Shown piece after piece: positions 1 through 64,000 of a DNA stretch of 64,000 bases; the stretch's first letter is position 1; every line of letters begins with the position of its first letter. This DNA is from Schwartzia succinivorans DSM 10502. GTDB lineage: Bacteria; Bacillota; Negativicutes; Selenomonadales; Selenomonadaceae. The notes under the pieces were generated by a model. It made no database searches and was not told the origin of the DNA. It saw only the letters and a list, made by a program, of their open reading frames with translations. The stretch spans positions 434,001-498,000 of the forward strand of contig NZ_FQUG01000002.1 in assembly GCF_900129225.1 (NCBI RefSeq), given 5' to 3'. The position numbers and the translations under genes are program-made.

Positions 1-40
1 ACTCTTGTATTTCAGGGGTAAGGTTGGTTAAACGGAAAGT

Positions 41-93
41 AAAAGAAGACACTGTGATAAAACATTTTACGTTTTGTCACAGTGTCTTCTTTT
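41..93. terminator. Bidirectional intrinsic terminator downstream of putP
   Basis: A 23-bp stem (41-63 with 71-93, one G-T wobble) closes a 7-base loop. It has A-runs on the left and T-runs on the right, so it can end transcripts on either strand. It lies just beyond the stop of the minus-strand symporter and probably also ends a plus-strand gene left of the window. Confidence 0.9.
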
Positions 94-100
94 CGTGTTA

Positions 101-1579
101 TCAGATATTGCTGTGCTCTACAGCATCGAAGACGTCCGTTATTTCTTTGGGCGGTTCCTTGTCCAGCTTGCTTACGATATAAATCGCTGCGAGGGAGAGG
201 ATGAAGCCCGGGATGATTTCATAAAGACCGAGCCATGCGAACTGCTTCCAGATAAGTACTGTAAGGCCGCCGACTACGATGCCGGCGATGACACCGCGGG
301 ATGTGGTGCGTCTCCAGAAGAGTGCCATCAAAAGCGCAGGGCCGAAGGCTGCTCCGAAGCCTGCCCAGGCGTATGCGACAATATCCAGAATGAGGTTCTG
401 CGGGTTCATGGCAAGTATTACCGCGATGAGGGCGATGCCGAGAACGGAAAAACGTCCAACCCAGACAAGCTCATTCGCAGAGGAGTTTTTGCGGATTGTG
501 GTGTGGTAAAAGTCCTGAGCAAAAGCAGATGCCGCAACAAGAAGCTGCGAGGACGCCGTGCTCATGATTGCGGCCAGAACAGCAGAAAGAACTATGCCTG
601 CCGCAAACGGGCTGAAAAGCTCGTTGGTCATTACGAGGAAAACTGTCTCGGTGTCTGCTCCTGTGAGGGCGTGGGTGAGATATGCTTTTCCTACCATGCC
701 GACCAGAACTGCTGCAGCAAGGGAAATGGCTACCCATGTCATGGCGATATGCATGGCCTGCTTAAGCTCACCTGAGGAGCGGATTGCCATGAAGCGTACA
801 AGGATATGCGGCTGACCGAAATACCCAAGTCCCCATCCAAGGAGCGAGATGCATTCGATGAAACCAATCATTGAGCCGTCAGGCTTTGTGAATGGGTTGA
901 AAAACGAAGGATTGATTGTGTAGATTGCTTCTGCTGTTGTCTGGAAGCCTCCGATTGCCCAGGCACCCATTGCAGGTACGATGAGTATCGCAAAAAACAT
1001 CATGACGCCCTGGATAAAATCGGTCCATGCGACTGCAAGAAATCCGCCTACGAAGGTGTAGAACACGACAACGAAGGCGCCGAGGGCAAGGGACCAGAGA
1101 TATGGAAGACCGAATATGGTTTCGAAGAGCTTTCCTCCTGCGACAAAACCTGATGATGTGTAGATGATGAAAAAAATTAAGATAAATACGGCCGGAATAA
1201 TGCGCAGAAGATTGCTTTTGTCGTGAAAACGGTTCTGGAAAAATCCCGGAAGCGTAAGGGAATTGTCCGCAAGCTCGGTGTATTTTCGGAGCCGTGAGGC
1301 AACGAATTTCCAGTTTGCAAAGGTTCCCAGAGCGAGGCCGAGGGCAATCCAGCCTGCGTTGAGGCCTGCGACATAGGCGTAGCCCGGGAGTCCCATGAGC
1401 ATCCATCCGCTCATGTCGGATGCTTCGGCACTCAATGAGGTTACCCATGCCCCAAGCTTTCGGTTGCCGAGAATGTAGTCGGCCATGTTGTGTGTGCGGC
1501 GATAATAGTAAACGCCTATCATCATCATGCATGAGAGGTAAAAAATAAATGCAATGATGATATAGATATTCTGTGTCAC
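101..1579 (-). CDS. putP: Sodium/solute symporter, PutP (proline) type
   Basis: The 492-residue hydrophobic protein belongs to the sodium:solute symporter (SSS) family and resembles sodium/proline symporters from end to end. The N-terminus (IIIAFIFYLSCMMMIGVYYY) is the first membrane helix, followed by the ADYILGNRKLG and SDMSGWMLMGLPG segments typical of PutP and about a dozen further helices. The length matches PutP (about 500). It would import proline or a related solute with sodium. The gene stands alone with its own promoter and terminator. Proline as substrate is inferred from family resemblance; another amino acid is possible. Confidence 0.85.
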   Translation of the reverse strand: MTQNIYIIIAFIFYLSCMMMIGVYYYRRTHNMADYILGNRKLGAWVTSLSAEASDMSGWMLMGLPGYAYVAGLNAGWIALGLALGTFANWKFVASRLRKYTELADNSLTLPGFFQNRFHDKSNLLRIIPAVFILIFFIIYTSSGFVAGGKLFETIFGLPYLWSLALGAFVVVFYTFVGGFLAVAWTDFIQGVMMFFAILIVPAMGAWAIGGFQTTAEAIYTINPSFFNPFTKPDGSMIGFIECISLLGWGLGYFGQPHILVRFMAIRSSGELKQAMHIAMTWVAISLAAAVLVGMVGKAYLTHALTGADTETVFLVMTNELFSPFAAGIVLSAVLAAIMSTASSQLLVAASAFAQDFYHTTIRKNSSANELVWVGRFSVLGIALIAVILAMNPQNLILDIVAYAWAGFGAAFGPALLMALFWRRTTSRGVIAGIVVGGLTVLIWKQFAWLGLYEIIPGFILSLAAIYIVSKLDKEPPKEITDVFDAVEHSNI

Positions 1580-1629
1580 GAATGGACACTCCTTCCATAA
1601 TATAATGGCATAAATAGCATACGTGATAT

Positions 1630-1658
1630 ATTATAATGCCTTTAATCAAAGTTTGCCA
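1630..1658 (-). promoter_or_regulatory. Candidate sigma-A promoter of putP
   Basis: On the minus strand TGGCAA (1658-1653), 17 bases, then a consensus TATAAT (1635-1630). The -35 is weak and sits inside an inverted repeat, so control by a repressor or activator is plausible. Confidence 0.5.
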
Positions 1659-1669
1659 TATGCAAACTT
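1649..1669. promoter_or_regulatory. Palindrome over the putP -35 region (possible operator)
   Basis: Eight-base arms AAGTTTGC and GCAAACTT are separated by 5 bases and overlap the predicted -35 of putP. The symmetry and position suit a dimeric regulator. Its identity is unknown. Confidence 0.45.
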
Positions 1670-1796
1670 ACTTCTGTGGCATTTCAACGAGGCGCAATAT
1701 GTTCAATTTCATTTGTTTTTCTCGTCGCCACTTACAGAAATGGGGGATATTTTTTGCCGGGTTATATGTTAAGAAAGTATGAAAAATCAACGGAAT

Positions 1797-1826
1797 TTGG
1801 TGCTTTGCGGCAAAATGTGCTATCAT
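1797..1826 (+). promoter_or_regulatory. Candidate promoter of the FAD dehydrogenase gene
   Basis: TTGGTG (1797-1802), 18-base spacer, TATCAT (1821-1826), about 40 bases before the start codon. The match is moderate and the call is by position. Confidence 0.4.
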
Positions 1827-1864
1827 TAATTGGTTGTTTATTTTTTCATATGGAGTGAAGAAAA

Positions 1865-3250
1865 ATGAAACAGTATGATGTTGCTATTGTTGGAGCAGGC
1901 CCGGCAGGAATTTTTGCTGCCTATGAGCTGATTGAAAAGAAGCCTGATCTGAAGATTGGTGTATTTGAGAGCGGAAACGATATTTATCATCGTGCGTGTC
2001 CTATATCTGCAGGAAAGGTAAAGACATGCATCTGCTGCACTCCCTGCAATATCATGAGAGGCTTCGGAGGCGCCGGCGCGTTCTCCGACGGCAAATATAA
2101 TTTTACGACACAGTTCGGCGGATGGCTCAATGAATATCTTGATGACGAGGAGGTCATGAAGCTTATCCGGTATGTTGATGAGATTAACATGAAGCACGGA
2201 GCTCCGTCGCAGGTTTTCACAACGGCAGGCAGCGAGCTTGGCAAGCTGGCACTTGGATATGACCTTCATCTTCTGGATGCCAGCGTGCGTCATCTGGGAA
2301 CAGAAAACAATCTTTCCATGCTGAAAAAAACATATGAGCATCTGAAGGACAAGGTTGAGTTCCATTTCCTTGCGCCGGTAAAAAACATAGAGTCAGACGG
2401 CAGCGGAGACAATCAGCTTATTCTTGAAAACGGGGAGAAGGTATCCGCGGAATATCTTATCGTGACGCCTGGACGTGCAGGCGCAGAATGGTTCAGCGAC
2501 GAGTGCAAACGCCTTGGCGTTAAGCTGCTTAATAATCAGGTTGATGTAGGAGTGCGTGTAGAGGTGCCTGACGCGGTGTTCAGCCACATTACCGACAAGG
2601 TGTACGAGGCAAAGCTGGTATACCGCACGAAACGCTACGGAGACCTTGTGCGGACGTTCTGCATGAATCCTCACGGCCACGTGGTAACGGAGAACACTGA
2701 CGGAGTCATTACGGTAAACGGTCACTCCTACAGCGACCCGAAGCTCCAGAGTCATAATACGAATTTCGCGCTGCTCGTCAGCAATCATTTTACGGAACCC
2801 TTTAATGAGCCGTACAAATACGGCAAACGTATTGCATCATTTTCCAACATGCTGGGAGGCGGTGCTCTGGTGCAGCGCTACGGTGACCTCTTCAAGGGAC
2901 GCCGCACGGATGCGAAGCGTCTTGCCAAGAGCTTCACGAGGCCGACGCTTGCGGCTACCCCGGGTGACCTCTCGCTGGTGCTTCCAAAGCGTCATCTGGA
3001 CAACATAATGGAAATGATTCAGGTGCTTGATAACATTGCGCCGGGAATGACAAATGACGATACGCTTCTTTACGGTGTAGAGGTCAAGTTCTACAGCTCC
3101 CGTATTTCGCTTACGAAGGAGCTTGAAATGCCGCTTAAAAACATCTTTGCGGCGGGCGACGGCGCAGGAGTTACTCGCGGACTTTCGCAGGCAGGGGCGA
3201 GCGGCGTTTATGTCGGAAGGACAATTCTTTCGCGTATGGACAAAAAATAA
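1865..3250 (+). CDS. FAD-dependent dehydrogenase (COG2509-like), cysteine-rich N-terminus
   Basis: The 461-residue flavoprotein opens with a Rossmann dinucleotide motif (VAIVGAGPAGIFAAYEL, residues 8-24). The C-terminal FAD-binding segment (NIFAAGDGAGVTRGLSQAGA) lies near residue 435. Between them is a cysteine cluster near residues 45-62 (CPISAGKVKTCICCTPC), which I associate with the uncharacterised FAD-dependent dehydrogenases of COG2509. The reaction is unknown. The cluster could hold a redox disulfide or metal. The start ATG follows a GAAG-type ribosome site, and the gene appears to be a single transcription unit. Confidence 0.8.
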   Translation: MKQYDVAIVGAGPAGIFAAYELIEKKPDLKIGVFESGNDIYHRACPISAGKVKTCICCTPCNIMRGFGGAGAFSDGKYNFTTQFGGWLNEYLDDEEVMKLIRYVDEINMKHGAPSQVFTTAGSELGKLALGYDLHLLDASVRHLGTENNLSMLKKTYEHLKDKVEFHFLAPVKNIESDGSGDNQLILENGEKVSAEYLIVTPGRAGAEWFSDECKRLGVKLLNNQVDVGVRVEVPDAVFSHITDKVYEAKLVYRTKRYGDLVRTFCMNPHGHVVTENTDGVITVNGHSYSDPKLQSHNTNFALLVSNHFTEPFNEPYKYGKRIASFSNMLGGGALVQRYGDLFKGRRTDAKRLAKSFTRPTLAATPGDLSLVLPKRHLDNIMEMIQVLDNIAPGMTNDDTLLYGVEVKFYSSRISLTKELEMPLKNIFAAGDGAGVTRGLSQAGASGVYVGRTILSRMDKK

Positions 3251-3270
3251 AATTAAAAAAATTTTATTTT
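3244..3270. terminator. AT-only hairpin after the FAD dehydrogenase gene
   Basis: A perfect 11-bp stem made only of A and T (3244-3254 with 3260-3270) directly follows the stop codon. Such a stem is weak, so it is at best an inefficient terminator. Confidence 0.35.
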
Positions 3271-3421
3271 CATGCAGGGATTTTGGCATATTTAACGAAT
3301 TATCTTAATAGCAGAATTTTTGGGACATAAAATATTTTATACGGATGCTGAAAAATCGTATATAAATATGGTATGATACAAGTTAGAAGTTCAAAATATA
3401 TTTCGATGCTGAAAGAAATGG

Positions 3422-4291
3422 GTGAAAAGAATGGAACGCCTTAAGGTCTTAATCGTGGACGACTCAAGAGTGAGCTGTTCAATCCTGCAGAATATTCTGT
3501 CGAAAACCAATTTTGGAACTTGTGAAGTTGCGTGCAGCTGTGCGGAAGCTATTGATAAATATCAGAGCTTCAAGCCGGATATCGTCACGATGGACATGAA
3601 TCTTCCGGATGCTGACGGAATCGAGTGTACGCGCCGCATTAAGGATATAGATCCAAGTGCGAGGATTCTGATGATAAGCGCCATGAAGGATGCCAGCTTG
3701 ATTGCTCAGGGGCGTTCTGCCGGTATCAGTTCTTTCCTGCAGAAGCCTGTCAATCCTAACGAGCTCATTGACGCATTGATGTTCCTGTGTCAGGATATAT
3801 CGGATAAGATTGGTGAACTTAAGGATCTCTACGTTGATGCCTTTGTGAAGGTGCTTCAGAAGAGTCTTTTCAGTCTCGTCGGTGTTCACAGCGAGGTATC
3901 GTCCCATCTTGCGGTAGGGAATTACCTGGACGTTGACGGTATTGCTGTCATAATCGGACTTACGGGAATGCCGATGGGACGTGCGATTGTATATATGGAT
4001 CATGATACGATGCGCAAATTCGCGTGCGTGCTGCTTGGTAAGGAAAGCGACGCTGAGCTTACCGAGGAGGAGGCAAGTGATGCGGTAGAGGAAGCTGCCA
4101 ACATCATTGTCGGACGCGGCGCGTCTACAATCAATGACCTGCACGACAGTGAGATGCGTATTTCACCGCCGGGAACGATTGCGGGAAGCAATATCCGCAT
4201 TGCGAATTTCAAGATGGCATCATTTGTCATCACGGCAGAAACACGCCTTGGAAATATTTGTATGAATATAGGTTTCGCGGAGGGGGAATGA
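3422..4291 (+). CDS. Response regulator: receiver domain fused to CheX/CheC-like phosphatase domain
   Basis: Residues 8-122 form a receiver domain with the acidic pocket D13/D14, phospho-acceptor D58 (DIVTMDMNLPDADG), S86 and K108. Residues about 130-289 form a CheC/CheX-type domain carrying the ExxN phosphatase signature in VEEAANIIVGRG. This suggests a CheY-P-like phosphatase whose activity or localisation depends on its own phosphorylation. It lies 4 bases before a stand-alone CheX gene, so the two are co-translated. The GTG at 3422 is used here; the ATG at 3431 is equally credible. No kinase or flagellar gene is nearby. Confidence 0.85.
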   Translation: MKRMERLKVLIVDDSRVSCSILQNILSKTNFGTCEVACSCAEAIDKYQSFKPDIVTMDMNLPDADGIECTRRIKDIDPSARILMISAMKDASLIAQGRSAGISSFLQKPVNPNELIDALMFLCQDISDKIGELKDLYVDAFVKVLQKSLFSLVGVHSEVSSHLAVGNYLDVDGIAVIIGLTGMPMGRAIVYMDHDTMRKFACVLLGKESDAELTEEEASDAVEEAANIIVGRGASTINDLHDSEMRISPPGTIAGSNIRIANFKMASFVITAETRLGNICMNIGFAEGE

Positions 4292-4295
4292 ACTG

Positions 4296-4754
4296 ATGGA
4301 TGCTAAACTCGTTAATCCATTTATTGATGCCCTCGTTAACGTCATGCCACAGATGGGATTTGATGTACCAAAGCGTGTAAGTATGAGCGTGCAGAATCAG
4401 ACCTGCAAGAGTCTTGGCGTGTCTCTTATCGTCGGTTTCACGAAAGGTCTTCGCGGCAATGTTGTCTACAATATGACTGAACAGTCCGCGAAATTTATCG
4501 CTTCGAAGATGATGATGGGAATGCCGGTTGAGAATCTGGACGAAATGGCACAGAGTGCCCTTTCGGAGCTGTCTAATATGCTGACGGCAAATGCGGCAAC
4601 CAATCTTACGGCGATGGGCTACGAGGTAGATATTTCTACGCCGAGCTTGACAGTCGGTCAGGATTTCCAGATTAAAATCAGCGGAGAGCAGTATCTGGTT
4701 GTAGTCATGGATCTTGGCGGAGAGAACATGGAACTGAACATCGCAGTTCAGTAA
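4296..4754 (+). CDS. cheX: Chemotaxis protein CheX (CheY-P phosphatase family)
   Basis: The 152-residue single-domain protein has the CheX/CheC-like fold signature ExxN in LSELSNMLTANAATNLTAMG (about residues 91-110). CheX family proteins dephosphorylate CheY-P. The gene follows the receiver-CheX fusion in the same operon and ends in a clear terminator. The pair may act on each other or on a distant chemotaxis pathway. A role outside motility is possible because chemotaxis genes are absent from the window. Confidence 0.8.
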   Translation: MDAKLVNPFIDALVNVMPQMGFDVPKRVSMSVQNQTCKSLGVSLIVGFTKGLRGNVVYNMTEQSAKFIASKMMMGMPVENLDEMAQSALSELSNMLTANAATNLTAMGYEVDISTPSLTVGQDFQIKISGEQYLVVVMDLGGENMELNIAVQ

Positions 4755-4764
4755 TAAAAAATTG

Positions 4765-4799
4765 GAGCAGAATCATCACAGGGATTCTGCTCTTTTTTT
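4765..4799 (+). terminator. Intrinsic terminator after cheX
   Basis: A 10-bp stem GAGCAGAATC / GATTCTGCTC (4765-4774 with 4783-4792), an 8-base loop and a seven-T tail. Confidence 0.92.
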
Positions 4800-4819
4800 G
4801 TGAAAAAAATAATTTTTCA

Positions 4820-4848
4820 TAGACGGGAAAGATAGTGTGTACTATAAT
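4820..4848 (+). promoter_or_regulatory. Candidate promoter for the DUF1934-argS operon
   Basis: TAGACG (4820-4825), 17-base spacer, perfect TATAAT (4843-4848). It lies right after the cheX terminator and 58 bases before the next start. Confidence 0.55.
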
Positions 4849-4905
4849 AATAAAGATTGTTTGTTTGGGGATTTCCCCTTTTTGTTTTGAAAGCGAGGTT
4901 AAAGC

Positions 4906-5349
4906 TTGGAGCGTGTTATTGTACGGGTACGCGGCGAGCAGAAGGATCTCATGGGCGAAAAAAGCTCAATTGAGATGGTAACGGAAGGACGTCATTATTA
5001 TAAAGGCGGTAAGCATTACGTTCTTTATGACGATACTTCGGTGGAGGAAGCAGGAAAGACTGCTGCTGTTTTGAAAATATCACCGGATTCGCTTACGCTT
5101 CTGCGTCACGGCGGAGTCGAGATGGAGCAGCATTTTGCGCTGCAGGAAAAGAGTGTAAGTCAGTACCGCACTCCCTTTGGTGAGCTTGAGATGGTCATAA
5201 GGACGGATGAGCTTGCTATTGAGTACGGAACGGCAACCGGATGTGTCGATGTGGGATACGATGTATCAATAAACGGCCGTCCGCAGAGCCGTAATCTGCT
5301 TCATATAGAGGTCAGTATGGCAGCCGGTGAGGCTGAACGTTTGAATTGA
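4906..5349 (+). CDS. DUF1934 family protein
   Basis: The 147-residue protein shows the pattern of DUF1934: a short beta-rich protein with the phrases VRVRGEQKD, YYKGGKHYVLYDD and IEYGTATGCVDVGYDVSING. The fold is predicted to be a lipocalin-like beta barrel. No enzymatic function is known. It starts with TTG behind GCGAGG and ends only a few bases before argS. Firmicutes often keep this gene beside argS, and an accessory role to translation is guessed only from that position. Confidence 0.75.
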   Translation: MERVIVRVRGEQKDLMGEKSSIEMVTEGRHYYKGGKHYVLYDDTSVEEAGKTAAVLKISPDSLTLLRHGGVEMEQHFALQEKSVSQYRTPFGELEMVIRTDELAIEYGTATGCVDVGYDVSINGRPQSRNLLHIEVSMAAGEAERLN

Positions 5350-5375
5350 ATGAGCATTTGGGGAGGAAGTTTTCT

Positions 5376-7031
5376 TTGGAAATCAAGGATATACTGTCGG
5401 CGGCTATAGAGGCTGCCGCAAAACAGGGAATTGACGACGGTGTATTCCCGGAGGCAGAGCTTCCGGCCGTTGTGCTGGAGGTTCCGCCTAAGAAGGAAAT
5501 GGGAGATTTTGCGACAAATTTTGCTATGCAGTCGGCGCGTGCTTTTCATAAGAATCCGCGTCAGATTGCGGAGGCTCTTGTTGAGCGCCTGAAGCTTGCT
5601 GAGCTTGAGAAGGCGGAGATTGCAGGCCCGGGCTTCATCAATTTCTATCTGAAATCGAATGTCATTTATGACGGCCTTGCCAAGGCGATTGAAATGGGCG
5701 AGGATTTCGGAAATCTTCCTAAAAAGGATATTGCTCCTACGCAGGTGGAATATGTCAGTGCAAATCCTACCGGACCTCTGCATGTAGGGCATGGCCGCGG
5801 CGCGGCAGTCGGCAGTGCACTGGTAAATCTTCTGAGGGCTGCGGGATATCCTGTTTCAAGTGAGTACTATATAAATGATGCCGGCAATCAGATTGATAAT
5901 CTTGCGGCATCTGTTAATGCGCGTTATCTTGAGCAGTTCGGTAAAACGGTTGAGTTCCCTGAAAACGGCTACCACGGCGCCGATATTATTGATACTGCGA
6001 AGCGTATCATCAAAAAGGACGGAGACAAGTATCTCGCCATGGATGAGGCAGAGCGTCTGAAGGTATTCAAGGAGGTCGCTCTTGTTGAAAAGCTGGCGGC
6101 TCTCAAGGAAGACCTTGAGGCATTTAATGTAACCTTTGACCTCTGGTACAGCGAGCGTACACTGCATCCGGATAAAGTCCGCGAGGCTGTGGAGGAGCTC
6201 AAGGCCAACGGCACAATATACGAAAAGGACGGCGCTCTTTGGCTCCGTTCTACGGATTACGGTGATGACAAGGACCGCGTTGTTATCCGTGATAACGGTG
6301 TTCCGACATATCTGGCGGCGGATATCGCATATCATCGCGATAAATATGAACGTGGCTTTGGACGTCTCATAAATATCTGGGGTGCGGACCATCACGGTTA
6401 TGTATGCCGTGTGAAGGCAGCTATGAAGGCTCTCGGAAAGGATCCGGAAAAGCTTACAGTACTGCTTCTGCAGATGGTTGCGCTTTACAGAAACGGTGAG
6501 CTTGTGAAGATGTCCAAGCGCACAGGGCAGAGCGTTACGCTTGCAGAGCTTATTGAGGAAGTCGGCGCAGACGCGGCCCGTTATTTCTTCTGCATGCGTT
6601 CCCTTGACAGCCAGCTTGATTTTGATTTGGACCTTGCGAAAAAGCAGTCAAATGAAAATCCGGTCTATTATATACAGTATGCTCATGCACGAATCGCAAG
6701 CATTTTCCGCCAGGCGGAGGGCGCGGGACTTTCTGTCGGGGAGTCTCCGAAGCTTTCGCTTCTTACGGATGACACAGAGCTTGCGCTCATAAAGAAAATA
6801 GAGGAATATCCTGAGGAAGTCGAGAAGGCGGCAGCAGACCTTGCTCCGCAGCGTATTGCGCGTTTTGCCTACGATATCTCGGCGCTGTTCCACAGCTTCT
6901 ACGCGAAATGCCGCATAATGGGCATTGAGCCGGAGCTTGCTTCAGCCCGTCTTGCGCTTGTAGGAAAGGCTCAGCAGGTCATCCGTCACGCACTTGGTAT
7001 TCTTGGTATCTCGGCACCGGAAAAGATGTAA
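5376..7031 (+). CDS. argS: Arginyl-tRNA synthetase
   Basis: The class I synthetase charges tRNA-Arg. The N-terminal Arg-tRNA-synthetase domain is followed by the HIGH-type motif HVGHGRG after SANPTGPL. The KMSKS-type motif appears as KMSKRTGQSV, and the C-terminal DALR anticodon domain ends the protein. The length of 551 residues is normal. I place the start at TTG 5376, nine bases after the strong GGGAGGA ribosome site at 5361-5367. An in-frame TTG at 5346 would overlap the previous stop and has no ribosome site. Confidence 0.96.
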   Translation: MEIKDILSAAIEAAAKQGIDDGVFPEAELPAVVLEVPPKKEMGDFATNFAMQSARAFHKNPRQIAEALVERLKLAELEKAEIAGPGFINFYLKSNVIYDGLAKAIEMGEDFGNLPKKDIAPTQVEYVSANPTGPLHVGHGRGAAVGSALVNLLRAAGYPVSSEYYINDAGNQIDNLAASVNARYLEQFGKTVEFPENGYHGADIIDTAKRIIKKDGDKYLAMDEAERLKVFKEVALVEKLAALKEDLEAFNVTFDLWYSERTLHPDKVREAVEELKANGTIYEKDGALWLRSTDYGDDKDRVVIRDNGVPTYLAADIAYHRDKYERGFGRLINIWGADHHGYVCRVKAAMKALGKDPEKLTVLLLQMVALYRNGELVKMSKRTGQSVTLAELIEEVGADAARYFFCMRSLDSQLDFDLDLAKKQSNENPVYYIQYAHARIASIFRQAEGAGLSVGESPKLSLLTDDTELALIKKIEEYPEEVEKAAADLAPQRIARFAYDISALFHSFYAKCRIMGIEPELASARLALVGKAQQVIRHALGILGISAPEKM

Positions 7032-7073
7032 TAAGTCCATCGAAATAAATATGTATTGAAAGGAAGAAGAAGA

Positions 7074-7409
7074 ATGGATTTTTTGAAAAGCACGGAAACT
7101 GATATCGCATATTATGTGCTCACACAGAAGGGTGAGTCTATGTATTATAAAGACCTCGTGCTGGATGTCATAGAGAAGAAGGCAAAACCGGTACAATCGC
7201 TTTCTCAGACGATTTCAGAGGTTTATACGCTTATTAACATGGACAGCCGTTTCCAGTATACAGGCAAGGGAATGTGGGGACTGACAGAATGGAATCCGCC
7301 TGAAGTCAAGCATTCCCATGCATCGTCTTCGTCATCGTCTTCAGCATCGGCAGCATCCAAGTCAAGCCGCCGCCGCGAGAAGCTTTTGGAGAGCATTCAG
7401 GAAGACTAA
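7074..7409 (+). CDS. rpoE: RNA polymerase delta subunit-like protein (HARE-HTH domain)
   Basis: The 111-residue protein has one HARE-HTH winged-helix domain (about residues 8-75, ending MDSRFQYTGKGMWGLTEWNP), as in the N-terminal domain of Bacillus delta. The neighbour pyrG reproduces the Bacillus rpoE-pyrG pair. Bacillus delta continues into a long Asp/Glu tail. Here the tail is short, rich in serine and alanine, and ends with a basic patch (SSRRREKLL). ATG 7074 is chosen because AAAGGAAG lies 8 bases upstream. The polymerase role is inferred, since the acidic tail thought to displace nucleic acids is missing. Confidence 0.75.
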   Translation: MDFLKSTETDIAYYVLTQKGESMYYKDLVLDVIEKKAKPVQSLSQTISEVYTLINMDSRFQYTGKGMWGLTEWNPPEVKHSHASSSSSSSASAASKSSRRREKLLESIQED

Positions 7410-9047
<1,638 letters not shown>

Positions 9048-9058
9048 GTGAACAATAA

Positions 9059-9096
9059 ATACAGCTCATCACTTTTTGATGGGCTGTATTTTTTTA
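9059..9096 (+). terminator. Intrinsic terminator after pyrG
   Basis: Stem ATACAGCTCATCA / TGATGGGCTGTAT (one wobble), a 5-base loop and a seven-T run. Confidence 0.9.
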
Positions 9097-9180
9097 TAAA
9101 ATACAATATAGAAAAAGAAGGATTTTAGTTTTATTTAGCGAATAATCATAAGTAGAAATAATGATGGGAGGTACAAGGCG

Positions 9181-9798
9181 ATGCTGATTCGTGAGGCGTG
9201 CTGCGCGGCGTTTTATTGTCAGCGCTGCGGACAGATTCATGTGCATGAAATACCGTACTTTTCCGATGCGCGAAAAACTGTGCTTCGGTGTGATACGTGC
9301 GGCCATGAGCAGGCTGTTCTTGAACGCCTGAATGGCGGCAGGATTTCCGTTGAGCTGGACTGTGTGGTATGCGGAGAAAATAATCGTTTTGTGTTCTCAC
9401 TGAAAAGGCTTCACTCCGTACAGCTGGAGAAAATATATTGCAGGAAAGATCATTTTGAGCTGGGCTATATCGGCTGCAGAAAAAAGATTGAAGAGCTTCT
9501 TTCCTTCAATCAGGCCGAATTTGAAGCACTGCACCCAAGCGACGGAAAGAATTTCATAGAGAAACAGCGGGTACTTCTCGGAGTGCTGAACCGTGTGGAT
9601 GAAATGGCATCCACCGGATGTATTTCATGCTCCTGTGGGCACAGCGATATTTCTGCTGAGCTTCACGGGCACTATATTGTGCTTTCATGCGCAAACTGTG
9701 GCAGCTGCTACACCCTTCGGGCAGAAAAAGCCAGCGACCTTGCTCACATTGGAAGATATATCGAGCTCTTGGTGCCGGGGATGGCAGGAGACCGGTAA
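9181..9798 (+). CDS. Hypothetical protein with repeated CxxC pairs (CpXC/zinc-ribbon-like)
   Basis: I do not recognise a named family. The 205-residue protein contains paired cysteines at C13/C16, C37/C40 and C61/C64, and later C147/C150/C152 and C170/C173/C176. These make two zinc-ribbon-like halves separated by a middle section (residues about 75-140) that looks helical. The pattern recalls CpXC-type zinc proteins. It has no signal peptide, so it is probably cytoplasmic. It stands alone between the pyrG terminator and the nifJ promoter, behind GGGAGG. Nucleic-acid or metal binding is only a guess. Confidence 0.6.
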   Translation: MLIREACCAAFYCQRCGQIHVHEIPYFSDARKTVLRCDTCGHEQAVLERLNGGRISVELDCVVCGENNRFVFSLKRLHSVQLEKIYCRKDHFELGYIGCRKKIEELLSFNQAEFEALHPSDGKNFIEKQRVLLGVLNRVDEMASTGCISCSCGHSDISAELHGHYIVLSCANCGSCYTLRAEKASDLAHIGRYIELLVPGMAGDR

Positions 9799-9921
9799 TT
9801 GTGTTTTAGAAATAAACAAAGGTTTCGTTAGAAAAATCATTGTGTTATAATATGTTGCAAAAATTTTTAATTTAATCTTTTGTGTTGTGTTTTGTGTACA
9901 ATACGAAAGATTTTTTTCACG

Positions 9922-9950
9922 TTTACAATCTTTTTGGCTCGGTGTATAAT
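9922..9950 (+). promoter_or_regulatory. Strong sigma-A promoter of nifJ
   Basis: TTTACA (9922-9927), 17-base spacer, TATAAT (9945-9950). The predicted start near 9957 gives a leader of about 88 bases before nifJ. Confidence 0.85.
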
Positions 9951-9964
9951 TATAGGGATGGCGT

Positions 9965-10010
9965 GCACAGAATCAAACTGTGCGCTGAGGGCGGTGGATT
10001 GCCTCCGCCC
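9965..10010 (+). other. Two-hairpin leader of nifJ mRNA
   Basis: Two adjacent stems lie in the leader: GCACAG / CTGTGC (9965-9970 with 9978-9983), and GGGCGG / CCGCCC (9989-9994 with 10005-10010), the latter extendable with one mismatch. Neither is followed by a T-run. They may stabilise the mRNA or form part of a regulatory RNA; I could not match a known riboswitch. Confidence 0.5.
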
Positions 10011-10044
10011 GGTCGTTAGCAACTCAAAGGAGGAGTATTTTTCA

Positions 10045-13000
10045 ATGAGTAAACACATGAAAACTATGGACGGCAATACAGCTGCCGCGTATGTATCGTA
10101 CGCGTTCACTGACGTTGCCGCGATTTATCCGATTACTCCATCGTCACCGATGGCAGAGCATGTTGATGAAATGGCTGCCCATGGCAAGAAGAACCTTTTC
10201 GGCCAGAAGGTTCGCCTGATTGAAATGGAATCAGAGGGCGGCGCGGCAGGTGCTGTACACGGCTCTCTGCAGGCAGGCGCGCTCACAACAACCTATACGG
10301 CATCCCAGGGCATGATGCTCATGATTCCGAACATGTATAAGGTTTCCGGTGAGCTTCTGCCGGGCGTGTTCCATGTCAGTGCGCGTGCGCTTGCTACATC
10401 CTCGCTGAACATTTTCGGCGACCATCAGGATGTTATGGCTGCCCGTCAGACGGGTGTTGCGATGCTTGCTGAAAACAGCGTGCAGGAGGTAATGGATCTC
10501 GCTGCTGTTGCACATCTTGTCGCAATCAAGGGCCGTATTCCGTTCGTTAATTTCTTCGATGGTTTCCGCACATCACATGAGATTCAGAAGATTGAGGTCA
10601 TTGATTATGCGGATTTCGATAAGCTTCTTGACCATAAGGCTGTTGAGGAGTTCCGTCACCGCGCTCTGAATCCGGACCATCCGGTAATCCGCGGTACAAG
10701 CACGAATCCGGATGTATATTTCCAGATGCGTGAGAGCGTAAATAACTACTACGAGGCAATTCCTGACCTTGTTGAGGAAACAATGGCAGAGCTTGCCAAG
10801 ATTACAGGCCGCGAGCACCATGTATTCGATTACTACGGCGCATCCGATGCCGACCGTGTAATCATCGCAATCGGTTCCTTCTGCGAGACAGCCAAGGAAG
10901 TTGTTGATTATCTTAACGCGAACGGTGAAAAGGTCGGTGTGCTCTGCGTACACCTCTATCGTCCGTTCTCACTGAAATATTTCTTCAAGGCACTGCCGAA
11001 GACGGCTCAGAAAATTGCTGTCCTCGAACGTACGAAGGAGCCGGGTGCTCTCGGTGAGCCGCTTTATCTCGATGTATGCTCGGCTTTCTTTGAAAGCGGA
11101 GAAGCACGCAAGGTCGTAGGCGGCCGTTACGGTCTCGGCGGTAAGGATGTTACTCCTGACCAGATTTTCGGTGTGTTTGAAGAACTCAAGAAGGATGCTC
11201 CAAAGAATCATTTTACAATCGGTATTGAGGATGATGTAACGAATACTTCCATTGCACCGGCAAAGAGCGATGTAGACCTCACACCGGAGGGAACAACGGC
11301 GTGCAAATTCTGGGGCTTCGGCTCAGACGGTACTGTCGGCGCAAACAAGAGCGCTATCAAGATTATCGGCGACAATACGGATATGTATGCACAGGCGTAC
11401 TTTGCTTACGATTCCAAGAAATCAGGCGGTATCACGATTTCGCATCTCCGCTTCGGTTCGTCCCCGATTCGTTCCCCGTACCTTATCAACAAGGCTAACT
11501 TTATCTCCTGCTCCAAGGAGTCCTATGTAACGAGCTATGACCTTCTGGCAGGACTCAAGCCGGGCGGTACATTCCTTTTGAACACGACCTGGACTGAGGC
11601 TGAGCTTGACGAGCATCTGCCTGCAGCTATGCGCCGTTACATTGCAAACAACAATATTAAATTCTACATTATCAACGCGGTAAAGATTGCTCAGGAGCTT
11701 GGCCTTGGCGGACGCTTCAATATGATTATGCAGTCGGCATTCTTCAAGCTTGCTAATATCATTCCGCTTGATAAAGCTGTCAAGTACCTCAAGGATTCCG
11801 TTGTTACCTCCTACGGCAACAAGGGACAGAAGGTCATTGATATGAATAACGGAGCCATTGACAAGGGTATTGACCCTGAGGCTCTTATCGAGGTCAAGGT
11901 ACCTGCTTCCTGGAAGGATGCGGCTGATGCTCCGCAGGTTGAGGAAGATGTACCGGCATACGTGAAGAACATTCAGATGGTTATGAACCGTCAGGAGGGT
12001 GACAAGCTTCCTGTCAGCACATTTACTGATTATGCTGACGGTACCTTCGATGTAGGCTCTGCCGCATACGAGAAACGCGGCGTCGCTATTTTGGTTCCGG
12101 AATGGCAGAGCGACCTCTGCATCCAGTGCAACCAGTGCTCCTTCGTATGTCCGCATGCTGCTATCCGTCCTGTTCTTACAACGGATGAAGAAAAAGGAAA
12201 AGCACCGTCTGCGATGGAATTCAAACCGGCGCTGGGTGCAAAGGACCTCAACTTCACAATCGCTGTATCCCAGAAGGACTGCCTTGGCTGCGGCAACTGC
12301 GCAGAGGTATGTCCGGCACCGAAGGGCAAGGCTCTTGTTATGAAGCCGCTGGGTGAGCAGATTGATAAACAGCCGGTATTCGATTACGCTGTCAAGGAAG
12401 TTGCTGCAAAACCGAATCCGATGAACAAAAAGACTGTCAAGGGCAGCCAGTTCGAGCAGCCGCTGCTCGAATTCTCCGGCGCGTGCGCAGGCTGCGGCGA
12501 GACACCGTATGCAAAGCTTATCACGCAGCTTTTCGGCGACCGCATGATGATTGCAAATGCTACAGGCTGTTCCTCTATCTGGGGCGCTTCCGCACCGTCC
12601 ATGCCGTACACGAAAAACGCGCAGGGACATGGCCCGGCATGGGCAAATTCCCTCTTTGAGGATAATGCTGAATATGGTCTTGGTATGTTCCTCGGAACAA
12701 AGGCTGTCCGTGAGACGCTGGCAGACGATTTCCGTGCTGCGCTTGAAGCAGGAAAAGGCTCTGATGAACTCAAGGCTGCTTTGCAGGATTGGCTCGATAA
12801 TATAAACAACGGTGAAGGAACACGCGAGCGTGCAGATAAGCTCACCGCGCTTCTTGAAAAAGAGAAGGGCTCAGATGAGCTTCTTAATAAGATTTATGAC
12901 AAGAAGGACTTCTTCGTCAAACGCTCCCAGTGGATTATCGGCGGCGACGGCTGGAGCTATGATATAGGCTACGGCGGACTTGACCATGTTCTCGCTTCCA

Positions 13001-13569
13001 ACGAGGATGTTAATGTTCTTGTTCTCGATACGGAGGTTTACTCCAATACCGGCGGCCAGTCCTCGAAATCCACACCGACAGCTGCTATCGCGCAGTTTGC
13101 CGCAACGGGTAAGAAAACGAAGAAAAAGGATCTCGGCATGATGGCAATGAGCTATGGCTATGTCTATGTCGCACAGATTGCTATGGGCTCTGACAAGAAT
13201 CAGGCAATCAAGGCAATCACGGAGGCAGAGGCTTATCCGGGACCGTCCCTCATTATTGCTTACGCACCGTGCATCAACCACGGTATCCGCGCAGGTATGG
13301 GCAAGAGCCAGCTTGAGGAAAAACGTGCAGTTGATTGCGGATACTGGGCTACGTACCGCTACAATCCGGAGCTTGTCGGAACTGATAAGAATCCGTTCGT
13401 GCTTGATTCAAAAGAGCCGACGGCTGATTTCCAGGAATTCCTGCAGGGAGAGGTTCGCTTCTCGTCACTGAAGAGAGCTTTCCCGGATATTGCCGAGGAG
13501 CTTTATCAGAAGACAGAAAAGGATGCAAAGACACGTCTCGCAGGTTATCAGAAGCTTGCAGGCAAGTAA
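10045..13569 (+). CDS. nifJ: Pyruvate:ferredoxin (flavodoxin) oxidoreductase
   Basis: This single-chain enzyme oxidatively decarboxylates pyruvate to acetyl-CoA with reduction of ferredoxin, and is central to anaerobic energy metabolism. The N-terminal domain carries YPITPSSPMAEHVDE. A ferredoxin domain has two cluster motifs, CIQCNQCSFVCPHAAI and CLGCGNCAEVCP. The proximal cluster begins CAGCGETPYAK, and the thiamine diphosphate site spans GDGWSYDIGYGGLDH to DTEVYSNTGGQ. The length of 1174 residues is typical. ATG 10045 follows AAAGGAGGAG. The open frame extends upstream to 9880, but that part covers the promoter and leader. Confidence 0.97.
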   Translation: MSKHMKTMDGNTAAAYVSYAFTDVAAIYPITPSSPMAEHVDEMAAHGKKNLFGQKVRLIEMESEGGAAGAVHGSLQAGALTTTYTASQGMMLMIPNMYKVSGELLPGVFHVSARALATSSLNIFGDHQDVMAARQTGVAMLAENSVQEVMDLAAVAHLVAIKGRIPFVNFFDGFRTSHEIQKIEVIDYADFDKLLDHKAVEEFRHRALNPDHPVIRGTSTNPDVYFQMRESVNNYYEAIPDLVEETMAELAKITGREHHVFDYYGASDADRVIIAIGSFCETAKEVVDYLNANGEKVGVLCVHLYRPFSLKYFFKALPKTAQKIAVLERTKEPGALGEPLYLDVCSAFFESGEARKVVGGRYGLGGKDVTPDQIFGVFEELKKDAPKNHFTIGIEDDVTNTSIAPAKSDVDLTPEGTTACKFWGFGSDGTVGANKSAIKIIGDNTDMYAQAYFAYDSKKSGGITISHLRFGSSPIRSPYLINKANFISCSKESYVTSYDLLAGLKPGGTFLLNTTWTEAELDEHLPAAMRRYIANNNIKFYIINAVKIAQELGLGGRFNMIMQSAFFKLANIIPLDKAVKYLKDSVVTSYGNKGQKVIDMNNGAIDKGIDPEALIEVKVPASWKDAADAPQVEEDVPAYVKNIQMVMNRQEGDKLPVSTFTDYADGTFDVGSAAYEKRGVAILVPEWQSDLCIQCNQCSFVCPHAAIRPVLTTDEEKGKAPSAMEFKPALGAKDLNFTIAVSQKDCLGCGNCAEVCPAPKGKALVMKPLGEQIDKQPVFDYAVKEVAAKPNPMNKKTVKGSQFEQPLLEFSGACAGCGETPYAKLITQLFGDRMMIANATGCSSIWGASAPSMPYTKNAQGHGPAWANSLFEDNAEYGLGMFLGTKAVRETLADDFRAALEAGKGSDELKAALQDWLDNINNGEGTRERADKLTALLEKEKGSDELLNKIYDKKDFFVKRSQWIIGGDGWSYDIGYGGLDHVLASNEDVNVLVLDTEVYSNTGGQSSKSTPTAAIAQFAATGKKTKKKDLGMMAMSYGYVYVAQIAMGSDKNQAIKAITEAEAYPGPSLIIAYAPCINHGIRAGMGKSQLEEKRAVDCGYWATYRYNPELVGTDKNPFVLDSKEPTADFQEFLQGEVRFSSLKRAFPDIAEELYQKTEKDAKTRLAGYQKLAGK

Positions 13570-13574
13570 AGAAT

Positions 13575-13614
13575 AAAAAATGCCGGCACCTTTATCGGGT
13601 GTCGGTATTTTTTA
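13575..13614 (+). terminator. Intrinsic terminator after nifJ
   Basis: Stem TGCCGGCACC / GGTGTCGGTA with G-T wobbles around a short loop, followed by a T-run. Confidence 0.88.
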
Positions 13615-13620
13615 CTTGGT

Positions 13621-13649
13621 TTGCAATGTCAGATAGGGTTTGCTACACT
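13621..13649 (+). promoter_or_regulatory. Promoter of tex
   Basis: TTGCAA (13621-13626), 17-base spacer, TACACT (13644-13649). A close copy of this promoter occurs again after tex at 15986-16014. Confidence 0.7.
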
Positions 13650-13720
13650 GATTCCGGCATTGCAGCAGGATATAGTCAGATGACAGTGCGTCAGCGGATG
13701 CACACGGAAGGAGACACTAG

Positions 13721-15910
13721 ATGCGGATAGAGGATATAGGCGCGGTTATCGCGCGTGAATTGAAGATAAGACCAAAGCAGGTTGAGGCGGCGATGGAGCT
13801 TCTGGACGGCGGGAACACGGTGCCTTTCATCTCACGTTACCGTAAAGAGGCGACGGGAGAGCTGGACGAGGAGCAGGTGCGCACGGTGGAGGAGCGGATG
13901 ACGTATCTTCGCAACCTCGTGAAGCGGCAGGAGGAGATTGTCGCGAAGATTGAGGAACAGGGGAAGATGACGGACGAGCTTCGGGAAGCTATAGGAAAAG
14001 CACAAAAGCTTCAGGAGCTGGAGGACATATACCTTCCCTACAAGCAGAAGAAACGTACCCGTGCGCAGATAGCAAGGGAGCGTGGTCTCGCGCCGCTGGC
14101 GGAGGCGATGCTCGCCCAGCAGGAAACGGTGCGGGAGGCTCTTGATGTGGCGGCGGATTTCATCGATGAGGAAAAGGGTGTTGCCACAGCGGAGGATGCA
14201 TTGACAGGCGCCGAGGATATCGTGGCTGAGACGGTTATGGAGGAAGCGGCACTTCGTCAGAAGATGCGCAAGAAGTTGTGGCAGACGGGAATTATCGTCA
14301 CCGAGCTGGACAAAGAGGCAGAGGAGAGCCGGACCTTCCTGATGTATGACAATTACGAGGAGCCTGTGCGTACACTGCCTTCCCACCGCGTGCTGGCTAT
14401 TAACAGAGGTGAGAAGAAGGGCTGTCTCAAGGTTCACCTCAAGACGGATCATGAGGCAAACTGCGAGGCTATCTATCGTGGTGTTTTGAAGCAGCCGTCG
14501 AGTTTTGCCGAGCCGCTGCGCCTCGCTGTGGCGGACGGCTATAAACGGCTGCTCTTTCCAACGCTGGAGCGCGAGATTCGTACGGAGCTGACGGAAAGCG
14601 CTGAAGCGCAGGCAATTCATGTCTTCGGCGCTAACCTTAAACAGCTGCTCCTGCAGCCGCCGCTTGCCGGTCATGTGGTACTGGGACTGGACCCCGGTTA
14701 TCGTACGGGCTGCAAGCTGGCTGTGGTGGACGCAACGGGCCACGTTCTCGACCACGGTGTCATTCAGGTAACGCAGAGCGACGCCGCGAAGCAGGCGGCC
14801 GAGCAGAAGGTGCTGGGACTGATAAAGAAACACCATGTGACGCTGGTATCCATAGGCAACGGCACAGCTTCTCTTGAAACAGAGGAATTCACCGCGAAGC
14901 TCATCAAGGAGCATGATCTTAAAGACGTTCATTACCTGATTACAAACGAGGCAGGGGCTTCTGTCTATTCCGCCTCAAAGCTGGCGAAGGAGGAGCTGCC
15001 GGAGTATGACGTGACAATACGTGGTGCGGTGTCTATCGCACGCCGCGTGCAGGACCCTCTCGCCGAGCTTGTCAAGATTGATCCGAAGGCCATCGGAGTC
15101 GGGCAGTATCAGCATGACGTCAATCAGGCGGAGCTTTCTCACACGCTGGACGCCACCATCGAATCTGCCGTCAACCACGTTGGTGTCGACCTAAACACAG
15201 CGTCGGGTGAGCTACTGCGCCACATCTCAGGCGTTAACGCCAACGTTGCGAAGAATATCGTAGCATATCGGAATGAAAACGGCTCCTTCAAGAAAAGGCA
15301 GGAGCTTTTGAAGGTACCGCGTCTTGGCCCTGCGGCATTTACCCAGTGCGCGGGCTTTCTGCGCATCCGGGGAGGCGCATCGCCCCTTGACAATACTCCG
15401 GTGCATCCCGAATCATACGAGCTTGCGGAAAAGATACTTGCCCGTCTGGGACTTGAGCCAAGCGACCTTGGTGATCGTAAGTCCGTAGATTTCCTCGCGG
15501 CAAAGGCCAAACTCGTAAATGAGGAAAAGCTGGCTAAGGAGCTGAACGCTGGTGTTCCAACCGTCCGTGACATCCTCGCGGCGCTGGTGAAGCCCGGCCG
15601 CGACCCCCGTGAGGACCTGCCTGCGCCGCTGACACGGCAGGCCATCGTCAAGCTCTCTGATATCAAACCCGGTACCATAATGCGCGGCACAGTGCGTAAT
15701 ATTACTGATTTTGGCGTATTCGTGGACATCGGTATCAAGACGGCAGGACTCATCCATATCTCCGAGCTTAGCAATAAGCGCGTGCGCCATCCTCTGGACG
15801 TAGTCGCCGTGGGCGACGTGCTGAACGTCATGGTCATCAATGTGGATGAGGAGCGGGGACGTATAGGCCTGTCACTTCGGCAGGTTCCGGCAGAGCAGAG
15901 CGCGGTCTGA
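13721..15910 (+). CDS. tex: Tex-family S1 RNA-binding protein
   Basis: The 729-residue protein has the full Tex layout: an N-terminal Tex domain (FISRYRKEATGELDEEQVR), a YqgF/RNase H-like fold (VLGLDPGYRTGCKLAVVD), helix-hairpin-helix repeats (LNTASGELLRHISGVN onward) and a C-terminal S1 domain (GTVRNITDFGVFVDIG). Tex binds RNA/DNA and affects transcription and stress tolerance; its exact role is unsettled. The ATG follows GGAAGGAGAC. The gene is monocistronic, with its own promoter. Confidence 0.95.
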   Translation: MRIEDIGAVIARELKIRPKQVEAAMELLDGGNTVPFISRYRKEATGELDEEQVRTVEERMTYLRNLVKRQEEIVAKIEEQGKMTDELREAIGKAQKLQELEDIYLPYKQKKRTRAQIARERGLAPLAEAMLAQQETVREALDVAADFIDEEKGVATAEDALTGAEDIVAETVMEEAALRQKMRKKLWQTGIIVTELDKEAEESRTFLMYDNYEEPVRTLPSHRVLAINRGEKKGCLKVHLKTDHEANCEAIYRGVLKQPSSFAEPLRLAVADGYKRLLFPTLEREIRTELTESAEAQAIHVFGANLKQLLLQPPLAGHVVLGLDPGYRTGCKLAVVDATGHVLDHGVIQVTQSDAAKQAAEQKVLGLIKKHHVTLVSIGNGTASLETEEFTAKLIKEHDLKDVHYLITNEAGASVYSASKLAKEELPEYDVTIRGAVSIARRVQDPLAELVKIDPKAIGVGQYQHDVNQAELSHTLDATIESAVNHVGVDLNTASGELLRHISGVNANVAKNIVAYRNENGSFKKRQELLKVPRLGPAAFTQCAGFLRIRGGASPLDNTPVHPESYELAEKILARLGLEPSDLGDRKSVDFLAAKAKLVNEEKLAKELNAGVPTVRDILAALVKPGRDPREDLPAPLTRQAIVKLSDIKPGTIMRGTVRNITDFGVFVDIGIKTAGLIHISELSNKRVRHPLDVVAVGDVLNVMVINVDEERGRIGLSLRQVPAEQSAV

Positions 15911-15985
15911 GAGGCAGTTTTTGGACCGGTCACCTTAATAAAAACGTCCAACTCCGGTAGTCTGCGCTTCGATTTGCAACTTAAT

Positions 15986-16014
15986 TTGCAATGACACGGA
16001 TGGTGTGCTACACT
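15986..16014 (+). promoter_or_regulatory. Second copy of the tex-type promoter, downstream of tex
   Basis: TTGCAA (15986-15991), 17-base spacer, TACACT (16009-16014). The flanking bases also resemble the tex promoter (shared TTGCAATG and TGCTACACTG). No plus-strand coding region follows, only a terminator. Confidence 0.6.
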
Positions 16015-16020
16015 GTTTCT

Positions 16021-16094
16021 GGTTTGGATTCCATAAAAATTCCCGAGCATAATCACATTGCAAAATGTGGAATATGTTCGGGATTTTTATTTTT
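16021..16094 (+). ncRNA. Candidate small RNA between tex and the DUF4127 gene
   Basis: A predicted start near 16021 and a strong terminator ending near 16094 would give a transcript of about 74 bases, most of it in one long hairpin. There is no open frame of note. The call rests only on promoter and terminator placement; antisense overlap with the 3' end of the minus-strand gene is possible. Confidence 0.35.
16033..16094. terminator. Bidirectional terminator between tex and the DUF4127 gene
   Basis: A stem of about 25 bp with a few mismatches (16033-16057 with 16066-16090) is flanked by A-run and T-run. It serves both the plus side and the minus-strand gene, whose stop codon lies inside it. 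Confidence 0.85.
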
Positions 16095-17766
16095 GCAGCA
16101 GCTCTGTTTTTGCCTGCAGCATTATTTCAAATGTACGGGGCCATGGGAACCATGAATCCTGCGATAGACGGTGGGCTGAGAATGTTCCGAAGGAATTTTC
16201 TGAATGAAGCTCTACTGGAGCACGCCACGCATAAGAGCCGGAAAAGGATTCCGCGCGAAGACGCATAGCCCGTTGGAGCATGGCATTTGCCCAGCGTGAA
16301 TTATGGTCGAGGTCCAGGTCAGAGGTATTTACATAGCCTGCGCGAATGAGTGAAAAGTTCACGCTGTCGATGATATCCTTCAGATAAAAATAGTCCTCAA
16401 GAAAACGCTGGTCGAGATATGTGAACTGCGCATGAGCGAGTGCAGCAAGCTCTTCAGGCGATTCTGCCCTGCGGCGCGCTGTTTCAAATATGACGGCCTG
16501 GGCAACGGCAGTGCCTATGGCATTGCTTGCCGTGTTCCATCCCGCATAAGAATAGAGAGCGTGAAGAGGCGTTCCGTTTTTTGTCAGGAACGGAAGCAGC
16601 GCTTCATCGCCGCGGAATTCAAAACCAAGGTCTACAAGGGCAATGTGTTTTCCGTTGTCAATTGCGGTCTTGATTTCATCGGAATTTTTCCTGCGGGAGG
16701 AAAGTGTTTCGCGGTCATTTGCGGAAAGATACAGTGTAAAATCTGACGCTGCTTCAGAGGTATGGCGGCCGCCCACAAGGATGATTTTTTCCTGTGCGGT
16801 GTTTTCCATCGTGGCGGCCATATATGGCATAATACGCCAGGGTGTCGCTTCGCTGTTGCATTTTATTGAAATGCCTGGAGAAAATCCGTCTCTTTGTGCT
16901 TCTATATAGGCGAGAAGCGACAGGGCGATTTCATCTGCTCCGAAGGTGAGAAATACTTTTTCGTCACTAAGCTTCAAGGTCTTTATGTGGCGGATGAGCT
17001 CGCGTTTTTCGCGGTTGGGTATGCCGTAGCGTTCTCCGTCATCCTGCCCGATTACCAGGCGGTTAAGTGCCCCACCTGCGGCAAGCTCAATAAGTCTTTT
17101 GTTAAGACGCGCGTTTTCGGAGAAGAGCAGGTCATAACGTCTGAGACTTTCAGGTGGAATAACTGAACGGAGCCACTCAAGCTCGCCAAGCTCATCCTCT
17201 GACGGTGCAGTTGCAATATCTATGCGGTCGGCAAGACGTGAGTATTCCATGAGATATTTTTTTTCATCACGGCCGTCAATGCTGTCCGGCGGAAGTATGC
17301 GCGGAAGTATGTTGAAGGCATAGAGCGGTATGGCGGGGTAAGCGGTATGAAGGGAGTTTAGAAACGCTATCAGTCTGTCGGCATCCTCTGATGTCTTTTT
17401 TGCTTCACGGGAGGCAAGGAGACCTCCGTGCAGCAGCTGGTCTATGGAAAGAATGGCGGCATCACAGCCTGCTATGTTCTCCATAGTCCATTTCTGCAAA
17501 GCCTCAGTTTCACCGGGCTGCGAATAGTAATCAAGAATTTCGGTGGGAGGCGTCACAATTTCGCAGCCGGCAATACGTGCCGCGTCGATTACGAAGGTGC
17601 GGCATGGCGGACGGCTGTCCAGAGGTACAAGCAGAATACGATGTGTAACCTTCGGGAATGAGGTGACAGGAACGCCTGACTGTACGGGATGATATATGAT
17701 ATTGTAGGCTGCGATGAGAACGCAAAGAATTACCGCGAGCAGCGCGGCACTGTACCTTCGCTTCAA
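16087..17766 (-). CDS. DUF4127 family protein, membrane-anchored
   Basis: The 559-residue protein starts with a signal-anchor helix (residues about 6-24, AALLAVILCVLIAAYNIIY). A large soluble domain follows, with the DUF4127 opening RILLVPLDSRPPCRTFVID and the later phrases ILSIDQLLHGGLLASR and LVIGQDDGERYGIPN. It is probably extracytoplasmic. The enzymatic activity is unknown to me. It is transcribed alone on the minus strand, opposite to its neighbours. The start codon follows AGGAGGATTCCC. Confidence 0.8.
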   Translation of the reverse strand: MKRRYSAALLAVILCVLIAAYNIIYHPVQSGVPVTSFPKVTHRILLVPLDSRPPCRTFVIDAARIAGCEIVTPPTEILDYYSQPGETEALQKWTMENIAGCDAAILSIDQLLHGGLLASREAKKTSEDADRLIAFLNSLHTAYPAIPLYAFNILPRILPPDSIDGRDEKKYLMEYSRLADRIDIATAPSEDELGELEWLRSVIPPESLRRYDLLFSENARLNKRLIELAAGGALNRLVIGQDDGERYGIPNREKRELIRHIKTLKLSDEKVFLTFGADEIALSLLAYIEAQRDGFSPGISIKCNSEATPWRIMPYMAATMENTAQEKIILVGGRHTSEAASDFTLYLSANDRETLSSRRKNSDEIKTAIDNGKHIALVDLGFEFRGDEALLPFLTKNGTPLHALYSYAGWNTASNAIGTAVAQAVIFETARRRAESPEELAALAHAQFTYLDQRFLEDYFYLKDIIDSVNFSLIRAGYVNTSDLDLDHNSRWANAMLQRAMRLRAESFSGSYAWRAPVELHSENSFGTFSAHRLSQDSWFPWPRTFEIMLQAKTELLQK

Positions 17767-17820
17767 GGGAATCCTCCTGTCTCATGTGAATAGGACATTT
17801 TGAGAAAATGCCGCAGAGGA

Positions 17821-17860
17821 AGTTTTGCCTTTGGCAAAACTGGATCAAATGCGTTATAAT
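17821..17860 (+). promoter_or_regulatory. Palindrome-promoter element, copy 1 (upstream of dtd)
   Basis: Perfect palindrome AGTTTTGCC-TTT-GGCAAAACT (17821-17841) whose right half supplies a -35 (TTGGCA, 17831-17836). An 18-base spacer and a perfect TATAAT (17855-17860) follow. The -10 starts 33 bases after the G of GTTTTGCC, the same as in the two other copies at 25.7 kb. Confidence 0.7.
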
Positions 17861-17951
17861 CATCTAGTGTAATACACAAAAATGAATAGAATCTGCTTAT
17901 GTATTAATCATAACATAGCTCGTAAGCGTGAACAAATAATGGAGGGGTTTT

Positions 17952-18416
17952 ATGCGGGCGGTGGTAACGCGGGTAAAGAGCGCATCGGTAAAAATCGACG
18001 GCAGTGTGAACGGGGCAATCGGACAGGGTTTTTTGGTTTTGCTTGGGATTGGGCCGGATGATAACGAAGAAATTGTAGAGAAAATGGCAGATAAAATCTG
18101 CGCGCTCCGTGTATTTGAGGATGCGGAAGGAAAGATGAATCTCAGCCTTGAACAGGTCGGGGGAGGGCTTCTCGTTGTCTCACAGTTTACGCTGTACGCA
18201 GATTTGAAAAGCAGACGCCCGGGTTTTTCCAAGGCCGCGAAGCCTGAACTTGCGGAGCCGCTTTACGAAAAATTCATGGAGGCATGCCGCGCACATGGTT
18301 TTGATGTTGAGCACGGTGAGTTTGGTGCAGAAATGCAGGTGGAGTCCGTAAATGACGGTCCTGTGACGCTTTTATTTGACAGTGAACGCAGGGATGGCGG
18401 CGGAAAAAATGCATAA
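17952..18416 (+). CDS. dtd: D-aminoacyl-tRNA deacylase
   Basis: It hydrolyses D-aminoacyl-tRNAs, including glycyl-tRNA-Ala, to keep D-amino acids out of proteins. The 154-residue sequence has MRAVVTRVKSASVKIDG at the N-terminus and the active-site motifs VVSQFTLYAD and NDGPVTLLFDS (Gly-cisPro region). The length is slightly above the usual 145-150. ATG 17952 follows GGAGGGG. It is expressed from the palindrome promoter and ends at a shared terminator. Confidence 0.95.
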   Translation: MRAVVTRVKSASVKIDGSVNGAIGQGFLVLLGIGPDDNEEIVEKMADKICALRVFEDAEGKMNLSLEQVGGGLLVVSQFTLYADLKSRRPGFSKAAKPELAEPLYEKFMEACRAHGFDVEHGEFGAEMQVESVNDGPVTLLFDSERRDGGGKNA

Positions 18417-18418
18417 AA

Positions 18419-18449
18419 ATAACGCTCACGGATATTCCGTGAGCGTTAT
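18419..18449. terminator. Bidirectional terminator between dtd and the DUF1858 gene
   Basis: A perfect 14-bp stem (18419-18432 with 18436-18449) has a 3-base loop, with an A-run on the left. It serves two converging genes. Confidence 0.88.
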
Positions 18450-18463
18450 ATCATTCAGATGAA

Positions 18464-18667
18464 TTAAGCCTTTGCTTCAACAGCTTCGTTGAGTCCCTGC
18501 ATGAGTACATCAACGTCAATGCCGTGAGCAAGAGCACCCTGTTCAATGTTTTCAAAATGAGCAGCAGCGCAGCCGAGGCAGCCCATTCCTGAATTCATGA
18601 ATACCTCAACGGTATCCGGATATTTCTGGACAACCTCCATAATGCTCATGTCCTTTGTAATCGTCAT
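18464..18667 (-). CDS. DUF1858 domain protein
   Basis: The 67-residue protein is a complete DUF1858 domain. Its phrase MEVVQKYPDTVEVFMNSGMGCLGC carries a CxxC pair near residues 30-33 after a small helical part. The domain also occurs at the N-terminus of iron-sulfur repair and hybrid-cluster type proteins, and is thought to bind redox partners or metals. A strong AGGAGGTT ribosome site precedes the ATG. It is monocistronic; the specific role is unknown. Confidence 0.85.
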   Translation of the reverse strand: MTITKDMSIMEVVQKYPDTVEVFMNSGMGCLGCAAAHFENIEQGALAHGIDVDVLMQGLNEAVEAKA

Positions 18668-18838
18668 GCTATAAACCTCCTGATTAATATAATCTTTGCT
18701 TTTGAATTAGCAAATAAATTATATCATGTTCGTGGGGAATATGCAATTTGCAAAAGAACAACTTATCAACAAAACCTATGGAAATTTCGTTTAAGACGCG
18801 TTAGAATAAAACGATAAGTAATTTTCGGGAGGATTTTT

Positions 18839-19639
18839 ATGAGTATGACGATAGGCTCCATTGGCGGCATTCCTATGTATCTTTTCGGAAGTATTGCCGC
18901 AGTGGGGATTTTGCTGGGATTGATGCTGACAAGGTGGACGGCATGGCTTTATGATGAGTCGTTCCCGTTTGCTGTTGACGTGGCACTTTGGGGCATTCCG
19001 CTTGGCCTTATTTTCGGACGTATCGGACACGTGCTGAGGTTTTGGGAATTTTTTGCCGATGACCCAGTAAAAATCATGTATTTCTGGGAGGGCGGTTTTT
19101 CTCCCTACGGAGCAGGCATTGGATTTGTTGCCGCACTTTTTCTGTGCTGCAAAAAGGAGGGGGAATCCTTCTGGCGCTGGATGGATGTCATGGTGCCTGC
19201 TGTATCACTGATGCTGGTGCTGTATGCCTTCAGCGGCTTTTTCCTGCAAATGACAGTTGGAATGCCGCTGCCCCTTGATATTCCGAATGATGATGCGCTG
19301 GCAGAATATGTCGAGTATTCATACCGCCCGTCGGGATTTGAGGGTTACGAATATTTCAAGCCTGTAGCTCTTTATCAGACAGGGCTTATGGGGATTGTTT
19401 TCCTGCTTACAATTGTTATGACGATATTTCAGGCGCGCGGAAATATAATGAACGCAGGGCGGCTGGCACTGATGTCGATTTTTATTGCGGCTCTGGTGCG
19501 GTTCGGATGCGGTTTCTTTTATCTTGCTACGAAGCCGGGACTGCATATGGGGCAGATTGCGGCGCTCATTGTTATGACAGCCTGTGCAGTGCTTTTTATC
19601 ACACGGCGCGGCGTGAAAAAGTGGTCTGTTTACCGCTGA
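18839..19639 (+). CDS. lgt: Prolipoprotein diacylglyceryl transferase family protein (divergent Lgt)
   Basis: The 266-residue polytopic membrane protein follows the Lgt pattern of seven helices. It retains WEGGFSPYGAGIG (Lgt WDGGMSFHGGLIG), KPVALYQTGLMG, and a late R-x-FF segment with MGQI. The Lgt signature GRxGNFxNxE reads GRIGHVLRFWEFF, so both signature asparagines are replaced. It may be a divergent lipoprotein-acylating enzyme or a paralogue with another substrate. It is followed 13 bases later by the deacetylase gene, which suggests an envelope operon. Confidence 0.7.
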   Translation: MSMTIGSIGGIPMYLFGSIAAVGILLGLMLTRWTAWLYDESFPFAVDVALWGIPLGLIFGRIGHVLRFWEFFADDPVKIMYFWEGGFSPYGAGIGFVAALFLCCKKEGESFWRWMDVMVPAVSLMLVLYAFSGFFLQMTVGMPLPLDIPNDDALAEYVEYSYRPSGFEGYEYFKPVALYQTGLMGIVFLLTIVMTIFQARGNIMNAGRLALMSIFIAALVRFGCGFFYLATKPGLHMGQIAALIVMTACAVLFITRRGVKKWSVYR

Positions 19640-19652
19640 GAGGAGAAAGAGA

Positions 19653-20495
19653 ATGAGAATAGAAACACCAAAAAACAGGGGGCAGGTAAGTTTACTCAGT
19701 AAAATACTGCTGTTTGTTTTCATTGCTATGCTGCCGCTTCTGCTGTCCAGTCCTAAAAGCCTTACGGCATCTAGGGGAATGGACCGTGTGAACGGCGTAA
19801 AAATACTTGTTCTGAATTATCACAAGGTTGATAACCAAAATATATCTCTGTCTGTTCTTCCAAAGGATTTTGATCGTCAGATGAAATACCTGAAGGATAA
19901 TAACTTCCACACGATTACTATGGATGAAATGTACGCTGCTCTGACTGAGGGGGCGGAGCTTCCAGAAAATCCGGTAGTCATCACATTTGATGACGGATAT
20001 GATGACAACTACAAGTACGCATATCCGATTCTCAAAAAGTACGGCTTCAAGGGAACCATATTTGTAATTACCAGCTTTCTTGACAGAAACCAGCCGGGCT
20101 ATATTACCTGGGGGCAGGCACAGGAAATGGAATCCAGCGGTGTTATAAACATAGAGTCCCATACAGTCACACACAGCTCAATGACAGAGCAGACGGATGA
20201 GCAGCTGCGTTACGAGATGGCTGAGTCAAAACGGGATATAGAGCAGCGCCTTGGAAAGACAGTGGGCTTTATCGCCTACCCGACGGGAACCTTCAATCTT
20301 CACATCGCAAGCCTTGTGAAGGAAGCCGGGTACAAGGGAGCATTTACCATAAAGTACGGAAATGTTGACCGTGCAAGCAATCTCTACGCACTGGAGCGCG
20401 TGCCGATTTTCCATACGGAAGACACATACCGTTCGTTCCTTGAGAGACTGCAGTATGTCCCTGTGTTTGAGCGTCTCGGATGGATTAAAAGCTGA
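19653..20495 (+). CDS. Polysaccharide deacetylase family protein
   Basis: The 280-residue protein has an N-terminal signal anchor (residues about 15-32) and a NodB/PgdA-type deacetylase domain. Metal and catalytic motifs are visible: TFDDGYDDN (motif 1), ESHTVTHSSM (motif 2), and YPTGTFN near residue 210. The opening LNYHKVDN resembles PgaB/YadE-type enzymes. It would remove N-acetyl groups from a cell-surface glycan outside the cytoplasmic membrane. The substrate cannot be told from sequence. It is probably co-transcribed with the Lgt-like gene. Confidence 0.85.
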   Translation: MRIETPKNRGQVSLLSKILLFVFIAMLPLLLSSPKSLTASRGMDRVNGVKILVLNYHKVDNQNISLSVLPKDFDRQMKYLKDNNFHTITMDEMYAALTEGAELPENPVVITFDDGYDDNYKYAYPILKKYGFKGTIFVITSFLDRNQPGYITWGQAQEMESSGVINIESHTVTHSSMTEQTDEQLRYEMAESKRDIEQRLGKTVGFIAYPTGTFNLHIASLVKEAGYKGAFTIKYGNVDRASNLYALERVPIFHTEDTYRSFLERLQYVPVFERLGWIKS

Positions 20496-20547
20496 CATTT
20501 ACCACGCTCAGACCACAGAAAATAAAAATGAGATAATTGTCCCAATC

Positions 20548-20585
20548 AAATGCGCCGATAATATATACGGCGCATTTATTTTGAA
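20548..20585 (+). terminator. Intrinsic terminator after the polysaccharide deacetylase gene
   Basis: A 10-bp stem AAATGCGCCG / CGGCGCATTT (20548-20557 with 20568-20577) is followed by an AT-rich, T-rich tail. Confidence 0.75.
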
Positions 20586-20697
20586 TTAAATATAACAGAA
20601 GTTATACAAAATTACACATGATATTGTGTCTATGAAAAAAATAACACAAAAATATAGTATGACCGGAATTAAAATTTAATAAGATGAAATGTATATA

Positions 20698-20746
20698 AAA
20701 CCGTTACATTTTAGGAAAAATATCCTGATTTGTGACGGTTTTTATA
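20698..20746. terminator. Orphan terminator-like hairpin upstream of mraZ
   Basis: AAACCGTTACA pairs with TGTGACGGTTT around an inner AGGA / TCCT hairpin and is followed by a T-run. A-rich sequence on the left would also allow minus-strand termination. No gene ends here, so it may end a short unannotated RNA or insulate the mraZ promoter. Confidence 0.5.
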
Positions 20747-20766
20747 ATGTTTGGAACGTATGCTTG

Positions 20767-20831
20767 GTGGAATTAGGTGGGAGGAATGAAATAAAATGAG
20801 GATAAAAGTGGGGAAAAGTGGTAAAATGTGG
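20767..20831 (+). promoter_or_regulatory. MraZ operator: GTGG repeats at 10-bp spacing
   Basis: GTGG occurs at 20767 and 20777, then at 20808, 20818 and 20828, each step exactly 10 bp within an array. A further GTGG lies at 20848, which is in phase. The second array reads as AAAAGTGG repeats. MraZ is known to bind such 10-bp phased repeats in front of its own gene, so autoregulation of the dcw operon is expected. Confidence 0.8.
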
Positions 20832-20861
20832 TTGTAAAGGTTGAAAGGTGGTGATGATGAA

Positions 20862-21293
20862 ATGTTAATGGGTGAGCACGCGCATACGGTGGACGCCAAA
20901 GGCCGTGTCATTCTGCCTGCGGAATTCCGCGCGGATCTGGGGGAGCATTTCGTCATCACACGCGGACTTGATACCTGCCTTTTCGTATACGGGGAAGAGG
21001 AATGGGATAAGTTTTCCAAGAAGCTTATGTCTCTGCCTACGACGAATCCTGAGGCACGCGCTATTGTACGTTATTTCCTTTCAGGGGCGCGTCAGCTTGA
21101 GTGTGATCGTCAGGGAAGATTCCTGATTCCGAGCAATCTCCGCCAGCACGCAAAATTGAAAAAGGATGTCGTGCTGAACGGTGTTATAAACCGCATCGAA
21201 GTGTGGAGCAAGGATGAGTGGAATACTTACAACGATTCTATTTCTTCTTCTGTCGAACAGATGGCGGCAACGCTGGCAGATTTGGGTATCTGA
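20862..21293 (+). CDS. mraZ: Transcriptional regulator MraZ
   Basis: The 143-residue protein has two AbrB/MraZ (SpoVT-like) DNA-binding halves, each with the DxKGRxxLP-type motif: HTVDAKGRVILPAEFR and LECDRQGRFLIPSNLR. MraZ represses the division and cell wall cluster that it heads. The start is set at ATG 20862, which gives MLMGEHAH and matches the family start MFMGEYxH. A TTG 21 bases upstream has no family support. Confidence 0.95.
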   Translation: MLMGEHAHTVDAKGRVILPAEFRADLGEHFVITRGLDTCLFVYGEEEWDKFSKKLMSLPTTNPEARAIVRYFLSGARQLECDRQGRFLIPSNLRQHAKLKKDVVLNGVINRIEVWSKDEWNTYNDSISSSVEQMAATLADLGI

Positions 21294-21305
21294 GGAGGGG
21301 CTTCG

Positions 21306-22241
21306 ATGGAATTTCATCATGTAAGCGTGATGCCGGAGGAGACCATTCGCGGACTTTTGACGGACTTAAGCGGTATCTATGTTGACTGCACATTGGGCGG
21401 AGCGGGCCATTCGGGCCGTATCGCCGAACAGCTGACTGAAAATGGGCGTATCATTGGTATCGATCAGGATGCCGAGGCTATCGAGGCAGCGGGAAGACAT
21501 CTCGCGGGAAGCCGGTGCCGTGTTGATATAGTCCATGACAATTTCCGTAATCTTGATGCGATCCTTGAGGCACAGGGTGCCCCTTTGGTTGACGGGGTTC
21601 TGTTCGACCTGGGGGTATCCTCGCATCAGATAGATGATGCGGAACGCGGCTTTTCCTACATGCAGGATGCGCCGCTGGATATGCGAATGGATCCGAACGG
21701 ACTTCTGACCGCGGAGGATATCATAAACGACTGGGAAGAAGATGAGCTCAACCGTATATTTCACGAATACGGTGAGGAACGATGGTCGAAGCGTATTGCT
21801 CAGTTCATAGTTGAGGCAAGGAGCGAAAAACGCATAGAGACAACCGGCGAGCTGGTGGATATAATCTGCCGGGCGATTCCAAAAGCGGTGCGCAGAGCGG
21901 CTGGAGGACATCCTGCAAAGAGAGTGTTTCAGGCGGTACGCATTGCGGTGAATGATGAGCTTGGGATTCTTGAGAAGTCCTTCAGGGCTGCCGTGAAGCA
22001 TTTGAAACCGGGCGGACGCATCGCGATTATTACGTTTCATTCGCTGGAAGACAGAATCGCAAAAAATACATTGAGAGAATTGGCAAGGGGCTGTATATGT
22101 CCACCGGAGCTTCCGGTGTGCGTATGCAATCATAAGCCGGAAATAAAGCAAATCGGAAAGGCTGTTCAACCGGGGAAGGATGAGATGGCTGAGAATCCGA
22201 GGAGCAGGAGCGCAAAGCTCAGAATAGCCGAAAAACTTTGA
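21306..22241 (+). CDS. rsmH: 16S rRNA (cytosine(1402)-N(4))-methyltransferase
   Basis: It methylates N4 of C1402 in the ribosomal decoding centre using SAM. The 311-residue sequence starts HHVSVMPEETIRGL, then has the SAM motif YVDCTLGGAGHSGRIAE, followed by VLFDLGVSSHQID and the late motif AIITFHSLEDRIAK. The length is normal. It lies 12 bases after mraZ, behind GAGGAGGGG. Confidence 0.96.
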   Translation: MEFHHVSVMPEETIRGLLTDLSGIYVDCTLGGAGHSGRIAEQLTENGRIIGIDQDAEAIEAAGRHLAGSRCRVDIVHDNFRNLDAILEAQGAPLVDGVLFDLGVSSHQIDDAERGFSYMQDAPLDMRMDPNGLLTAEDIINDWEEDELNRIFHEYGEERWSKRIAQFIVEARSEKRIETTGELVDIICRAIPKAVRRAAGGHPAKRVFQAVRIAVNDELGILEKSFRAAVKHLKPGGRIAIITFHSLEDRIAKNTLRELARGCICPPELPVCVCNHKPEIKQIGKAVQPGKDEMAENPRSRSAKLRIAEKL

Positions 22242-22294
22242 CGGGCGTCTGTAAGGAAGCATGACGGGGATGCTCTTAGGGGAGGAGAATAGGA

Positions 22295-22663
22295 ATGCCA
22301 GCCAGACAACTTCGGGAAGACTATTACTATGAAGAACAGCCTGCGAAAGTCGTGCAGCCTGCACCTAAACGGGCTCTAAAGGAGCGCCCGCATATAAACA
22401 CAAATCTTCGGTTCCGCGTGGGAGTGCTGGCAGTTGCTCTGACGCTTACGGCTTCGATTACGGTTGCGCGTACCGTTATAAATGCGACGCGCGGGTATGA
22501 GCTTGTGCAGACACAGAATCAGGCTGCGCAGCTGGAAAGAGAAAATAAGCAGCTTGAGCTGCAGATTGCAGAGATGCGGTCGCCGGAGCGTATAAAAAAT
22601 ATTGCGACGAATGATCTCGGGATGAGCGTTCCGCGCGATGTTTATTTCGCTGCGGAAAAATAA
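22295..22663 (+). CDS. ftsL: Cell division protein FtsL-like
   Basis: The 122-residue bitopic protein has a basic cytoplasmic N-terminus, one membrane helix (about residues 44-64) and a coiled coil (about 72-100, NQAAQLERENKQLELQIAEM) with the FtsL/DivIC ending in which RIKNIATNDLGM precedes the C-terminus. FtsL joins the FtsQ-FtsB(DivIC) subcomplex at the septum. Its place after rsmH is the canonical one. Unusually, a strong terminator follows at once where ftsI normally stands. Confidence 0.85.
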   Translation: MPARQLREDYYYEEQPAKVVQPAPKRALKERPHINTNLRFRVGVLAVALTLTASITVARTVINATRGYELVQTQNQAAQLERENKQLELQIAEMRSPERIKNIATNDLGMSVPRDVYFAAEK

Positions 22664-22664
22664 C

Positions 22665-22700
22665 AAAAATCAGGGGTGCCTCAGGGCACCCCTTTGTTTT
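22665..22700 (+). terminator. Strong terminator after ftsL, inside the dcw cluster
   Basis: Nine-bp GC-rich stem AGGGGTGCC / GGCACCCCT (22672-22680 with 22685-22693), a 4-base loop, an A-rich left flank and a T-rich right flank. It separates mraZ-rsmH-ftsL from the mur genes. Confidence 0.9.
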
Positions 22701-22710
22701 TGAGGGGATA

Positions 22711-22738
22711 TTTTGTTTGGAACAAACTTTGATATAAT
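22711..22738 (+). promoter_or_regulatory. Candidate promoter of murE
   Basis: TTTTGT (22711-22716), 16-base spacer, perfect TATAAT (22733-22738), after the ftsL terminator. A GTTTG-GAA-CAAAC inverted repeat overlaps the spacer. Confidence 0.5.
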
Positions 22739-22797
22739 ATATACATTATGGTACAAAGTGTTATTATATATAGGTATTTTGAAATGAAGGGGATATT

Positions 22798-24288
22798 ATG
22801 CGAAAGAAACTCAAAAATCTGGCAGCACTTGTTGATGGTGCTGAAATAATCGGAAATGCTGATACATTTATCACTGATATTGTACAGGACTCCCGTCAGG
22901 CAGGCAGAGGGTCTATGTTTGTATGTATGGAGGGCGCTCATGTGGACGGGCACACCTTTATAGGTGATGTTGCAAAAAAAGGAGCCGCCGCCATTATAAC
23001 TCAGAGAAAGGGTGTAAAGGCACCTGCCGGAGTGGCTGTGCTTGTTGTTCCGAATCTTGATGAGGCACTTAAGGTAATTGTCCCGGCATTTTTTGATTAT
23101 CCGGGACAGCAGCTCCGTATGATTGGAATTACGGGTACAAACGGAAAAACGACAACAAGCTACCTTGTGCGGGCTATGCTGCGGCAGGCAGGATATAAGG
23201 TAGGTCTTATCGGAACTATTCAGATAATGATAGGAGATAAAATTCTTCCGGTTCACAATACAACACCGAACGTAGTAGACCTTCAGCGTACGCTGCATCA
23301 GATGGTAGAGGACGGGGTGCAGTATGCGGTTATGGAGGTTTCGTCCCACGCCCTTGACCAGGGCCGTATCTCCGGCTGCGAATTTGACACGGCAGTGTTT
23401 ACAAATCTTACGCAGGATCATCTTGATTACCATAAGACCATGGAAAATTACCGTGATGCGAAGGCGAAGCTCTTTGATATGCTCGGCGGACCGGGATTGA
23501 AGCCAGGAAAGACGGCAGTTGTCAATATAGATGATGCAGCGGGAGCCTATATGCTGGAACATGCAGCCTGTGAGCATATCACCTATGCGGTAGAATCTGA
23601 GAAAGCAAATCTCCGTGCAGTGGAAGTCCGTGTACGTCAGACAGGGGCATCACTCGCGGTGCAGGGAAGCTTCGGCCGCATTAAGCTGAATCTGCATATT
23701 ACAGGTATGTTCAATATTTATAACGTACTGGGCGCTGTCGGGGCAGCCGTTGCCGAAAATGTTTCGGTGAATATCATTGAACAGGCACTGGAGAATTTCA
23801 TGGGGGTTCCGGGACGGTTTGAGCTTGTTGACTGCGGACAGCCCTTCGCTGTTGTAGTGGACTACGCCCATACTCCTGACGGACTTGAGAATATTCTTCG
23901 TACAGCACGTCAGATTACAGAGAAAAAAATTATAACCGTATTCGGATGCGGTGGAGACCGTGATAAGACAAAACGTCCGATTATGGGAAGAATCGCCGCG
24001 GAGCTTTCAGACGCGGTAATTGCGACCTCTGATAATCCACGCACAGAGGATCCGGCGGCAATCCTTGAGGATGTTATGAAGGGTGTAGAGGAAAAGATTG
24101 GGACAAAGCCCTATGAAAAGATACAGGACAGACACGAAGCCATTTTTGTGGCGATTGCCATGGCACAGCCGGGCGATACGGTTGTTATTGCAGGAAAGGG
24201 CCATGAGAATTACCAGATTTTGAAGACGGGAACAATTCATTTTGATGACCGTGAAGTTGCCCGTGAGGCACTGGGAGGAATTGTCTGA
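22798..24288 (+). CDS. murE: UDP-MurNAc-tripeptide synthetase (meso-diaminopimelate adding)
   Basis: It adds the third residue of the peptidoglycan stem peptide. The 496-residue Mur ligase has the ATP loop GITGTNGKTTT (from residue 110), the HNTTPN substrate loop and EVSSHALDQGR. The DNPR motif at residues 412-415 marks enzymes specific for meso-diaminopimelate rather than lysine. It overlaps murF by one base (TGATG), so translation is coupled. It has its own promoter after the ftsL terminator. Confidence 0.96.
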   Translation: MRKKLKNLAALVDGAEIIGNADTFITDIVQDSRQAGRGSMFVCMEGAHVDGHTFIGDVAKKGAAAIITQRKGVKAPAGVAVLVVPNLDEALKVIVPAFFDYPGQQLRMIGITGTNGKTTTSYLVRAMLRQAGYKVGLIGTIQIMIGDKILPVHNTTPNVVDLQRTLHQMVEDGVQYAVMEVSSHALDQGRISGCEFDTAVFTNLTQDHLDYHKTMENYRDAKAKLFDMLGGPGLKPGKTAVVNIDDAAGAYMLEHAACEHITYAVESEKANLRAVEVRVRQTGASLAVQGSFGRIKLNLHITGMFNIYNVLGAVGAAVAENVSVNIIEQALENFMGVPGRFELVDCGQPFAVVVDYAHTPDGLENILRTARQITEKKIITVFGCGGDRDKTKRPIMGRIAAELSDAVIATSDNPRTEDPAAILEDVMKGVEEKIGTKPYEKIQDRHEAIFVAIAMAQPGDTVVIAGKGHENYQILKTGTIHFDDREVAREALGGIV

Positions 24289-25661
24289 TGGCACAATTTA
24301 CGACTGAGGAAGTTTTAAAAGCGACAGGTGCTGTTTGCGCTCACGGCGAAGATACTGTCTTTACTGATGTGACGACTGATACAAGGAAAATCACTAAGGG
24401 TGCGCTTTTTGTTGCCCTTCGCGGAGAAAGGTTCAACGGAGAGGATTTTGCGGCAGAGGCGGCAAAAAAAGGCGCGGCGGGCGTTGTGGTGAGCAATGCG
24501 TGCAAAAAGGAAATTATTGATTCTGTTCCTGCCGCGGTGTTCTGCGTTCCTGATACTCTTGAGGCGTATCAGAAGCTTGCCTGTGCATGGCGTATGAGGT
24601 TCGATATTCCTGTTGTGGCGATAACCGGTTCCAACGGAAAGACGACAACAAAGGATTTGACCGCATCGGTTATCGGGGCGGCTTTCCCTGTTCTCAAGAC
24701 AGCGGCAAATTTCAACAATGAAATCGGACTTCCTATGACGCTTCTCAATCTCACGGAAAAACACCGTGCTGCAGTCGTTGAAATCGGAATGCGTGGACTG
24801 GGACAGATTGCGGCAATGGCGCCTTTGGCAGCACCGACCATAGGTGTTGTTGTCAACGTAGGCGAGACACACATGGAGCTGCTCGGTTCCATGGAAAATA
24901 TCGCAAAAGCCAAGGGCGAAATGGTTGAGGCAATAAAGCCCGGCGGTACTGTAGTTTTGAATGCTGATAATCCATATACGGCAGCAATGTCCGGGAAGGC
25001 AGCAAAGGGTGTACGTGTTATTACCTTCGGGATAGAAAAGGACGCGGATGTGCGTGCCGTGGATATAAAAACAGACGGCCTTTCCCAGAGCTTTACTGCG
25101 GTATTTGAAGGAAAGAAAACTGCTCCCATCAGGCTTCCTATGGCAGGACGCCATAATGTGCTGAATGCTCTTGCGGCACTTTCTGTTGGATATGCCTTGA
25201 ATATAGCTCCTGAGAAAATGGCGGATGGATTGGAGAAGCCTGATATGACAAAGCAGCGCTTTGAGTGCGAAAAGCGCGGAGAGTATACTGTCATAAATGA
25301 TGCTTACAACGCAAGTCCGGCATCTATGGAGGCTGCGTTTGCAACGCTTACCGAGGTTGCGCCGGGTAGAAAAATAGCCGTACTCGGGGATATGCTCGAG
25401 CTGGGAGATATAGCTGTCGAGGCTCACCGAAAGGTGGGCAGGCTTGCGGCAGAGGCCGGAATATGTGCTCTTGTAACACGCGGTGATATGGGGGAAGAAA
25501 TTGCGGCCGGTGCTGAAGGTGCAGGGCTTGAGGATGTTTATCGCTGCGGGACACATGAAGAGGCGGCAGCAGTATTGAAAAAAATATTAAAGCCGGGAGA
25601 CACGATTCTTTTCAAAGGTTCCCACGGTATGCACATGGATAAAATAATTGACCTGCTGTGA
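24288..25661 (+). CDS. murF: UDP-MurNAc-tripeptide:D-Ala-D-Ala ligase
   Basis: It completes the pentapeptide by adding D-alanyl-D-alanine in the cytoplasm. The 457-residue Mur ligase shows the ATP loop AITGSNGKTTTKD (around residue 114), NEIGLPMTLLNL, and the late YNASPASMEAA motif typical of MurF. It is translationally coupled to murE. The stop is followed at once by two palindrome-promoter elements, so mraY starts a new transcription unit. Confidence 0.96.
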   Translation: MAQFTTEEVLKATGAVCAHGEDTVFTDVTTDTRKITKGALFVALRGERFNGEDFAAEAAKKGAAGVVVSNACKKEIIDSVPAAVFCVPDTLEAYQKLACAWRMRFDIPVVAITGSNGKTTTKDLTASVIGAAFPVLKTAANFNNEIGLPMTLLNLTEKHRAAVVEIGMRGLGQIAAMAPLAAPTIGVVVNVGETHMELLGSMENIAKAKGEMVEAIKPGGTVVLNADNPYTAAMSGKAAKGVRVITFGIEKDADVRAVDIKTDGLSQSFTAVFEGKKTAPIRLPMAGRHNVLNALAALSVGYALNIAPEKMADGLEKPDMTKQRFECEKRGEYTVINDAYNASPASMEAAFATLTEVAPGRKIAVLGDMLELGDIAVEAHRKVGRLAAEAGICALVTRGDMGEEIAAGAEGAGLEDVYRCGTHEEAAAVLKKILKPGDTILFKGSHGMHMDKIIDLL

Positions 25662-25662
25662 G

Positions 25663-25701
25663 ATTTTGCCTGTGGCAAAACTTGCATTATAGAGGTATAT
25701 C
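25663..25701 (+). promoter_or_regulatory. Palindrome-promoter element, copy 2
   Basis: TTTTGCC-TGT-GGCAAAA palindrome (25664-25680) with a TATATC sequence at 25696-25701, the -10 position found in the other copies. Its -10 is poorer, so it may be a decayed copy or an extra operator. Confidence 0.5.
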
Positions 25702-25715
25702 AAGCTTTGCTTGAT
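25699..25715. repeat. Inverted repeat between the two palindrome-promoter copies
   Basis: ATCAAGC-TTT-GCTTGAT is a perfect 7-bp inverted repeat with the same TTT centre as copy 1 of the neighbouring element. It may be a second operator or a short hairpin in a transcript from copy 2. Confidence 0.45.
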
Positions 25716-25732
25716 GAAACGCAAAGAAGAAT

Positions 25733-25771
25733 GTTTTGCCTATGGCAAAACTTGAACAATGGCGTTATAAT
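25733..25771 (+). promoter_or_regulatory. Palindrome-promoter element, copy 3 (promoter of mraY)
   Basis: GTTTTGCC-TAT-GGCAAAAC palindrome (25733-25751) followed by a perfect TATAAT (25766-25771). By eye about 33 of 39 positions match copy 1, with identical palindrome-to--10 spacing. Confidence 0.7.
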
Positions 25772-25854
25772 ATTAACTTGTTGTTTAATGGATTTTTTGC
25801 AGGAAAATTTGTAAGTAAAAGGCACTGTGATGCCGGAAGGAGATTGTATTTTTC

Positions 25855-26820
25855 ATGGAACTGAGTACGCTGCTGCAGGCTGCGGCATTCTCACTCGTCA
25901 TTGTCCTCATAATGGGGCCGTTTGTTATACCGGAGCTGCATAAGCTCAAATTCGGACAGAGCATTCGCGATGAAGGTCCGAAGAGCCATCAGAAAAAAAG
26001 CGGAACTCCTACGATGGGAGGACTTATGATAGTAACGGCGGTTACTGCGGCATCGCTTCTGACGAGCGGGGGAGAGCCATCTGTGCTTTTGGCACTTTTT
26101 GTTATGCTTGGGCACTGTGTAATCGGTTTTGTGGATGACTATATAAAGGTAGTAAAGAAAAGGAATCTGGGCCTCAAGGCGAAGCAGAAGCTCCTTGGAC
26201 AGATTATAATGGCGGTAGTCGTCACGTACATAGGCACGAACTGGCTCGGTATGACAACGGATCTCTGGATTCCGTTTCTTTCCCATACCGTTGATTTGAG
26301 TGTTGGATACTATGTTCTTGTTTTCTTTGTTCTTGTTGGAACAACGAATGCGGTGAATCTCACCGACGGTCTTGACGGACTCGCTGCAGGAACGGTGGCC
26401 GTGGCAGCGGCTGCCTATGCTGCTGTCTGCCTTTGGTTCGGAAAGGTGGAGCTTGCGGCATTCTGCGCGGCTGTTACAGCTGCCTGCGTGGGCTTCCTGC
26501 GCTTTAATGCGCATCCTGCGAAGGTTTTTATGGGAGATACGGGTTCCCTGGCACTGGGTGGTGCTCTTGCCGCCGCGGCGATTCTTACAAAAACAGAACT
26601 GCTTCTCATTTTGATTGGCGGCGTATTTGTCGCGGAAGCCCTTTCTGTTATTATTCAGGTGATTTCTTTCCAGACAACAGGTAAAAGAGTATTCCTCATG
26701 AGCCCGGTGCATCATCATTTCGAGCTTAAGGGCTGGAAGGAAACGAAGGTTGTTCATGTATTTTGGCTTGCCGGAGTTCTCTGCAGCGCTTTGGCACTTT
26801 TTATACTGTCTGTACATTGA
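25855..26820 (+). CDS. mraY: Phospho-N-acetylmuramoyl-pentapeptide transferase
   Basis: It transfers phospho-MurNAc-pentapeptide to undecaprenyl phosphate, making lipid I at the inner membrane. The 321-residue protein with about ten helices has the signatures GFVDDYIKV, AVNLTDGLDGLA and SPVHHHFELKGW, covering the aspartate triad and the HHH loop. The ATG follows GGAAGGAGA at a slightly long distance. It begins the third transcription unit of the cluster. Confidence 0.97.
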   Translation: MELSTLLQAAAFSLVIVLIMGPFVIPELHKLKFGQSIRDEGPKSHQKKSGTPTMGGLMIVTAVTAASLLTSGGEPSVLLALFVMLGHCVIGFVDDYIKVVKKRNLGLKAKQKLLGQIIMAVVVTYIGTNWLGMTTDLWIPFLSHTVDLSVGYYVLVFFVLVGTTNAVNLTDGLDGLAAGTVAVAAAAYAAVCLWFGKVELAAFCAAVTAACVGFLRFNAHPAKVFMGDTGSLALGGALAAAAILTKTELLLILIGGVFVAEALSVIIQVISFQTTGKRVFLMSPVHHHFELKGWKETKVVHVFWLAGVLCSALALFILSVH

Positions 26821-26850
26821 TGAGATTTGTGAACGAAGGAGTCTTTTGTG

Positions 26851-28221
26851 ATGGATTGGAAGAAAGAACGTGTACTTGTTGTGGGTGCCGGTATCAGCGG
26901 AATAGCAGCGGCAAAGCTTTTGAAAAAATTCGGTGCCGAGGTTTCCTTAAGTGATGCAAAAAAAAGAGAGGATATAAGCTTTGACCTTGCTGAATTGGAG
27001 AAGGCCGGCGTCGGACTTGAACTTGGACCTCAGACGGAGGCGCTGCTGGAGGGAGTTACAAGGGTTCTTGTTTCCCCTGCAGTCCCTGTAAAGATTCCAT
27101 TGATACAGGCTGCGTATAAGCGCGGCATACGCGTGGAGAGTGAGATTGAATTTGCCTATGAGCTGGCAGAGGCTCCGATTTACGCGGTGACGGGGACAAA
27201 CGGAAAAACAACGACAACAACACTTCTCGGACTCCTGATGGAGACAGTATATCCTGTTGTTGGTGTTGGAGGAAATATTGGCGTGCCCTTCTGCGAAGAG
27301 GTTCTCCGTGCAGGAAAGAAGGGCTGTACTGTTGCCGAGATTTCCAGCTATCAGCTTGAGGCAACAGAGCATTTCCGCCCGAAGGCTGCTGCTATCCTCA
27401 ATGTGACACCTGACCATGTAGTGCGTCATGGTTCTCTTGAGGTCTATCAGCAGATGAAAGAGAAAATTTTTGCACAGCAGACAAAGGATGATTTTGTTGT
27501 GCTTAATTATGATAATGAGCCGACACGGTCGATGGCAGACCGTGCTCCTTCAACTGTATGTTTCTTCAGCCGTCTTGAAAAGCTTGAACAGGGAGCTTTT
27601 GTGGAGAACGGAGAGCTCGTTATGCGTTGGAACGGTGTAACGCACAGGATTCTCCCGGTAAACGAGCTGAAAATCAAAGGCGGACACAATGTCGAGAATG
27701 CTTTGGCGGCATGTGCCGTTGCTTTCCTGGCAGGGGCAAAGCCTGAGCGCATGGCTGAGGTTCTCAGAAGCTTTGAGGGCGTGGAGCACCGCATCGAACC
27801 TGTAACAGAGGTTGATGAGGTCATGTATTACAATGATTCCAAGGCTACAAATACGGATTCGGCCATCAAGGCACTGGAAAGCTTCCCTGACGGGCACGTG
27901 ATTCTTATCGCGGGCGGCGATGACAAGATGACTGACCTTACGGAGTTCATGCAGCTTGTAAAGAAAAACTGTGACGCGGTAATTTTGGTCGGAGATGCCG
28001 CTGCGCGGTTTAAGGAAGCTGCACTTTCAAACGGCATTGAAGCTGAAAAGCTCTATGAAGCTGGATATTCCATGGAAAAAGCGGTTGATATCGCGCATAA
28101 AATCGCTCGCCCGCCGCAGACAGTTCTTCTTTCTCCTGCCTGCGCCAGCTTTGATATGTTTACAGGCTTCGAGGAACGCGGAAGGGTGTTCAAGGAGCTG
28201 GTACGCCGCCTGAAAAAGTAA
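26851..28221 (+). CDS. murD: UDP-MurNAc-L-alanine:D-glutamate ligase
   Basis: It adds D-glutamate to UDP-MurNAc-L-Ala. The 456-residue Mur ligase begins with a Rossmann-like part (VLVVGAGISGIAAAKLL), then the ATP loop AVTGTNGKTTTTTLLG, the EISSYQLE motif and YYNDSKATNTDS. ATG 26851 is chosen because AAGGAG sits 9 bases upstream; the adjacent in-frame GTG 26848 is also possible. It lies 30 bases after mraY. ftsW, often found after murD, is absent. Confidence 0.96.
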   Translation: MDWKKERVLVVGAGISGIAAAKLLKKFGAEVSLSDAKKREDISFDLAELEKAGVGLELGPQTEALLEGVTRVLVSPAVPVKIPLIQAAYKRGIRVESEIEFAYELAEAPIYAVTGTNGKTTTTTLLGLLMETVYPVVGVGGNIGVPFCEEVLRAGKKGCTVAEISSYQLEATEHFRPKAAAILNVTPDHVVRHGSLEVYQQMKEKIFAQQTKDDFVVLNYDNEPTRSMADRAPSTVCFFSRLEKLEQGAFVENGELVMRWNGVTHRILPVNELKIKGGHNVENALAACAVAFLAGAKPERMAEVLRSFEGVEHRIEPVTEVDEVMYYNDSKATNTDSAIKALESFPDGHVILIAGGDDKMTDLTEFMQLVKKNCDAVILVGDAAARFKEAALSNGIEAEKLYEAGYSMEKAVDIAHKIARPPQTVLLSPACASFDMFTGFEERGRVFKELVRRLKK

Positions 28222-28265
28222 TTCTGCGGCATTTGCAATAGATTTGAAGTATTGGAGTTTTGATT

Positions 28266-29375
28266 TTGCGTATTATTGTTTCCGGAGGCGGTACCGGAGG
28301 ACATATTTATCCGGCCGTCACGCTTATAAGGGCGATACAGAGACAGGTCCCTGATGCGGAGTTCCTTTATGTCGGAACAGAGGAAGGACTTGAAGCTGAT
28401 ATCATTCCGAAGGAAGGAATCCCCTTTGATACTGTAAATATTCGTGGATTTAAGCGCAGTCTGTCACCCGAAAATCTCCTGAGGGGAGCGAAAGCCTTTG
28501 GAGGAGTTCTGAAGGCAATGGGGATTGTGCGCCGCTTTAAGCCTGATGCTGCGGTCGGGACTGGAGGATATGTCTGCGGACCTATACTTCTCGCTGCAAG
28601 TCTCATGGGTGTTCCGTCGTTGATTCAGGAGCAGAATGTTGTTCCGGGAATAACAAATAAGCTTCTATCGAAGTTTGTTTCCCGTGTGGCTATCGGAACA
28701 AAAGAGGCCGCACCGTATTTTCCCTCGGACAAGGTAGTATTTACCGGCAACCCTATACGACGTGAGGTCATGGATGCGCGCAGAGAGGATGGAATTGAGG
28801 CCTTCGGCCTTGATCCCGCGAAAAAGACGGTGCTCGTATCAGGGGGAAGCCGTGGGGCACGCAGCATGAACCGTGCGATGATAGGAGTCCTTCGCAGATA
28901 TGCAGGACATCCGCGCGTGCAGATTATTCATGTGACCGGTTCGGCCGGGTATGAAGATACCGTAAAGCTGATTCGCGAAGCCGGTATTGATTTGGTAAAG
29001 GCAGGAAATCTTTTCGTCAAGCCTTATCTGTATAATATGCCGCTGGCAATGGCGTGCACGGACCTTGCTGTCTTTCGTGCCGGAGCTATCGGAATAGCGG
29101 AACTCACTGCAAGAGGTATTCCTGCCGTGCTGATACCGTATCCCTACGCGGCGGCAAACCATCAGGAGCACAATGCCCGTGCTATTGAGCAGGCAGGTGC
29201 GGCACGGATGATACTTGACCGTGAGCTTACAGAGCAAAGGCTTCTTTCTGTAATGGAGGAGCTTTTGACTGAGGATGAAAAGCTTATTGCTATGTCGGAA
29301 GCCAGCCGCAGACTGGGACGTCCGCAGGCGGCTGACGAAATTGCATCTATGATTCTGGCGCTTACAAAGAAATAA
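28266..29375 (+). CDS. murG: UDP-GlcNAc:lipid I N-acetylglucosaminyltransferase
   Basis: It converts lipid I to lipid II on the inner face of the membrane. The 369-residue GT-B enzyme shows the N-terminal loop SGGGTGGHIYPA, the second glycine loop VSGGSRGARSMN, and the donor-site region FRAGAIGIAELTARGIPAVLIPYP. TTG 28266 is favoured as start because GGAG lies 8 bases upstream; TTG 28260 is too close to it. Confidence 0.95.
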   Translation: MRIIVSGGGTGGHIYPAVTLIRAIQRQVPDAEFLYVGTEEGLEADIIPKEGIPFDTVNIRGFKRSLSPENLLRGAKAFGGVLKAMGIVRRFKPDAAVGTGGYVCGPILLAASLMGVPSLIQEQNVVPGITNKLLSKFVSRVAIGTKEAAPYFPSDKVVFTGNPIRREVMDARREDGIEAFGLDPAKKTVLVSGGSRGARSMNRAMIGVLRRYAGHPRVQIIHVTGSAGYEDTVKLIREAGIDLVKAGNLFVKPYLYNMPLAMACTDLAVFRAGAIGIAELTARGIPAVLIPYPYAAANHQEHNARAIEQAGAARMILDRELTEQRLLSVMEELLTEDEKLIAMSEASRRLGRPQAADEIASMILALTKK

Positions 29376-29388
29376 AGGAGGGGCAGTA

Positions 29389-30765
29389 ATGCTTCAGGGA
29401 ATTCATAAAATTCATTTCATAGGAATCGGAGGCGCGGGTATGAGTGCTTTGGCTCATATCCTCGTTGAGCAGGGATATGAAGTATCGGGCTCTGACCTTA
29501 AGGATTCACCGATAGCGCAGAAGCTGATTGCACACGGCGCAAAGGTTATGTTCGGACATAAGGCGGAAAATGTGAACGGAGTTGACGCCATCGTAGTGTC
29601 ATCGGCTATTCCGGACAACAACCCGGAGGTTGTGGCTGCAAAGGCACTTGGGATAAAAAAGCTTCACCGCTCCGATATAAATGCAGCCCTTGTAAACTCC
29701 TCCAAGGGAATTGCTGTCGCGGGGGCACACGGAAAGACAACAACGACTTCGATGACAGGAATAATTCTGAAGGATGGGGGAGTAAACCCGACGATTGTCA
29801 TCGGAGGCGAGGTCGATTATCTGGAGGGAAATGCATGCCTTGGAGAAAAGGGCGGCTGGCTTGTATCTGAGGCGGACGAGAGCGACGGCTCCTTTTTGAA
29901 GCTTCATCCGCGGATTGCGGTGGTTACAAATGTTGAGGATGACCATCTTGACCACTACGGTACGATGGAAAACATACGGAAGGCTTTCCGTCAGTTTATT
30001 GAAAATGTTGATAAAGAAACCGGCTGTGCTATCGTCTGCTTTGATAATGAAAATATCAGAAACATTGCAGCTGAGACAGACCGTCACATTATATCCTACG
30101 CCATAGACCATGACGCCGACTATAAGGCAGCGAACATAAAGGCAGAAGGTGCAGGAACGTCTTTTGATGTTGTGAAGGACGGTTCTGTGCTCGGAAGAAT
30201 CAAGCTTAATATTCCCGGCCGTCACAATGTCCTTGATGCTCTTGCGGCAGTCGTTACAGGCATAACCTGCGGCCTTGACGTGGAAAAAGCGGCAAAAGGT
30301 CTTGCACGCTTCCACGGAGCCAAGAGACGTTTTGATACCAAGGCACGGATAAAAGATGTATGGATTGTAGATGATTACGCACATCATCCGACAGAGATAG
30401 CGACAACGCTTCGTGCTGCACGGCAGACAGAGCCGAAACGTCTTATATGTGCCTTCCAGCCTCACCGTTATTCCAGAACGAAGCTGCTTGCAAAGGAATT
30501 CGGTGCGGCATTTGCCGGGGCGGACCTTTTGATTCTTACGGATGTGTATGCCGCAGGTGAAGCGCCAATTCCCGGTGTATCAGGAGAGACGATTTTTGCT
30601 GAGGTAGTTGAGCTTACAGGACAGAAGGTTTCGTATATCGAAAAAAGGGAAGATGTTGCGCCGTATCTGAAAACAATCGCGCAGCCGGGAGACCTCATCA
30701 TAACGATGGGCGCCGGTGATATTTGGAAAACAGGTGAGGAGCTTGCGGAGCTTCTTAAAGAATAA
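29389..30765 (+). CDS. murC: UDP-MurNAc:L-alanine ligase
   Basis: It adds the first stem-peptide residue. The 458-residue Mur ligase begins HFIGIGGAGMSALA, has the ATP loop VAGAHGKTTTTSMTG, SEADESDGSFLKL, and a C-terminal DDYAHHPTEIATTL motif. It lies 13 bases after murG, behind AAAGGAGGGG, and runs on into ddl. murB, which often follows murC in Firmicutes, is not here. Confidence 0.97.
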   Translation: MLQGIHKIHFIGIGGAGMSALAHILVEQGYEVSGSDLKDSPIAQKLIAHGAKVMFGHKAENVNGVDAIVVSSAIPDNNPEVVAAKALGIKKLHRSDINAALVNSSKGIAVAGAHGKTTTTSMTGIILKDGGVNPTIVIGGEVDYLEGNACLGEKGGWLVSEADESDGSFLKLHPRIAVVTNVEDDHLDHYGTMENIRKAFRQFIENVDKETGCAIVCFDNENIRNIAAETDRHIISYAIDHDADYKAANIKAEGAGTSFDVVKDGSVLGRIKLNIPGRHNVLDALAAVVTGITCGLDVEKAAKGLARFHGAKRRFDTKARIKDVWIVDDYAHHPTEIATTLRAARQTEPKRLICAFQPHRYSRTKLLAKEFGAAFAGADLLILTDVYAAGEAPIPGVSGETIFAEVVELTGQKVSYIEKREDVAPYLKTIAQPGDLIITMGAGDIWKTGEELAELLKE

Positions 30766-30775
30766 GGGGAAATAT

Positions 30776-31708
30776 ATGAATCAGAAAATAGTTGTTGTAA
30801 TGGGCGGTCCTTCTTCTGAGGCTGAGGTTTCAAGGCGGACAGGCAAGGCTGTGCTGGACGCGCTGACATCAGAAGGCTGTAATGCGGTCGGACTTGAGTT
30901 TGATCCCAAAAATTTTGCGGAAGATATAAAGACATGTGCTCCGGACGTGGTTTTTAATGCTGTACACGGCGCTTTCGGTGAGGATGGCAGGATTCAGGCA
31001 GTGCTGGAGCTTCTGGGAATCCCGTATACGGGTTCGGGCGTTTTGGCCTCTGCGGTTACGATGGATAAAACCGCAGCAAAGCGGCTTATGCTGGGCGAAG
31101 GTATTTCAACACCCCGTTCCCATATATACCGTACAGTGGACAGGGCAAGAGATATCGCAGGAGAGATTGCAGGAGAATTTTCCTTTCCTGTTGTTGTAAA
31201 AGCGGCTTCCCAGGGTTCGAGTATCGGAGTAGTTATCGTTGAGGAAAAGGATGCTATTGAGTCCGCGCTTGAGGAATGCTTCCGTTACGGAGATGACATT
31301 CTCGTAGAAGAATTCATAAGCGGCAAAGAAATTACTGTTGCTGTACTTGGTGATGACAAGGAACAGACAATTTTGCCGATTATTGAGATTACAACGACAT
31401 CGGGACGTTATGACTACGAAAGCAAGTATACAAAGGGTGCATCCGAGCATATAATACCCGCACGTATTTCCGGGGAAGAGAAAAAGAAGGCAGAGGAGGC
31501 CGCAAAGGCATGCTTCTGCGCATGCTCATGCCGTGGCGTCGCGCGCTTCGACATGATGCTGTCAGCTGATGGAACACCATTTGTCATTGATATAAATACT
31601 GTTCCGGGAATGACTGAAACATCACTTGTGCCGGATGCGGCAAGAGCCGTTGGGATTTCCTTCGGAGAGCTCTGCAAAAAACTTGTCGCCATGGCTTTGG
31701 AAAAATAA
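30776..31708 (+). CDS. ddl: D-alanine:D-alanine ligase
   Basis: This ATP-grasp enzyme makes the D-Ala-D-Ala substrate of MurF. The 310-residue sequence begins VVVMGGPSSEAEVSRRTG, continues FNAVHGAFGEDGRIQ, IPYTGSGVLASAVTMDK and the late FVIDINTVPGMTETSLVP, all standard for Ddl. ATG 30776 follows AAGGGGAAAT; the open frame extends 20 codons into murC but without family support. Confidence 0.96.
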   Translation: MNQKIVVVMGGPSSEAEVSRRTGKAVLDALTSEGCNAVGLEFDPKNFAEDIKTCAPDVVFNAVHGAFGEDGRIQAVLELLGIPYTGSGVLASAVTMDKTAAKRLMLGEGISTPRSHIYRTVDRARDIAGEIAGEFSFPVVVKAASQGSSIGVVIVEEKDAIESALEECFRYGDDILVEEFISGKEITVAVLGDDKEQTILPIIEITTTSGRYDYESKYTKGASEHIIPARISGEEKKKAEEAAKACFCACSCRGVARFDMMLSADGTPFVIDINTVPGMTETSLVPDAARAVGISFGELCKKLVAMALEK

Positions 31709-31745
31709 GAAAAAGGGAACCTGTTTTTGATGAAGGGAGGCGGTT

Positions 31746-32564
31746 ATGATGGACAGAGAGGATATGAATCTTACGGACGAGGAACGTGCTGCTCTTTTGG
31801 AGAGTTACGGGGAAAAGAGCAGCACGGTGAAGCCGAAGAAAAAAGCCGTATCAAAAAAGGGACATTGGCTTCTGGATATAATTATCCTGGTCTCCGTCTG
31901 TGCCGCCTGCGCCGCAGCTTTATTTTACCTTCCTTTTTTCAAGGTAAATTCTATTGCTGTTGTTGGTAATAAATATATTTCCACTGAGGATATATGCCGT
32001 ATTGCCGGGATATATAAAGGGCAGCATCTTCTTGAGGTTGAGACAGCGGCATCATCAAAGACGCTTGTCAAGGATCTGCGGATTGAAAAGGCCTCCGTAC
32101 GCCGTGTTTTCCCAAACGGTATTTTTATAGAAGTTGAGGAGCGCAGACCTGTTGCGAATATAGCCTGCGAGTACGGTTATCTCGACCTGGACAGACAGGG
32201 AATGGTTCTTAATGCATACCGTAAAAAGCATTTTCAGACAATCCCCTTTCTGGAAGGGATAAAAATACAAAATCTTTACATCGGAGACCATGTGAAGGAC
32301 CCGATGGTGCTTGATACCCTCAAATATCTTTCGGAAATCAGCGAAAACGCTCTTTCGGGACTCACGGAGGTAAACCTCAGGGACCCGTCGCATGTAATCG
32401 CTTATACTACGAATGCTGTAGAGGTTCGTATCGGAGAGCTTAAGGATTTGGAGAATAAAGCGAAGCTCACACAGGACTTTTTGGATGAACTCAGAGTGAC
32501 AAAGCATCAGATGGAGTATATAGACCTGAGCTTTTCAAAGCCCTTTGTCAGATTTCGTCAGTAG
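31746..32564 (+). CDS. ftsQ: Cell division protein FtsQ/DivIB
   Basis: The 272-residue bitopic protein has a charged cytoplasmic N-terminus of about 40 residues, one membrane helix (about 43-65) and an extracytoplasmic POTRA domain beginning FFKVNSIAVVGNKYIS. The beta FtsQ domain (VRRVFPNGIFIEVEERRPVA) follows. It scaffolds FtsL and FtsB at the septum. GGGAGG lies upstream; ATG 31746 or 31749 may be used. It lies between ddl and the DUF881 gene. Confidence 0.9.
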   Translation: MMDREDMNLTDEERAALLESYGEKSSTVKPKKKAVSKKGHWLLDIIILVSVCAACAAALFYLPFFKVNSIAVVGNKYISTEDICRIAGIYKGQHLLEVETAASSKTLVKDLRIEKASVRRVFPNGIFIEVEERRPVANIACEYGYLDLDRQGMVLNAYRKKHFQTIPFLEGIKIQNLYIGDHVKDPMVLDTLKYLSEISENALSGLTEVNLRDPSHVIAYTTNAVEVRIGELKDLENKAKLTQDFLDELRVTKHQMEYIDLSFSKPFVRFRQ

Positions 32565-32578
32565 TAAAGGATAAGGTT

Positions 32579-33286
32579 ATGAATAGATTCAAAAAAGGCC
32601 ATATATCTGTGGCGGTCGTTTGTGCCGTCCTGGGCTTTATGATTTCCCTGCAGTTCAGGATATCCATGGAGCAGAAGGCCTCGCTTCCGTATCAGCGCCT
32701 TGAGGAGCTGTCATCGCGTCTTTTGGACGTGGAGCGTGAGCGTGATAAACTGCAGGAAAAGCTGTCTGCTCTTGAGGAAGCGGCTGAAAAAGGAGAAGCC
32801 AACAGTCTGTCAGACCAGAAAGCGTCTGAGATTCTGCGCCAGAGGGCCGGGCTTGTCGCGATGGAAGGTCCGGGTGTCATTGTACTGATTGATGACAGCA
32901 GGCTGAAGTCCAAAGCAGGCGACAATCAAAATCTGTATATCATTCATGATGATGATCTGCTCCGTGTGGTGAATGAGCTTCGCGCGGCGGGAGCTGAGGT
33001 CATATCAATAAACGGACAGCGTATAATCGCAACCTCTGAAATCCGGTGTGCCGGTCCGACACTTTCAGTTAATAATGTACGCTCTGCACCTCCGTACGAA
33101 ATTCATGCCATCGGAGATGCCGCGACATTGGAAAATGCTCTGAAGATGCGCGGGGGAGTTATGGAAACTCTTGCCGTGTGGGGAATACAACTTGAGATTC
33201 AGGCGTCGGAAAATGTAGAGGTGCCCGCATATAAAGGAACGACACAGTATCAGTATGCGAAACCGGCAGGGGGTGGTGCGTCATGA
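32579..33286 (+). CDS. DUF881 family membrane protein
   Basis: The 235-residue protein has one N-terminal membrane helix (about 9-27), a coiled coil (about 38-75), then the DUF881 domain with GPGVIVLIDDSR, ELRAAGAEVISINGQRI and PPYEIHAIGDAATLENAL. Bacillus carries DUF881 genes (ylxW/ylxX type) at the same place before ftsZ. The protein is probably extracytoplasmic and linked to division by location only. It overlaps the sbp start by 4 bases. Confidence 0.85.
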   Translation: MNRFKKGHISVAVVCAVLGFMISLQFRISMEQKASLPYQRLEELSSRLLDVERERDKLQEKLSALEEAAEKGEANSLSDQKASEILRQRAGLVAMEGPGVIVLIDDSRLKSKAGDNQNLYIIHDDDLLRVVNELRAAGAEVISINGQRIIATSEIRCAGPTLSVNNVRSAPPYEIHAIGDAATLENALKMRGGVMETLAVWGIQLEIQASENVEVPAYKGTTQYQYAKPAGGGAS

Positions 33287-33615
33287 TAAGTGCGGTCTGC
33301 GGACTTATCATCGGACTTGTGCTTGGCGCGTTCTGTCCGCTGATTATTCCTGTTGCGTATTCAAAGCTGTTCTCGGTTGCGCTTCTCGCATGCCTTGATT
33401 CTGTCTTTGGCGGATACCGTTCCGTCCTTGAAGACAAATTTGATAATACAATTTTTATTTCAGGTTTCTTCACGAACGCACTGCTGGCAGCATTTCTGGT
33501 TTACGTCGGAGATCATCTCAGTATCGATTTGTATTACGTTGCTCTGCTGACCTTTGGTTTCCGAATCTTCCAAAACCTTGCCATCATCAGACGGTATTTT
33601 TTGAAGAAGCATTGA
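33283..33615 (+). CDS. sbp: Small basic protein Sbp (DUF1290)
   Basis: The 110-residue protein is almost entirely membrane helices (three predicted) and matches the DUF1290 small basic protein (Sbp of Bacillus). The key phrase is ACLDSVFGGYRSVLEDKFDNTIFISGF with a Leu/Ile-rich remainder. It is usually found between ftsQ/DUF881 and ftsA-ftsZ, as here apart from the missing ftsA. The function is unknown; a membrane role at division is an inference. Confidence 0.88.
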   Translation: MISAVCGLIIGLVLGAFCPLIIPVAYSKLFSVALLACLDSVFGGYRSVLEDKFDNTIFISGFFTNALLAAFLVYVGDHLSIDLYYVALLTFGFRIFQNLAIIRRYFLKKH

Positions 33616-33704
33616 TTTTGTGAAATTTTTGTAGCGAAACATGCCAATAGATGATAAAATAAATACGTATATCATAGCGAACCATATGCTGGGAGGGCAA
33701 TATC

Positions 33705-34835
33705 GTGATTGAATTTGACGATACAGCACGAAATGACGTAGCTAAAATAAAGGTAGTAGGTGTAGGCGGCGGCGGCGGAAATGCCATCGACCGCATGATT
33801 TCTTCCGGACTCAAGGGTGTAGAGTTCATAGCTGTTAACACGGATGCGCAGGCACTGCTGCATTCACTGGCACCCAAACGCATACAGATTGGCGAAAAAC
33901 TGACGCGCGGACTTGGAGCCGGCGCTAAACCTGAGGTCGGAGGCAAGGCGGCTGAGGAAAGCCGTGACGATATTCTTGACGCTCTGACAGGTGCCGATAT
34001 GGTATTTGTAACGGCAGGTATGGGCGGCGGTACAGGTACCGGTGCTGCTCCTGTTGTGGCACAGTGTGCACGTGAGTGCGGAGCTCTCGCGGTTGCTGTT
34101 GTAACAAAGCCGTTTAAGTTTGAGGGACGCCGCCGCATGATTAATGCTGAGGGCGGTATTACCAATCTCAAGCAGCATGTAGATACTATTATTACGATTC
34201 CAAACGATCAGCTTTTGCAGATTGTTGACAAAAAGACACCGATGATGGAGGCCTTCCGTATCGCGGATAATGTTCTTCATCAGGGCGTACAGGGTATTTC
34301 TGACCTCATTGCAGTTGACGGCCTGATTAACCTTGACTTCGCTGATGTGAAGACCATTATGTCTGATGCAGGCTCAGCACTTATGGGTATCGGTGAGGGC
34401 TCCGGCGAGAATGCTGCTGTTCTGGCAGCGCAGAATGCTATTTCGTCGCCGTTGCTTGAGGAATCTATTCAGGGCGCGCGGGGTATCCTGCTGAATGTTA
34501 CGGGCGCGACTGAAAAGCTCAGCATTTTTGACGTCAACGAAGCAATGACGACCATACAGGAAGCGGCACATGTTGATGCGGAGATTATCTTCGGTGCTGC
34601 TATTGATGATACACTTGGTGACACTGTCAGGGTTACGGTTATTGCCACACGGTTCGATGATTCGGATGATGTTGTGGGAGTTCCTGCACAGCAGCCGGCA
34701 GCACAGCCGATGCAGCCGCGTATGCCGCAGATGCAGCCAATGGCTCCGCAGAACATGGAACCACAGCCGCAGCAGCCGGTCATCCCGAATATGACGACGA
34801 TTGATATTCCGACATGGCTGCGCCACAGCGAATAA
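33705..34835 (+). CDS. ftsZ: Cell division GTPase FtsZ
   Basis: The tubulin homologue forms the Z ring. The 376-residue sequence has [15 protein letters not shown], the tubulin signature [12 protein letters not shown], and the T7-loop region [12 protein letters not shown] flexible Pro/Gln/Met linker is followed by the conserved C-terminal peptide [12 protein letters not shown], the docking site for partners. GTG start behind GGGAGGG. No ftsA precedes it, so the tether to the membrane must be elsewhere or another protein such as SepF. Confidence 0.98.
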
Positions 34836-34872
34836 TGCTTTTGGCGTTTTGCCGGCATTTAGTATGAACCTC

Positions 34873-34908
34873 ACAGGCGGGCCGCTGACGTGGCCCGCCT
34901 GTTTGTTA
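34873..34908 (+). terminator. Terminator after ftsZ
   Basis: An 11-bp GC-rich stem ACAGGCGGGCC / GGCCCGCCTGT (34873-34883 with 34892-34902) with an 8-base loop and a short T-rich tail. It closes the dcw cluster. The next gene starts 12 bases later, so some read-through is possible. Confidence 0.85.
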
Positions 34909-34919
34909 GGAGAAAATGT

Positions 34920-35942
34920 ATGAGACGATATACACCGCTTCTTTTAACGGCATTTGTAGCCGCTTTTTTGGCGGTATTGTGTACGGTATATCTCGGAACC
35001 TTTGCAGATAAAAAAGGACTGCAGCCGGGAAAAACTATAACCGTGTATACCACTCTGCCTGTTGAGCAGGCGGAAATGCTTGCTCAGGAATACGAAAAAA
35101 GCGCCAACGTACGAATAGCTTTTAAGGCTATGGGGACGGAGGAGCTTTCGTCGCGTCTGAAAAAAGAAGTAAATAAATCAGGGGCTGACCTCGTGCTGGC
35201 AAGCCGTCAGGTGCTTGAGCCTGCTGCGGCCGCCGGAGCCTTTGTGCCTTACGGTTCTGAGGCAGCCGATTCGGTATCTGATGCCCTTAAATCGGAAGAT
35301 GATGCCTGGGTTGGCGTCTGGTATGACCCGATTGTGTTCTGCGTCAACAGTGATTATCTGGCTTTGATGACACGTATTCCTTCAACGTGGGAGGAGCTTG
35401 CGGCTTATCCTGGAATACGTATCGGAATGACGGATTTCCTTGCGGCAGACGCGCCTCAGCAGCTTATGTTTACACTGGCTGCCGAGTACGGAGAACCGGC
35501 AGCGTTCCGTATCCTTGCGGGACTGCACCCGAAAGTTGTCCAGTATGTAAAATATCTTTCGACACCGGTGCGTATGGCAGGTATGGGAGAGGTAGATCTC
35601 TCTATTGCTGTGCAAAGTGAGACGCTTCGTTACATTAATCAGGGCTACCCATTGAAAATTGTCTATCCGTCTGACGGAACAGCGTATCTTTTGACGGGAA
35701 TGGGACTCCTTAACGAAAAAAGTCCGGAGGCACGTGCTTTTATGGACTGGCTTCTTTCTGATGAAGCGCAGCTTGCACTGCAGCGTGAGAATCAGTTTTA
35801 TATTCCGGCGAATCAGGCAACACTGGCCTACAAGATGCTGACCGGAAAAAATCTTATATTGTTTGAAAAGCAGCCGGAGTATACAAAAGAGCAGCGGAAA
35901 GCTATGCTGGACCGCTGGCTCAAGGAAGTCCGGTTCCAGTAA
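34920..35942 (+). CDS. Extracellular solute-binding protein (family 1 type), orphan
   Basis: The 340-residue protein begins with an uncleaved anchor or signal peptide (residues 3-22) and has a periplasmic-binding fold. The opening TVYTTLPVEQAEMLAQEYEK is followed by VGVWYDPIVFCVNSDYL and AFMDWLLSDEAQLALQ, as in iron(III) or 2-aminoethylphosphonate binding proteins. No ABC permease or ATPase is adjacent, so ligand and partner are unknown. ATG 34920 follows TAGGAGAA; rimO begins 16 bases after its stop. Confidence 0.8.
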   Translation: MRRYTPLLLTAFVAAFLAVLCTVYLGTFADKKGLQPGKTITVYTTLPVEQAEMLAQEYEKSANVRIAFKAMGTEELSSRLKKEVNKSGADLVLASRQVLEPAAAAGAFVPYGSEAADSVSDALKSEDDAWVGVWYDPIVFCVNSDYLALMTRIPSTWEELAAYPGIRIGMTDFLAADAPQQLMFTLAAEYGEPAAFRILAGLHPKVVQYVKYLSTPVRMAGMGEVDLSIAVQSETLRYINQGYPLKIVYPSDGTAYLLTGMGLLNEKSPEARAFMDWLLSDEAQLALQRENQFYIPANQATLAYKMLTGKNLILFEKQPEYTKEQRKAMLDRWLKEVRFQ

Positions 35943-35958
35943 GGCAGGAGGAAGTAAA

Positions 35959-37296
35959 TTGAAAGCAGGATTTGTCAGCCTTGGCTGTGCAAAGAATTTA
36001 GTGGATACTGAGGTTATGCTTGGTATTCTTCAAAAGAACGGAATAGAGCTTACAAATGAGCCGTCTGAGGCAGAGGTGCTTATAGTGAACACCTGCGCCT
36101 TTATTGAATCGGCAAAGGAAGAGTCTATTACAACCGTGCTTAACATGGCTGATTACAAAAACAGCGGGTGCTGCCGTTCCCTTATCGTGGCAGGCTGCCT
36201 CGGACAGCGCTACGGACAGCAGCTGTTGGATGAAATGCCTGAGGCTGATGCCATAATAGGCACCGGCGCATGGCAGCGGATTATGGAGGCTGTGGATGAA
36301 ACACTGAAGGGAAATCGTGTTGTCATTTCGGGAGAGTCCGAGATTATATATGATGCCCGTATGCCGCGCATTATGACGACACCCGGCTATACGGCGTATG
36401 TCAAGATTGCAGAGGGCTGTGACAACAACTGTGCCTTCTGCGCAATTCCAATGATCCGAGGTCACTACCGCAGCCGCAAATTTGAAGATGTTGTCGAGGA
36501 AGTAAAACGTCTTGCCGCTGATGGTGTAAAGGAAATTAACCTTATTGCCCAGGATACGACCAATTATGGCCGCGACCTTTACGGAAAGCCACGTCTTGCG
36601 GAGCTTTTGAAGGAGCTTTGCAAAATCGATGGAATACAGTGGATTCGCACGCTTTATTCCTATCCGCGCTTCTTTACGGATGAGCTTATAGACGTGATTG
36701 CTTCCGAGCCGAAGATTGCGAAATATGTTGACCTTCCGCTTCAGCATGCTCATGATGCGATTCTCAGACGTATGCATCGTGCGGATACACGTGAGAGCAT
36801 TGAAAAGCTGCTGGAAAAGATTCGTGAGCGCATACCCGGGGTTACGGTACGTTCAACCTTTATCGTGGGATTCCCCGGAGAAACCGATGCACATTATCAG
36901 GCTCTCAGAGAATTTTTGCTGAAGCAGCGCTTTGATAAGGTGGGAATTTTCACATATTCCAAGGAAGAGGATACACCGGCATACAGCATGGACGGACAGG
37001 TCGCAGAGGATGTAATGCAGGAGCGTTACCATGAACTCATGAGCATTCAGAGCAAAATTTCCGAGGAGACCAACCAGGCTCTTGAAGGAAAGGAGCTTGA
37101 TATTCTCGTAGAAGGCCGCGATGAGGAGCAGCAGACAATCGCTGTCGGACGTTCTTATCGGGAAGCACCCGAGGTAGACGGTCAGGTCTACATTGAAGGA
37201 GATACTGACAGCAAGCCGGGTGATATTGTACGTGTCCGCGTTACACAGGGCTTTACCTATGATGTTGTAGGTGAGCCGGTGGAGAAAAAGAAATGA
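35959..37296 (+). CDS. rimO: Ribosomal protein S12 methylthiotransferase
   Basis: This radical-SAM enzyme adds a methylthio group to the conserved aspartate of ribosomal protein S12. The N-terminal MTTase domain (SLGCAKNLVDTEVMLG) precedes the radical-SAM core with C154, C158 and C161 in CDNNCAFCAIP, and a C-terminal TRAM domain. The length of 445 residues is standard. TTG 35959 follows GGCAGGAGG; upstream codons overlap the previous gene. The next start overlaps its stop by 4 bases. Confidence 0.95.
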   Translation: MKAGFVSLGCAKNLVDTEVMLGILQKNGIELTNEPSEAEVLIVNTCAFIESAKEESITTVLNMADYKNSGCCRSLIVAGCLGQRYGQQLLDEMPEADAIIGTGAWQRIMEAVDETLKGNRVVISGESEIIYDARMPRIMTTPGYTAYVKIAEGCDNNCAFCAIPMIRGHYRSRKFEDVVEEVKRLAADGVKEINLIAQDTTNYGRDLYGKPRLAELLKELCKIDGIQWIRTLYSYPRFFTDELIDVIASEPKIAKYVDLPLQHAHDAILRRMHRADTRESIEKLLEKIRERIPGVTVRSTFIVGFPGETDAHYQALREFLLKQRFDKVGIFTYSKEEDTPAYSMDGQVAEDVMQERYHELMSIQSKISEETNQALEGKELDILVEGRDEEQQTIAVGRSYREAPEVDGQVYIEGDTDSKPGDIVRVRVTQGFTYDVVGEPVEKKK

Positions 37297-37781
37297 TATC
37301 AGGACAGGATGAAAAGTCTCTTGGAGCTTTGATTGGAGAAAAGCTTTTAGTGCAAGGAAGGACAGTTGCCTGCGCTGAATCATGCACGGGTGGTCTTTTG
37401 ACGAGCTGCCTTACTGATACCCCCGGAAGCTCTGCTTACGTGAAGGGCGCTGTCGTTTCATATACTAACGAGGTCAAAGCAGGTGTTCTCGGTGTTAAGC
37501 AGGAGACACTTGATTCGCTCGGAGCTGTATCTGAGAAAACAGCAGTTGAAATGGCAGAGGGTGTCAGAAAAAAGCTGTGCTCTGATTACGCGCTGAGTGT
37601 GACGGGGAATGCCGGACCGGGAGCCTCAGAGGGAAAGCCCGTAGGTCTGGTATTCATAGGCTTTGCTTCGGAAACATCAGCGTTCGCAAAGAAATTCAAC
37701 TTCAGCGGAACGCGAATTGAAATAAAAAAAACAGCGGTGCATGAAGCAATGAAGCTGCTGAATGAAGAATTGGAAAAGTGA
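37293..37781 (+). CDS. pncC: Nicotinamide-nucleotide amidohydrolase (CinA C-terminal domain)
   Basis: It deamidates NMN to nicotinate mononucleotide in pyridine nucleotide recycling. The 162-residue protein is a stand-alone CinA C-terminal domain with VACAESCTGGLLTSCLTD, GAVVSYTNEVKAGVLGV and SVTGNAGPGASEGKPVG, all hallmarks. The N-terminal MoaB-like domain of full CinA is absent. It overlaps rimO by ATGA and is therefore coupled to it. Confidence 0.93.
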   Translation: MISGQDEKSLGALIGEKLLVQGRTVACAESCTGGLLTSCLTDTPGSSAYVKGAVVSYTNEVKAGVLGVKQETLDSLGAVSEKTAVEMAEGVRKKLCSDYALSVTGNAGPGASEGKPVGLVFIGFASETSAFAKKFNFSGTRIEIKKTAVHEAMKLLNEELEK

Positions 37782-37859
37782 GTTTTCAGCTAAAATACAA
37801 AATTAAGCTGATATAATACAAAAAGTTGAAATCAGAAAATTATCAAGGAGGTTTTCCTT

Positions 37860-38606
37860 ATGAATCTGAAAAAAACGGTAATGATGACAATCGCGGCAGG
37901 CATGACGGCGTTTTCTCTCGCAGCTCCGATGGCAGCCTTTGCTGCGGAAGCTCCGGCAGCAGAGACAGCTTCTGCATCTGAGGAGCCGAGAGAGCTTTCG
38001 GCAGAGGAGGCGCTTGAGCTTTACAAACAGAGCGGTTATCTTTACACGAGCCAGCGCTATGGCTTTTCCATCGTCTGCCCGACAAAACCTGTTGCGGTAG
38101 TTCCTGCAAGCATGATTGATGAGCAGGCTTATGGCGAGGTTCTTATTTTTGAGAGCGAAGGTTTTGATATAAAGCACGCATGGACGATTCAGTGCAAGGC
38201 ATTTGAGGATGCTTCGATTCCTGACAATCTCGCGCAGAAATCAGAAAAGGAGCAGCAGGCATATCTTGATAATCTCATGAAGACCATGCCTTATGAATTC
38301 GTACGCCTTGCAGATGTTCTTGGTGACGGCAGACTCGGTCTTTATGCGGTTACTGCAAAGGACTGGGAGGTTGATGAGAACGGTGACGGTAAACCGGACG
38401 GAACACTTCATTCCGATACCCAGACAGTCCGTACGTTCTTCCGTGGACAGCTGGGCGGTCATTTCGCTGTTGAGCTTCTCGACAATCCTGACATCACGGC
38501 TGCGCATACTGCAACCTACCGTCTTGGTCTGATGACCTTCCAGGAAATTCCGGCAGTAAACAACGACGCTGCTATCGAAAAGAAATCCGACAAGAAAAAG
38601 AAATAA
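37860..38606 (+). CDS. Secreted protein of unknown function
   Basis: I do not recognise the family. The 248-residue protein has a classic signal peptide (basic MNLKK, hydrophobic core, cleavage near AFA-AEAP, residue 28). A low-complexity Ala/Glu/Ser stretch to about residue 50 follows, then a globular domain opening YLYTSQRYGFSIVCPTKP. A possible calcium loop DENGDGKPDG lies near residue 174, and the tail is lysine-rich. It is likely exported to the periplasm. An extended -10 (TGATATAAT) precedes it and a terminator follows, so it is monocistronic. Confidence 0.75.
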   Translation: MNLKKTVMMTIAAGMTAFSLAAPMAAFAAEAPAAETASASEEPRELSAEEALELYKQSGYLYTSQRYGFSIVCPTKPVAVVPASMIDEQAYGEVLIFESEGFDIKHAWTIQCKAFEDASIPDNLAQKSEKEQQAYLDNLMKTMPYEFVRLADVLGDGRLGLYAVTAKDWEVDENGDGKPDGTLHSDTQTVRTFFRGQLGGHFAVELLDNPDITAAHTATYRLGLMTFQEIPAVNNDAAIEKKSDKKKK

Positions 38607-38614
38607 AATTTACT

Positions 38615-38658
38615 GCAGCACTCTGTTTCATTTGTATTGAGGCAGGGTGCTGTTTTTT
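38615..38658 (+). terminator. Terminator after the secreted-protein gene
   Basis: CAGCACTCTG pairs with CAGGGTGCTG (one wobble) over a long loop and is followed by six T. Confidence 0.8.
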
Positions 38659-38666
38659 GCGCATGA

Positions 38667-38696
38667 TTGAACTCAATGAAAAGCTTATGATATACT
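38667..38696 (+). promoter_or_regulatory. Promoter of lepA
   Basis: TTGAAC (38667-38672), 18-base spacer, TATACT (38691-38696), 47 bases before the lepA start. Confidence 0.65.
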
Positions 38697-38742
38697 AGAT
38701 TCGTAATTGTTATAGAAGAAACAGAAGGGGAAAAAGAATTAC

Positions 38743-40539
38743 ATGCAGACAAAAAATATCCGAAACTTTTCAATCATAGCGCATATCGACCACGGCAAAT
38801 CAACATTGGCCGACCGTCTGATTGAGAATACGGGAACACTCTCCCAGCGCGAGATGGAGGCGCAGGTACTGGACTCCATGGACCTTGAGCGCGAGCGTGG
38901 AATTACGATAAAGGCACAGACTGTCCGCCTGAACTACAAGGCAAAAAATGGAGAAACCTACGAGCTTAACCTCATTGATACACCGGGGCATGTTGACTTC
39001 ACATATGAAGTATCAAGAAGCCTTGCAGCCTGCGAGGGAGCGCTTCTTGTTGTTGACGCGACGCAGGGGGTCGAGGCACAGACGCTTGCAAACGTCTACA
39101 TGGCTCTTGAGCACGACCTGGAAATTATTCCTGTTATAAACAAAGTAGATCTGCCGAGTGCAGACCCTGAAAAAGTTAAAAAAGAAATAGAGGATGTCAT
39201 AGGCCTTGACGCATCTGATGCTATTCTGGCATCGGCGAAGACAGGCATAGGCATTGAAGATATTCTTGAGGCAATAGTGGAGCGTATCCCTGCCCCACAT
39301 GGTGATGATGACAAGCCTCTTAAGGCGCTCATTTTCGACTCCTACTTTGATGCGTACAAGGGTGTTATAGCCCATGTCCGCCTCATGGACGGAAAAATGA
39401 AAAAGGGTACAAAGCTCAAAATGATGGCTACAGGCAAGGTTTTTGATGTCACCGAGGTGGGCTGCTTCCGCCCCGCTCCTGTAGAGGTATCTGAGCTGGC
39501 ATCAGGTGATGTCGGATATGTGGCAGGAAGCCTGAAAAATGTCCGTGACGTGCGTGTCGGCGATACAATAACCACGGAGGAGAACCCGACTCCCGAGCCG
39601 CTCCCTGGATACCGGGGTGTTACGCCGATGGTGTATTGCGGACTTTATCCTGTAGACAGCGCGGATTACGACAGCCTTAAGGATGCTTTGGAAAAGCTGC
39701 AGCTCAACGATGCTGCGCTTGTGTTTGAGGCAGAAACATCCCTGGCGCTTGGTTTTGGTTTCCGATGCGGATTTCTGGGACTTCTTCACATGGATGTCAT
39801 TCAGGAACGCCTTGAGCGCGAATACAAGCTGAAGCTCATCACTACAGCTCCAAGCGTTATCTATCATGTGCATAAAACGGACGGCACGATGATTGCCATT
39901 GATAATCCTGCAAAGCTCCCGACGCCGCAGGAAATAGACTTTATGGAAGAGCCTTTTGTAAAGGCGACAGTTATTGTTCCAAATGATTATGTCGGTGCGG
40001 TAATGCAGGTATCTCAGGACAAACGCGGAGAATACAAGAGTATGGATTATCTTGACGTGAACCGTGTCATGCTGACGTATCATATTCCGCTGAGCGAGAT
40101 TATTTACGATTATTTTGATATATTGAAATCAACGACACGTGGATACGCATCGCTGGACTATGAGCTTGCCGATTACCAGCCGGCCAAGCTCGTGAAACTC
40201 GACATCCTCCTCAACGGAGAGCCCGTCGATGCTCTTTCAACAATTGTTTTCGCGGATCATGCGGCTTACCGTGGGCGTCAGCTTGCGGCGAAGCTCAAGG
40301 AAATCATCCCGAAGCAGATGTTCGAGATTCCGATTCAGGCAGCGGTCGGAAGCAAAATTATCGCCCGTGAAAACGTACGCGCATTCCGCAAGGATGTCCT
40401 TGCAAAATGCTACGGCGGCGATATATCGCGTAAGCGTAAGCTGTTAGAAAAACAAAAGGAGGGCAAGAAGCGCATGAAGGCGGTAGGCAGTGTCGAGATA
40501 CCACAGGAAGCCTTTATGGCGGTCTTGAAAATTCACTGA
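38743..40539 (+). CDS. lepA: Elongation factor 4 (LepA)
   Basis: This ribosome-associated translational GTPase acts in ribosome biogenesis or back-translocation. The 598-residue protein has the G1 motif [15 protein letters not shown]3 [13 protein letters not shown]4 NKVDLPSA, the EF-G-like domains, and the LepA-specific C-terminal domain ending AFMAVLKIH. The length is typical. It overlaps hemW (TGATG) and heads an operon with it, the common Firmicute arrangement. Confidence 0.97.
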
Positions 40540-41675
40540 TGAGCTACGGAGTCTACATTCACATCCCATTCTGCAAGAAGAAATGCCAGTATTGTGATTT
40601 TCCTTCATGGGAAGGAAAGGAAGACCTCATGTCTGCATATACGCAGGCAATCGTCAAGGAAATTGAAGCCCAGGAGCCCTTCCTGGCAAAGGCGGGTCCC
40701 GCGTCCAGCGTATTTATCGGGGGCGGAACACCGACAGTCATTCCCATAACGCAGCTGGAGCGCATAATTGATGCCGTGCGTGAGAATATTCCCCTTGATC
40801 CTGAGGCGGAGTTCACCGTTGAGGCAAATCCGGGAACGGTAACGCTTGAACATATGACGGCGCTCTATACCATGGGTGTTACAAGGCTTTCCATCGGAGC
40901 GCAGACCTTTGAAAACGATATTCTTGAGCGTATCGGACGCATACATACAGCGCAGGATATCAAGGATGCGGTGCGCTGGGCACGCGCTGCGGGATTCACC
41001 AATGTCAGCATGGACCTTATGTACGGACTTCCGGGGCAGACAATGAAGAATCTCGTTGACAGCATAGGCTCGGCCATGGATCTTGCCGTGACGCATATTT
41101 CCGTCTATGGGCTTCAGGTCGAGGACGGTACACCGCTGAAGGCAAAGATTGAAGCGGGGGAGATTACTCTTCCTACGGATGAAGAAACGGAAGCCATGTA
41201 CGACTATGTTGTGAACAATCTGCCGCCTTACGGCTTTGCACGATATGAGATATCCAATTTTGCACGCGACGGCTTTGAGAGCCGCCACAATCTCGGCTAC
41301 TGGAGTGACAAGCCGTATATCGGCTTCGGCGCGGCAGCTCATTCCTATTGGGGCGGACGGCGCACGGAAAACCTCAGAACACCTGAGGAATACATCGCAA
41401 GCATTGAGCGCGGCGAATCTCCTGCACGGCCTGAGGAACCCTCTACTCCCGAGATTCAGATGGCGGAGTTCTGTTTCCTTGAGCTTCGGACGGTACGCGG
41501 CATAGACAGGGAACAGTTCGAAAAGCGCTTCGGCTGCACTGTGGAAAGCGTATATCAAAAGGTTATCGACGATTTGAAATTAAAGGAGCTTCTTACCTCT
41601 GATGAAAAATATATACGTCTGACTCCAAAGGGCATGAAGCTTGGAAACGTCGCTTTCCGCGCATTTCTGCTTTGA
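40539..41675 (+). CDS. hemW: Heme chaperone HemW (radical-SAM, HemN-like)
   Basis: The 378-residue radical-SAM protein has C12, C16 and C19 in HIPFCKKKCQYCDF. GGGTPTVIP, the LSIGAQTFENDIL segment and MDLMYGLPGQT follow, all as in HemW. HemW proteins lack coproporphyrinogen oxidase activity and bind heme for delivery to apoproteins. They are often mis-labelled HemN; the CNLC-type extra cysteine of true HemN is not seen. It is co-translated with lepA, and the next gene begins 12 bases after its stop. Confidence 0.92.
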   Translation: MSYGVYIHIPFCKKKCQYCDFPSWEGKEDLMSAYTQAIVKEIEAQEPFLAKAGPASSVFIGGGTPTVIPITQLERIIDAVRENIPLDPEAEFTVEANPGTVTLEHMTALYTMGVTRLSIGAQTFENDILERIGRIHTAQDIKDAVRWARAAGFTNVSMDLMYGLPGQTMKNLVDSIGSAMDLAVTHISVYGLQVEDGTPLKAKIEAGEITLPTDEETEAMYDYVVNNLPPYGFARYEISNFARDGFESRHNLGYWSDKPYIGFGAAAHSYWGGRRTENLRTPEEYIASIERGESPARPEEPSTPEIQMAEFCFLELRTVRGIDREQFEKRFGCTVESVYQKVIDDLKLKELLTSDEKYIRLTPKGMKLGNVAFRAFLL

Positions 41676-41687
41676 GGAGGATAAAGT

Positions 41688-42371
41688 ATGAATATGAAGA
41701 AAATTTTCGCTTCGGCAGCAGCAGCCCTGCTTCTTGTGGGAACAGTGCCTGCCATGGCAGCGCCTGAGCTTACCTCTGAGCAGGTAAGTGAGGCACAGAT
41801 TAAGGGAAACAAAATTGTGCCGGACAAAAAGGTCAACTTTGTTTTTGCTGAATGGAAGGACTATCACGCAGAGGAAGGAGACTTCATGCGTGATGATATC
41901 AGGACAACAGCGGATGCGTACTGGATTACTCCCTACTGTCACGTTATGAACGAGCAGATTACACAGACACGGACGGGCAATCGTGACTTCAAGGCTATTC
42001 CCGAGGCAGGAAAGGAATACCAGCTTCGCGTTATGATTGCATCACGACGACTGGATGTGGACGCAATTCGTGATGCGGAAATAATTGTAAAACAGGGAAA
42101 ACGTGAGCTTGTGCCGATGCGTGTGCGTTATACGAATCTCCAGAGAGCGGTAGAGACGGAGCTGGTCCGCCGCATTACCTGGAACAAGGTCGGACTTGTT
42201 GTGGACTTTGCGGCAGATGACGTGGAGGACAAAATCCCCCTTGAGGTTATAATCAAAGCCAACGGCAATACTCCGATTATTTTCCCGACTTTTGAAAACA
42301 ATGCAGAGTATGACAGTTATGATACAAAAAATCATAAGTTCCAGTGGTATCCTCTGCACAGCAAACTTTGA
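41688..42371 (+). CDS. Secreted protein of unknown function, end of lepA-hemW operon
   Basis: No recognised family. The 227-residue protein has a signal peptide (MNMKKIFASAAAALLLVGTV, cleavage near AMA-APEL, residue 25). The exported domain looks beta-rich and single, with phrases VNFVFAEWKDYHAEEGDFM and KIPLEVIIKANGN and no cysteine pair. Export to the periplasm or cell surface is likely. It follows hemW by 12 bases with GAGGAGG and is closed by a terminator, so it is probably co-transcribed with housekeeping genes. Confidence 0.75.
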   Translation: MNMKKIFASAAAALLLVGTVPAMAAPELTSEQVSEAQIKGNKIVPDKKVNFVFAEWKDYHAEEGDFMRDDIRTTADAYWITPYCHVMNEQITQTRTGNRDFKAIPEAGKEYQLRVMIASRRLDVDAIRDAEIIVKQGKRELVPMRVRYTNLQRAVETELVRRITWNKVGLVVDFAADDVEDKIPLEVIIKANGNTPIIFPTFENNAEYDSYDTKNHKFQWYPLHSKL

Positions 42372-42385
42372 TGAATGATAAGATG

Positions 42386-42423
42386 AGACAGCGAAGGGAG
42401 AAATCCTTTTGCTGTCTTTTTTT
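42386..42423 (+). terminator. Terminator before hrcA
   Basis: AGACAGCGAAGGG pairs with CCTTTTGCTGTCT (two wobbles) over a 5-base loop, with a seven-T tail. Confidence 0.88.
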
Positions 42424-42449
42424 ATGATTAAATTTTTTGATTTGACTTA

Positions 42450-42478
42450 TTGACTTTTTGATGTATAAGGGGTATAGT
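42450..42478 (+). promoter_or_regulatory. Sigma-A promoter of the hrcA operon
   Basis: TTGACT (42450-42455), 17-base spacer, TATAGT (42473-42478). The predicted start lies just before the CIRCE element. Confidence 0.8.
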
Positions 42479-42489
42479 CTTTATAGACG

Positions 42490-42516
42490 TTAGCACTCAA
42501 CGTGATGGAGTGCTAA
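42490..42516. promoter_or_regulatory. CIRCE element (HrcA operator)
   Basis: Perfect consensus TTAGCACTC-N9-GAGTGCTAA (42490-42498 and 42508-42516). It overlaps the start of transcription and lies 20 bases before the hrcA start. HrcA binding here represses the heat-shock operon at low temperature. Confidence 0.98.
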
Positions 42517-42536
42517 CAAATGAGGAGGAAGAAAGG

Positions 42537-43559
42537 ATGGACGAACGCAAACAGAGAATACTGCAGGCAATCGTGCAGGACTATATCGAGTCTGCGGAAC
42601 CGGTCGGCTCCCGTACGATAGCGCGCAGGCATGACCTTGGCGTGAGTCCCGCGACTATCCGGAACGAAATGGCTGACCTTGAGATGCTGGGGTATCTTGA
42701 GCATATCCACACTTCATCCGGACGCATTCCGTCCTCAAAGGGTTACCGCTTTTATGTTGATGACCTTCTTCCGTCAAAGCCGCTTGACGAGGAGGAAAAG
42801 GCACTTATCGACAAATGGTATATGGAGCGGGTTCGGCGCATAGATGAAGTTTTTCAGGAAACTGCGCGAATCATATCCCACGTCACTAAGAATGTTTCGC
42901 TGGTACTTGCTCCGCAGATGACTCAGGCAGCCTTCAGGTGTCTGCAGTTTCTGCCGCTTGATGACCGTCGGGCAATTGCTGTTTTGATGACAGATGCAGG
43001 CTTCATCGAAAATAAGATTGTCGATATGCCTGACGGTGCGGCATTTGAGGATTTCCAGCGCATGGCTCTCGTCATAAACGGATGCCTTGCAGGACATACC
43101 CTTGATGCGATATCTCCGGCGGTTATGAAAAATATCCGTGAGGAGATTGGCGACGAAAGCCTTTTCGAAGCGGCCCAGGAGGTTATCCACCGTTCACTTG
43201 ATACGGGGAAGCATGAAAGACTTTATCTCGGAGGCACCAGCGAAATACTTTCCCAGCCGGAATTCCATGATGTGGAAAAGGTAAAGGAAATCCTCCTCAT
43301 GTTTGAAGAGGAGCAGCTTTTGAAGGATATCCTCCACGCGCACCTGGGAGAAGGGCTGAAGGTTACAATCGGCAAGGAGAACGAGGTCAGGGGAATGCAG
43401 GACTGCAGCCTTATGACTGCCACCTACCATCTTGACGGTGAGCTTCTTGGGACAATCGCGGTTCTCGGACCTACACGCATGGAATACGGGAAGGCGATGA
43501 CACTTTTGAACTACATGAACGGCCATCTGGCCGACGTGGTAAAAAAATTCCGCTGGTAG
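42537..43559 (+). CDS. hrcA: Heat-inducible transcription repressor HrcA
   Basis: It binds CIRCE, with GroE as folding partner, to repress chaperone genes. The 340-residue protein starts with a winged helix (residues about 5-65: YIESAEPVGSRTIARRH, VSPATIRNEMADLE, HTSSGRIPSSKGYRFYVD). It continues into the dimerisation and GAF-like parts (LGPTRMEYGKAM near the C-terminus). ATG 42537 follows GAGGAGGAAG; the nine residues before it overlap the CIRCE element. Confidence 0.97.
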   Translation: MDERKQRILQAIVQDYIESAEPVGSRTIARRHDLGVSPATIRNEMADLEMLGYLEHIHTSSGRIPSSKGYRFYVDDLLPSKPLDEEEKALIDKWYMERVRRIDEVFQETARIISHVTKNVSLVLAPQMTQAAFRCLQFLPLDDRRAIAVLMTDAGFIENKIVDMPDGAAFEDFQRMALVINGCLAGHTLDAISPAVMKNIREEIGDESLFEAAQEVIHRSLDTGKHERLYLGGTSEILSQPEFHDVEKVKEILLMFEEEQLLKDILHAHLGEGLKVTIGKENEVRGMQDCSLMTATYHLDGELLGTIAVLGPTRMEYGKAMTLLNYMNGHLADVVKKFRW

Positions 43560-43577
43560 CGGCACGAGGTGAGAAAT

Positions 43578-44177
43578 ATGCCATTCATGAAGGATAAAAT
43601 GAAGAAAAAGGATGAAGTGAATTTGGAAGATATGCAGGAGCAGATTAACGAAGCGGAAACGCAGCAGGAGGAAGTAAAGCCGGCTGCTGAGGAAGCTGTG
43701 GAGGAGTCCGCTGAGACACAGGAGCAGGCAGTTGATGAAACTGAAAAGCTCAAGGCAGAAATAGAAGAAAAGAAAAACCAGTACCTGCGCCTGCAGGCTG
43801 ATTTTGAAAATTTCCGACGCCGCACAAGACAGGAGAAAGAGGAGCTTGGAAATGTGGTAACACAGACAATCCTTAAGGATATGCTTCCTCTTCTTGACAA
43901 CTTCGAGCGCGCGCTGGCATCTGATAACAAGGACAGCGAGGGCTTCCACAAGGGCGTTGAGATGATTTATAATCAGTTCGCCGAGGCCCTGAAAAAGAAC
44001 GGTCTTGAATATATCGAGACCGAGGGAAAGAAATTCGATCCGAATTTCCATCAGGCTGTCATGAGGGTGCAGAACCCTGACCTTGAGGATGAAATCATTG
44101 CGGCAGAGCTGCAGAAGGGCTACATTGTCAAGGGACGTGTTGTTCGCCCGAGTATGGTACAGGTTGTTTCCAATTAG
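43578..44177 (+). CDS. grpE: Nucleotide exchange factor GrpE
   Basis: It releases ADP from DnaK. The 199-residue protein has a long acidic, coiled-coil N-terminal half (Glu/Gln-rich, residues 10-70) and the conserved GrpE core with YLRLQADFENFRRRT, LLDNFERAL and the ending FDPNFHQAVMRV with VVRPSMVQVV. ATG 43578 with upstream GAGGTGAG is preferred over GTG 43569. It is cotranscribed with hrcA; dnaK follows after a structured gap of 224 bases. Confidence 0.96.
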   Translation: MPFMKDKMKKKDEVNLEDMQEQINEAETQQEEVKPAAEEAVEESAETQEQAVDETEKLKAEIEEKKNQYLRLQADFENFRRRTRQEKEELGNVVTQTILKDMLPLLDNFERALASDNKDSEGFHKGVEMIYNQFAEALKKNGLEYIETEGKKFDPNFHQAVMRVQNPDLEDEIIAAELQKGYIVKGRVVRPSMVQVVSN

Positions 44178-44178
44178 T

Positions 44179-44335
44179 GTACTGGCATGATGATTTTTGA
44201 ACAATAAACGACGTCGCATATGTTGGCATATGCCAGGCGGAGGAGGGAGGAATAGCGGTGGCTATGCCGACTGACGACAACGAAGCAGATGGCGGCATAG
44301 GCGGTGGCGTTGTTCGATTGTCATCGTGTCAGTAC
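44179..44335. repeat. Long imperfect inverted-repeat element between grpE and dnaK
   Basis: Terminal arms of 26 bases (44179-44204 with 44310-44335) pair with two mismatches and a few wobbles, starting GTACTG and ending CAGTAC. Inside, GCATAT / ATATGC forms a small hairpin (about 44216-44233) and CTATGCCG / CGGCATAG (44262-44269 with 44293-44300) forms another. The whole could fold as a branched RNA in the dnaK leader, or be a miniature mobile element. No open frame. Confidence 0.6.
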
Positions 44336-44336
44336 G

Positions 44337-44352
44337 CTGGTCGAAAGACCAG
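44337..44352 (+). other. GNRA-capped hairpin in the dnaK leader
   Basis: CTGGTC-GAAA-GACCAG is a perfect 6-bp stem with a GAAA tetraloop, 50 bases before dnaK and without a T-run. It probably stabilises or demarcates the dnaK part of the mRNA. Confidence 0.55.
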
Positions 44353-44401
44353 TGAATCAAATAGATAATTTACATATGTTTTTTTACAGGAGGAAATAAA
44401 A

Positions 44402-46258
44402 ATGGCAAAAGTAATTGGTATTGATCTGGGTACGACGAACTCTGTTGTATCCGTTATGGAAGGCGGCGAGCCGACTGTCATTACGAACCCTGAGGGCAGT
44501 CGTCTGACACCGTCTGTTGTAGGTTTTACGAAAGACGGACAGCGTCTTATCGGTCAGCTTGCAAAACGTCAGGCTGTATCAAATCCGGACCGCACAATCC
44601 GTTCCATCAAGCGCCACATGGGCGAGAACGACTACAAGGTAGATATCGACGGAAAAGGCTACACACCGCCGGAAATCTCCGCAATGATTCTCCAGAAGCT
44701 GAAAGCAGATGCGGAGGCTTACCTCGGCGAGACTGTTTCCCAGGCTGTTATCACAGTTCCTGCATACTTCAACGACAGCCAGCGTCAGGCAACTAAGGAC
44801 GCAGGCAAGATTGCAGGTCTTGAGGTTCTCCGTATTATCAACGAGCCGACGGCAGCAGCCCTGGCTTATGGACTTGATAAGGACAGCGACGAAACAATCC
44901 TCGTTTTCGACCTTGGCGGCGGTACATTCGATGTATCCATCCTTGAGCTTGGCGACGGCGTATTCGAGGTTAAGGCTACAAACGGTAACACACACCTCGG
45001 CGGTGATGACTTCGATGCCCGTATCGTTGACTGGATGGCTGACGAGTTCAAGAAAGAAAACGGCATCGACCTCAAGGCTGATAAAATGAGCGCACAGCGC
45101 CTCGTTGAAGCTGCTGAGAAGGCAAAAATCGAGCTTTCGAGCATGCTCTCCACGAACATCAACCTTCCGTTCATTACGGCAGGCGCAAACGGCCCGCTCC
45201 ATCTCGACCTTACACTTTCCCGTGCTAAGTTCGACGAACTCACGAGAGACCTTGTTGAAGCAACTATGGAGCCGACACGCAAGGCAATGGCAGACGCAGA
45301 GCTTTCTCCGTCCGATATCAACAAAGTCATTCTCGTCGGCGGTTCTTCCCGTATTCCGGCTGTTCAGGAAGCAATCAAGCAGTACCTGAACAAAGAGCCG
45401 AACCACGGCGTAAATCCGGATGAGTGCGTATCCGTCGGTGCTGCTGTACAGGGCGGCGTTCTCGTCGGTGAAGTAAAAGACGTTCTTCTTCTTGATGTTA
45501 CACCGCTGTCCCTTGGTATTGAGACACTCGGCGGTGTATGCACGAAGATTATCGACCGCAACACTACAATTCCGACATCCAAGAGCCAGGTATTCTCCAC
45601 GGCTGCGGACAACCAGCCCTCTGTTGATATCCATGTTCTGCAGGGCGAGCGTGAAATGGCAGCAGGCAACAAGACACTGGGCCGCTTCGAGCTCTCCGAT
45701 ATTCCGCCGGCTCCGCGCGGAGTACCACGTATTGAGGTCAAATTTGATATCGACGCAAACGGTATCGTTCATGTATCTGCAAAAGACCTTGGCACAGGCA
45801 AGGAGCAGAAAATCACGATTCAGTCCGACAGCGGCATGAGCAAGGAAGATATTGACCGCATGGTCAAGGAAGCTGAGGCTCACGCAGCAGAGGACAAGAA
45901 ACAGAAGGAAACAATCGAAATCAAGAATACGGCTGACAACCTTGTATATCAGGCAGAGAAAGCAATCAAGGACCTCGGCGACAAAGCTGACAAAGCACAG
46001 GTCGAAAAGGTTCAGGCTGCTGTAGAGAAGGTTAAGGAAGCGCTGAAGGGCGGAGACAATGAAGCAATCAAGAAGGCTTCCGAAGAACTCCAGAAACCGC
46101 TCTATGAAATGAGCGCGGCTGCATATCAGCAGGCTCAGCAGGCAGCAGACGGCGCACAGGCAGGCCCTGAGGGCGCGGCACCGCAGCAGGACGCAAAGAA
46201 GGACGACGACAATGTCGTAGATGCGGAATATACCGAAGTCAAAGACGACAAAAAGTAA
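44402..46258 (+). CDS. dnaK: Chaperone DnaK (Hsp70)
   Basis: This ATP-dependent chaperone works with DnaJ and GrpE. The 618-residue protein has the Hsp70 signatures [27 protein letters not shown] and [15 protein letters not shown]. The substrate-binding beta domain contains [14 protein letters not shown]. An alanine- and glutamine-rich lid ends in the acidic [14 protein letters not shown] tail. The strong AGGAGGAAA ribosome site and the codon bias suit high expression. It is controlled by HrcA through the upstream promoter. Confidence 0.98.
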
Positions 46259-46322
46259 TTATATGAAGAAGCAGGATTTACGCGGGTGCTGTGAAAATGC
46301 GTCTGTGTAAGTCATAGGGTAT

Positions 46323-46352
46323 GAAGAGTGGGCTCAAAACTGCTCACTCTTC
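46323..46352 (+). terminator. Hairpin between dnaK and dnaJ (partial terminator or processing site)
   Basis: GAAGAGTG pairs with CACTCTTC (46323-46330 with 46345-46352) and is followed by TTCTTT. It is too weak for a full stop but could lower dnaJ expression relative to dnaK. Confidence 0.45.
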
Positions 46353-46374
46353 TTCTTTACGAAGGTGGTATAAC

Positions 46375-47535
46375 GTGAGCGAAAAACGCGATTATTACGA
46401 AGTCCTCGGCGTTGAAAAGGGTGCCTCGGATGCGGATATAAAGAAAGCCTTCAAGAAGCTGGCAAGAAAATATCATCCGGATTTGAACCGTGACAACCCG
46501 AAGGAAGCTGAGGAAAAATTCAAAGAGGTCAACGAAGCTTACAGCGTTCTTTCTGACCCGCAGAAAAAACAGCAGTACGACCAGTTCGGCCACGCTGCCT
46601 TTGAAGGCGGTATGGGCGGAGGCGGCGGTGCAGGCGGCTTTGGCGGCTTCGGCGGATTCGGAGGCTTTGGCGGAGGCGGCGGCTTTGACGATATATTCGA
46701 TGCCTTTTTTGGAGGCGGAGGAAGCCGTCAGCGTCGTCAGGGACCTGAAAAGGGTGATGACCTCAGATATGACCTCGAAATTGAATTCGAGGAGGCAGCC
46801 TTTGGCGTGGAAAAAGAAATCCGTGTTCCACGTACCGAGGAATGCAAATCCTGCCACGGCTCCGGCGCGGCAGAAGGCTCATCTCCTGAGACCTGCCCGG
46901 ACTGCCATGGTACAGGGCAGGTACAGCATGCAGTCAATACACCCCTTGGCCGTATGATGAGCTCCCGTACCTGCGGACGCTGCGGCGGTACAGGCAAGAT
47001 TATCAAAAATCCGTGCAAAACCTGCAATGGTTCAGGTCATGTAAAAGGCTCGCATACAATTCGTGTAAAGGTTCCGGCAGGTGTTGATGAAGGCTCCAGA
47101 ATCCGTATTTCAGGCGGAGGAGATGCAGGGCGCCGCGGAGGTCCGAGCGGAGATCTTTACGTATACATCTACGTCCGTGAGCACAAGCTTTTCCAGAGAA
47201 GCGGCAACGATGTTATCTGTGAAGTACCTATCTCCTTTGTGCAGGCGGCATTGGGTGATACCATCGAGGTGCCGACTCTCGACGGCAAGGTAGAGATGAA
47301 GATACCTGAGGGCATCCAGTCGGGCACGGTTCTGCGGCTTAAAGGACGGGGTATTCCGTTCCTCCGCGGCAGCGGACGTGGCAACCAGCATGTCCGTGTA
47401 AAGGTACTGACGCCGAAGAAGCTCTCGAAGGAGCAGAAGGATCTTTTGCAAAAATTCGGAGAAATATCCGGCGAAAGTGTAAATCCGGAGCAGAAAAGCT
47501 TCATGGATACGATTCGCAAAATGTTTTCGAAGTAA
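46375..47535 (+). CDS. dnaJ: Chaperone DnaJ (Hsp40)
   Basis: It delivers substrates to DnaK and stimulates its ATPase. The 386-residue protein has a J domain with HPD ([10 protein letters not shown], residues about 34-36). A long Gly/Phe linker follows, then four CxxCxGxG zinc repeats ([32 protein letters not shown]) and the C-terminal substrate domains. GTG 46375 is chosen as start behind AAGGTGG; the open frame begins earlier, within the intergenic hairpin. Confidence 0.97.
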
Positions 47536-47537
47536 AG

Positions 47538-47572
47538 ATATGCCGTGGGAGAAATCCCGCGGCATATTTTTG
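47538..47572 (+). terminator. Terminator after dnaJ
   Basis: A 12-bp stem ATATGCCGTGGG / CCCGCGGCATAT (one wobble; 47538-47549 with 47556-47567), a 6-base loop and a T-run. Confidence 0.92.
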
Positions 47573-47576
47573 TACT

Positions 47577-47605
47577 TTGCTATTTATGATTCTTTTTGAT
47601 ATAGT
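47577..47605 (+). promoter_or_regulatory. Promoter of prmA-rsmE-mtaB
   Basis: TTGCTA (47577-47582), 17-base spacer, TATAGT (47600-47605). The leader of about 120 bases includes a REP-like unit. Confidence 0.65.
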
Positions 47606-47642
47606 AGTAGATATTTATGACGCATGAATAAATGTTTAAACA

Positions 47643-47694
47643 GCCTTCTCCCTTGGGAGAAGGGGGACCGCGTAAGCGGTGGATGAGGTGCACC
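47643..47694 (+). repeat. REP-like repeat unit (single copy) upstream of prmA
   Basis: Hairpin head CCTTCTCCC / GGGAGAAGG, then a second small hairpin ACCGCGTAAGCGGT, then the tail GGATGAGGTGCACC. Two more units in opposite orientation form the element at 52.7 kb. Such units are, from memory, scattered in many gut Firmicutes genomes. Confidence 0.75.
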
Positions 47695-47733
47695 ATGCCT
47701 TATCACTATCTGCAAACGAGAGGAGCATAATAG

Positions 47734-48675
47734 ATGGAATGGGTTGAAGTCAGCGTAGAGACAAAAACCGAGGCTGCTGACCTTGTGACAGCCGCATTTA
47801 CGGATATAGGAGCAGGCGGCGTCGAAATCGACGATCCTGCTCTCATAAACGCGTATATTGACGAAGGAAGATGGGATTACCGCGACATGGAGCGAAAGCC
47901 TGAAACAGGTATGGTGGTAGTACGCTCCTATCTTGCGAATGATGAAGAGCTTGATGGAAAGGTCAGGACTCTCAAAGCATCCCTTGAGTACATGAAAGGG
48001 CGCGGTGCTGACCTGGGAACTGCAAAGGTTTCAACAAATATCCGCAACGACGAAGACTGGGTGGATAACTGGAAAAAATATTTCCACACGGATAAGGTCG
48101 GTAAAAATCTTGTGATTCAGCCGTCATGGGAGGAATACGAGGCGCAGCCGGATGATATAGTGCTTCGTCTTGACCCGGGGGCGGCCTTTGGCACGGGAAC
48201 TCACCCGACGACATCAATGTGTCTCCGCGCTCTTGAGGAGCTTGTAAAGCCGGATATGACGGTATTCGATGTAGGTACGGGTTCAGGCGTGCTTGCCATA
48301 GCTGCTGCAAAGCTTGGCGCATCGAAGGTTGTGGCCGCGGACTATGACGCAACGGCAGTAAAATCCGCGAAATTTAACAGCGCAGAAAACGGAACTGAGT
48401 CAATAATAGAAATAAAACAAAGCGACCTTCTTAAGGAATTTTCCGGAAAGGCAAAGCTCATTACTGCAAACCTTATTGCCGACCTGGTCATCCGTCTTTT
48501 TGACGAGCTGGATGACCACCTCGAAAAGGGAGGACGACTTCTCGCCAGCGGAATCATACTGAGCCGCGAGGAGGATGTGGTTGCGGCGGCTAAGCTGCAC
48601 GGACTTTTTATAGTACAGCGCCATGAAGAAAAAGAGTGGCTTGCTCTTGAAATAATCCGTGAGGAGGACCGCTGA
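47734..48675 (+). CDS. prmA: Ribosomal protein L11 methyltransferase
   Basis: This SAM enzyme trimethylates lysines of ribosomal protein L11. The 313-residue protein has the PrmA N-terminal substrate domain and the methyltransferase core: LDPGAAFGTGTHPTTSMCL, VFDVGTGSGVLAIAAAKLGA and ANLIADLVIRL. The length is normal. It overlaps rsmE by one base (TGATG). The gene order dnaJ-prmA-rsmE is a common Firmicute arrangement. Confidence 0.95.
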   Translation: MEWVEVSVETKTEAADLVTAAFTDIGAGGVEIDDPALINAYIDEGRWDYRDMERKPETGMVVVRSYLANDEELDGKVRTLKASLEYMKGRGADLGTAKVSTNIRNDEDWVDNWKKYFHTDKVGKNLVIQPSWEEYEAQPDDIVLRLDPGAAFGTGTHPTTSMCLRALEELVKPDMTVFDVGTGSGVLAIAAAKLGASKVVAADYDATAVKSAKFNSAENGTESIIEIKQSDLLKEFSGKAKLITANLIADLVIRLFDELDDHLEKGGRLLASGIILSREEDVVAAAKLHGLFIVQRHEEKEWLALEIIREEDR

Positions 48676-49427
48676 TGCGCCGCCTTTTTCTGCAGGGCGT
48701 CTTGTCCGAGGAAGTCACTGTGACGGGAAGTGATGCCCATCATCTGGGCTATGCTCTGCGCGCAAAAGAGGGCGACCGTGTAATCGCCGCAGACAGGGAC
48801 GGAAAAACCGCCGTAATGGAAATCACGGGATTCACATCAGACACAGTTACGCTGAAGCTTATTGAAGAAATCGAGGCGGATACTGAATCTCCTATTGCGC
48901 TTACCCTGGCCATGTGTCTGCCGAAAGCAGATAAAATGGAGTTCATAGTTCAGAAGGCTGTAGAGCTTGGAGTATCGGCTATTCAGCCCATAAAGAGCGC
49001 CAACTGCGTTGTGAAATACGACGAGAAAAAAAGCGAAGCGCGCCGTGTGAAATGGCAGCGCATAGCAAACGAAGCCGCGAAGCAGTGCGGACGGACACTT
49101 ATACCTGTGGTTGAGCCCATTCGTGATATAAAGGAATGGCTCGCTGAACGCACTGAAGCGGACGGATTATTTCTCTGCTACGAAAATGAGGAAAAGCTTT
49201 CTCTCGGCACGTGGCTGAACGAAAAAAATCAGAAGCAATATACGGCCCTGATAGGCCCTGAGGGAGGCTTCTCACCTGATGAGGCAGCCGCCGCAAAGAA
49301 GGCAGGTGCTGCTGTGGTAACATTGGGCCCACGCATACTGCGCGCTGAGACCGCGGCACTTGCCGTGCTTTCTTGTGTGCAGTACGAAAAAGGCGATTTA
49401 GGGAATCGTATTCAGATAGAAAGGTGA
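48675..49427 (+). CDS. rsmE: 16S rRNA (uracil(1498)-N(3))-methyltransferase
   Basis: It methylates N3 of U1498 in 16S rRNA. The 250-residue SPOUT-class protein begins MRRLFLQG, contains the PUA-like domain (HHLGYALRAKEGDRVIAADRDG), KADKMEFIVQKAVELGV and the knotted SAM site ALIGPEGGFSPDEA with LGPRILRAETAAL. It is coupled to prmA and followed 9 bases later by mtaB. Confidence 0.95.
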   Translation: MRRLFLQGVLSEEVTVTGSDAHHLGYALRAKEGDRVIAADRDGKTAVMEITGFTSDTVTLKLIEEIEADTESPIALTLAMCLPKADKMEFIVQKAVELGVSAIQPIKSANCVVKYDEKKSEARRVKWQRIANEAAKQCGRTLIPVVEPIRDIKEWLAERTEADGLFLCYENEEKLSLGTWLNEKNQKQYTALIGPEGGFSPDEAAAAKKAGAAVVTLGPRILRAETAALAVLSCVQYEKGDLGNRIQIER

Positions 49428-49436
49428 AAGACAAGA

Positions 49437-50729
49437 TTGACAACGGCTGCATTTATGACCTTGGGCTGCAAGGTCAACCAGTTTGAAACAGAAACAATGG
49501 AAGGACTTTTCCGCAAGGCAGGCTATGAGATAGTTCCCTTCACGGAGCGTGCGGACGTCTATATTATAAATACCTGCTCCGTAACAATGCTGGGGGAGAA
49601 AAAATCACGACAGCTCATACGCCGTGCCCGGCGTGAAAACGAGGACGCGCTTATTGCCGTTACAGGCTGCTACGCTCAGCTTGCTCCGGAAATTATAGCT
49701 CAGCTTCCGGGAGTACGTCTTGTGGTAGGCACGAAGGACCGCGCCCGCATAGTGGAGCTGGTGGAGGAAGCCGCGAAGGCTGACGGTGTTGTGCGTGAGG
49801 TTGGAGACATCATGCACGCGGATACCTTTGAGGATATTCCGCTTTTTTCCGCGCCGGAAAGAACCCGTGCTTTTCTGAAGATACAGGAGGGCTGTCAGAA
49901 TTTCTGCACCTACTGCATTATCCCATATACAAGAGGGCCTCTGAGGTCAAGACCGATTGAAAGCATAAGAAGAGAAGCAGAAAAGCTATTGAAGGCAGGC
50001 TTCAGGGAAATTGTTCTCACGGGTATCCATCTCGGCGCGTATGGCAGAGACCTTGAAGAAAATGTTACTCTGGCAGATGCCGCTGCGGCGGTGCTGGAGT
50101 TCCCTGAGCTAAAGCGCCTGCGCCTCGGTTCTCTGGAGTCTATTGAGCTTTCTCCTGAGCTTTTCGCGCTCATAAGGAGCGATAAGCGTTTTGCACGTCA
50201 TTTGCATCTTCCGCTGCAGGCAGGCTCGGATGCCATACTGAAGACAATGAACCGTCACTACACTGCGGAGGAATTTTCAAAGCTCCTTGAAAAGGTCAGG
50301 GCTGAGGTGACGGGAGTCGCAATAACCACAGATATAATTGTGGGTTTTCCCGGGGAAACAGAAGAGCTTTTCGAGGAAGGACTGGCCTTCTCAGCGAAGC
50401 AGGGCTTTGCCCGTATGCATGTATTCCCGTACTCGAGACGTCCCGGAACTCCCGCGGCGAAAATGTCCAACCAGATATCTCAGACGGAGAAAAAGGACAG
50501 AGTTCATCGTATGCAGACTCTTGCAGACTCAATGGCTGAAAAATTCCACGAGAGCTTTTTGGGCGAAACAGCAGATGTGCTTTTTGAGACGGAAACAGAC
50601 GGCATCATAGATGGACTCACAGATACGTACATCCGCGTATATACAGATGCAAGGCTGCCGCTGGGTGAAATAGCGCAGATGAAGCTGACAAAGCTTTACA
50701 AAGACGGCGTCTGGGGCGTGCCTGTCTAA
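49437..50729 (+). CDS. mtaB: tRNA t6A37 methylthiotransferase
   Basis: This radical-SAM enzyme converts t6A to ms2t6A at position 37 of ANN-decoding tRNAs. The N-terminal domain has MTLGCKVNQFETETM; C153, C157 and C160 in CQNFCTYCIIPYTRG bind the cluster. A TRAM-like C-terminal part completes the 430 residues. It is the second methylthiotransferase in the window, distinct from rimO by the GCKVNQ opening. TTG start. Confidence 0.92.
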   Translation: MTTAAFMTLGCKVNQFETETMEGLFRKAGYEIVPFTERADVYIINTCSVTMLGEKKSRQLIRRARRENEDALIAVTGCYAQLAPEIIAQLPGVRLVVGTKDRARIVELVEEAAKADGVVREVGDIMHADTFEDIPLFSAPERTRAFLKIQEGCQNFCTYCIIPYTRGPLRSRPIESIRREAEKLLKAGFREIVLTGIHLGAYGRDLEENVTLADAAAAVLEFPELKRLRLGSLESIELSPELFALIRSDKRFARHLHLPLQAGSDAILKTMNRHYTAEEFSKLLEKVRAEVTGVAITTDIIVGFPGETEELFEEGLAFSAKQGFARMHVFPYSRRPGTPAAKMSNQISQTEKKDRVHRMQTLADSMAEKFHESFLGETADVLFETETDGIIDGLTDTYIRVYTDARLPLGEIAQMKLTKLYKDGVWGVPV

Positions 50730-50741
50730 AATTTTTTAAAC

Positions 50742-50784
50742 TCCCTGCATAATTTTCAAAAAATATGCAGGGATTTTGAATTTT
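50742..50784 (+). terminator. Terminator after mtaB
   Basis: TCCCTGCAT pairs with ATGCAGGGA (50742-50750 with 50765-50773), followed by a T-rich tail. Confidence 0.82.
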
Positions 50785-50841
50785 ATGACGAATAAATCAA
50801 GATAGTAGTTGTTGCTCCACAACGGAGAGGGGGTACGAATC

Positions 50842-51189
50842 ATGGCTGATTGTATTTTCTGCAAAATCGCGCAGAAGGAAATTCCTTCGACGCTTGTTTA
50901 TGAAGATGAACTCGTTGCTGCGTTCAAAGACCTTGAGCCTCAGGCACCATTTCATGCACTTGTTATTCCGAAAAAGCACGTCGAAAGCATTGCTGCACTC
51001 AAGGCTGAGGACAAGGAACTCGCGGCTCATATCCTGTGTGATGTCATTCCGCAGATTGCGGAAGAACAGGGACTTACGGAGAAAGGCTTCCGCGTAGTTG
51101 CAAACACAGGCGAGGAAGGCGGACAGACTGTAAAGCATCTGCATTTCCATATTTTGGGAGGACGGTCCATGCAGTGGCCGCCGGGCTGA
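50842..51189 (+). CDS. HIT family (Hint-like) nucleotide hydrolase
   Basis: The 115-residue protein is a HIT-domain purine nucleoside phosphoramidase of the Hint/PKCI branch. It shows DCIFCKIAQKEIPSTLVYED at the N-terminus and the histidine triad HLHFHILGGRSM at the C-terminus. It would hydrolyse adenosine phosphoramidates or related nucleotides. ATG 50842 follows GAGAGGGGG. It precedes rpsU but has no visible shared control, since rpsU has its own consensus promoter. Confidence 0.93.
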   Translation: MADCIFCKIAQKEIPSTLVYEDELVAAFKDLEPQAPFHALVIPKKHVESIAALKAEDKELAAHILCDVIPQIAEEQGLTEKGFRVVANTGEEGGQTVKHLHFHILGGRSMQWPPG

Positions 51190-51211
51190 TGTTAAGATGA
51201 AACAATTTTTA

Positions 51212-51240
51212 TTGACAAAGCCCCTTGTATCGCGTATAAT
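51212..51240 (+). promoter_or_regulatory. Consensus sigma-A promoter of rpsU
   Basis: Perfect TTGACA (51212-51217), 17-base spacer, perfect TATAAT (51235-51240), as expected for a ribosomal protein gene. Confidence 0.95.
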
Positions 51241-51310
51241 AGCAGGGTGTAATTGCGTCAAAGAATAAAGCATACTACACTCCCAACAAATCTGGAGGGG
51301 GGGAATATAA

Positions 51311-51493
51311 ATGGCAAACGAAGTTAAGGTTGGCAAGAACGAAAGCATCGACAGTGCTCTCCGCCGTTTCAAACGTACATGCCAGAAAGCGGGTACGTTG
51401 GCTGAGGTTCGCAAACGTGAACATTATGAAAAACCGAGCGTCCGCCGTAAGAAGAAGTCGGAAGCTGCGCGTAAACGCAAATTCAGAGCGTAA
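51311..51493 (+). CDS. rpsU: 30S ribosomal protein S21
   Basis: The 60-residue basic protein matches S21 throughout: [20 protein letters not shown] and the arginine/lysine tail [18 protein letters not shown]. It is important for translation initiation. It is preceded by an unusually G-rich ribosome site (GGAGGGGGGG) and followed by yqeY, a conserved rpsU-yqeY pairing. Confidence 0.98.
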
Positions 51494-51522
51494 GAGTTTC
51501 ATCTGCGTTCTTTTATTTGGAC

Positions 51523-51567
51523 GAAATTTTGCTCCTGTCTTATTACGGCAGGAGCAAATTTATTTTG
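51523..51567 (+). terminator. Terminator after rpsU
   Basis: TTTGCTCCTG pairs with CAGGAGCAAA around an 11-base loop, flanked by A-rich and T-rich sequence. It probably attenuates transcription into yqeY. Confidence 0.8.
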
Positions 51568-51642
51568 TAAAAAGAAATCAATGATTAAGGCAAGTCGTGT
51601 TTATGTAGAGAGACTTTTCGGTTATTTCTGAACGGAGGGATT

Positions 51643-52095
51643 ATGATGTCACTTAAAGAACAGCTGACGGTCGATATGAAGGAAGCCATGAAGGCACGTG
51701 AGGACGGCAAAATGCGCCTGAGCGTAATCCGCCTCGTGCGCGGTGCAATCCGCCAAAAGGAAATTGACGGGAAATGCGAGCTTGGTGATGATGATGTACT
51801 CGCAATCATCAGCAAAGAAGTTAAGCAGCGCAGAGACTCCATCGAAGAATTCAAAAAAGGAAGCCGCGCTGATCTGGTAGAGGCCGCAGAGCAGGAAATC
51901 GGGATCCTCATGAGCTATCTTCCGAAGCAGCTGGGCGAGGACGAAGTCCGTGCTCTCGTAGAGGAAGCAGTGAAAGCAACCGGGGCCGAGACTGCGAAGG
52001 ACATGGGCAAGGTAATGAAGGAGCTCATGCCGAAGGTCAAAGGCAAAGCTGACGGTAAAATGGTAAACAATATCGTCCGCGAATTTTTGAAATAA
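51643..52095 (+). CDS. yqeY: GatB/YqeY domain protein
   Basis: The 150-residue protein is the stand-alone YqeY domain: a helical bundle (LKEQLTVDMKEAMKAREDGK, RLVRGAIRQKEID) and a C-terminal GatB-tail-like half (KDMGKVMKELMPKVKGKADG). The GatB tail recognises tRNA during transamidation, so tRNA binding is suspected for YqeY, but its function is unproven. GGAGGG lies upstream; ATG 51643 or 51646. Confidence 0.92.
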   Translation: MMSLKEQLTVDMKEAMKAREDGKMRLSVIRLVRGAIRQKEIDGKCELGDDDVLAIISKEVKQRRDSIEEFKKGSRADLVEAAEQEIGILMSYLPKQLGEDEVRALVEEAVKATGAETAKDMGKVMKELMPKVKGKADGKMVNNIVREFLK

Positions 52096-52100
52096 CGTAT

Positions 52101-52136
52101 AAAATCTGCCGCATATTTTATGTGCGGCAGATTTTT
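52101..52136 (+). terminator. Terminator after yqeY
   Basis: A perfect or near-perfect 15-bp stem (AAAATCTGCCGCATA with its complement) and a T-run. Confidence 0.92.
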
Positions 52137-52177
52137 TATGTTATAATCGATATATACTACATTCGGGAGGTAAGATC

Positions 52178-52612
52178 ATGAACAAAAAAGCAGAAATTTT
52201 TTTGAACTACCTTGATGAAAAAAAGATTGAGAACGTATTTGCCATCGAAGAAATGCCTAACGATGACTGGGAATCCTCTATTTTCCGCTCGAACATTGAC
52301 ATCGGCGGAAACAAGCTTCCTGTTGGAGTCATCCTTGACAACAGCATCTACGGAATGATTCGTATTCTTATCGCACCGAATGCCCGCACGGATGAAAATG
52401 AGCTTGCTGTACTCCGCGTTGTGAATGAATACAACAAAAAGTATAAATCCTTCAAATACTACTTTGATGACAAAGGGTCTCTTGTTCTCGATATCTGCAT
52501 TCTCTCCGCGGAAGGAGAGAGGCTTGGCGACCTCATCTATGCGATGTTTGACGTAATCATCAACCATTTGAACGAATCCTACAAGGAAATCATGCACGCA
52601 ATCTGGGCATGA
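52178..52612 (+). CDS. Hypothetical protein, YbjN/chaperone-like fold suspected
   Basis: I recognise no firm family. The 144-residue protein is soluble and acidic, without signal peptide or membrane helix. Alternating pattern (FLNYLDEKKIENVFAIEEM, then strand-like IDIGGNKLPVGVILDNS and MIRILIAPNAR, and a closing helix DLIYAMFDVIINHLNESYKEIM) recalls YbjN and type III chaperone-like folds. That likeness is an impression only. It lies alone between the yqeY terminator and the inverted-repeat element, behind GGGAGG. Confidence 0.6.
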   Translation: MNKKAEIFLNYLDEKKIENVFAIEEMPNDDWESSIFRSNIDIGGNKLPVGVILDNSIYGMIRILIAPNARTDENELAVLRVVNEYNKKYKSFKYYFDDKGSLVLDICILSAEGERLGDLIYAMFDVIINHLNESYKEIMHAIWA

Positions 52613-52639
52613 AAAATACTACGCGTAAAATCCTTTTTT

Positions 52640-52829
52640 GGAGCTGTGAAAAAAGCATTTCTTGCCTTCCCCATTGGGGAAGGGGGACCACGTAGTGGTG
52701 GATGAGGTACACCAAGGAGAGCCGCTATTTATGTACATAGTAGGCACTTTGGGGAGCACCTCATCCGAGCCCTGCGGGCCCACCTTCTCCTAAAGGAGAA
52801 GGCGTTCTTGTTGCTTTTTTCACAGCCCC
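52640..52829. mobile_element. Miniature inverted-repeat element (about 190 bp) with two REP-like units
   Basis: Terminal inverted repeats GGAGCTGTGAAAAAAGCA (52640-52657) and TGCTTTTTTCACAGCCCC (52812-52829) match at 17 of 18 positions. Inside lie two head-to-tail-inverted REP-like units: 52664-52713 forward, 52753-52804 reverse. It has no coding capacity, so it would need a transposase in trans. The outer arms, with T-rich flanks, could also act as a terminator. Confidence 0.75.
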
Positions 52830-52924
52830 TTTTTTATACCGTATCAAAGAAATGTTCTTTTGCAGACTTTTTCCACATTTCTATTAGATGATACAATATG
52901 AAAACAGGGAAGGAGGAGATGCGT

Positions 52925-53557
52925 TTGGAGATTGTCGGAGCAGCATGGGTGGAAGTGCTTCTTTTGGCTGTCGTTTTCTTCGGCGTTCTCGTTGAAATAA
53001 AAACCGGGGGACTTGGTGTAGGTGCTCTTCTGGGAATAGTGGCCGCAGGGGTTTTCTTCGGCAGTCAGTATATGAAGGGACTCGTCGCAATGTATCAGAT
53101 AGCGATGTTCCTTGGAGGGGTCCTCTGCATCATCATCGAAATCCTCACTCCCACAGTCGGACTTTTGGCGGGACTCGGCGTTGCTGCAATGCTTTACAGC
53201 GTAGTCCTGACATTGGGAGGAGATGTAGATGCGGTTTATGCACTGCTGGCATCCCTTGCAATTGCGGTTCTTGTATTCGCGGTATTTGTAAAACGTATGC
53301 CTTCAAGCCGCCTCTGGAAAAAGCTTGTTCTCAGCGATGCGTCCACAAAGGAACGCGGCTACGTCAGCGCACCACCGAAGCAGGAACTCGTCGGGCGCAC
53401 CGGTATCGCGGAGACAGACCTCAGGCCCTCGGGGCGTGGGAGCTTTGACGGAGTTTCGCAGGATATAGTAGCTGATGGAGCCTATATCGTAAAAGGAAGT
53501 AGCATTATCGTGGCAGCTGTCGAAGGCAGCCGCGTGATAGTAAGAAAAGTAGAATAA
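52925..53557 (+). CDS. Short NfeD-family membrane protein
   Basis: The 210-residue protein has four or five membrane helices (residues about 8-110) and a C-terminal OB-fold NfeD domain (from about 150: LVGRTGIAETDLRPSGRGSF, then IVKGSSIIVAAVEGSRVIV). The ClpP-like serine protease part of long NfeD is absent. NfeD proteins partner with flotillins, and floA follows. I choose TTG 52925, six bases after GGAGGAG. ATG 52919 would abut the ribosome site and ATG 52898 has none. Confidence 0.85.
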   Translation: MEIVGAAWVEVLLLAVVFFGVLVEIKTGGLGVGALLGIVAAGVFFGSQYMKGLVAMYQIAMFLGGVLCIIIEILTPTVGLLAGLGVAAMLYSVVLTLGGDVDAVYALLASLAIAVLVFAVFVKRMPSSRLWKKLVLSDASTKERGYVSAPPKQELVGRTGIAETDLRPSGRGSFDGVSQDIVADGAYIVKGSSIIVAAVEGSRVIVRKVE

Positions 53558-53602
53558 TATGCCTACCCTGAAGGGGAAGGCTGAAAAACAGGAGGAAACT
53601 TT

Positions 53603-54598
53603 ATGGGAGCATTACTTGGTTCCGGATTCATGCTTGTCATCATCATTATCGCATTAGCAGTATTTCTTCATTTTGTGCCCCTGGGACTTTGGGTATCGGC
53701 GATTGCCGCGAACGTAAATGTTGGTATTTTCCAGCTCGTCGGTATGCGTCTTCGCCGCGTTGTACCGCAGAAAATCGTACTCCCCCTCATAAAAGCAAAC
53801 AAGGCAGGACTTACAGTATCGGTTAATCAGCTTGAGGCGCATTATCTCGCAGGCGGTAACGTTGACCGCGTTGTAGATGCCCTTATCGCTGCACACCGTG
53901 CTGAAATACCTCTGCCCTTTGAACGCTCTGCGGCCATCGACCTCGCAGGACGTGACGTTCTCGAGGCTGTTCAGATGAGCGTCAATCCTAAGGTTATCGA
54001 GACCCCGGTTGTATCCGCAGTCGCGAAGAATGGTATAGAGCTTAAAATCAAAGCCCGTGTCACCGTCCGCGCAAACATTGACCGTCTCGTAGGCGGTGCG
54101 GGAGAGCCTACCATTATTGCACGTGTCGGTGAAGGTATTGTTACTACAGTAGGTTCCTCGGAAAAACATACTGACGTCCTCGAAAGCCCGGATGAAATCT
54201 CAAAGACTGTCCTCGGAAAGGGCCTTGACGCAGGTACTGCATTTGAAATTCTCTCCATTGATATAGCTGATGTAGATGTAGGACGCAACATCGGAGCAGA
54301 GCTTATGACAGATCAGGCGGAGGCTGATAAGCGTATTGCACAGGCAAAAGCTGAGGAACGCCGCGCAATGGCTGTAGCAAAAGAACAGGAAATGAAGGCA
54401 TATACTCAGGAAATGGAAGCAAAGGTTGTCGAAGCCCAGTCCGAAGTACCTCACGCTATCGCGGAAGCATTCAGAAACGGCAATCTCGGAGTCATGGACT
54501 ATTACAATCTCAAAAACATACAGGCGGACACAGATATGCGGGGCGCCATCAGCAAGGCAGGCACGCCTGATATGCCCCAGGGACCTCTGACGAAATAA
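53603..54598 (+). CDS. floA: Flotillin-like protein FloA
   Basis: This scaffold of functional membrane microdomains sits on the inner face of the membrane. The 331-residue sequence has an N-terminal hairpin or helix (residues 7-27), then the FloA-type SPFH/band-7 domain ([55 protein letters not shown]). A coiled EA-rich region ([20 protein letters not shown]) precedes the tail. The length equals Bacillus YqfA. The operon is NfeD-FloA-coiled-coil protein. Confidence 0.95.
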
Positions 54599-54610
54599 CG
54601 GGGAAAAGCT

Positions 54611-55150
54611 ATGGATTACATATACTATGTATTCATGATAGAAGAAATCTTTTTTGAGGCAGTTGGCTGGATTTTCAGCCATCTTCCGATGATAGCAGCG
54701 CTCATATTCATGATATTCATGAACTATACGCAGAAAAACAAAACACGGAAAAAATTCCCCCCAATAAAAAAGCCTCAGCCCAAGGCGCAGCCTGCACCGT
54801 CGGACCCAAGGGACATCGGCTTTGAAATACCGGAGCTGAAACGTGCTCCTGAAGCAAAGCCTCAGGACGGAGTCTATCGTGAACAGCAGAGTGCGGACAG
54901 TCTTGCTATCGAGGCGGAGGAGCTGGCAGACGAGCAGAACCGCTACATGAAATACCTCAAAGAAAAGACCGAGCAGGAAAAAATCATGCGGGAGGAAGAA
55001 GAAAAAACCTACCGCGCCCAGGCGAAGCTTTCTGCGGAAGCACGTAAGCCTCTTGAACTTCCGCCTGTAACTCCTCAGGCACTCGCAACGGGTATCATCT
55101 ACGAAGAAATTCTCGGAAAGCCCAAAGCCCTGCGTAAAAGAAAATTCTAA
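54611..55150 (+). CDS. Membrane-anchored coiled-coil protein downstream of floA
   Basis: No known family. The 179-residue protein has one N-terminal membrane segment (about residues 15-38), then a Lys/Pro-rich linker (KKFPPIKKPQPKAQPAPSD). A highly charged helix likely to be a coiled coil follows (about 95-150, EELADEQNRYMKYLKEKTEQ), with a conserved-looking tail ending GIIYEEILGKPKALRKRKF. It starts 12 bases after floA, so it belongs to the same operon. A scaffold partner of FloA is an inference from position. Confidence 0.7.
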   Translation: MDYIYYVFMIEEIFFEAVGWIFSHLPMIAALIFMIFMNYTQKNKTRKKFPPIKKPQPKAQPAPSDPRDIGFEIPELKRAPEAKPQDGVYREQQSADSLAIEAEELADEQNRYMKYLKEKTEQEKIMREEEEKTYRAQAKLSAEARKPLELPPVTPQALATGIIYEEILGKPKALRKRKF

Positions 55151-55236
55151 TTCATTACACACGCGCAGAACACTTTGTTTTGCGCGTAATTTATTGTAGA
55201 ATACAGGAAAGAACGCAAAACAAGGAGGAACGCAGA

Positions 55237-56100
55237 ATGGGTAAAAAAATCGGGTTTATCGGACTTGGCGTCATGGGCGGAGCCATGGCGGAGCACCTCT
55301 TGGAAGCAGGCTTCGAGCTTACTGTATATAATCGCACGAAGAAAAAGGCAGAAACACTTCTGTCAAAAGGCGCAAAATGGGCGGATACACCTGCAGCCGC
55401 GGCGAAGAATTCGGATGTCGTAATCACAATGGTAGGCTACCCGGAGGATGTTGAGGAAGTATACCTTGGCAAGGACGGAATACTTGAGGCAAAAACAGGC
55501 GGATATGTCATAGATATGACCACCTCAAGCCCGAAACTGGCAAAAAAAATCTACGACGCAGCAGCGAAAAAAGGCATAGCCTCTGTCGATGCTCCTGTTT
55601 CAGGCGGCGATATAGGCGCACGAAATGCCACTCTTGTAATCATGGTAGGAGGAGACGAAAAAGCATTCCACGCCCTTGCACCGATTTTTAATGCTCTCGG
55701 AAAGACTGTCAGATATTTCGGCGCGGCAGGCTCGGGACAGTACACGAAAATGGCGAACCAGATAGCGATTGCCGCAGGTATGCTGGGAGTGGCAGAATCC
55801 TTGTCCTACGCGAAGAAAGCAGGACTTAACCCTGAGGCTGTCCTCGAAACCATCAGCGGCGGCGCTGCCGGCTCCTGGTCTCTTTCAAACCTTGGTCCGA
55901 GAATGCTGAAAGGCGATACTGCACCGGGATTTTACATCAAGCATTTCATCAAAGATATGCGCATAGCTATCGAAAGCGCAGAAGAAATGCATCTGGAGCT
56001 TCCGGGGCTGAAGCTGGCAAAGCGCCTCTATGACGAACTCTCGGCAAGAGGTATGGAAGACTGCGGAACGCAGACCATATACCAATGGTACGCAAAATGA
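55237..56100 (+). CDS. Beta-hydroxyacid dehydrogenase (2-hydroxy-3-oxopropionate reductase-like)
   Basis: The 287-residue NAD(P)-dependent enzyme of the 3-hydroxyisobutyrate/tartronate semialdehyde reductase family has the Rossmann motif GFIGLGVMGGAMAEHL. The substrate motif is DAPVSGGDIGARNATLV, and the catalytic lysine region GSGQYTKMANQIAIAA includes the invariant lysine. The exact substrate (tartronate semialdehyde, 3-hydroxyisobutyrate or succinic semialdehyde) is open. ATG 55237 follows AAGGAGGAA. No pathway partner is adjacent. Confidence 0.88.
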   Translation: MGKKIGFIGLGVMGGAMAEHLLEAGFELTVYNRTKKKAETLLSKGAKWADTPAAAAKNSDVVITMVGYPEDVEEVYLGKDGILEAKTGGYVIDMTTSSPKLAKKIYDAAAKKGIASVDAPVSGGDIGARNATLVIMVGGDEKAFHALAPIFNALGKTVRYFGAAGSGQYTKMANQIAIAAGMLGVAESLSYAKKAGLNPEAVLETISGGAAGSWSLSNLGPRMLKGDTAPGFYIKHFIKDMRIAIESAEEMHLELPGLKLAKRLYDELSARGMEDCGTQTIYQWYAK

Positions 56101-56182
56101 GGTGGACATTTACCGATAATAACGGATTGATGTGCTGCGAAAATCCACGCATTAAAATACGCATAAGGAAATTCTGAAAACC

Positions 56183-56222
56183 AGCTGTGGCAAGGCTTTA
56201 AACCTCTTGCCGCAGCTTTTTC
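56183..56222 (+). terminator. Terminator after the hydroxyacid dehydrogenase gene
   Basis: AGCTGTGGCAAG pairs with CTTGCCGCAGCT (one wobble) and is followed by a T-rich tail. Confidence 0.85.
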
Positions 56223-56276
56223 ATGTATAAAAATTCCTTAAAATTTTCCTGATAATGATATTATTCAAAAAAACGT

Positions 56277-56305
56277 TTGCATAATTATCCGATGTATGCT
56301 ATAAT
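56277..56305 (+). promoter_or_regulatory. Promoter of the SLH porin gene
   Basis: TTGCAT (56277-56282), 17-base spacer, perfect TATAAT (56300-56305). Confidence 0.8.
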
Positions 56306-56425
56306 GCCTTTGGTTGAATTCTGTCTTGGAGATGGTTGAGGAAACATGGACACTCACACACGCTTCTCCTGATAGATGATGACCACACACATTCACATCT
56401 ATTTTATTCAAAGGAGGAGTTTCTT

Positions 56426-57736
56426 ATGAAAAAGACTCTCGTATCCGCACTGACGACTGCACTCGTAGTCGGCGCTGCATCCACAACTTTTGCAGCAGCT
56501 AATCCGTTCGAGGATGTTGCTGCAGACCATTGGGCTTATGATGCTGTTGCTCAGCTCGCTGCTGACGGCGTCATCGAAGGCTATGGCGATGGCACATATC
56601 GTGGCGACCAGGAAATCACTCGTTATGAGATGGCTCAGATGGTTGCTCGCGCTATGGCAAAGAGCGGCGTTTCCGCAGCTGACAAGGCTATGATCGACAA
56701 ACTCGCTGCTGAGTTCGCTGATGAGCTGAACGCTCTTGGTGTCCGCGTTGCTGCTCTCGAGAAGAAAGTCGACAACGTTAAATGGACGGGCCGTGTACGT
56801 TATCGTTATATCAACAAACGTGAAGAGAACAAGGCTAACGATCCGCACAAGAATACGAACCAGGTTCTTCTCCGTCTCGAGCCGACCATGCAGATTAACA
56901 AGCATTGGGTAGGTAAAGCTCGTATCGACTATGGCCAGTCTGACAACATGGACTCTGCAAAGAACGATACGAAAGCAACGGTTGACCGTATCTATGTTGT
57001 TGGTACATATGGCAACACACAGATTAACCTCGGTAAATTCCCCGAGCAGACACAGGCTGACTACGGTATGATTTTCGACTATCGTATGGCCGGTGGTAAG
57101 GTTGTATTCGGTAAAGACATCAAGGTTGGCCTCGCTGCTGGTCGTTTGAACCTTAACGATGCTAAAGGATTTGGTGTCTGGGGTCGTAAAGCAGACGGTA
57201 CGACTACTCCGGTTGCTGATGATGAGGTAACAGCAAGCGTCCTGAATGTTGAAGTTTACAATGACCGCGCTAAGAAATTCACATGGGGCGTTGGCTACAC
57301 CCAGGTTGCTAACAAACAGGATTTCCGTGACAAGAATCCGCGTATCTGGAATGTAGGTCTCGGCTACAAGTTCACACCGACCTTCAACGTTACGGCTGCT
57401 TACGCTCGCAACACGCATGCATTCGAGGGTACGGAGAGCAAGAATAAGACATCTTACAACATTCAGCTCAACTATAAGGGCGCAAAGGCTTCCCAGAAGG
57501 GTTCCTTCGGTCTCTTCCTCGGATATCGTCACCTTGGCAACCTCTCTACGGTTCGTTCCACATACTCCGAGAACGGCGGCATTGAGGCTGGACAGAAGGG
57601 CTTCGAGGTAGGTGCTTCCTACACCTTCGATAAGAACATCGTTGGTAAAGCTCAGTACTTCTGGGGCAAGAAGATTGCAATTGATGACAACAACAAAGTC
57701 CATGCACTTTGGACAGAGCTTTCCTTCCTGTTCTAA
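56426..57736 (+). CDS. SLH-domain outer membrane porin (OmpM type)
   Basis: The 436-residue protein has a signal peptide cleaved after AASTTFA (residue 23) and one SLH domain (residues about 26-75: FEDVAADHWAYDAVAQLAAD, GDGTYRGDQEITRYEMAQM). A short coiled coil (ALGVRVAALEKKVDNVKW) precedes a beta-barrel porin domain ending in the aromatic WTELSFLF. In Negativicutes such proteins tether the outer membrane to modified peptidoglycan and act as porins. The AAGGAGGAG ribosome site and the strongly GCT-biased alanine codons suggest high expression. Monocistronic. Confidence 0.92.
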   Translation: MKKTLVSALTTALVVGAASTTFAAANPFEDVAADHWAYDAVAQLAADGVIEGYGDGTYRGDQEITRYEMAQMVARAMAKSGVSAADKAMIDKLAAEFADELNALGVRVAALEKKVDNVKWTGRVRYRYINKREENKANDPHKNTNQVLLRLEPTMQINKHWVGKARIDYGQSDNMDSAKNDTKATVDRIYVVGTYGNTQINLGKFPEQTQADYGMIFDYRMAGGKVVFGKDIKVGLAAGRLNLNDAKGFGVWGRKADGTTTPVADDEVTASVLNVEVYNDRAKKFTWGVGYTQVANKQDFRDKNPRIWNVGLGYKFTPTFNVTAAYARNTHAFEGTESKNKTSYNIQLNYKGAKASQKGSFGLFLGYRHLGNLSTVRSTYSENGGIEAGQKGFEVGASYTFDKNIVGKAQYFWGKKIAIDDNNKVHALWTELSFLF

Positions 57737-57786
57737 TTCCCTTAGGAATAACAGAAGAAAACTCTATACGCAGAAATGCAACAACA

Positions 57787-57815
57787 AAAGCCTCGGCGAA
57801 AGCCGGGGCTTTTTT
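57787..57815 (+). terminator. Terminator after the SLH porin gene
   Basis: AAAGCCTCGGC-GAAA-GCCGGGGCTTT stem-loop with a T-run. An almost identical terminator lies at 58436-58464, beyond the two-gene cassette. Confidence 0.92.
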
Positions 57816-57849
57816 GTGCGCTTTTTTGTTTTTCCATTTTTTTATCTAC

Positions 57850-57878
57850 TTGCAACACAACATGGTATTATATAAAAT
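57850..57878 (+). promoter_or_regulatory. Candidate promoter of the DUF4160-DUF2442 pair
   Basis: TTGCAA (57850-57855), 17-base spacer, TAAAAT (57873-57878), in AT-rich sequence shortly before the GTG start. Confidence 0.5.
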
Positions 57879-57901
57879 ATAAATAGAGGAGATGAAGCGC
57901 T

Positions 57902-58156
57902 GTGCCAGAAATAACCAGGTTCTACGGAATTATAATAAAGATGTTTTTCAAACCTAAAGAACATGAACCAAGTCATATCCATGCTCTCTATGGTGAATAT
58001 ATAGGTGAGTTTAATATATTGACATGCGAAATGATACAAGGAGATCTTCCACCTAAGGCACAGGAATTAGTGACTGAATGGTTGCATACCTATCAAGATG
58101 AACTGCAAAAAATGTGGGAGACACAGCTTATCCATAAACTTCCGCCGTTGAAATAG
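57902..58156 (+). CDS. DUF4160 domain protein
   Basis: The 84-residue protein matches DUF4160: the opening PEITRFYGIIIKMFF, then EHEPSHIHALYGEYIGEFNI with two histidines, and a helical C-terminus (AQELVTEWLHTYQDELQKMW). DUF4160 genes are commonly paired with DUF2442 genes in varied genomes, a pattern suggestive of toxin-antitoxin or small regulatory modules. No activity is established to my knowledge. GTG start behind AGAGGAG. The base composition is visibly more AT-rich than the neighbours. Confidence 0.8.
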   Translation: MPEITRFYGIIIKMFFKPKEHEPSHIHALYGEYIGEFNILTCEMIQGDLPPKAQELVTEWLHTYQDELQKMWETQLIHKLPPLK

Positions 58157-58168
58157 GAGGTGTCTATA

Positions 58169-58417
58169 ATGATTCCACGTATTAAGCATATTGAACCGCG
58201 TGCTGATTATATCCTGCACGTTATATTCGATGACGGCAAAAGTGTTCTTTACGACGTAAAAGACGATATCTGCACACTTCCAACCTACCGCAGCCTAATG
58301 ACTGAACAAGGACTTTTTCAAAATTTTCAGGTTGATGAAAGCCGTACCTGCGTGTATTGGAATGACGAGATAGATTTACCAAGCGATACCATATACGAAT
58401 ATGGTATACAGTGCTGA
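58169..58417 (+). CDS. DUF2442 domain protein
   Basis: The 82-residue protein fits DUF2442: IEPRADYILHVIFDDGKSVLYDVK, then LFQNFQVDESRTCVYWNDEIDLPSDTIYE. ATG 58169 lies 8 bases after a perfect AGGAGG; an in-frame GTG at 58160 overlaps that site. It is encoded right after the DUF4160 gene as a pair and closed by a terminator that copies the porin terminator. DNA or partner-protein binding as an antitoxin-like component is an inference only. Confidence 0.8.
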   Translation: MIPRIKHIEPRADYILHVIFDDGKSVLYDVKDDICTLPTYRSLMTEQGLFQNFQVDESRTCVYWNDEIDLPSDTIYEYGIQC

Positions 58418-58435
58418 CGCCTATTTTGTATCCAT

Positions 58436-58464
58436 AAAGCCTCGGTATATACCGGGGCTTTTTT
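58436..58464 (+). terminator. Terminator after the DUF2442 gene
   Basis: AAAGCCTCGGTA-TAT-ACCGGGGCTTT stem-loop with a T-run. Stem and tail equal the porin terminator at 57787 except at the loop. Confidence 0.92.
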
Positions 58465-58508
58465 ATGTCCATTTTCAGCCATTCGCCCCAATTTTTTGTC
58501 TATTGGAA

Positions 58509-58537
58509 TTGACATGATAATCAATTCGTTTTATGAT
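58509..58537 (+). promoter_or_regulatory. Promoter of dprA
   Basis: Perfect TTGACA (58509-58514), 17-base spacer, TATGAT (58532-58537). Direct repeats ATGATAAT at 58514 and 58533 overlap it. Confidence 0.75.
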
Positions 58538-58600
58538 AATGAACTATCAAGAAGCATTGCAGAATAGATGCTATATAATAGAAGGAAACGACAAAATATT

Positions 58601-59707
58601 ATGGAGAGATTTTATCTCGCGGCACTGCTGGCAGTGCCTAAGCTGAAACAAAACACGGTGCGGAGGCTTCTCGGCAGCATGAAAAGTGCCGAGGCGGTCT
58701 GGAAGGCTCCAATGAAGGAGCTTGCGACCTTCATGACAGAGAATGAGCAGACAGCTCTTATGAATTTCAGAAATAAGAAGGCAGGTCTTCCCGAAAAGAT
58801 TGCCAATGATGTAGAGGCTAGAGGGATAAAGGTTTATACAGAGGAATCTTCGGAATATCCTTCGATTCTTAAGGAGATTGCGCAGCCTCCGATGATTCTT
58901 TTCTGCAGAGGAACGCTTGTCTCCGATGTTCAGCGCATAGCTATGGTGGGCTCGCGCAAGGCAACGGCCTACGGGCGGCACGCGGCAGAGGAGCTTTCGG
59001 CTGAGCTTGCCGCTTCAGGGCTTACTGTTGTAAGCGGTGCAGCCCGTGGTATAGACACCTTTTCACATAAGGGAGCAATGAAAACAGGGCGGACTGTTGC
59101 GGTTCTTGGCTGTGGAATTGATGTTACTTATCCTCCTGAGAATGAAGAGCTCCTTTGTGAAATCGCTGAGAATGGAGCGGTGATTTCTGAGTATCCGCCG
59201 GGAACACCACCAAACCAGGGCTTTTTCCCTGCGAGAAATCGCATTATCAGCGGACTTTCAATGGGCACGGTGGTGGTTGAGGCGGCTGAGCACAGCGGCT
59301 CTCTTATAACGGCAGAGATGGCTCTTTCCGAGGGACGGGACGTTTTTGCTGTTCCGGGAAGTATTTATTCTCCCATGAGCGCAGGGACGAACAGGCTTAT
59401 TCAGCAGGGAGCGAAGCTGGTTCGTTCGGGGCGGGATGTTCTTTCTGAGTACCCTGCGTTTTCGGCAGCACCTGAAGGAAAAACAAGCTATGCGGAGGAG
59501 GGCCTTCCCCAAGGGCTTTCTCACGATGAAAAGAAAATATATGAGCTGCTTTCGCATGATGAGGCGAGGACAGCCGATGAAATTATATACGCTCTGCACG
59601 GCAGCGGCGCGGCGAATGTCGCTTTTCTGCTTTTGCAGATGGAGCTGCGCGGTCTTGTAGAGGAAGATGAAAATCACGCATACACCCGCAGGATAAAGGA
59701 GGCATAA
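58601..59707 (+). CDS. dprA: DNA-processing protein DprA (Smf)
   Basis: It loads RecA on incoming single-stranded DNA during transformation. The 368-residue protein has an N-terminal SAM-like part. The Rossmann-like DprA core shows MVGSRKATAYGRHAAEEL, VVSGAARGIDTFSHKGA, FPARNRIISGLSMGTVVVEA and AVPGSIYSPMSAGTNRLI. A C-terminal winged helix ends the protein (about 300-368). ATG 58601 is chosen by family length; ATG 58568 has no ribosome site. It overlaps topA at 59707. Confidence 0.95.
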   Translation: MERFYLAALLAVPKLKQNTVRRLLGSMKSAEAVWKAPMKELATFMTENEQTALMNFRNKKAGLPEKIANDVEARGIKVYTEESSEYPSILKEIAQPPMILFCRGTLVSDVQRIAMVGSRKATAYGRHAAEELSAELAASGLTVVSGAARGIDTFSHKGAMKTGRTVAVLGCGIDVTYPPENEELLCEIAENGAVISEYPPGTPPNQGFFPARNRIISGLSMGTVVVEAAEHSGSLITAEMALSEGRDVFAVPGSIYSPMSAGTNRLIQQGAKLVRSGRDVLSEYPAFSAAPEGKTSYAEEGLPQGLSHDEKKIYELLSHDEARTADEIIYALHGSGAANVAFLLLQMELRGLVEEDENHAYTRRIKEA

Positions 59708-62061
59708 TGATGAGCACAGCAGCGGTAAAGAAGCCTGCGAAGAAAACTACAGCAAAAAAGACGACGAAAAAGGCGCAGAAGGCGCAGAAAACGCTGGTGG
59801 TGGTGGAGTCCCCGGCGAAGGCAAAGACTATCGAGAAATATCTCGGAAGGAATTTCGTCGTTCGGGCATCTATGGGACATCTTCGGGATTTGCCAAAGAG
59901 TCAGTTCGGAATTGACGTGGAAAATGATTTTGAGCCGAAGTATATAAATATCCGCGGAAAGGGCGATCTCATCAAGGACCTCAAGAAGGAAGCAAAGGGC
60001 GCAGGTAAAATATATCTCGCAAGCGACCCTGACCGCGAGGGAGAAGCTATCGCATGGCATTTGGCGTATATCCTTGGCATTGACCCTGAGGAGAACTGCC
60101 GCATTATTTTCAATGAGATTACGAAGCCGGCCATCCAGGCGGCAGTGAAGGACCCGCAGCCGATAAATCTCGACCGTGTTGATGCTCAGCAGGCACGCCG
60201 TATGCTTGACCGTATCGTTGGATATAAGCTGTCTCCGCTGCTCTGGAGAAAAATCCGCAAGGGGCTTTCCGCAGGACGCGTGCAGTCAGTAACTGTGAAG
60301 CTTATCTGCGACCGTGAGAAGGAAGTGCAGAATTTCGTTTCTGAGGAGTACTGGACGATCGGGCTGAAGCTCCGCAAGAAGCGCTCAAAGCTTTTCGAAG
60401 CCGAGCTCACTGCTGTCGACGGAAAGAAGCCTGAGCTTAAAAACCGCGCCGAGGCACAGAAGGTTTCGGATGACCTTGAGAAACAGACCTTTAAGGTTGA
60501 AGAGGTCAAACGCAGGGAGCGCCAGAGAAAGCCGGCGGCACCGTTTAATACGTCAAGTCTCCAGCAGGACGCAGCGAGAAAGCTTGGGTTTACCTCTCGC
60601 AAAACAATGATGCTGGCTCAGCAGCTTTATGAAGGTCTTGCACTCGGTAAAAAAGGTCCCGTAGGTCTTATCACATACATGCGTACTGATTCCACACGTA
60701 TTTCGGATGTGGCGCTGGCTGAGACGCGTCAGTTTTTGACTGATACCTATGGCACCGCGTATGTTCCTGCGAAGCCGAATATTTATTCTGCAGGAAAAAA
60801 TGCCCAGGATGCTCATGAGGCAATCAGACCGACGAGCATTCTCCGCACGCCTAAGGAAGTGGAGCCGTTCCTTTCCAATGACCAGCTGAAGCTATATACG
60901 CTTATATGGCAGCGTTTCGCGGCTTGTCAGATGACGCCTGCTGTCTATGATACTCTGAGCGTTGCTCTTTCCGCAGGGGAGAAATACAAGTGCCGCGCTT
61001 CCGGTTCGCAGATGAAGTTTGCGGGCTTTACTGCTGTGTACGTCGGCGTTGAGGGCAAAAAGGAGAAGGATATCCTTCTTCCTGAGCTTGAGGCAGGAGA
61101 GGTTGTAGACCTTTCGGCAGTTCTTCCCGAGCAGCATTTCACGGAGCCGCCCGCGCGCTACAACGAAGCATCGCTGGTAAAGACTCTGGAGGAAAAGGAG
61201 ATAGGCCGTCCGAGTACCTACGCTCCTATCATAGAGACTATTCTTGCCCGTGGTTATGTCATTCGGCAGGATAAGCATTTCCAGCCTACTGAGCTTGGCT
61301 TTGTCGTGGTGGATATGCTTGAGGAATATTTTAAGAATATTGTTGATGTGAAATTTACGGCTGACCTTGAAAATGAGCTTGATGAGATTGCAGAGGGCAA
61401 GCTTGGAAAGAACAAGCTCCTGAATGAGTTTTATCATCCCTTTGAGGAGACTCTTGAAAAGGCTGACGAAGCCATCGGTCATGTGGAGCTTCCTGTAGAG
61501 GAATCCGATGTGAAGTGCGACCTCTGCGGGCGCATGATGGTGGTTAAGCAGGGACGTTTCGGCAAATTCCTTGCCTGCCCGGGCTTCCCGGAGTGCCGCA
61601 ACACAAAGCCTTATCTCAAGGATACAGGTGCAAAATGCCCGAAATGCGGTGGCAGCATTGTGGAGCGCAGGACGCGCAGGGGCAGAGTTTTTTATGGGTG
61701 CAAGAATTATCCGGAATGCGATTTCGTAACCTGGGACGCTCCGCACACGGAGCCATGCAAGGTTTGCGGAGGTCTTGTTCTTAAGCACCGCTTCAAAAAC
61801 GGAAGGGCTCTCAACTACTGCTATGACGATAAGTGCGCTTCCCGTGTGGACCATCCGATTAACAAGGAGCTTGAGCGCCTGAGGGAAAAGGCAGAAAAAG
61901 CAGCCTCCGGTGTGAAGACAGAAAAAAAGACTGCAGCTAAGGCCTCGGTTAAGAAAACGGCTGCCAAGAAAACAACAGCAAAAAAGACTGCAGCCAAGAA
62001 AGCTGCAGCGAAAAAGACCGCCGTGAAAAAGACTGCGGCCAAGAAAGATTCCAAGAAGTAA
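59707..62061 (+). CDS. topA: DNA topoisomerase I
   Basis: This type IA enzyme relaxes negative supercoils. The 784-residue protein has a basic lead of about 28 residues, the TOPRIM domain ([33 protein letters not shown]) and the active-site tyrosine Y324 in [10 protein letters not shown]. Three C-terminal zinc-finger units follow (CDLCGRM, CPKCGGS, CKVCGG). The last 45 residues form a histone-H1-like Lys/Ala/Thr repeat tail. Overlapping start with dprA; AAAGGAGG upstream, so ATG 59707 or 59710. Confidence 0.96.
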
Positions 62062-62077
62062 GAAGGGAGCGGACGCA

Positions 62078-63394
62078 GTGAAGAAAATCATCATCGCAGG
62101 GGCAGGCCTGGCTGGCAGCGAAGCGGCCTGGCAGGCAGCTGAACGCGGTGTGAAGGTGGAGCTTTATGAAATGCGCCCGGAGCATATGACACCGGCTCAT
62201 AAGACGGGAGAGTTTGCTGAGCTGGTATGCAGCAATTCTCTCAGGGGAGCAGGGCTTGAGAATGCTGTAGGCGTTCTCAAGGAGGAGATGCGCCGCCTTG
62301 GCTCTGTTGTAATGGAGGCGGCTGACGCGACGAAGGTTCCGGCTGGAGGAGCTCTTGCTGTAGACCGTCACGGATTCAGCCAACGCATTACTGAGAAGGT
62401 TTCCAATCATCCGAATGTGACGGTTATTCACAAGGAACTTACGGAGATTCCTATGGAGGATGATGCGGTTACTATTGTTGCAACAGGCCCATTGACGGCA
62501 GGGGCACTGGCGGAGGATATAAAAAAGCGTGTCGGACAGGGATATTTTTATTTCTATGACGCGGCAGCTCCGATAGTAACTCTTGAGTCCGTGGATATGA
62601 CACGGGCGTGGCGGGCTTCGCGTTATGATAAGGGTGAGGCGGCGTATATCAACTGCCCGATGACCAAGGAGGAATATACTGCCTTCTGGAACGCTCTTGT
62701 CACAGCTGAGAAGGCGCCTACGCATGATTTTGAGAAGGAGATTTTCTTCGAGGGGTGTATGCCTGTAGAGGTTATGGCGTCAAGAGGAGAGGATACTCTT
62801 CTTTTTGGACCTTTGAAGCCTGTGGGACTTGATGACCCGCGCACGGGGAAACGTCCCTACGCGGTTGTACAGCTTCGTCAGGATAATGCGGAGGGAACCC
62901 TTTATAATATTGTCGGGTTTCAGACGCATTTGAAATGGCCTGAGCAGCGCCGCGTATTCGCCATGATTCCGGGACTTGAAAATGCGGAATTTGTGCGCTA
63001 CGGCGTAATGCACAGGAATACCTTCATAAATTCTCCATTGGCACTTCTGCCTACAATGCAGCTGAAGGATGAGCCGTGTCTTTTCTTCGCGGGGCAGATG
63101 ACAGGTGTTGAGGGCTACGTTGAGTCGGCATCATCGGGTCTGGTGGCAGGAATCAATGCGGCACGCCTTGTAATGGGGAAGGAGCCTGTTGTATTCCCCG
63201 AGGCGACGGCACACGGCGCGCTCTGTCACTACATTACGACAGCAGATGCGAAAAAATTCCAGCCGATGAATGTGAATTTCGGTCTCATGCCGAAGCCTGC
63301 CGAGCGTATTCGTGACAAGAAGCTGAAAAAACAGAAAATCGCTGAGGCGGCACTTGCGGCACTTGATGATTTTCTTCCGACGGTTATTGGATAA
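62078..63394 (+). CDS. trmFO: Methylenetetrahydrofolate-tRNA-(uracil-5-)-methyltransferase
   Basis: It forms m5U54 in tRNA using methylene-THF and FADH2. The 438-residue flavoprotein begins with the FAD motif [20 protein letters not shown], continues [20 protein letters not shown] and [20 protein letters not shown], all typical of TrmFO (formerly Gid). GTG start 16 bases after topA. The order topA-trmFO-hslVU is standard in Firmicutes. Confidence 0.96.
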
Positions 63395-63422
63395 GGCTGA
63401 TACAGAAAGGGAGTAATCTGTT

Positions 63423-63974
63423 ATGGATAATTCTATTACATTTCATGCTACCACCATTGTTGCGGTACGTCATAATGGAAAGACTGCCATTGCCGGTGAC
63501 GGTCAGGTAACCTTTGGCGAGCACACAATCATGAAGGCGAATGCAAGAAAGGTTCGCCGTCTTTATCATGACAGCGTGCTGGCAGGCTTCGCGGGGTCGG
63601 TGGCTGATGCCTTTACTCTTTTTGAAAAATTCGAGGCGAAGCTTGAGGAATACAACGGCAATCTTATGCGCGCCGCGGTGGAGCTTGCAAAGGAATGGCG
63701 CACGGACCGTATTCTCCGCAAGCTTGAGGCGCTGCTGCTTGTTGCCGACAGCAGCATGCTGCTTATGATTTCGGGAAACGGTGAGGTCATCGAGCCCGAT
63801 GGAGATGTAGCAGCTATCGGCTCGGGCGGGTTTTACGCGCTTGCGGCTGCACGCTCAATGGTAAAGCATGCCAAGGATATGACGGCAGGAGAGATTGCAA
63901 AGGAATCTCTGTCCATAGCAGCGGATATCTGTGTCTTTACGAATCATAATATCAAAGTGGAAGAACTTGACTGA
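63423..63974 (+). CDS. hslV: ATP-dependent protease subunit HslV (ClpQ)
   Basis: This proteasome-like peptidase subunit assembles with the HslU ATPase. The 183-residue protein starts with a short propeptide, then the catalytic threonines in [14 protein letters not shown], as in Bacillus ClpQ, where a few residues precede the first threonine. [14 protein letters not shown] and [13 protein letters not shown] confirm the family. The ATG follows GGGAG; hslU begins 13 bases after the stop. Confidence 0.96.
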
Positions 63975-63987
63975 GGAGGAAACGGCG

Positions 63988-64000
63988 TTGAACGAACAGA
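63988..64000 (+). CDS. hslU: Start of the next gene, probably HslU (ClpY), cut by window end
   Basis: A TTG codon 6-7 bases after GAGGAGGAAA opens a frame (Met-Asn-Glu-Gln) at the window edge. HslU nearly always follows HslV, so this is its likely start; the sequence shown is too short to prove it. Confidence 0.5.

Follow-up and report, generated by a model that had tools for sequence, protein, structure and literature searches.

A DhiTA-like toxin-antitoxin gene pair between twin terminators in Schwartzia succinivorans, and repeat-flanked dhiTA loci in other genomes

Introduction

The domain pair DUF4160/DUF2442 corresponds to dhiTA of Dickeya dadantii, in which the toxin gene comes first and the two genes are co-transcribed (PMC8198452). 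DhiT is reported to inhibit the growth of Dickeya and Escherichia coli, no inhibition is observed when DhiA is co-expressed, and the DhiT-DhiA complex represses the promoter. Dickeya dhiTA gave no gain in plasmid maintenance in E. coli, where only ccdAB2 did (PMC8198452). For the pair on a Thermus plasmid, transformants are reported without the first gene and none without the second; the pair raised plasmid persistence in Thermus, whereas in E. coli these plasmids were stable and no effect of the genes was noted (PMC12724237).

Several kinds of small insertions are relevant for comparison. Restriction-modification systems insert with a long, variable target duplication of about 100 bp (Nobusato 2000 and Furuta 2010, as cited in PMC3874152). 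In four alignments covering E. coli, S. aureus, and S. pyogenes, 10-18% of the small variable segments have flanking direct repeats, of which 66-94% are under 30 bp (PMC2884548). Chromosomal toxin-antitoxin modules have been described as small genomic islets that lie between genes (PMC7232551).

Here, a 64,000-nucleotide stretch of the genome of Schwartzia succinivorans DSM 10502 (the window) is analyzed. An earlier note had proposed that a DUF4160/DUF2442 cassette in this stretch was inserted by recombination at a terminator. With a probability of roughly 60%, a DhiTA-type module entered downstream of an ompM-like gene and came to be flanked on either side by the terminator of that gene or a homeologous copy.

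The dhiTA-like gene pair

The pair lies on the forward strand between an ompM-like gene (56426..57736, +; S-layer homology domain, outer-membrane porin-like) on the left and dprA (58568..59707, +; TIGR00732 with 250.5 bits, cut-off 191.15) on the right. The dhiT-like toxin gene (57902..58156, +) encodes 84 aa from a GTG start and matches DUF4160 (PF13711) with 66.9 bits against a cut-off of 23. The dhiA-like antitoxin gene (58169..58417, +) encodes 82 aa from an ATG start, located 12 nt past the dhiT stop codon and preceded by AGGAGG, and matches DUF2442 (PF10387) with 34.5 bits against a cut-off of 23.9. The G+C content of the pair is 39%, compared with 49% for the window. The description of two small AT-rich genes of a recurrent pair type, given in the earlier note, is confirmed.

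The same domains, the toxin-first order, and the close spacing are shared with DhiTA of Dickeya dadantii 3937. Unlike in Dickeya, the genes are separated by a gap of 12 nt instead of overlapping by 3, and the pair is located between twin terminators in a different class of bacteria. The window DhiT scores 85.4 bits against NF048015 (toxin_DhiT), under the NCBIfam cut-off of 100, and it is therefore classed as DhiTA-like and not as an equivalog of the Dickeya protein. By analogy with the domain pair tested as dhiTA in Dickeya (PMC8198452) and in the Thermus plasmid (PMC12724237), the assignment of the window pair to the known toxin-antitoxin type DhiTA is supported, in agreement with the earlier suggestion of a toxin-antitoxin-like function. 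As a pair, these genes are already known and ordinary.

Among 23 aligned DhiT sequences including that of the window, F7, G9, I12, H21, H25, H27, Y30, G47, P50, W60, and W72 are invariant. The AlphaFold2 model of DhiT (pLDDT 93.9) has no clear structural match: Foldseek reached E 0.59 at best, and the top VIA-align result had Z 4.0 with rmsd 3.7 over 75. No mechanism is therefore readable from the structure. The PDB sequence search returned no match for DhiT at E up to 1, and the PADLOC search no match at E up to 1. It may be guessed that DhiT is a translation- or RNA-directed toxin acting via the invariant H21/H25/H27 cluster. The DhiA model fits about residues 5-85 of NE0471 (PDB 2auw) with Z 10.8 and rmsd 2.2 over 80 aligned residues. 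Seven weak PDB sequence matches for DhiA, all to phosphotyrosine phosphatases (E 0.19-0.48), were taken as chance.

A second DUF4160 gene is present in the same genome (L004:1468-1743, −; 55.6 bits). It follows rather than precedes its 94-aa partner, which has no Pfam family match. It is possible that these two genes are a variant of the pair with reversed order and another antitoxin.

Twin hairpins flanking the pair

The left terminator (57787..57815, +), AAAGCCTCGG CGAAAG CCGGGGCTTTTTT, has a 12-bp stem, a GAAA loop, and T6. The right terminator (58436..58464, +), AAAGCCTCGG TATATA CCGGGGCTTTTTT, has an 11-bp stem and an ATAT loop. Direct reading of the sequences reveals 24 identical positions out of 29: the 5' arm (10 nt) and the 3' arm with T tail (13 nt) are the same in both, and the differences are confined to the central six bases, comprising the innermost pair and the loop, where five of six differ. 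This confirms the statement of the earlier note that stem and tail are the same and the loop regions differ. The left hairpin ends 86 bases before dhiT, and the right one begins 18 bases after the dhiA stop. Only the two small genes are present between the hairpins, and the insert contains no transposase or integrase. In an alignment of the two flanks, the shared sequence ends at about 29 bp, with no homology outside the hairpins.

An OmpM paralogue from another genus (G014; L105) ends with a hairpin having the same arms and a similar tail, from which it follows that the left hairpin is probably the terminator of ompM.

The motif GCCTCGG-N(3,10)-CCGGGGC-TTTTT has exactly two matches in the genome of 2,658,431 bases, which are the two hairpins, and relaxing the stem to GCCNCGG/CCGNGGC adds no site in the whole genome. 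The stem followed by at least four T is present in 25 of 189 family genomes (own included), nearly always as a single copy; two copies were seen only in the genome of the window and in G185, where they are on separate contigs. In 464 kb of the own genome, both arms are common to 2-4 of 210-528 terminator-like hairpin pairs, depending on which of four settings is used and counting the window pair; among the 3-5 same-strand pairs within 2 kb, the window pair alone shares both arms. Taken alone, this comparison of hairpin pairs gives a modest margin over chance. The likeness of the two hairpins exceeds chance, though the window by itself would not settle the question.

The most serious competitor of the insertion reading is convergence, namely that GCC-rich stems are a recurrent terminator type in the family and dhiA merely has one. 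The recurrence of the stem in 25 of 189 genomes with varied loops, the nearly complete difference between the two loops in the window, the end of homology at the hairpins, and the arm sharing between hairpins of different dhiTA loci (7/3820 pairs) are all in line with it. Against this, the only two matches in 2.66 Mb are these two hairpins, even with relaxed stems; a T-G wobble pair that could change freely is identical in both; and twin hairpins recur at six other dhiTA loci, several within longer repeats. Convergence is considered unlikely, at somewhat under one chance in four.

The loops also count against the insertion reading: if the terminator had been duplicated recently, they should agree. 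The difference is compatible with drift under selection on the stem, and also with separate parentage of the two repeats, the host having supplied one and the incoming DNA the other.

The ompM-dprA interval in related genomes

Sequences upstream of dprA were compared between the window and 21 other genomes, consisting of 20 family genomes and the congener G001. The stretches from the family genomes are 453 to 3462 bases long, three of them at most 1300. In these 21 stretches, no tblastn match to OmpM, DhiT, or DhiA was obtained; the window, used as a positive control, gave all three. DhiT is also absent from the rest of G001, the sole congener compared, as far as its 63% complete draft extends. 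An empty site, in which ompM adjoins dprA without dhiTA, was not found among the 20 family genomes and G001. In the comparison of the interval suggested in the earlier note, dhiTA is thus lacking from all 21 stretches, and ompM is not beside dprA in them.

In G001, homology to the window upstream of dprA starts at 58491 (58491..58567, +), and an unrelated terminator immediately precedes it. The conserved part includes a strong promoter-like site before dprA (58509-58537, +; TTGACA-17-TATGAT, 11/12). A second conserved stretch runs from a 3-hydroxyisobutyrate dehydrogenase-like gene into the promoter region of ompM, as far as the G001 contig reaches. By eye, a hairpin-rich stretch is present in G001 (L006:1-480) immediately before dprA, in the position that dhiTA occupies in the window.

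The lack of dhiTA from the upstream-of-dprA stretches of relatives indicates that the pair is accessory at this locus. The inserted, accessory nature claimed in the earlier note is further supported by the spread of DhiT across genera and phyla and by the low G+C content. The pattern named in the earlier note as refuting recent insertion, in which all relatives carry the pair at this locus with unrelated terminators, was not seen. That the insertion was recent, another element of the earlier note, is doubtful: only one of the six central bases agrees between the hairpins, and the closest dhiTA DNA from other loci has 75% identity.

Distribution and mobility of dhiTA

DhiT relatives were found from 67 of 189 family genomes. 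The nearest ones, with 89% protein identity, belong to genus g17 and include that of G071, whose DprA is 54% identical; DprA identity to six g17 genomes is 51-55%. Genus g29 is closer by DprA (59-60%), yet its DhiT is only 77% identical. The nearest g17 copies of dhiTA show 75% DNA identity, and thus the exchange was not recent.

Over the best 80 of 342 relatives in named genomes, DhiT identity ranges from 89 to 69%, and the copies in other phyla are 69-80% identical to the window DhiT. These best 80 include Selenomonas, Lachnospiraceae, Oscillospiraceae, Eggerthellaceae, Bacteroidales, Treponema, and one Alphaproteobacterium; many of the named relatives are metagenome-assembled, so that single placements may be wrong. 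The DhiT tree mixes phyla and places the window close to genus g17. It is poorly resolved, being built on few columns and leaving 29 of its 72 inner branches open, and was used only for these two points. DhiT homologues were also found from 54 IMG/VR loci, 29 plasmid records, and 3 phage records.

DhiA is encoded directly after DhiT in 154 of 164 loci, as detected with a DhiA profile built from family loci that belong to the 164. Seven of the ten loci without DhiA lack any candidate ORF, and four of these seven lie at a contig end; at another, L063, the wrong ORF was chosen, as a DhiA-like one is present there. In a comparison of 21 loci, shared flanks were confined to members of one genus, apart from downstream flanks common to g17 and g9. 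The dhiTA copies therefore sit at many places, and the pair is mobile.

For the following analyses, the 154 loci with DhiA, of which 150 had both flanks in the first comparison, were reduced to a non-redundant set by removing near-identical dhiT (154 to 135) and then short flanks (to 131). The near-identity filter removed the plain duplicates L169, L195, and L264, and also two strong-repeat loci, L245 (70 bp) and L219 (26 bp).

The earlier note had assigned the pair its own promoter. The candidate (57850..57878, +; TTGCAA-17-TAAAAT) agrees with the consensus at 9/12 positions, in a scan whose yield is at chance level. Across the region, 10 terminator-like sites were found against 4.6 expected and 6 promoter-like sites against 5.7 expected; in view of these counts, single scan matches are not taken as proof. 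DNA homology between the window module and L036, L037, and L045 starts at 57865. A TATAAT-like box is present at -70..-15 in 93/131 dhiTA loci, compared with 25/125 stretches at -270..-215 and with 54/131 shuffled -70..-15 stretches. This excess over upstream and shuffled sequences makes it likely, though not proven, that a promoter travels with the pair.

Repeats flanking other dhiTA loci

To measure flank duplication, 320 bases before dhiT (-350 to -30) were searched against 350 bases after dhiA with an ungapped repeat score. As controls, 410 mechanical ORFs in the same loci, some sharing one repeat, were treated likewise. A repeat score of at least 24 was observed in 12/131 non-redundant dhiTA loci and 6/410 control ORFs (Fisher p 1.3e-4). 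Flank duplication is more frequent around dhiTA than around the other ORFs of these loci. The window repeat scores 14, a level reached by 15/131 dhiTA loci and 9/410 control ORFs. At 119/131 loci no long repeat is present, and thus repeat flanking is not obligatory; close relatives of the window module (L036, L038, and L041-L044) are without a long repeat and score 7-9.

The repeats in the 12 strongest loci are 30 to 132 bp long. In L231 and L218, from two Muribaculaceae genomes, the repeat consists of the last codons and the terminator of a CoA-transferase gene, and in L047 it consists of the last codons of trpB. In L189, L293, L205, L056, L215, and L263, as in the window, it is essentially a hairpin. 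The repeats of L193, L040, and L234 are neither a gene end nor a hairpin. A search for an empty L040 site in 22 genomes of that genus gave a match in 14; the target is a multicopy gene region, and no empty site could be read from it. The right copy starts 0-33 nt past the dhiA stop in 11 of the 12 loci and 78 nt past it in L040. The right copy being so near, the moving unit is hardly more than the two genes and a leader.

Hairpins are present on both sides in 34 of the 131 loci, and in seven of these, the window included, both 7-nt arms are common to left and right. Hairpin pairs taken across loci share both arms in 7/3820 cases, which corresponds to 0.06 expected against 7 observed. The loops differ between left and right in all seven twin-hairpin loci. 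The right gene-end copy in L231 differs from the left by three changes at third codon positions, which, on this reading of the alignment, favors parentage from another lineage. In the duplicated terminator of L231, the loop looks nearly inverted between copies (GGTGGAT and ACCCACC), with stems unchanged.

In the light of these loci, the earlier proposal of insertion at a terminator is supported in kind, with long repeats at 12/131 loci and twin hairpins at seven, and is not proven for the window itself.

A tandem duplication of ompM, in which the terminators are relics and dhiTA replaced or displaced the second copy, is improbable. OmpM-like genes are indeed multicopy, with 5 matches in this genome and as many as 10 per genome among 14 others, and sometimes tandem in the family, for example in G023 C26 and G035 C11. 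No ompM-like ORF is present between the hairpins, however; the terminators of the tandem copies in G023 are by eye unlike each other, and the repeats that can be named at other dhiTA loci are from trpB or a CoA-transferase gene. Least probable of all is a decayed larger mobile element (prophage, integrative element, or integron) that brought the pair, for although DhiT homologues are known from IMG/VR, plasmid, and phage records, the window has just 86 and 18 bases between the genes and the hairpins, neighboring genes with full-length family matches, and no tRNA gene, and the right repeat adjoins the dhiA stop within 33 nt in 11/12 long-repeat loci.

Other genes at the same sites

In two cases, a different gene occupies the corresponding site of a sister genome. 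The dhiTA of G051 (L056) and a Zeta_toxin-family gene of its sister G030 (L301:2266-3064; 33.8 bits, cut-off 22.3) occupy the same terminator site. A 75-aa ORF that belongs to no known family precedes the Zeta_toxin-family gene, and the G030 insert is flanked by a 101-bp repeat with copies 98% identical. The site downstream of trpB contains dhiTA in G029 and, in G050, an unrelated gene for 147 aa (L304:953-1396) with no Pfam or NCBIfam match. The twin hairpins in G050 have the same 3' arm, a one-base difference in the 5' arm, and different loops. Among HicAB loci of the family, counted at 28 of 30 HicA loci, 3/28 have repeats of the same strength; two of the three are from one genus, and one repeat is terminator-like by eye. 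The HicAB and Zeta_toxin cases indicate that the twin-flank pattern is not confined to DhiTA.

Proposed route of insertion

The preferred reading, insertion of a DhiTA-type module downstream of ompM, can be set out as four steps, of which the first, through relatives, and the second are well supported. The DUF4160 protein would be a toxin silenced by the DUF2442 antitoxin, with the complex repressing the promoter. The pair would move across genera and phyla as two genes with a short leader, without a recombinase of its own. Insertion would then leave the module flanked by direct repeats derived from the target, in many cases the end of a gene or the terminator behind it, a step supported by recurrence at other loci. 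The simplest route would be recombination between the corresponding host sequence and an incoming molecule that bears the module and a copy of a terminator or gene end, either by a single crossover of a circle or by a homology-assisted join. The last step is the weakest and is inferred: recombination between the repeats should delete the segment, and antitoxin addiction would select against cells that lose it. The twin flanks would then last long enough for the loops to diverge, the arms being preserved by selection for termination. On this route, the module would integrate through recombination with a matching gene end or terminator and would be retained between the repeats via addiction. As to addiction, the available accounts point in opposite directions: the Dickeya pair, without plasmid stabilization in E. 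coli, speaks against it (PMC8198452), as does the lack of a noted effect of the Thermus genes in E. coli, and plasmid persistence in Thermus speaks for it (PMC12724237).

Comparison with known insertions and implications

The closest parallel is the long target duplication of restriction-modification systems, which likewise concerns addiction-type genes placed without a recombinase between target-derived direct repeats. It differs in that the modules here are toxin-antitoxin pairs, the repeats are 30-132 bp (12 strongest loci) and often a terminator, and the loops differ between copies. As a possible target duplication, the window has the 29-bp twin hairpin, unique in its genome, and 12 other dhiTA loci have clear repeats of 30-132 bp; where an empty site might have been met, other genes are present in the sister genomes G030 and G050.

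Like the small variable segments of PMC2884548, the dhiTA module is a small accessory segment that is repeat-flanked in some cases. Repeats also flank such segments, and the pattern is therefore not special to addiction modules. As differences, the repeats there are mostly under 30 bp, and the word "terminator" is absent from the text. The islets of PMC7232551 are also two-gene modules present in some strains and not in others, between conserved genes; unlike for the window module, no duplicated terminators are described for them in the available part of that source.

The minimal mobile elements of Neisseria are alternative small cassettes at one site between conserved neighbors, exchanged through the flanking genes. 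The alternative small cassettes at one site resemble the present case.

In the part of the open-licence literature that was covered, no report of toxin-antitoxin modules between duplicated terminators was recognized, which is weak evidence of novelty. What is new is the variant with duplicated terminators and not the gene pair. As one case of a toxin-antitoxin insertion with flanking repeats, which proved countable in relatives, the locus is of real interest.

More generally, and only tentatively, chromosomal toxin-antitoxin modules might be terminator-bounded cassettes that excise and integrate, or swap, at duplicated host terminators and gene ends without a recombinase, and are kept because their loss harms the cell; this is put at little better than one chance in four. 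If it were true, DhiTA, HicAB, and zeta-type modules would occupy shared terminator sites as alleles of one another. Type II toxin-antitoxin modules occur dispersed over chromosomes, often without visible mobility genes, and the route of their arrival is an old question. Duplicated terminators or gene ends, together with a different gene at the sister site, provide a concrete footprint that can be counted in any set of genomes and tested in the laboratory, and would link toxin-antitoxin modules to the long target duplications of restriction-modification systems, the other class of addiction genes.
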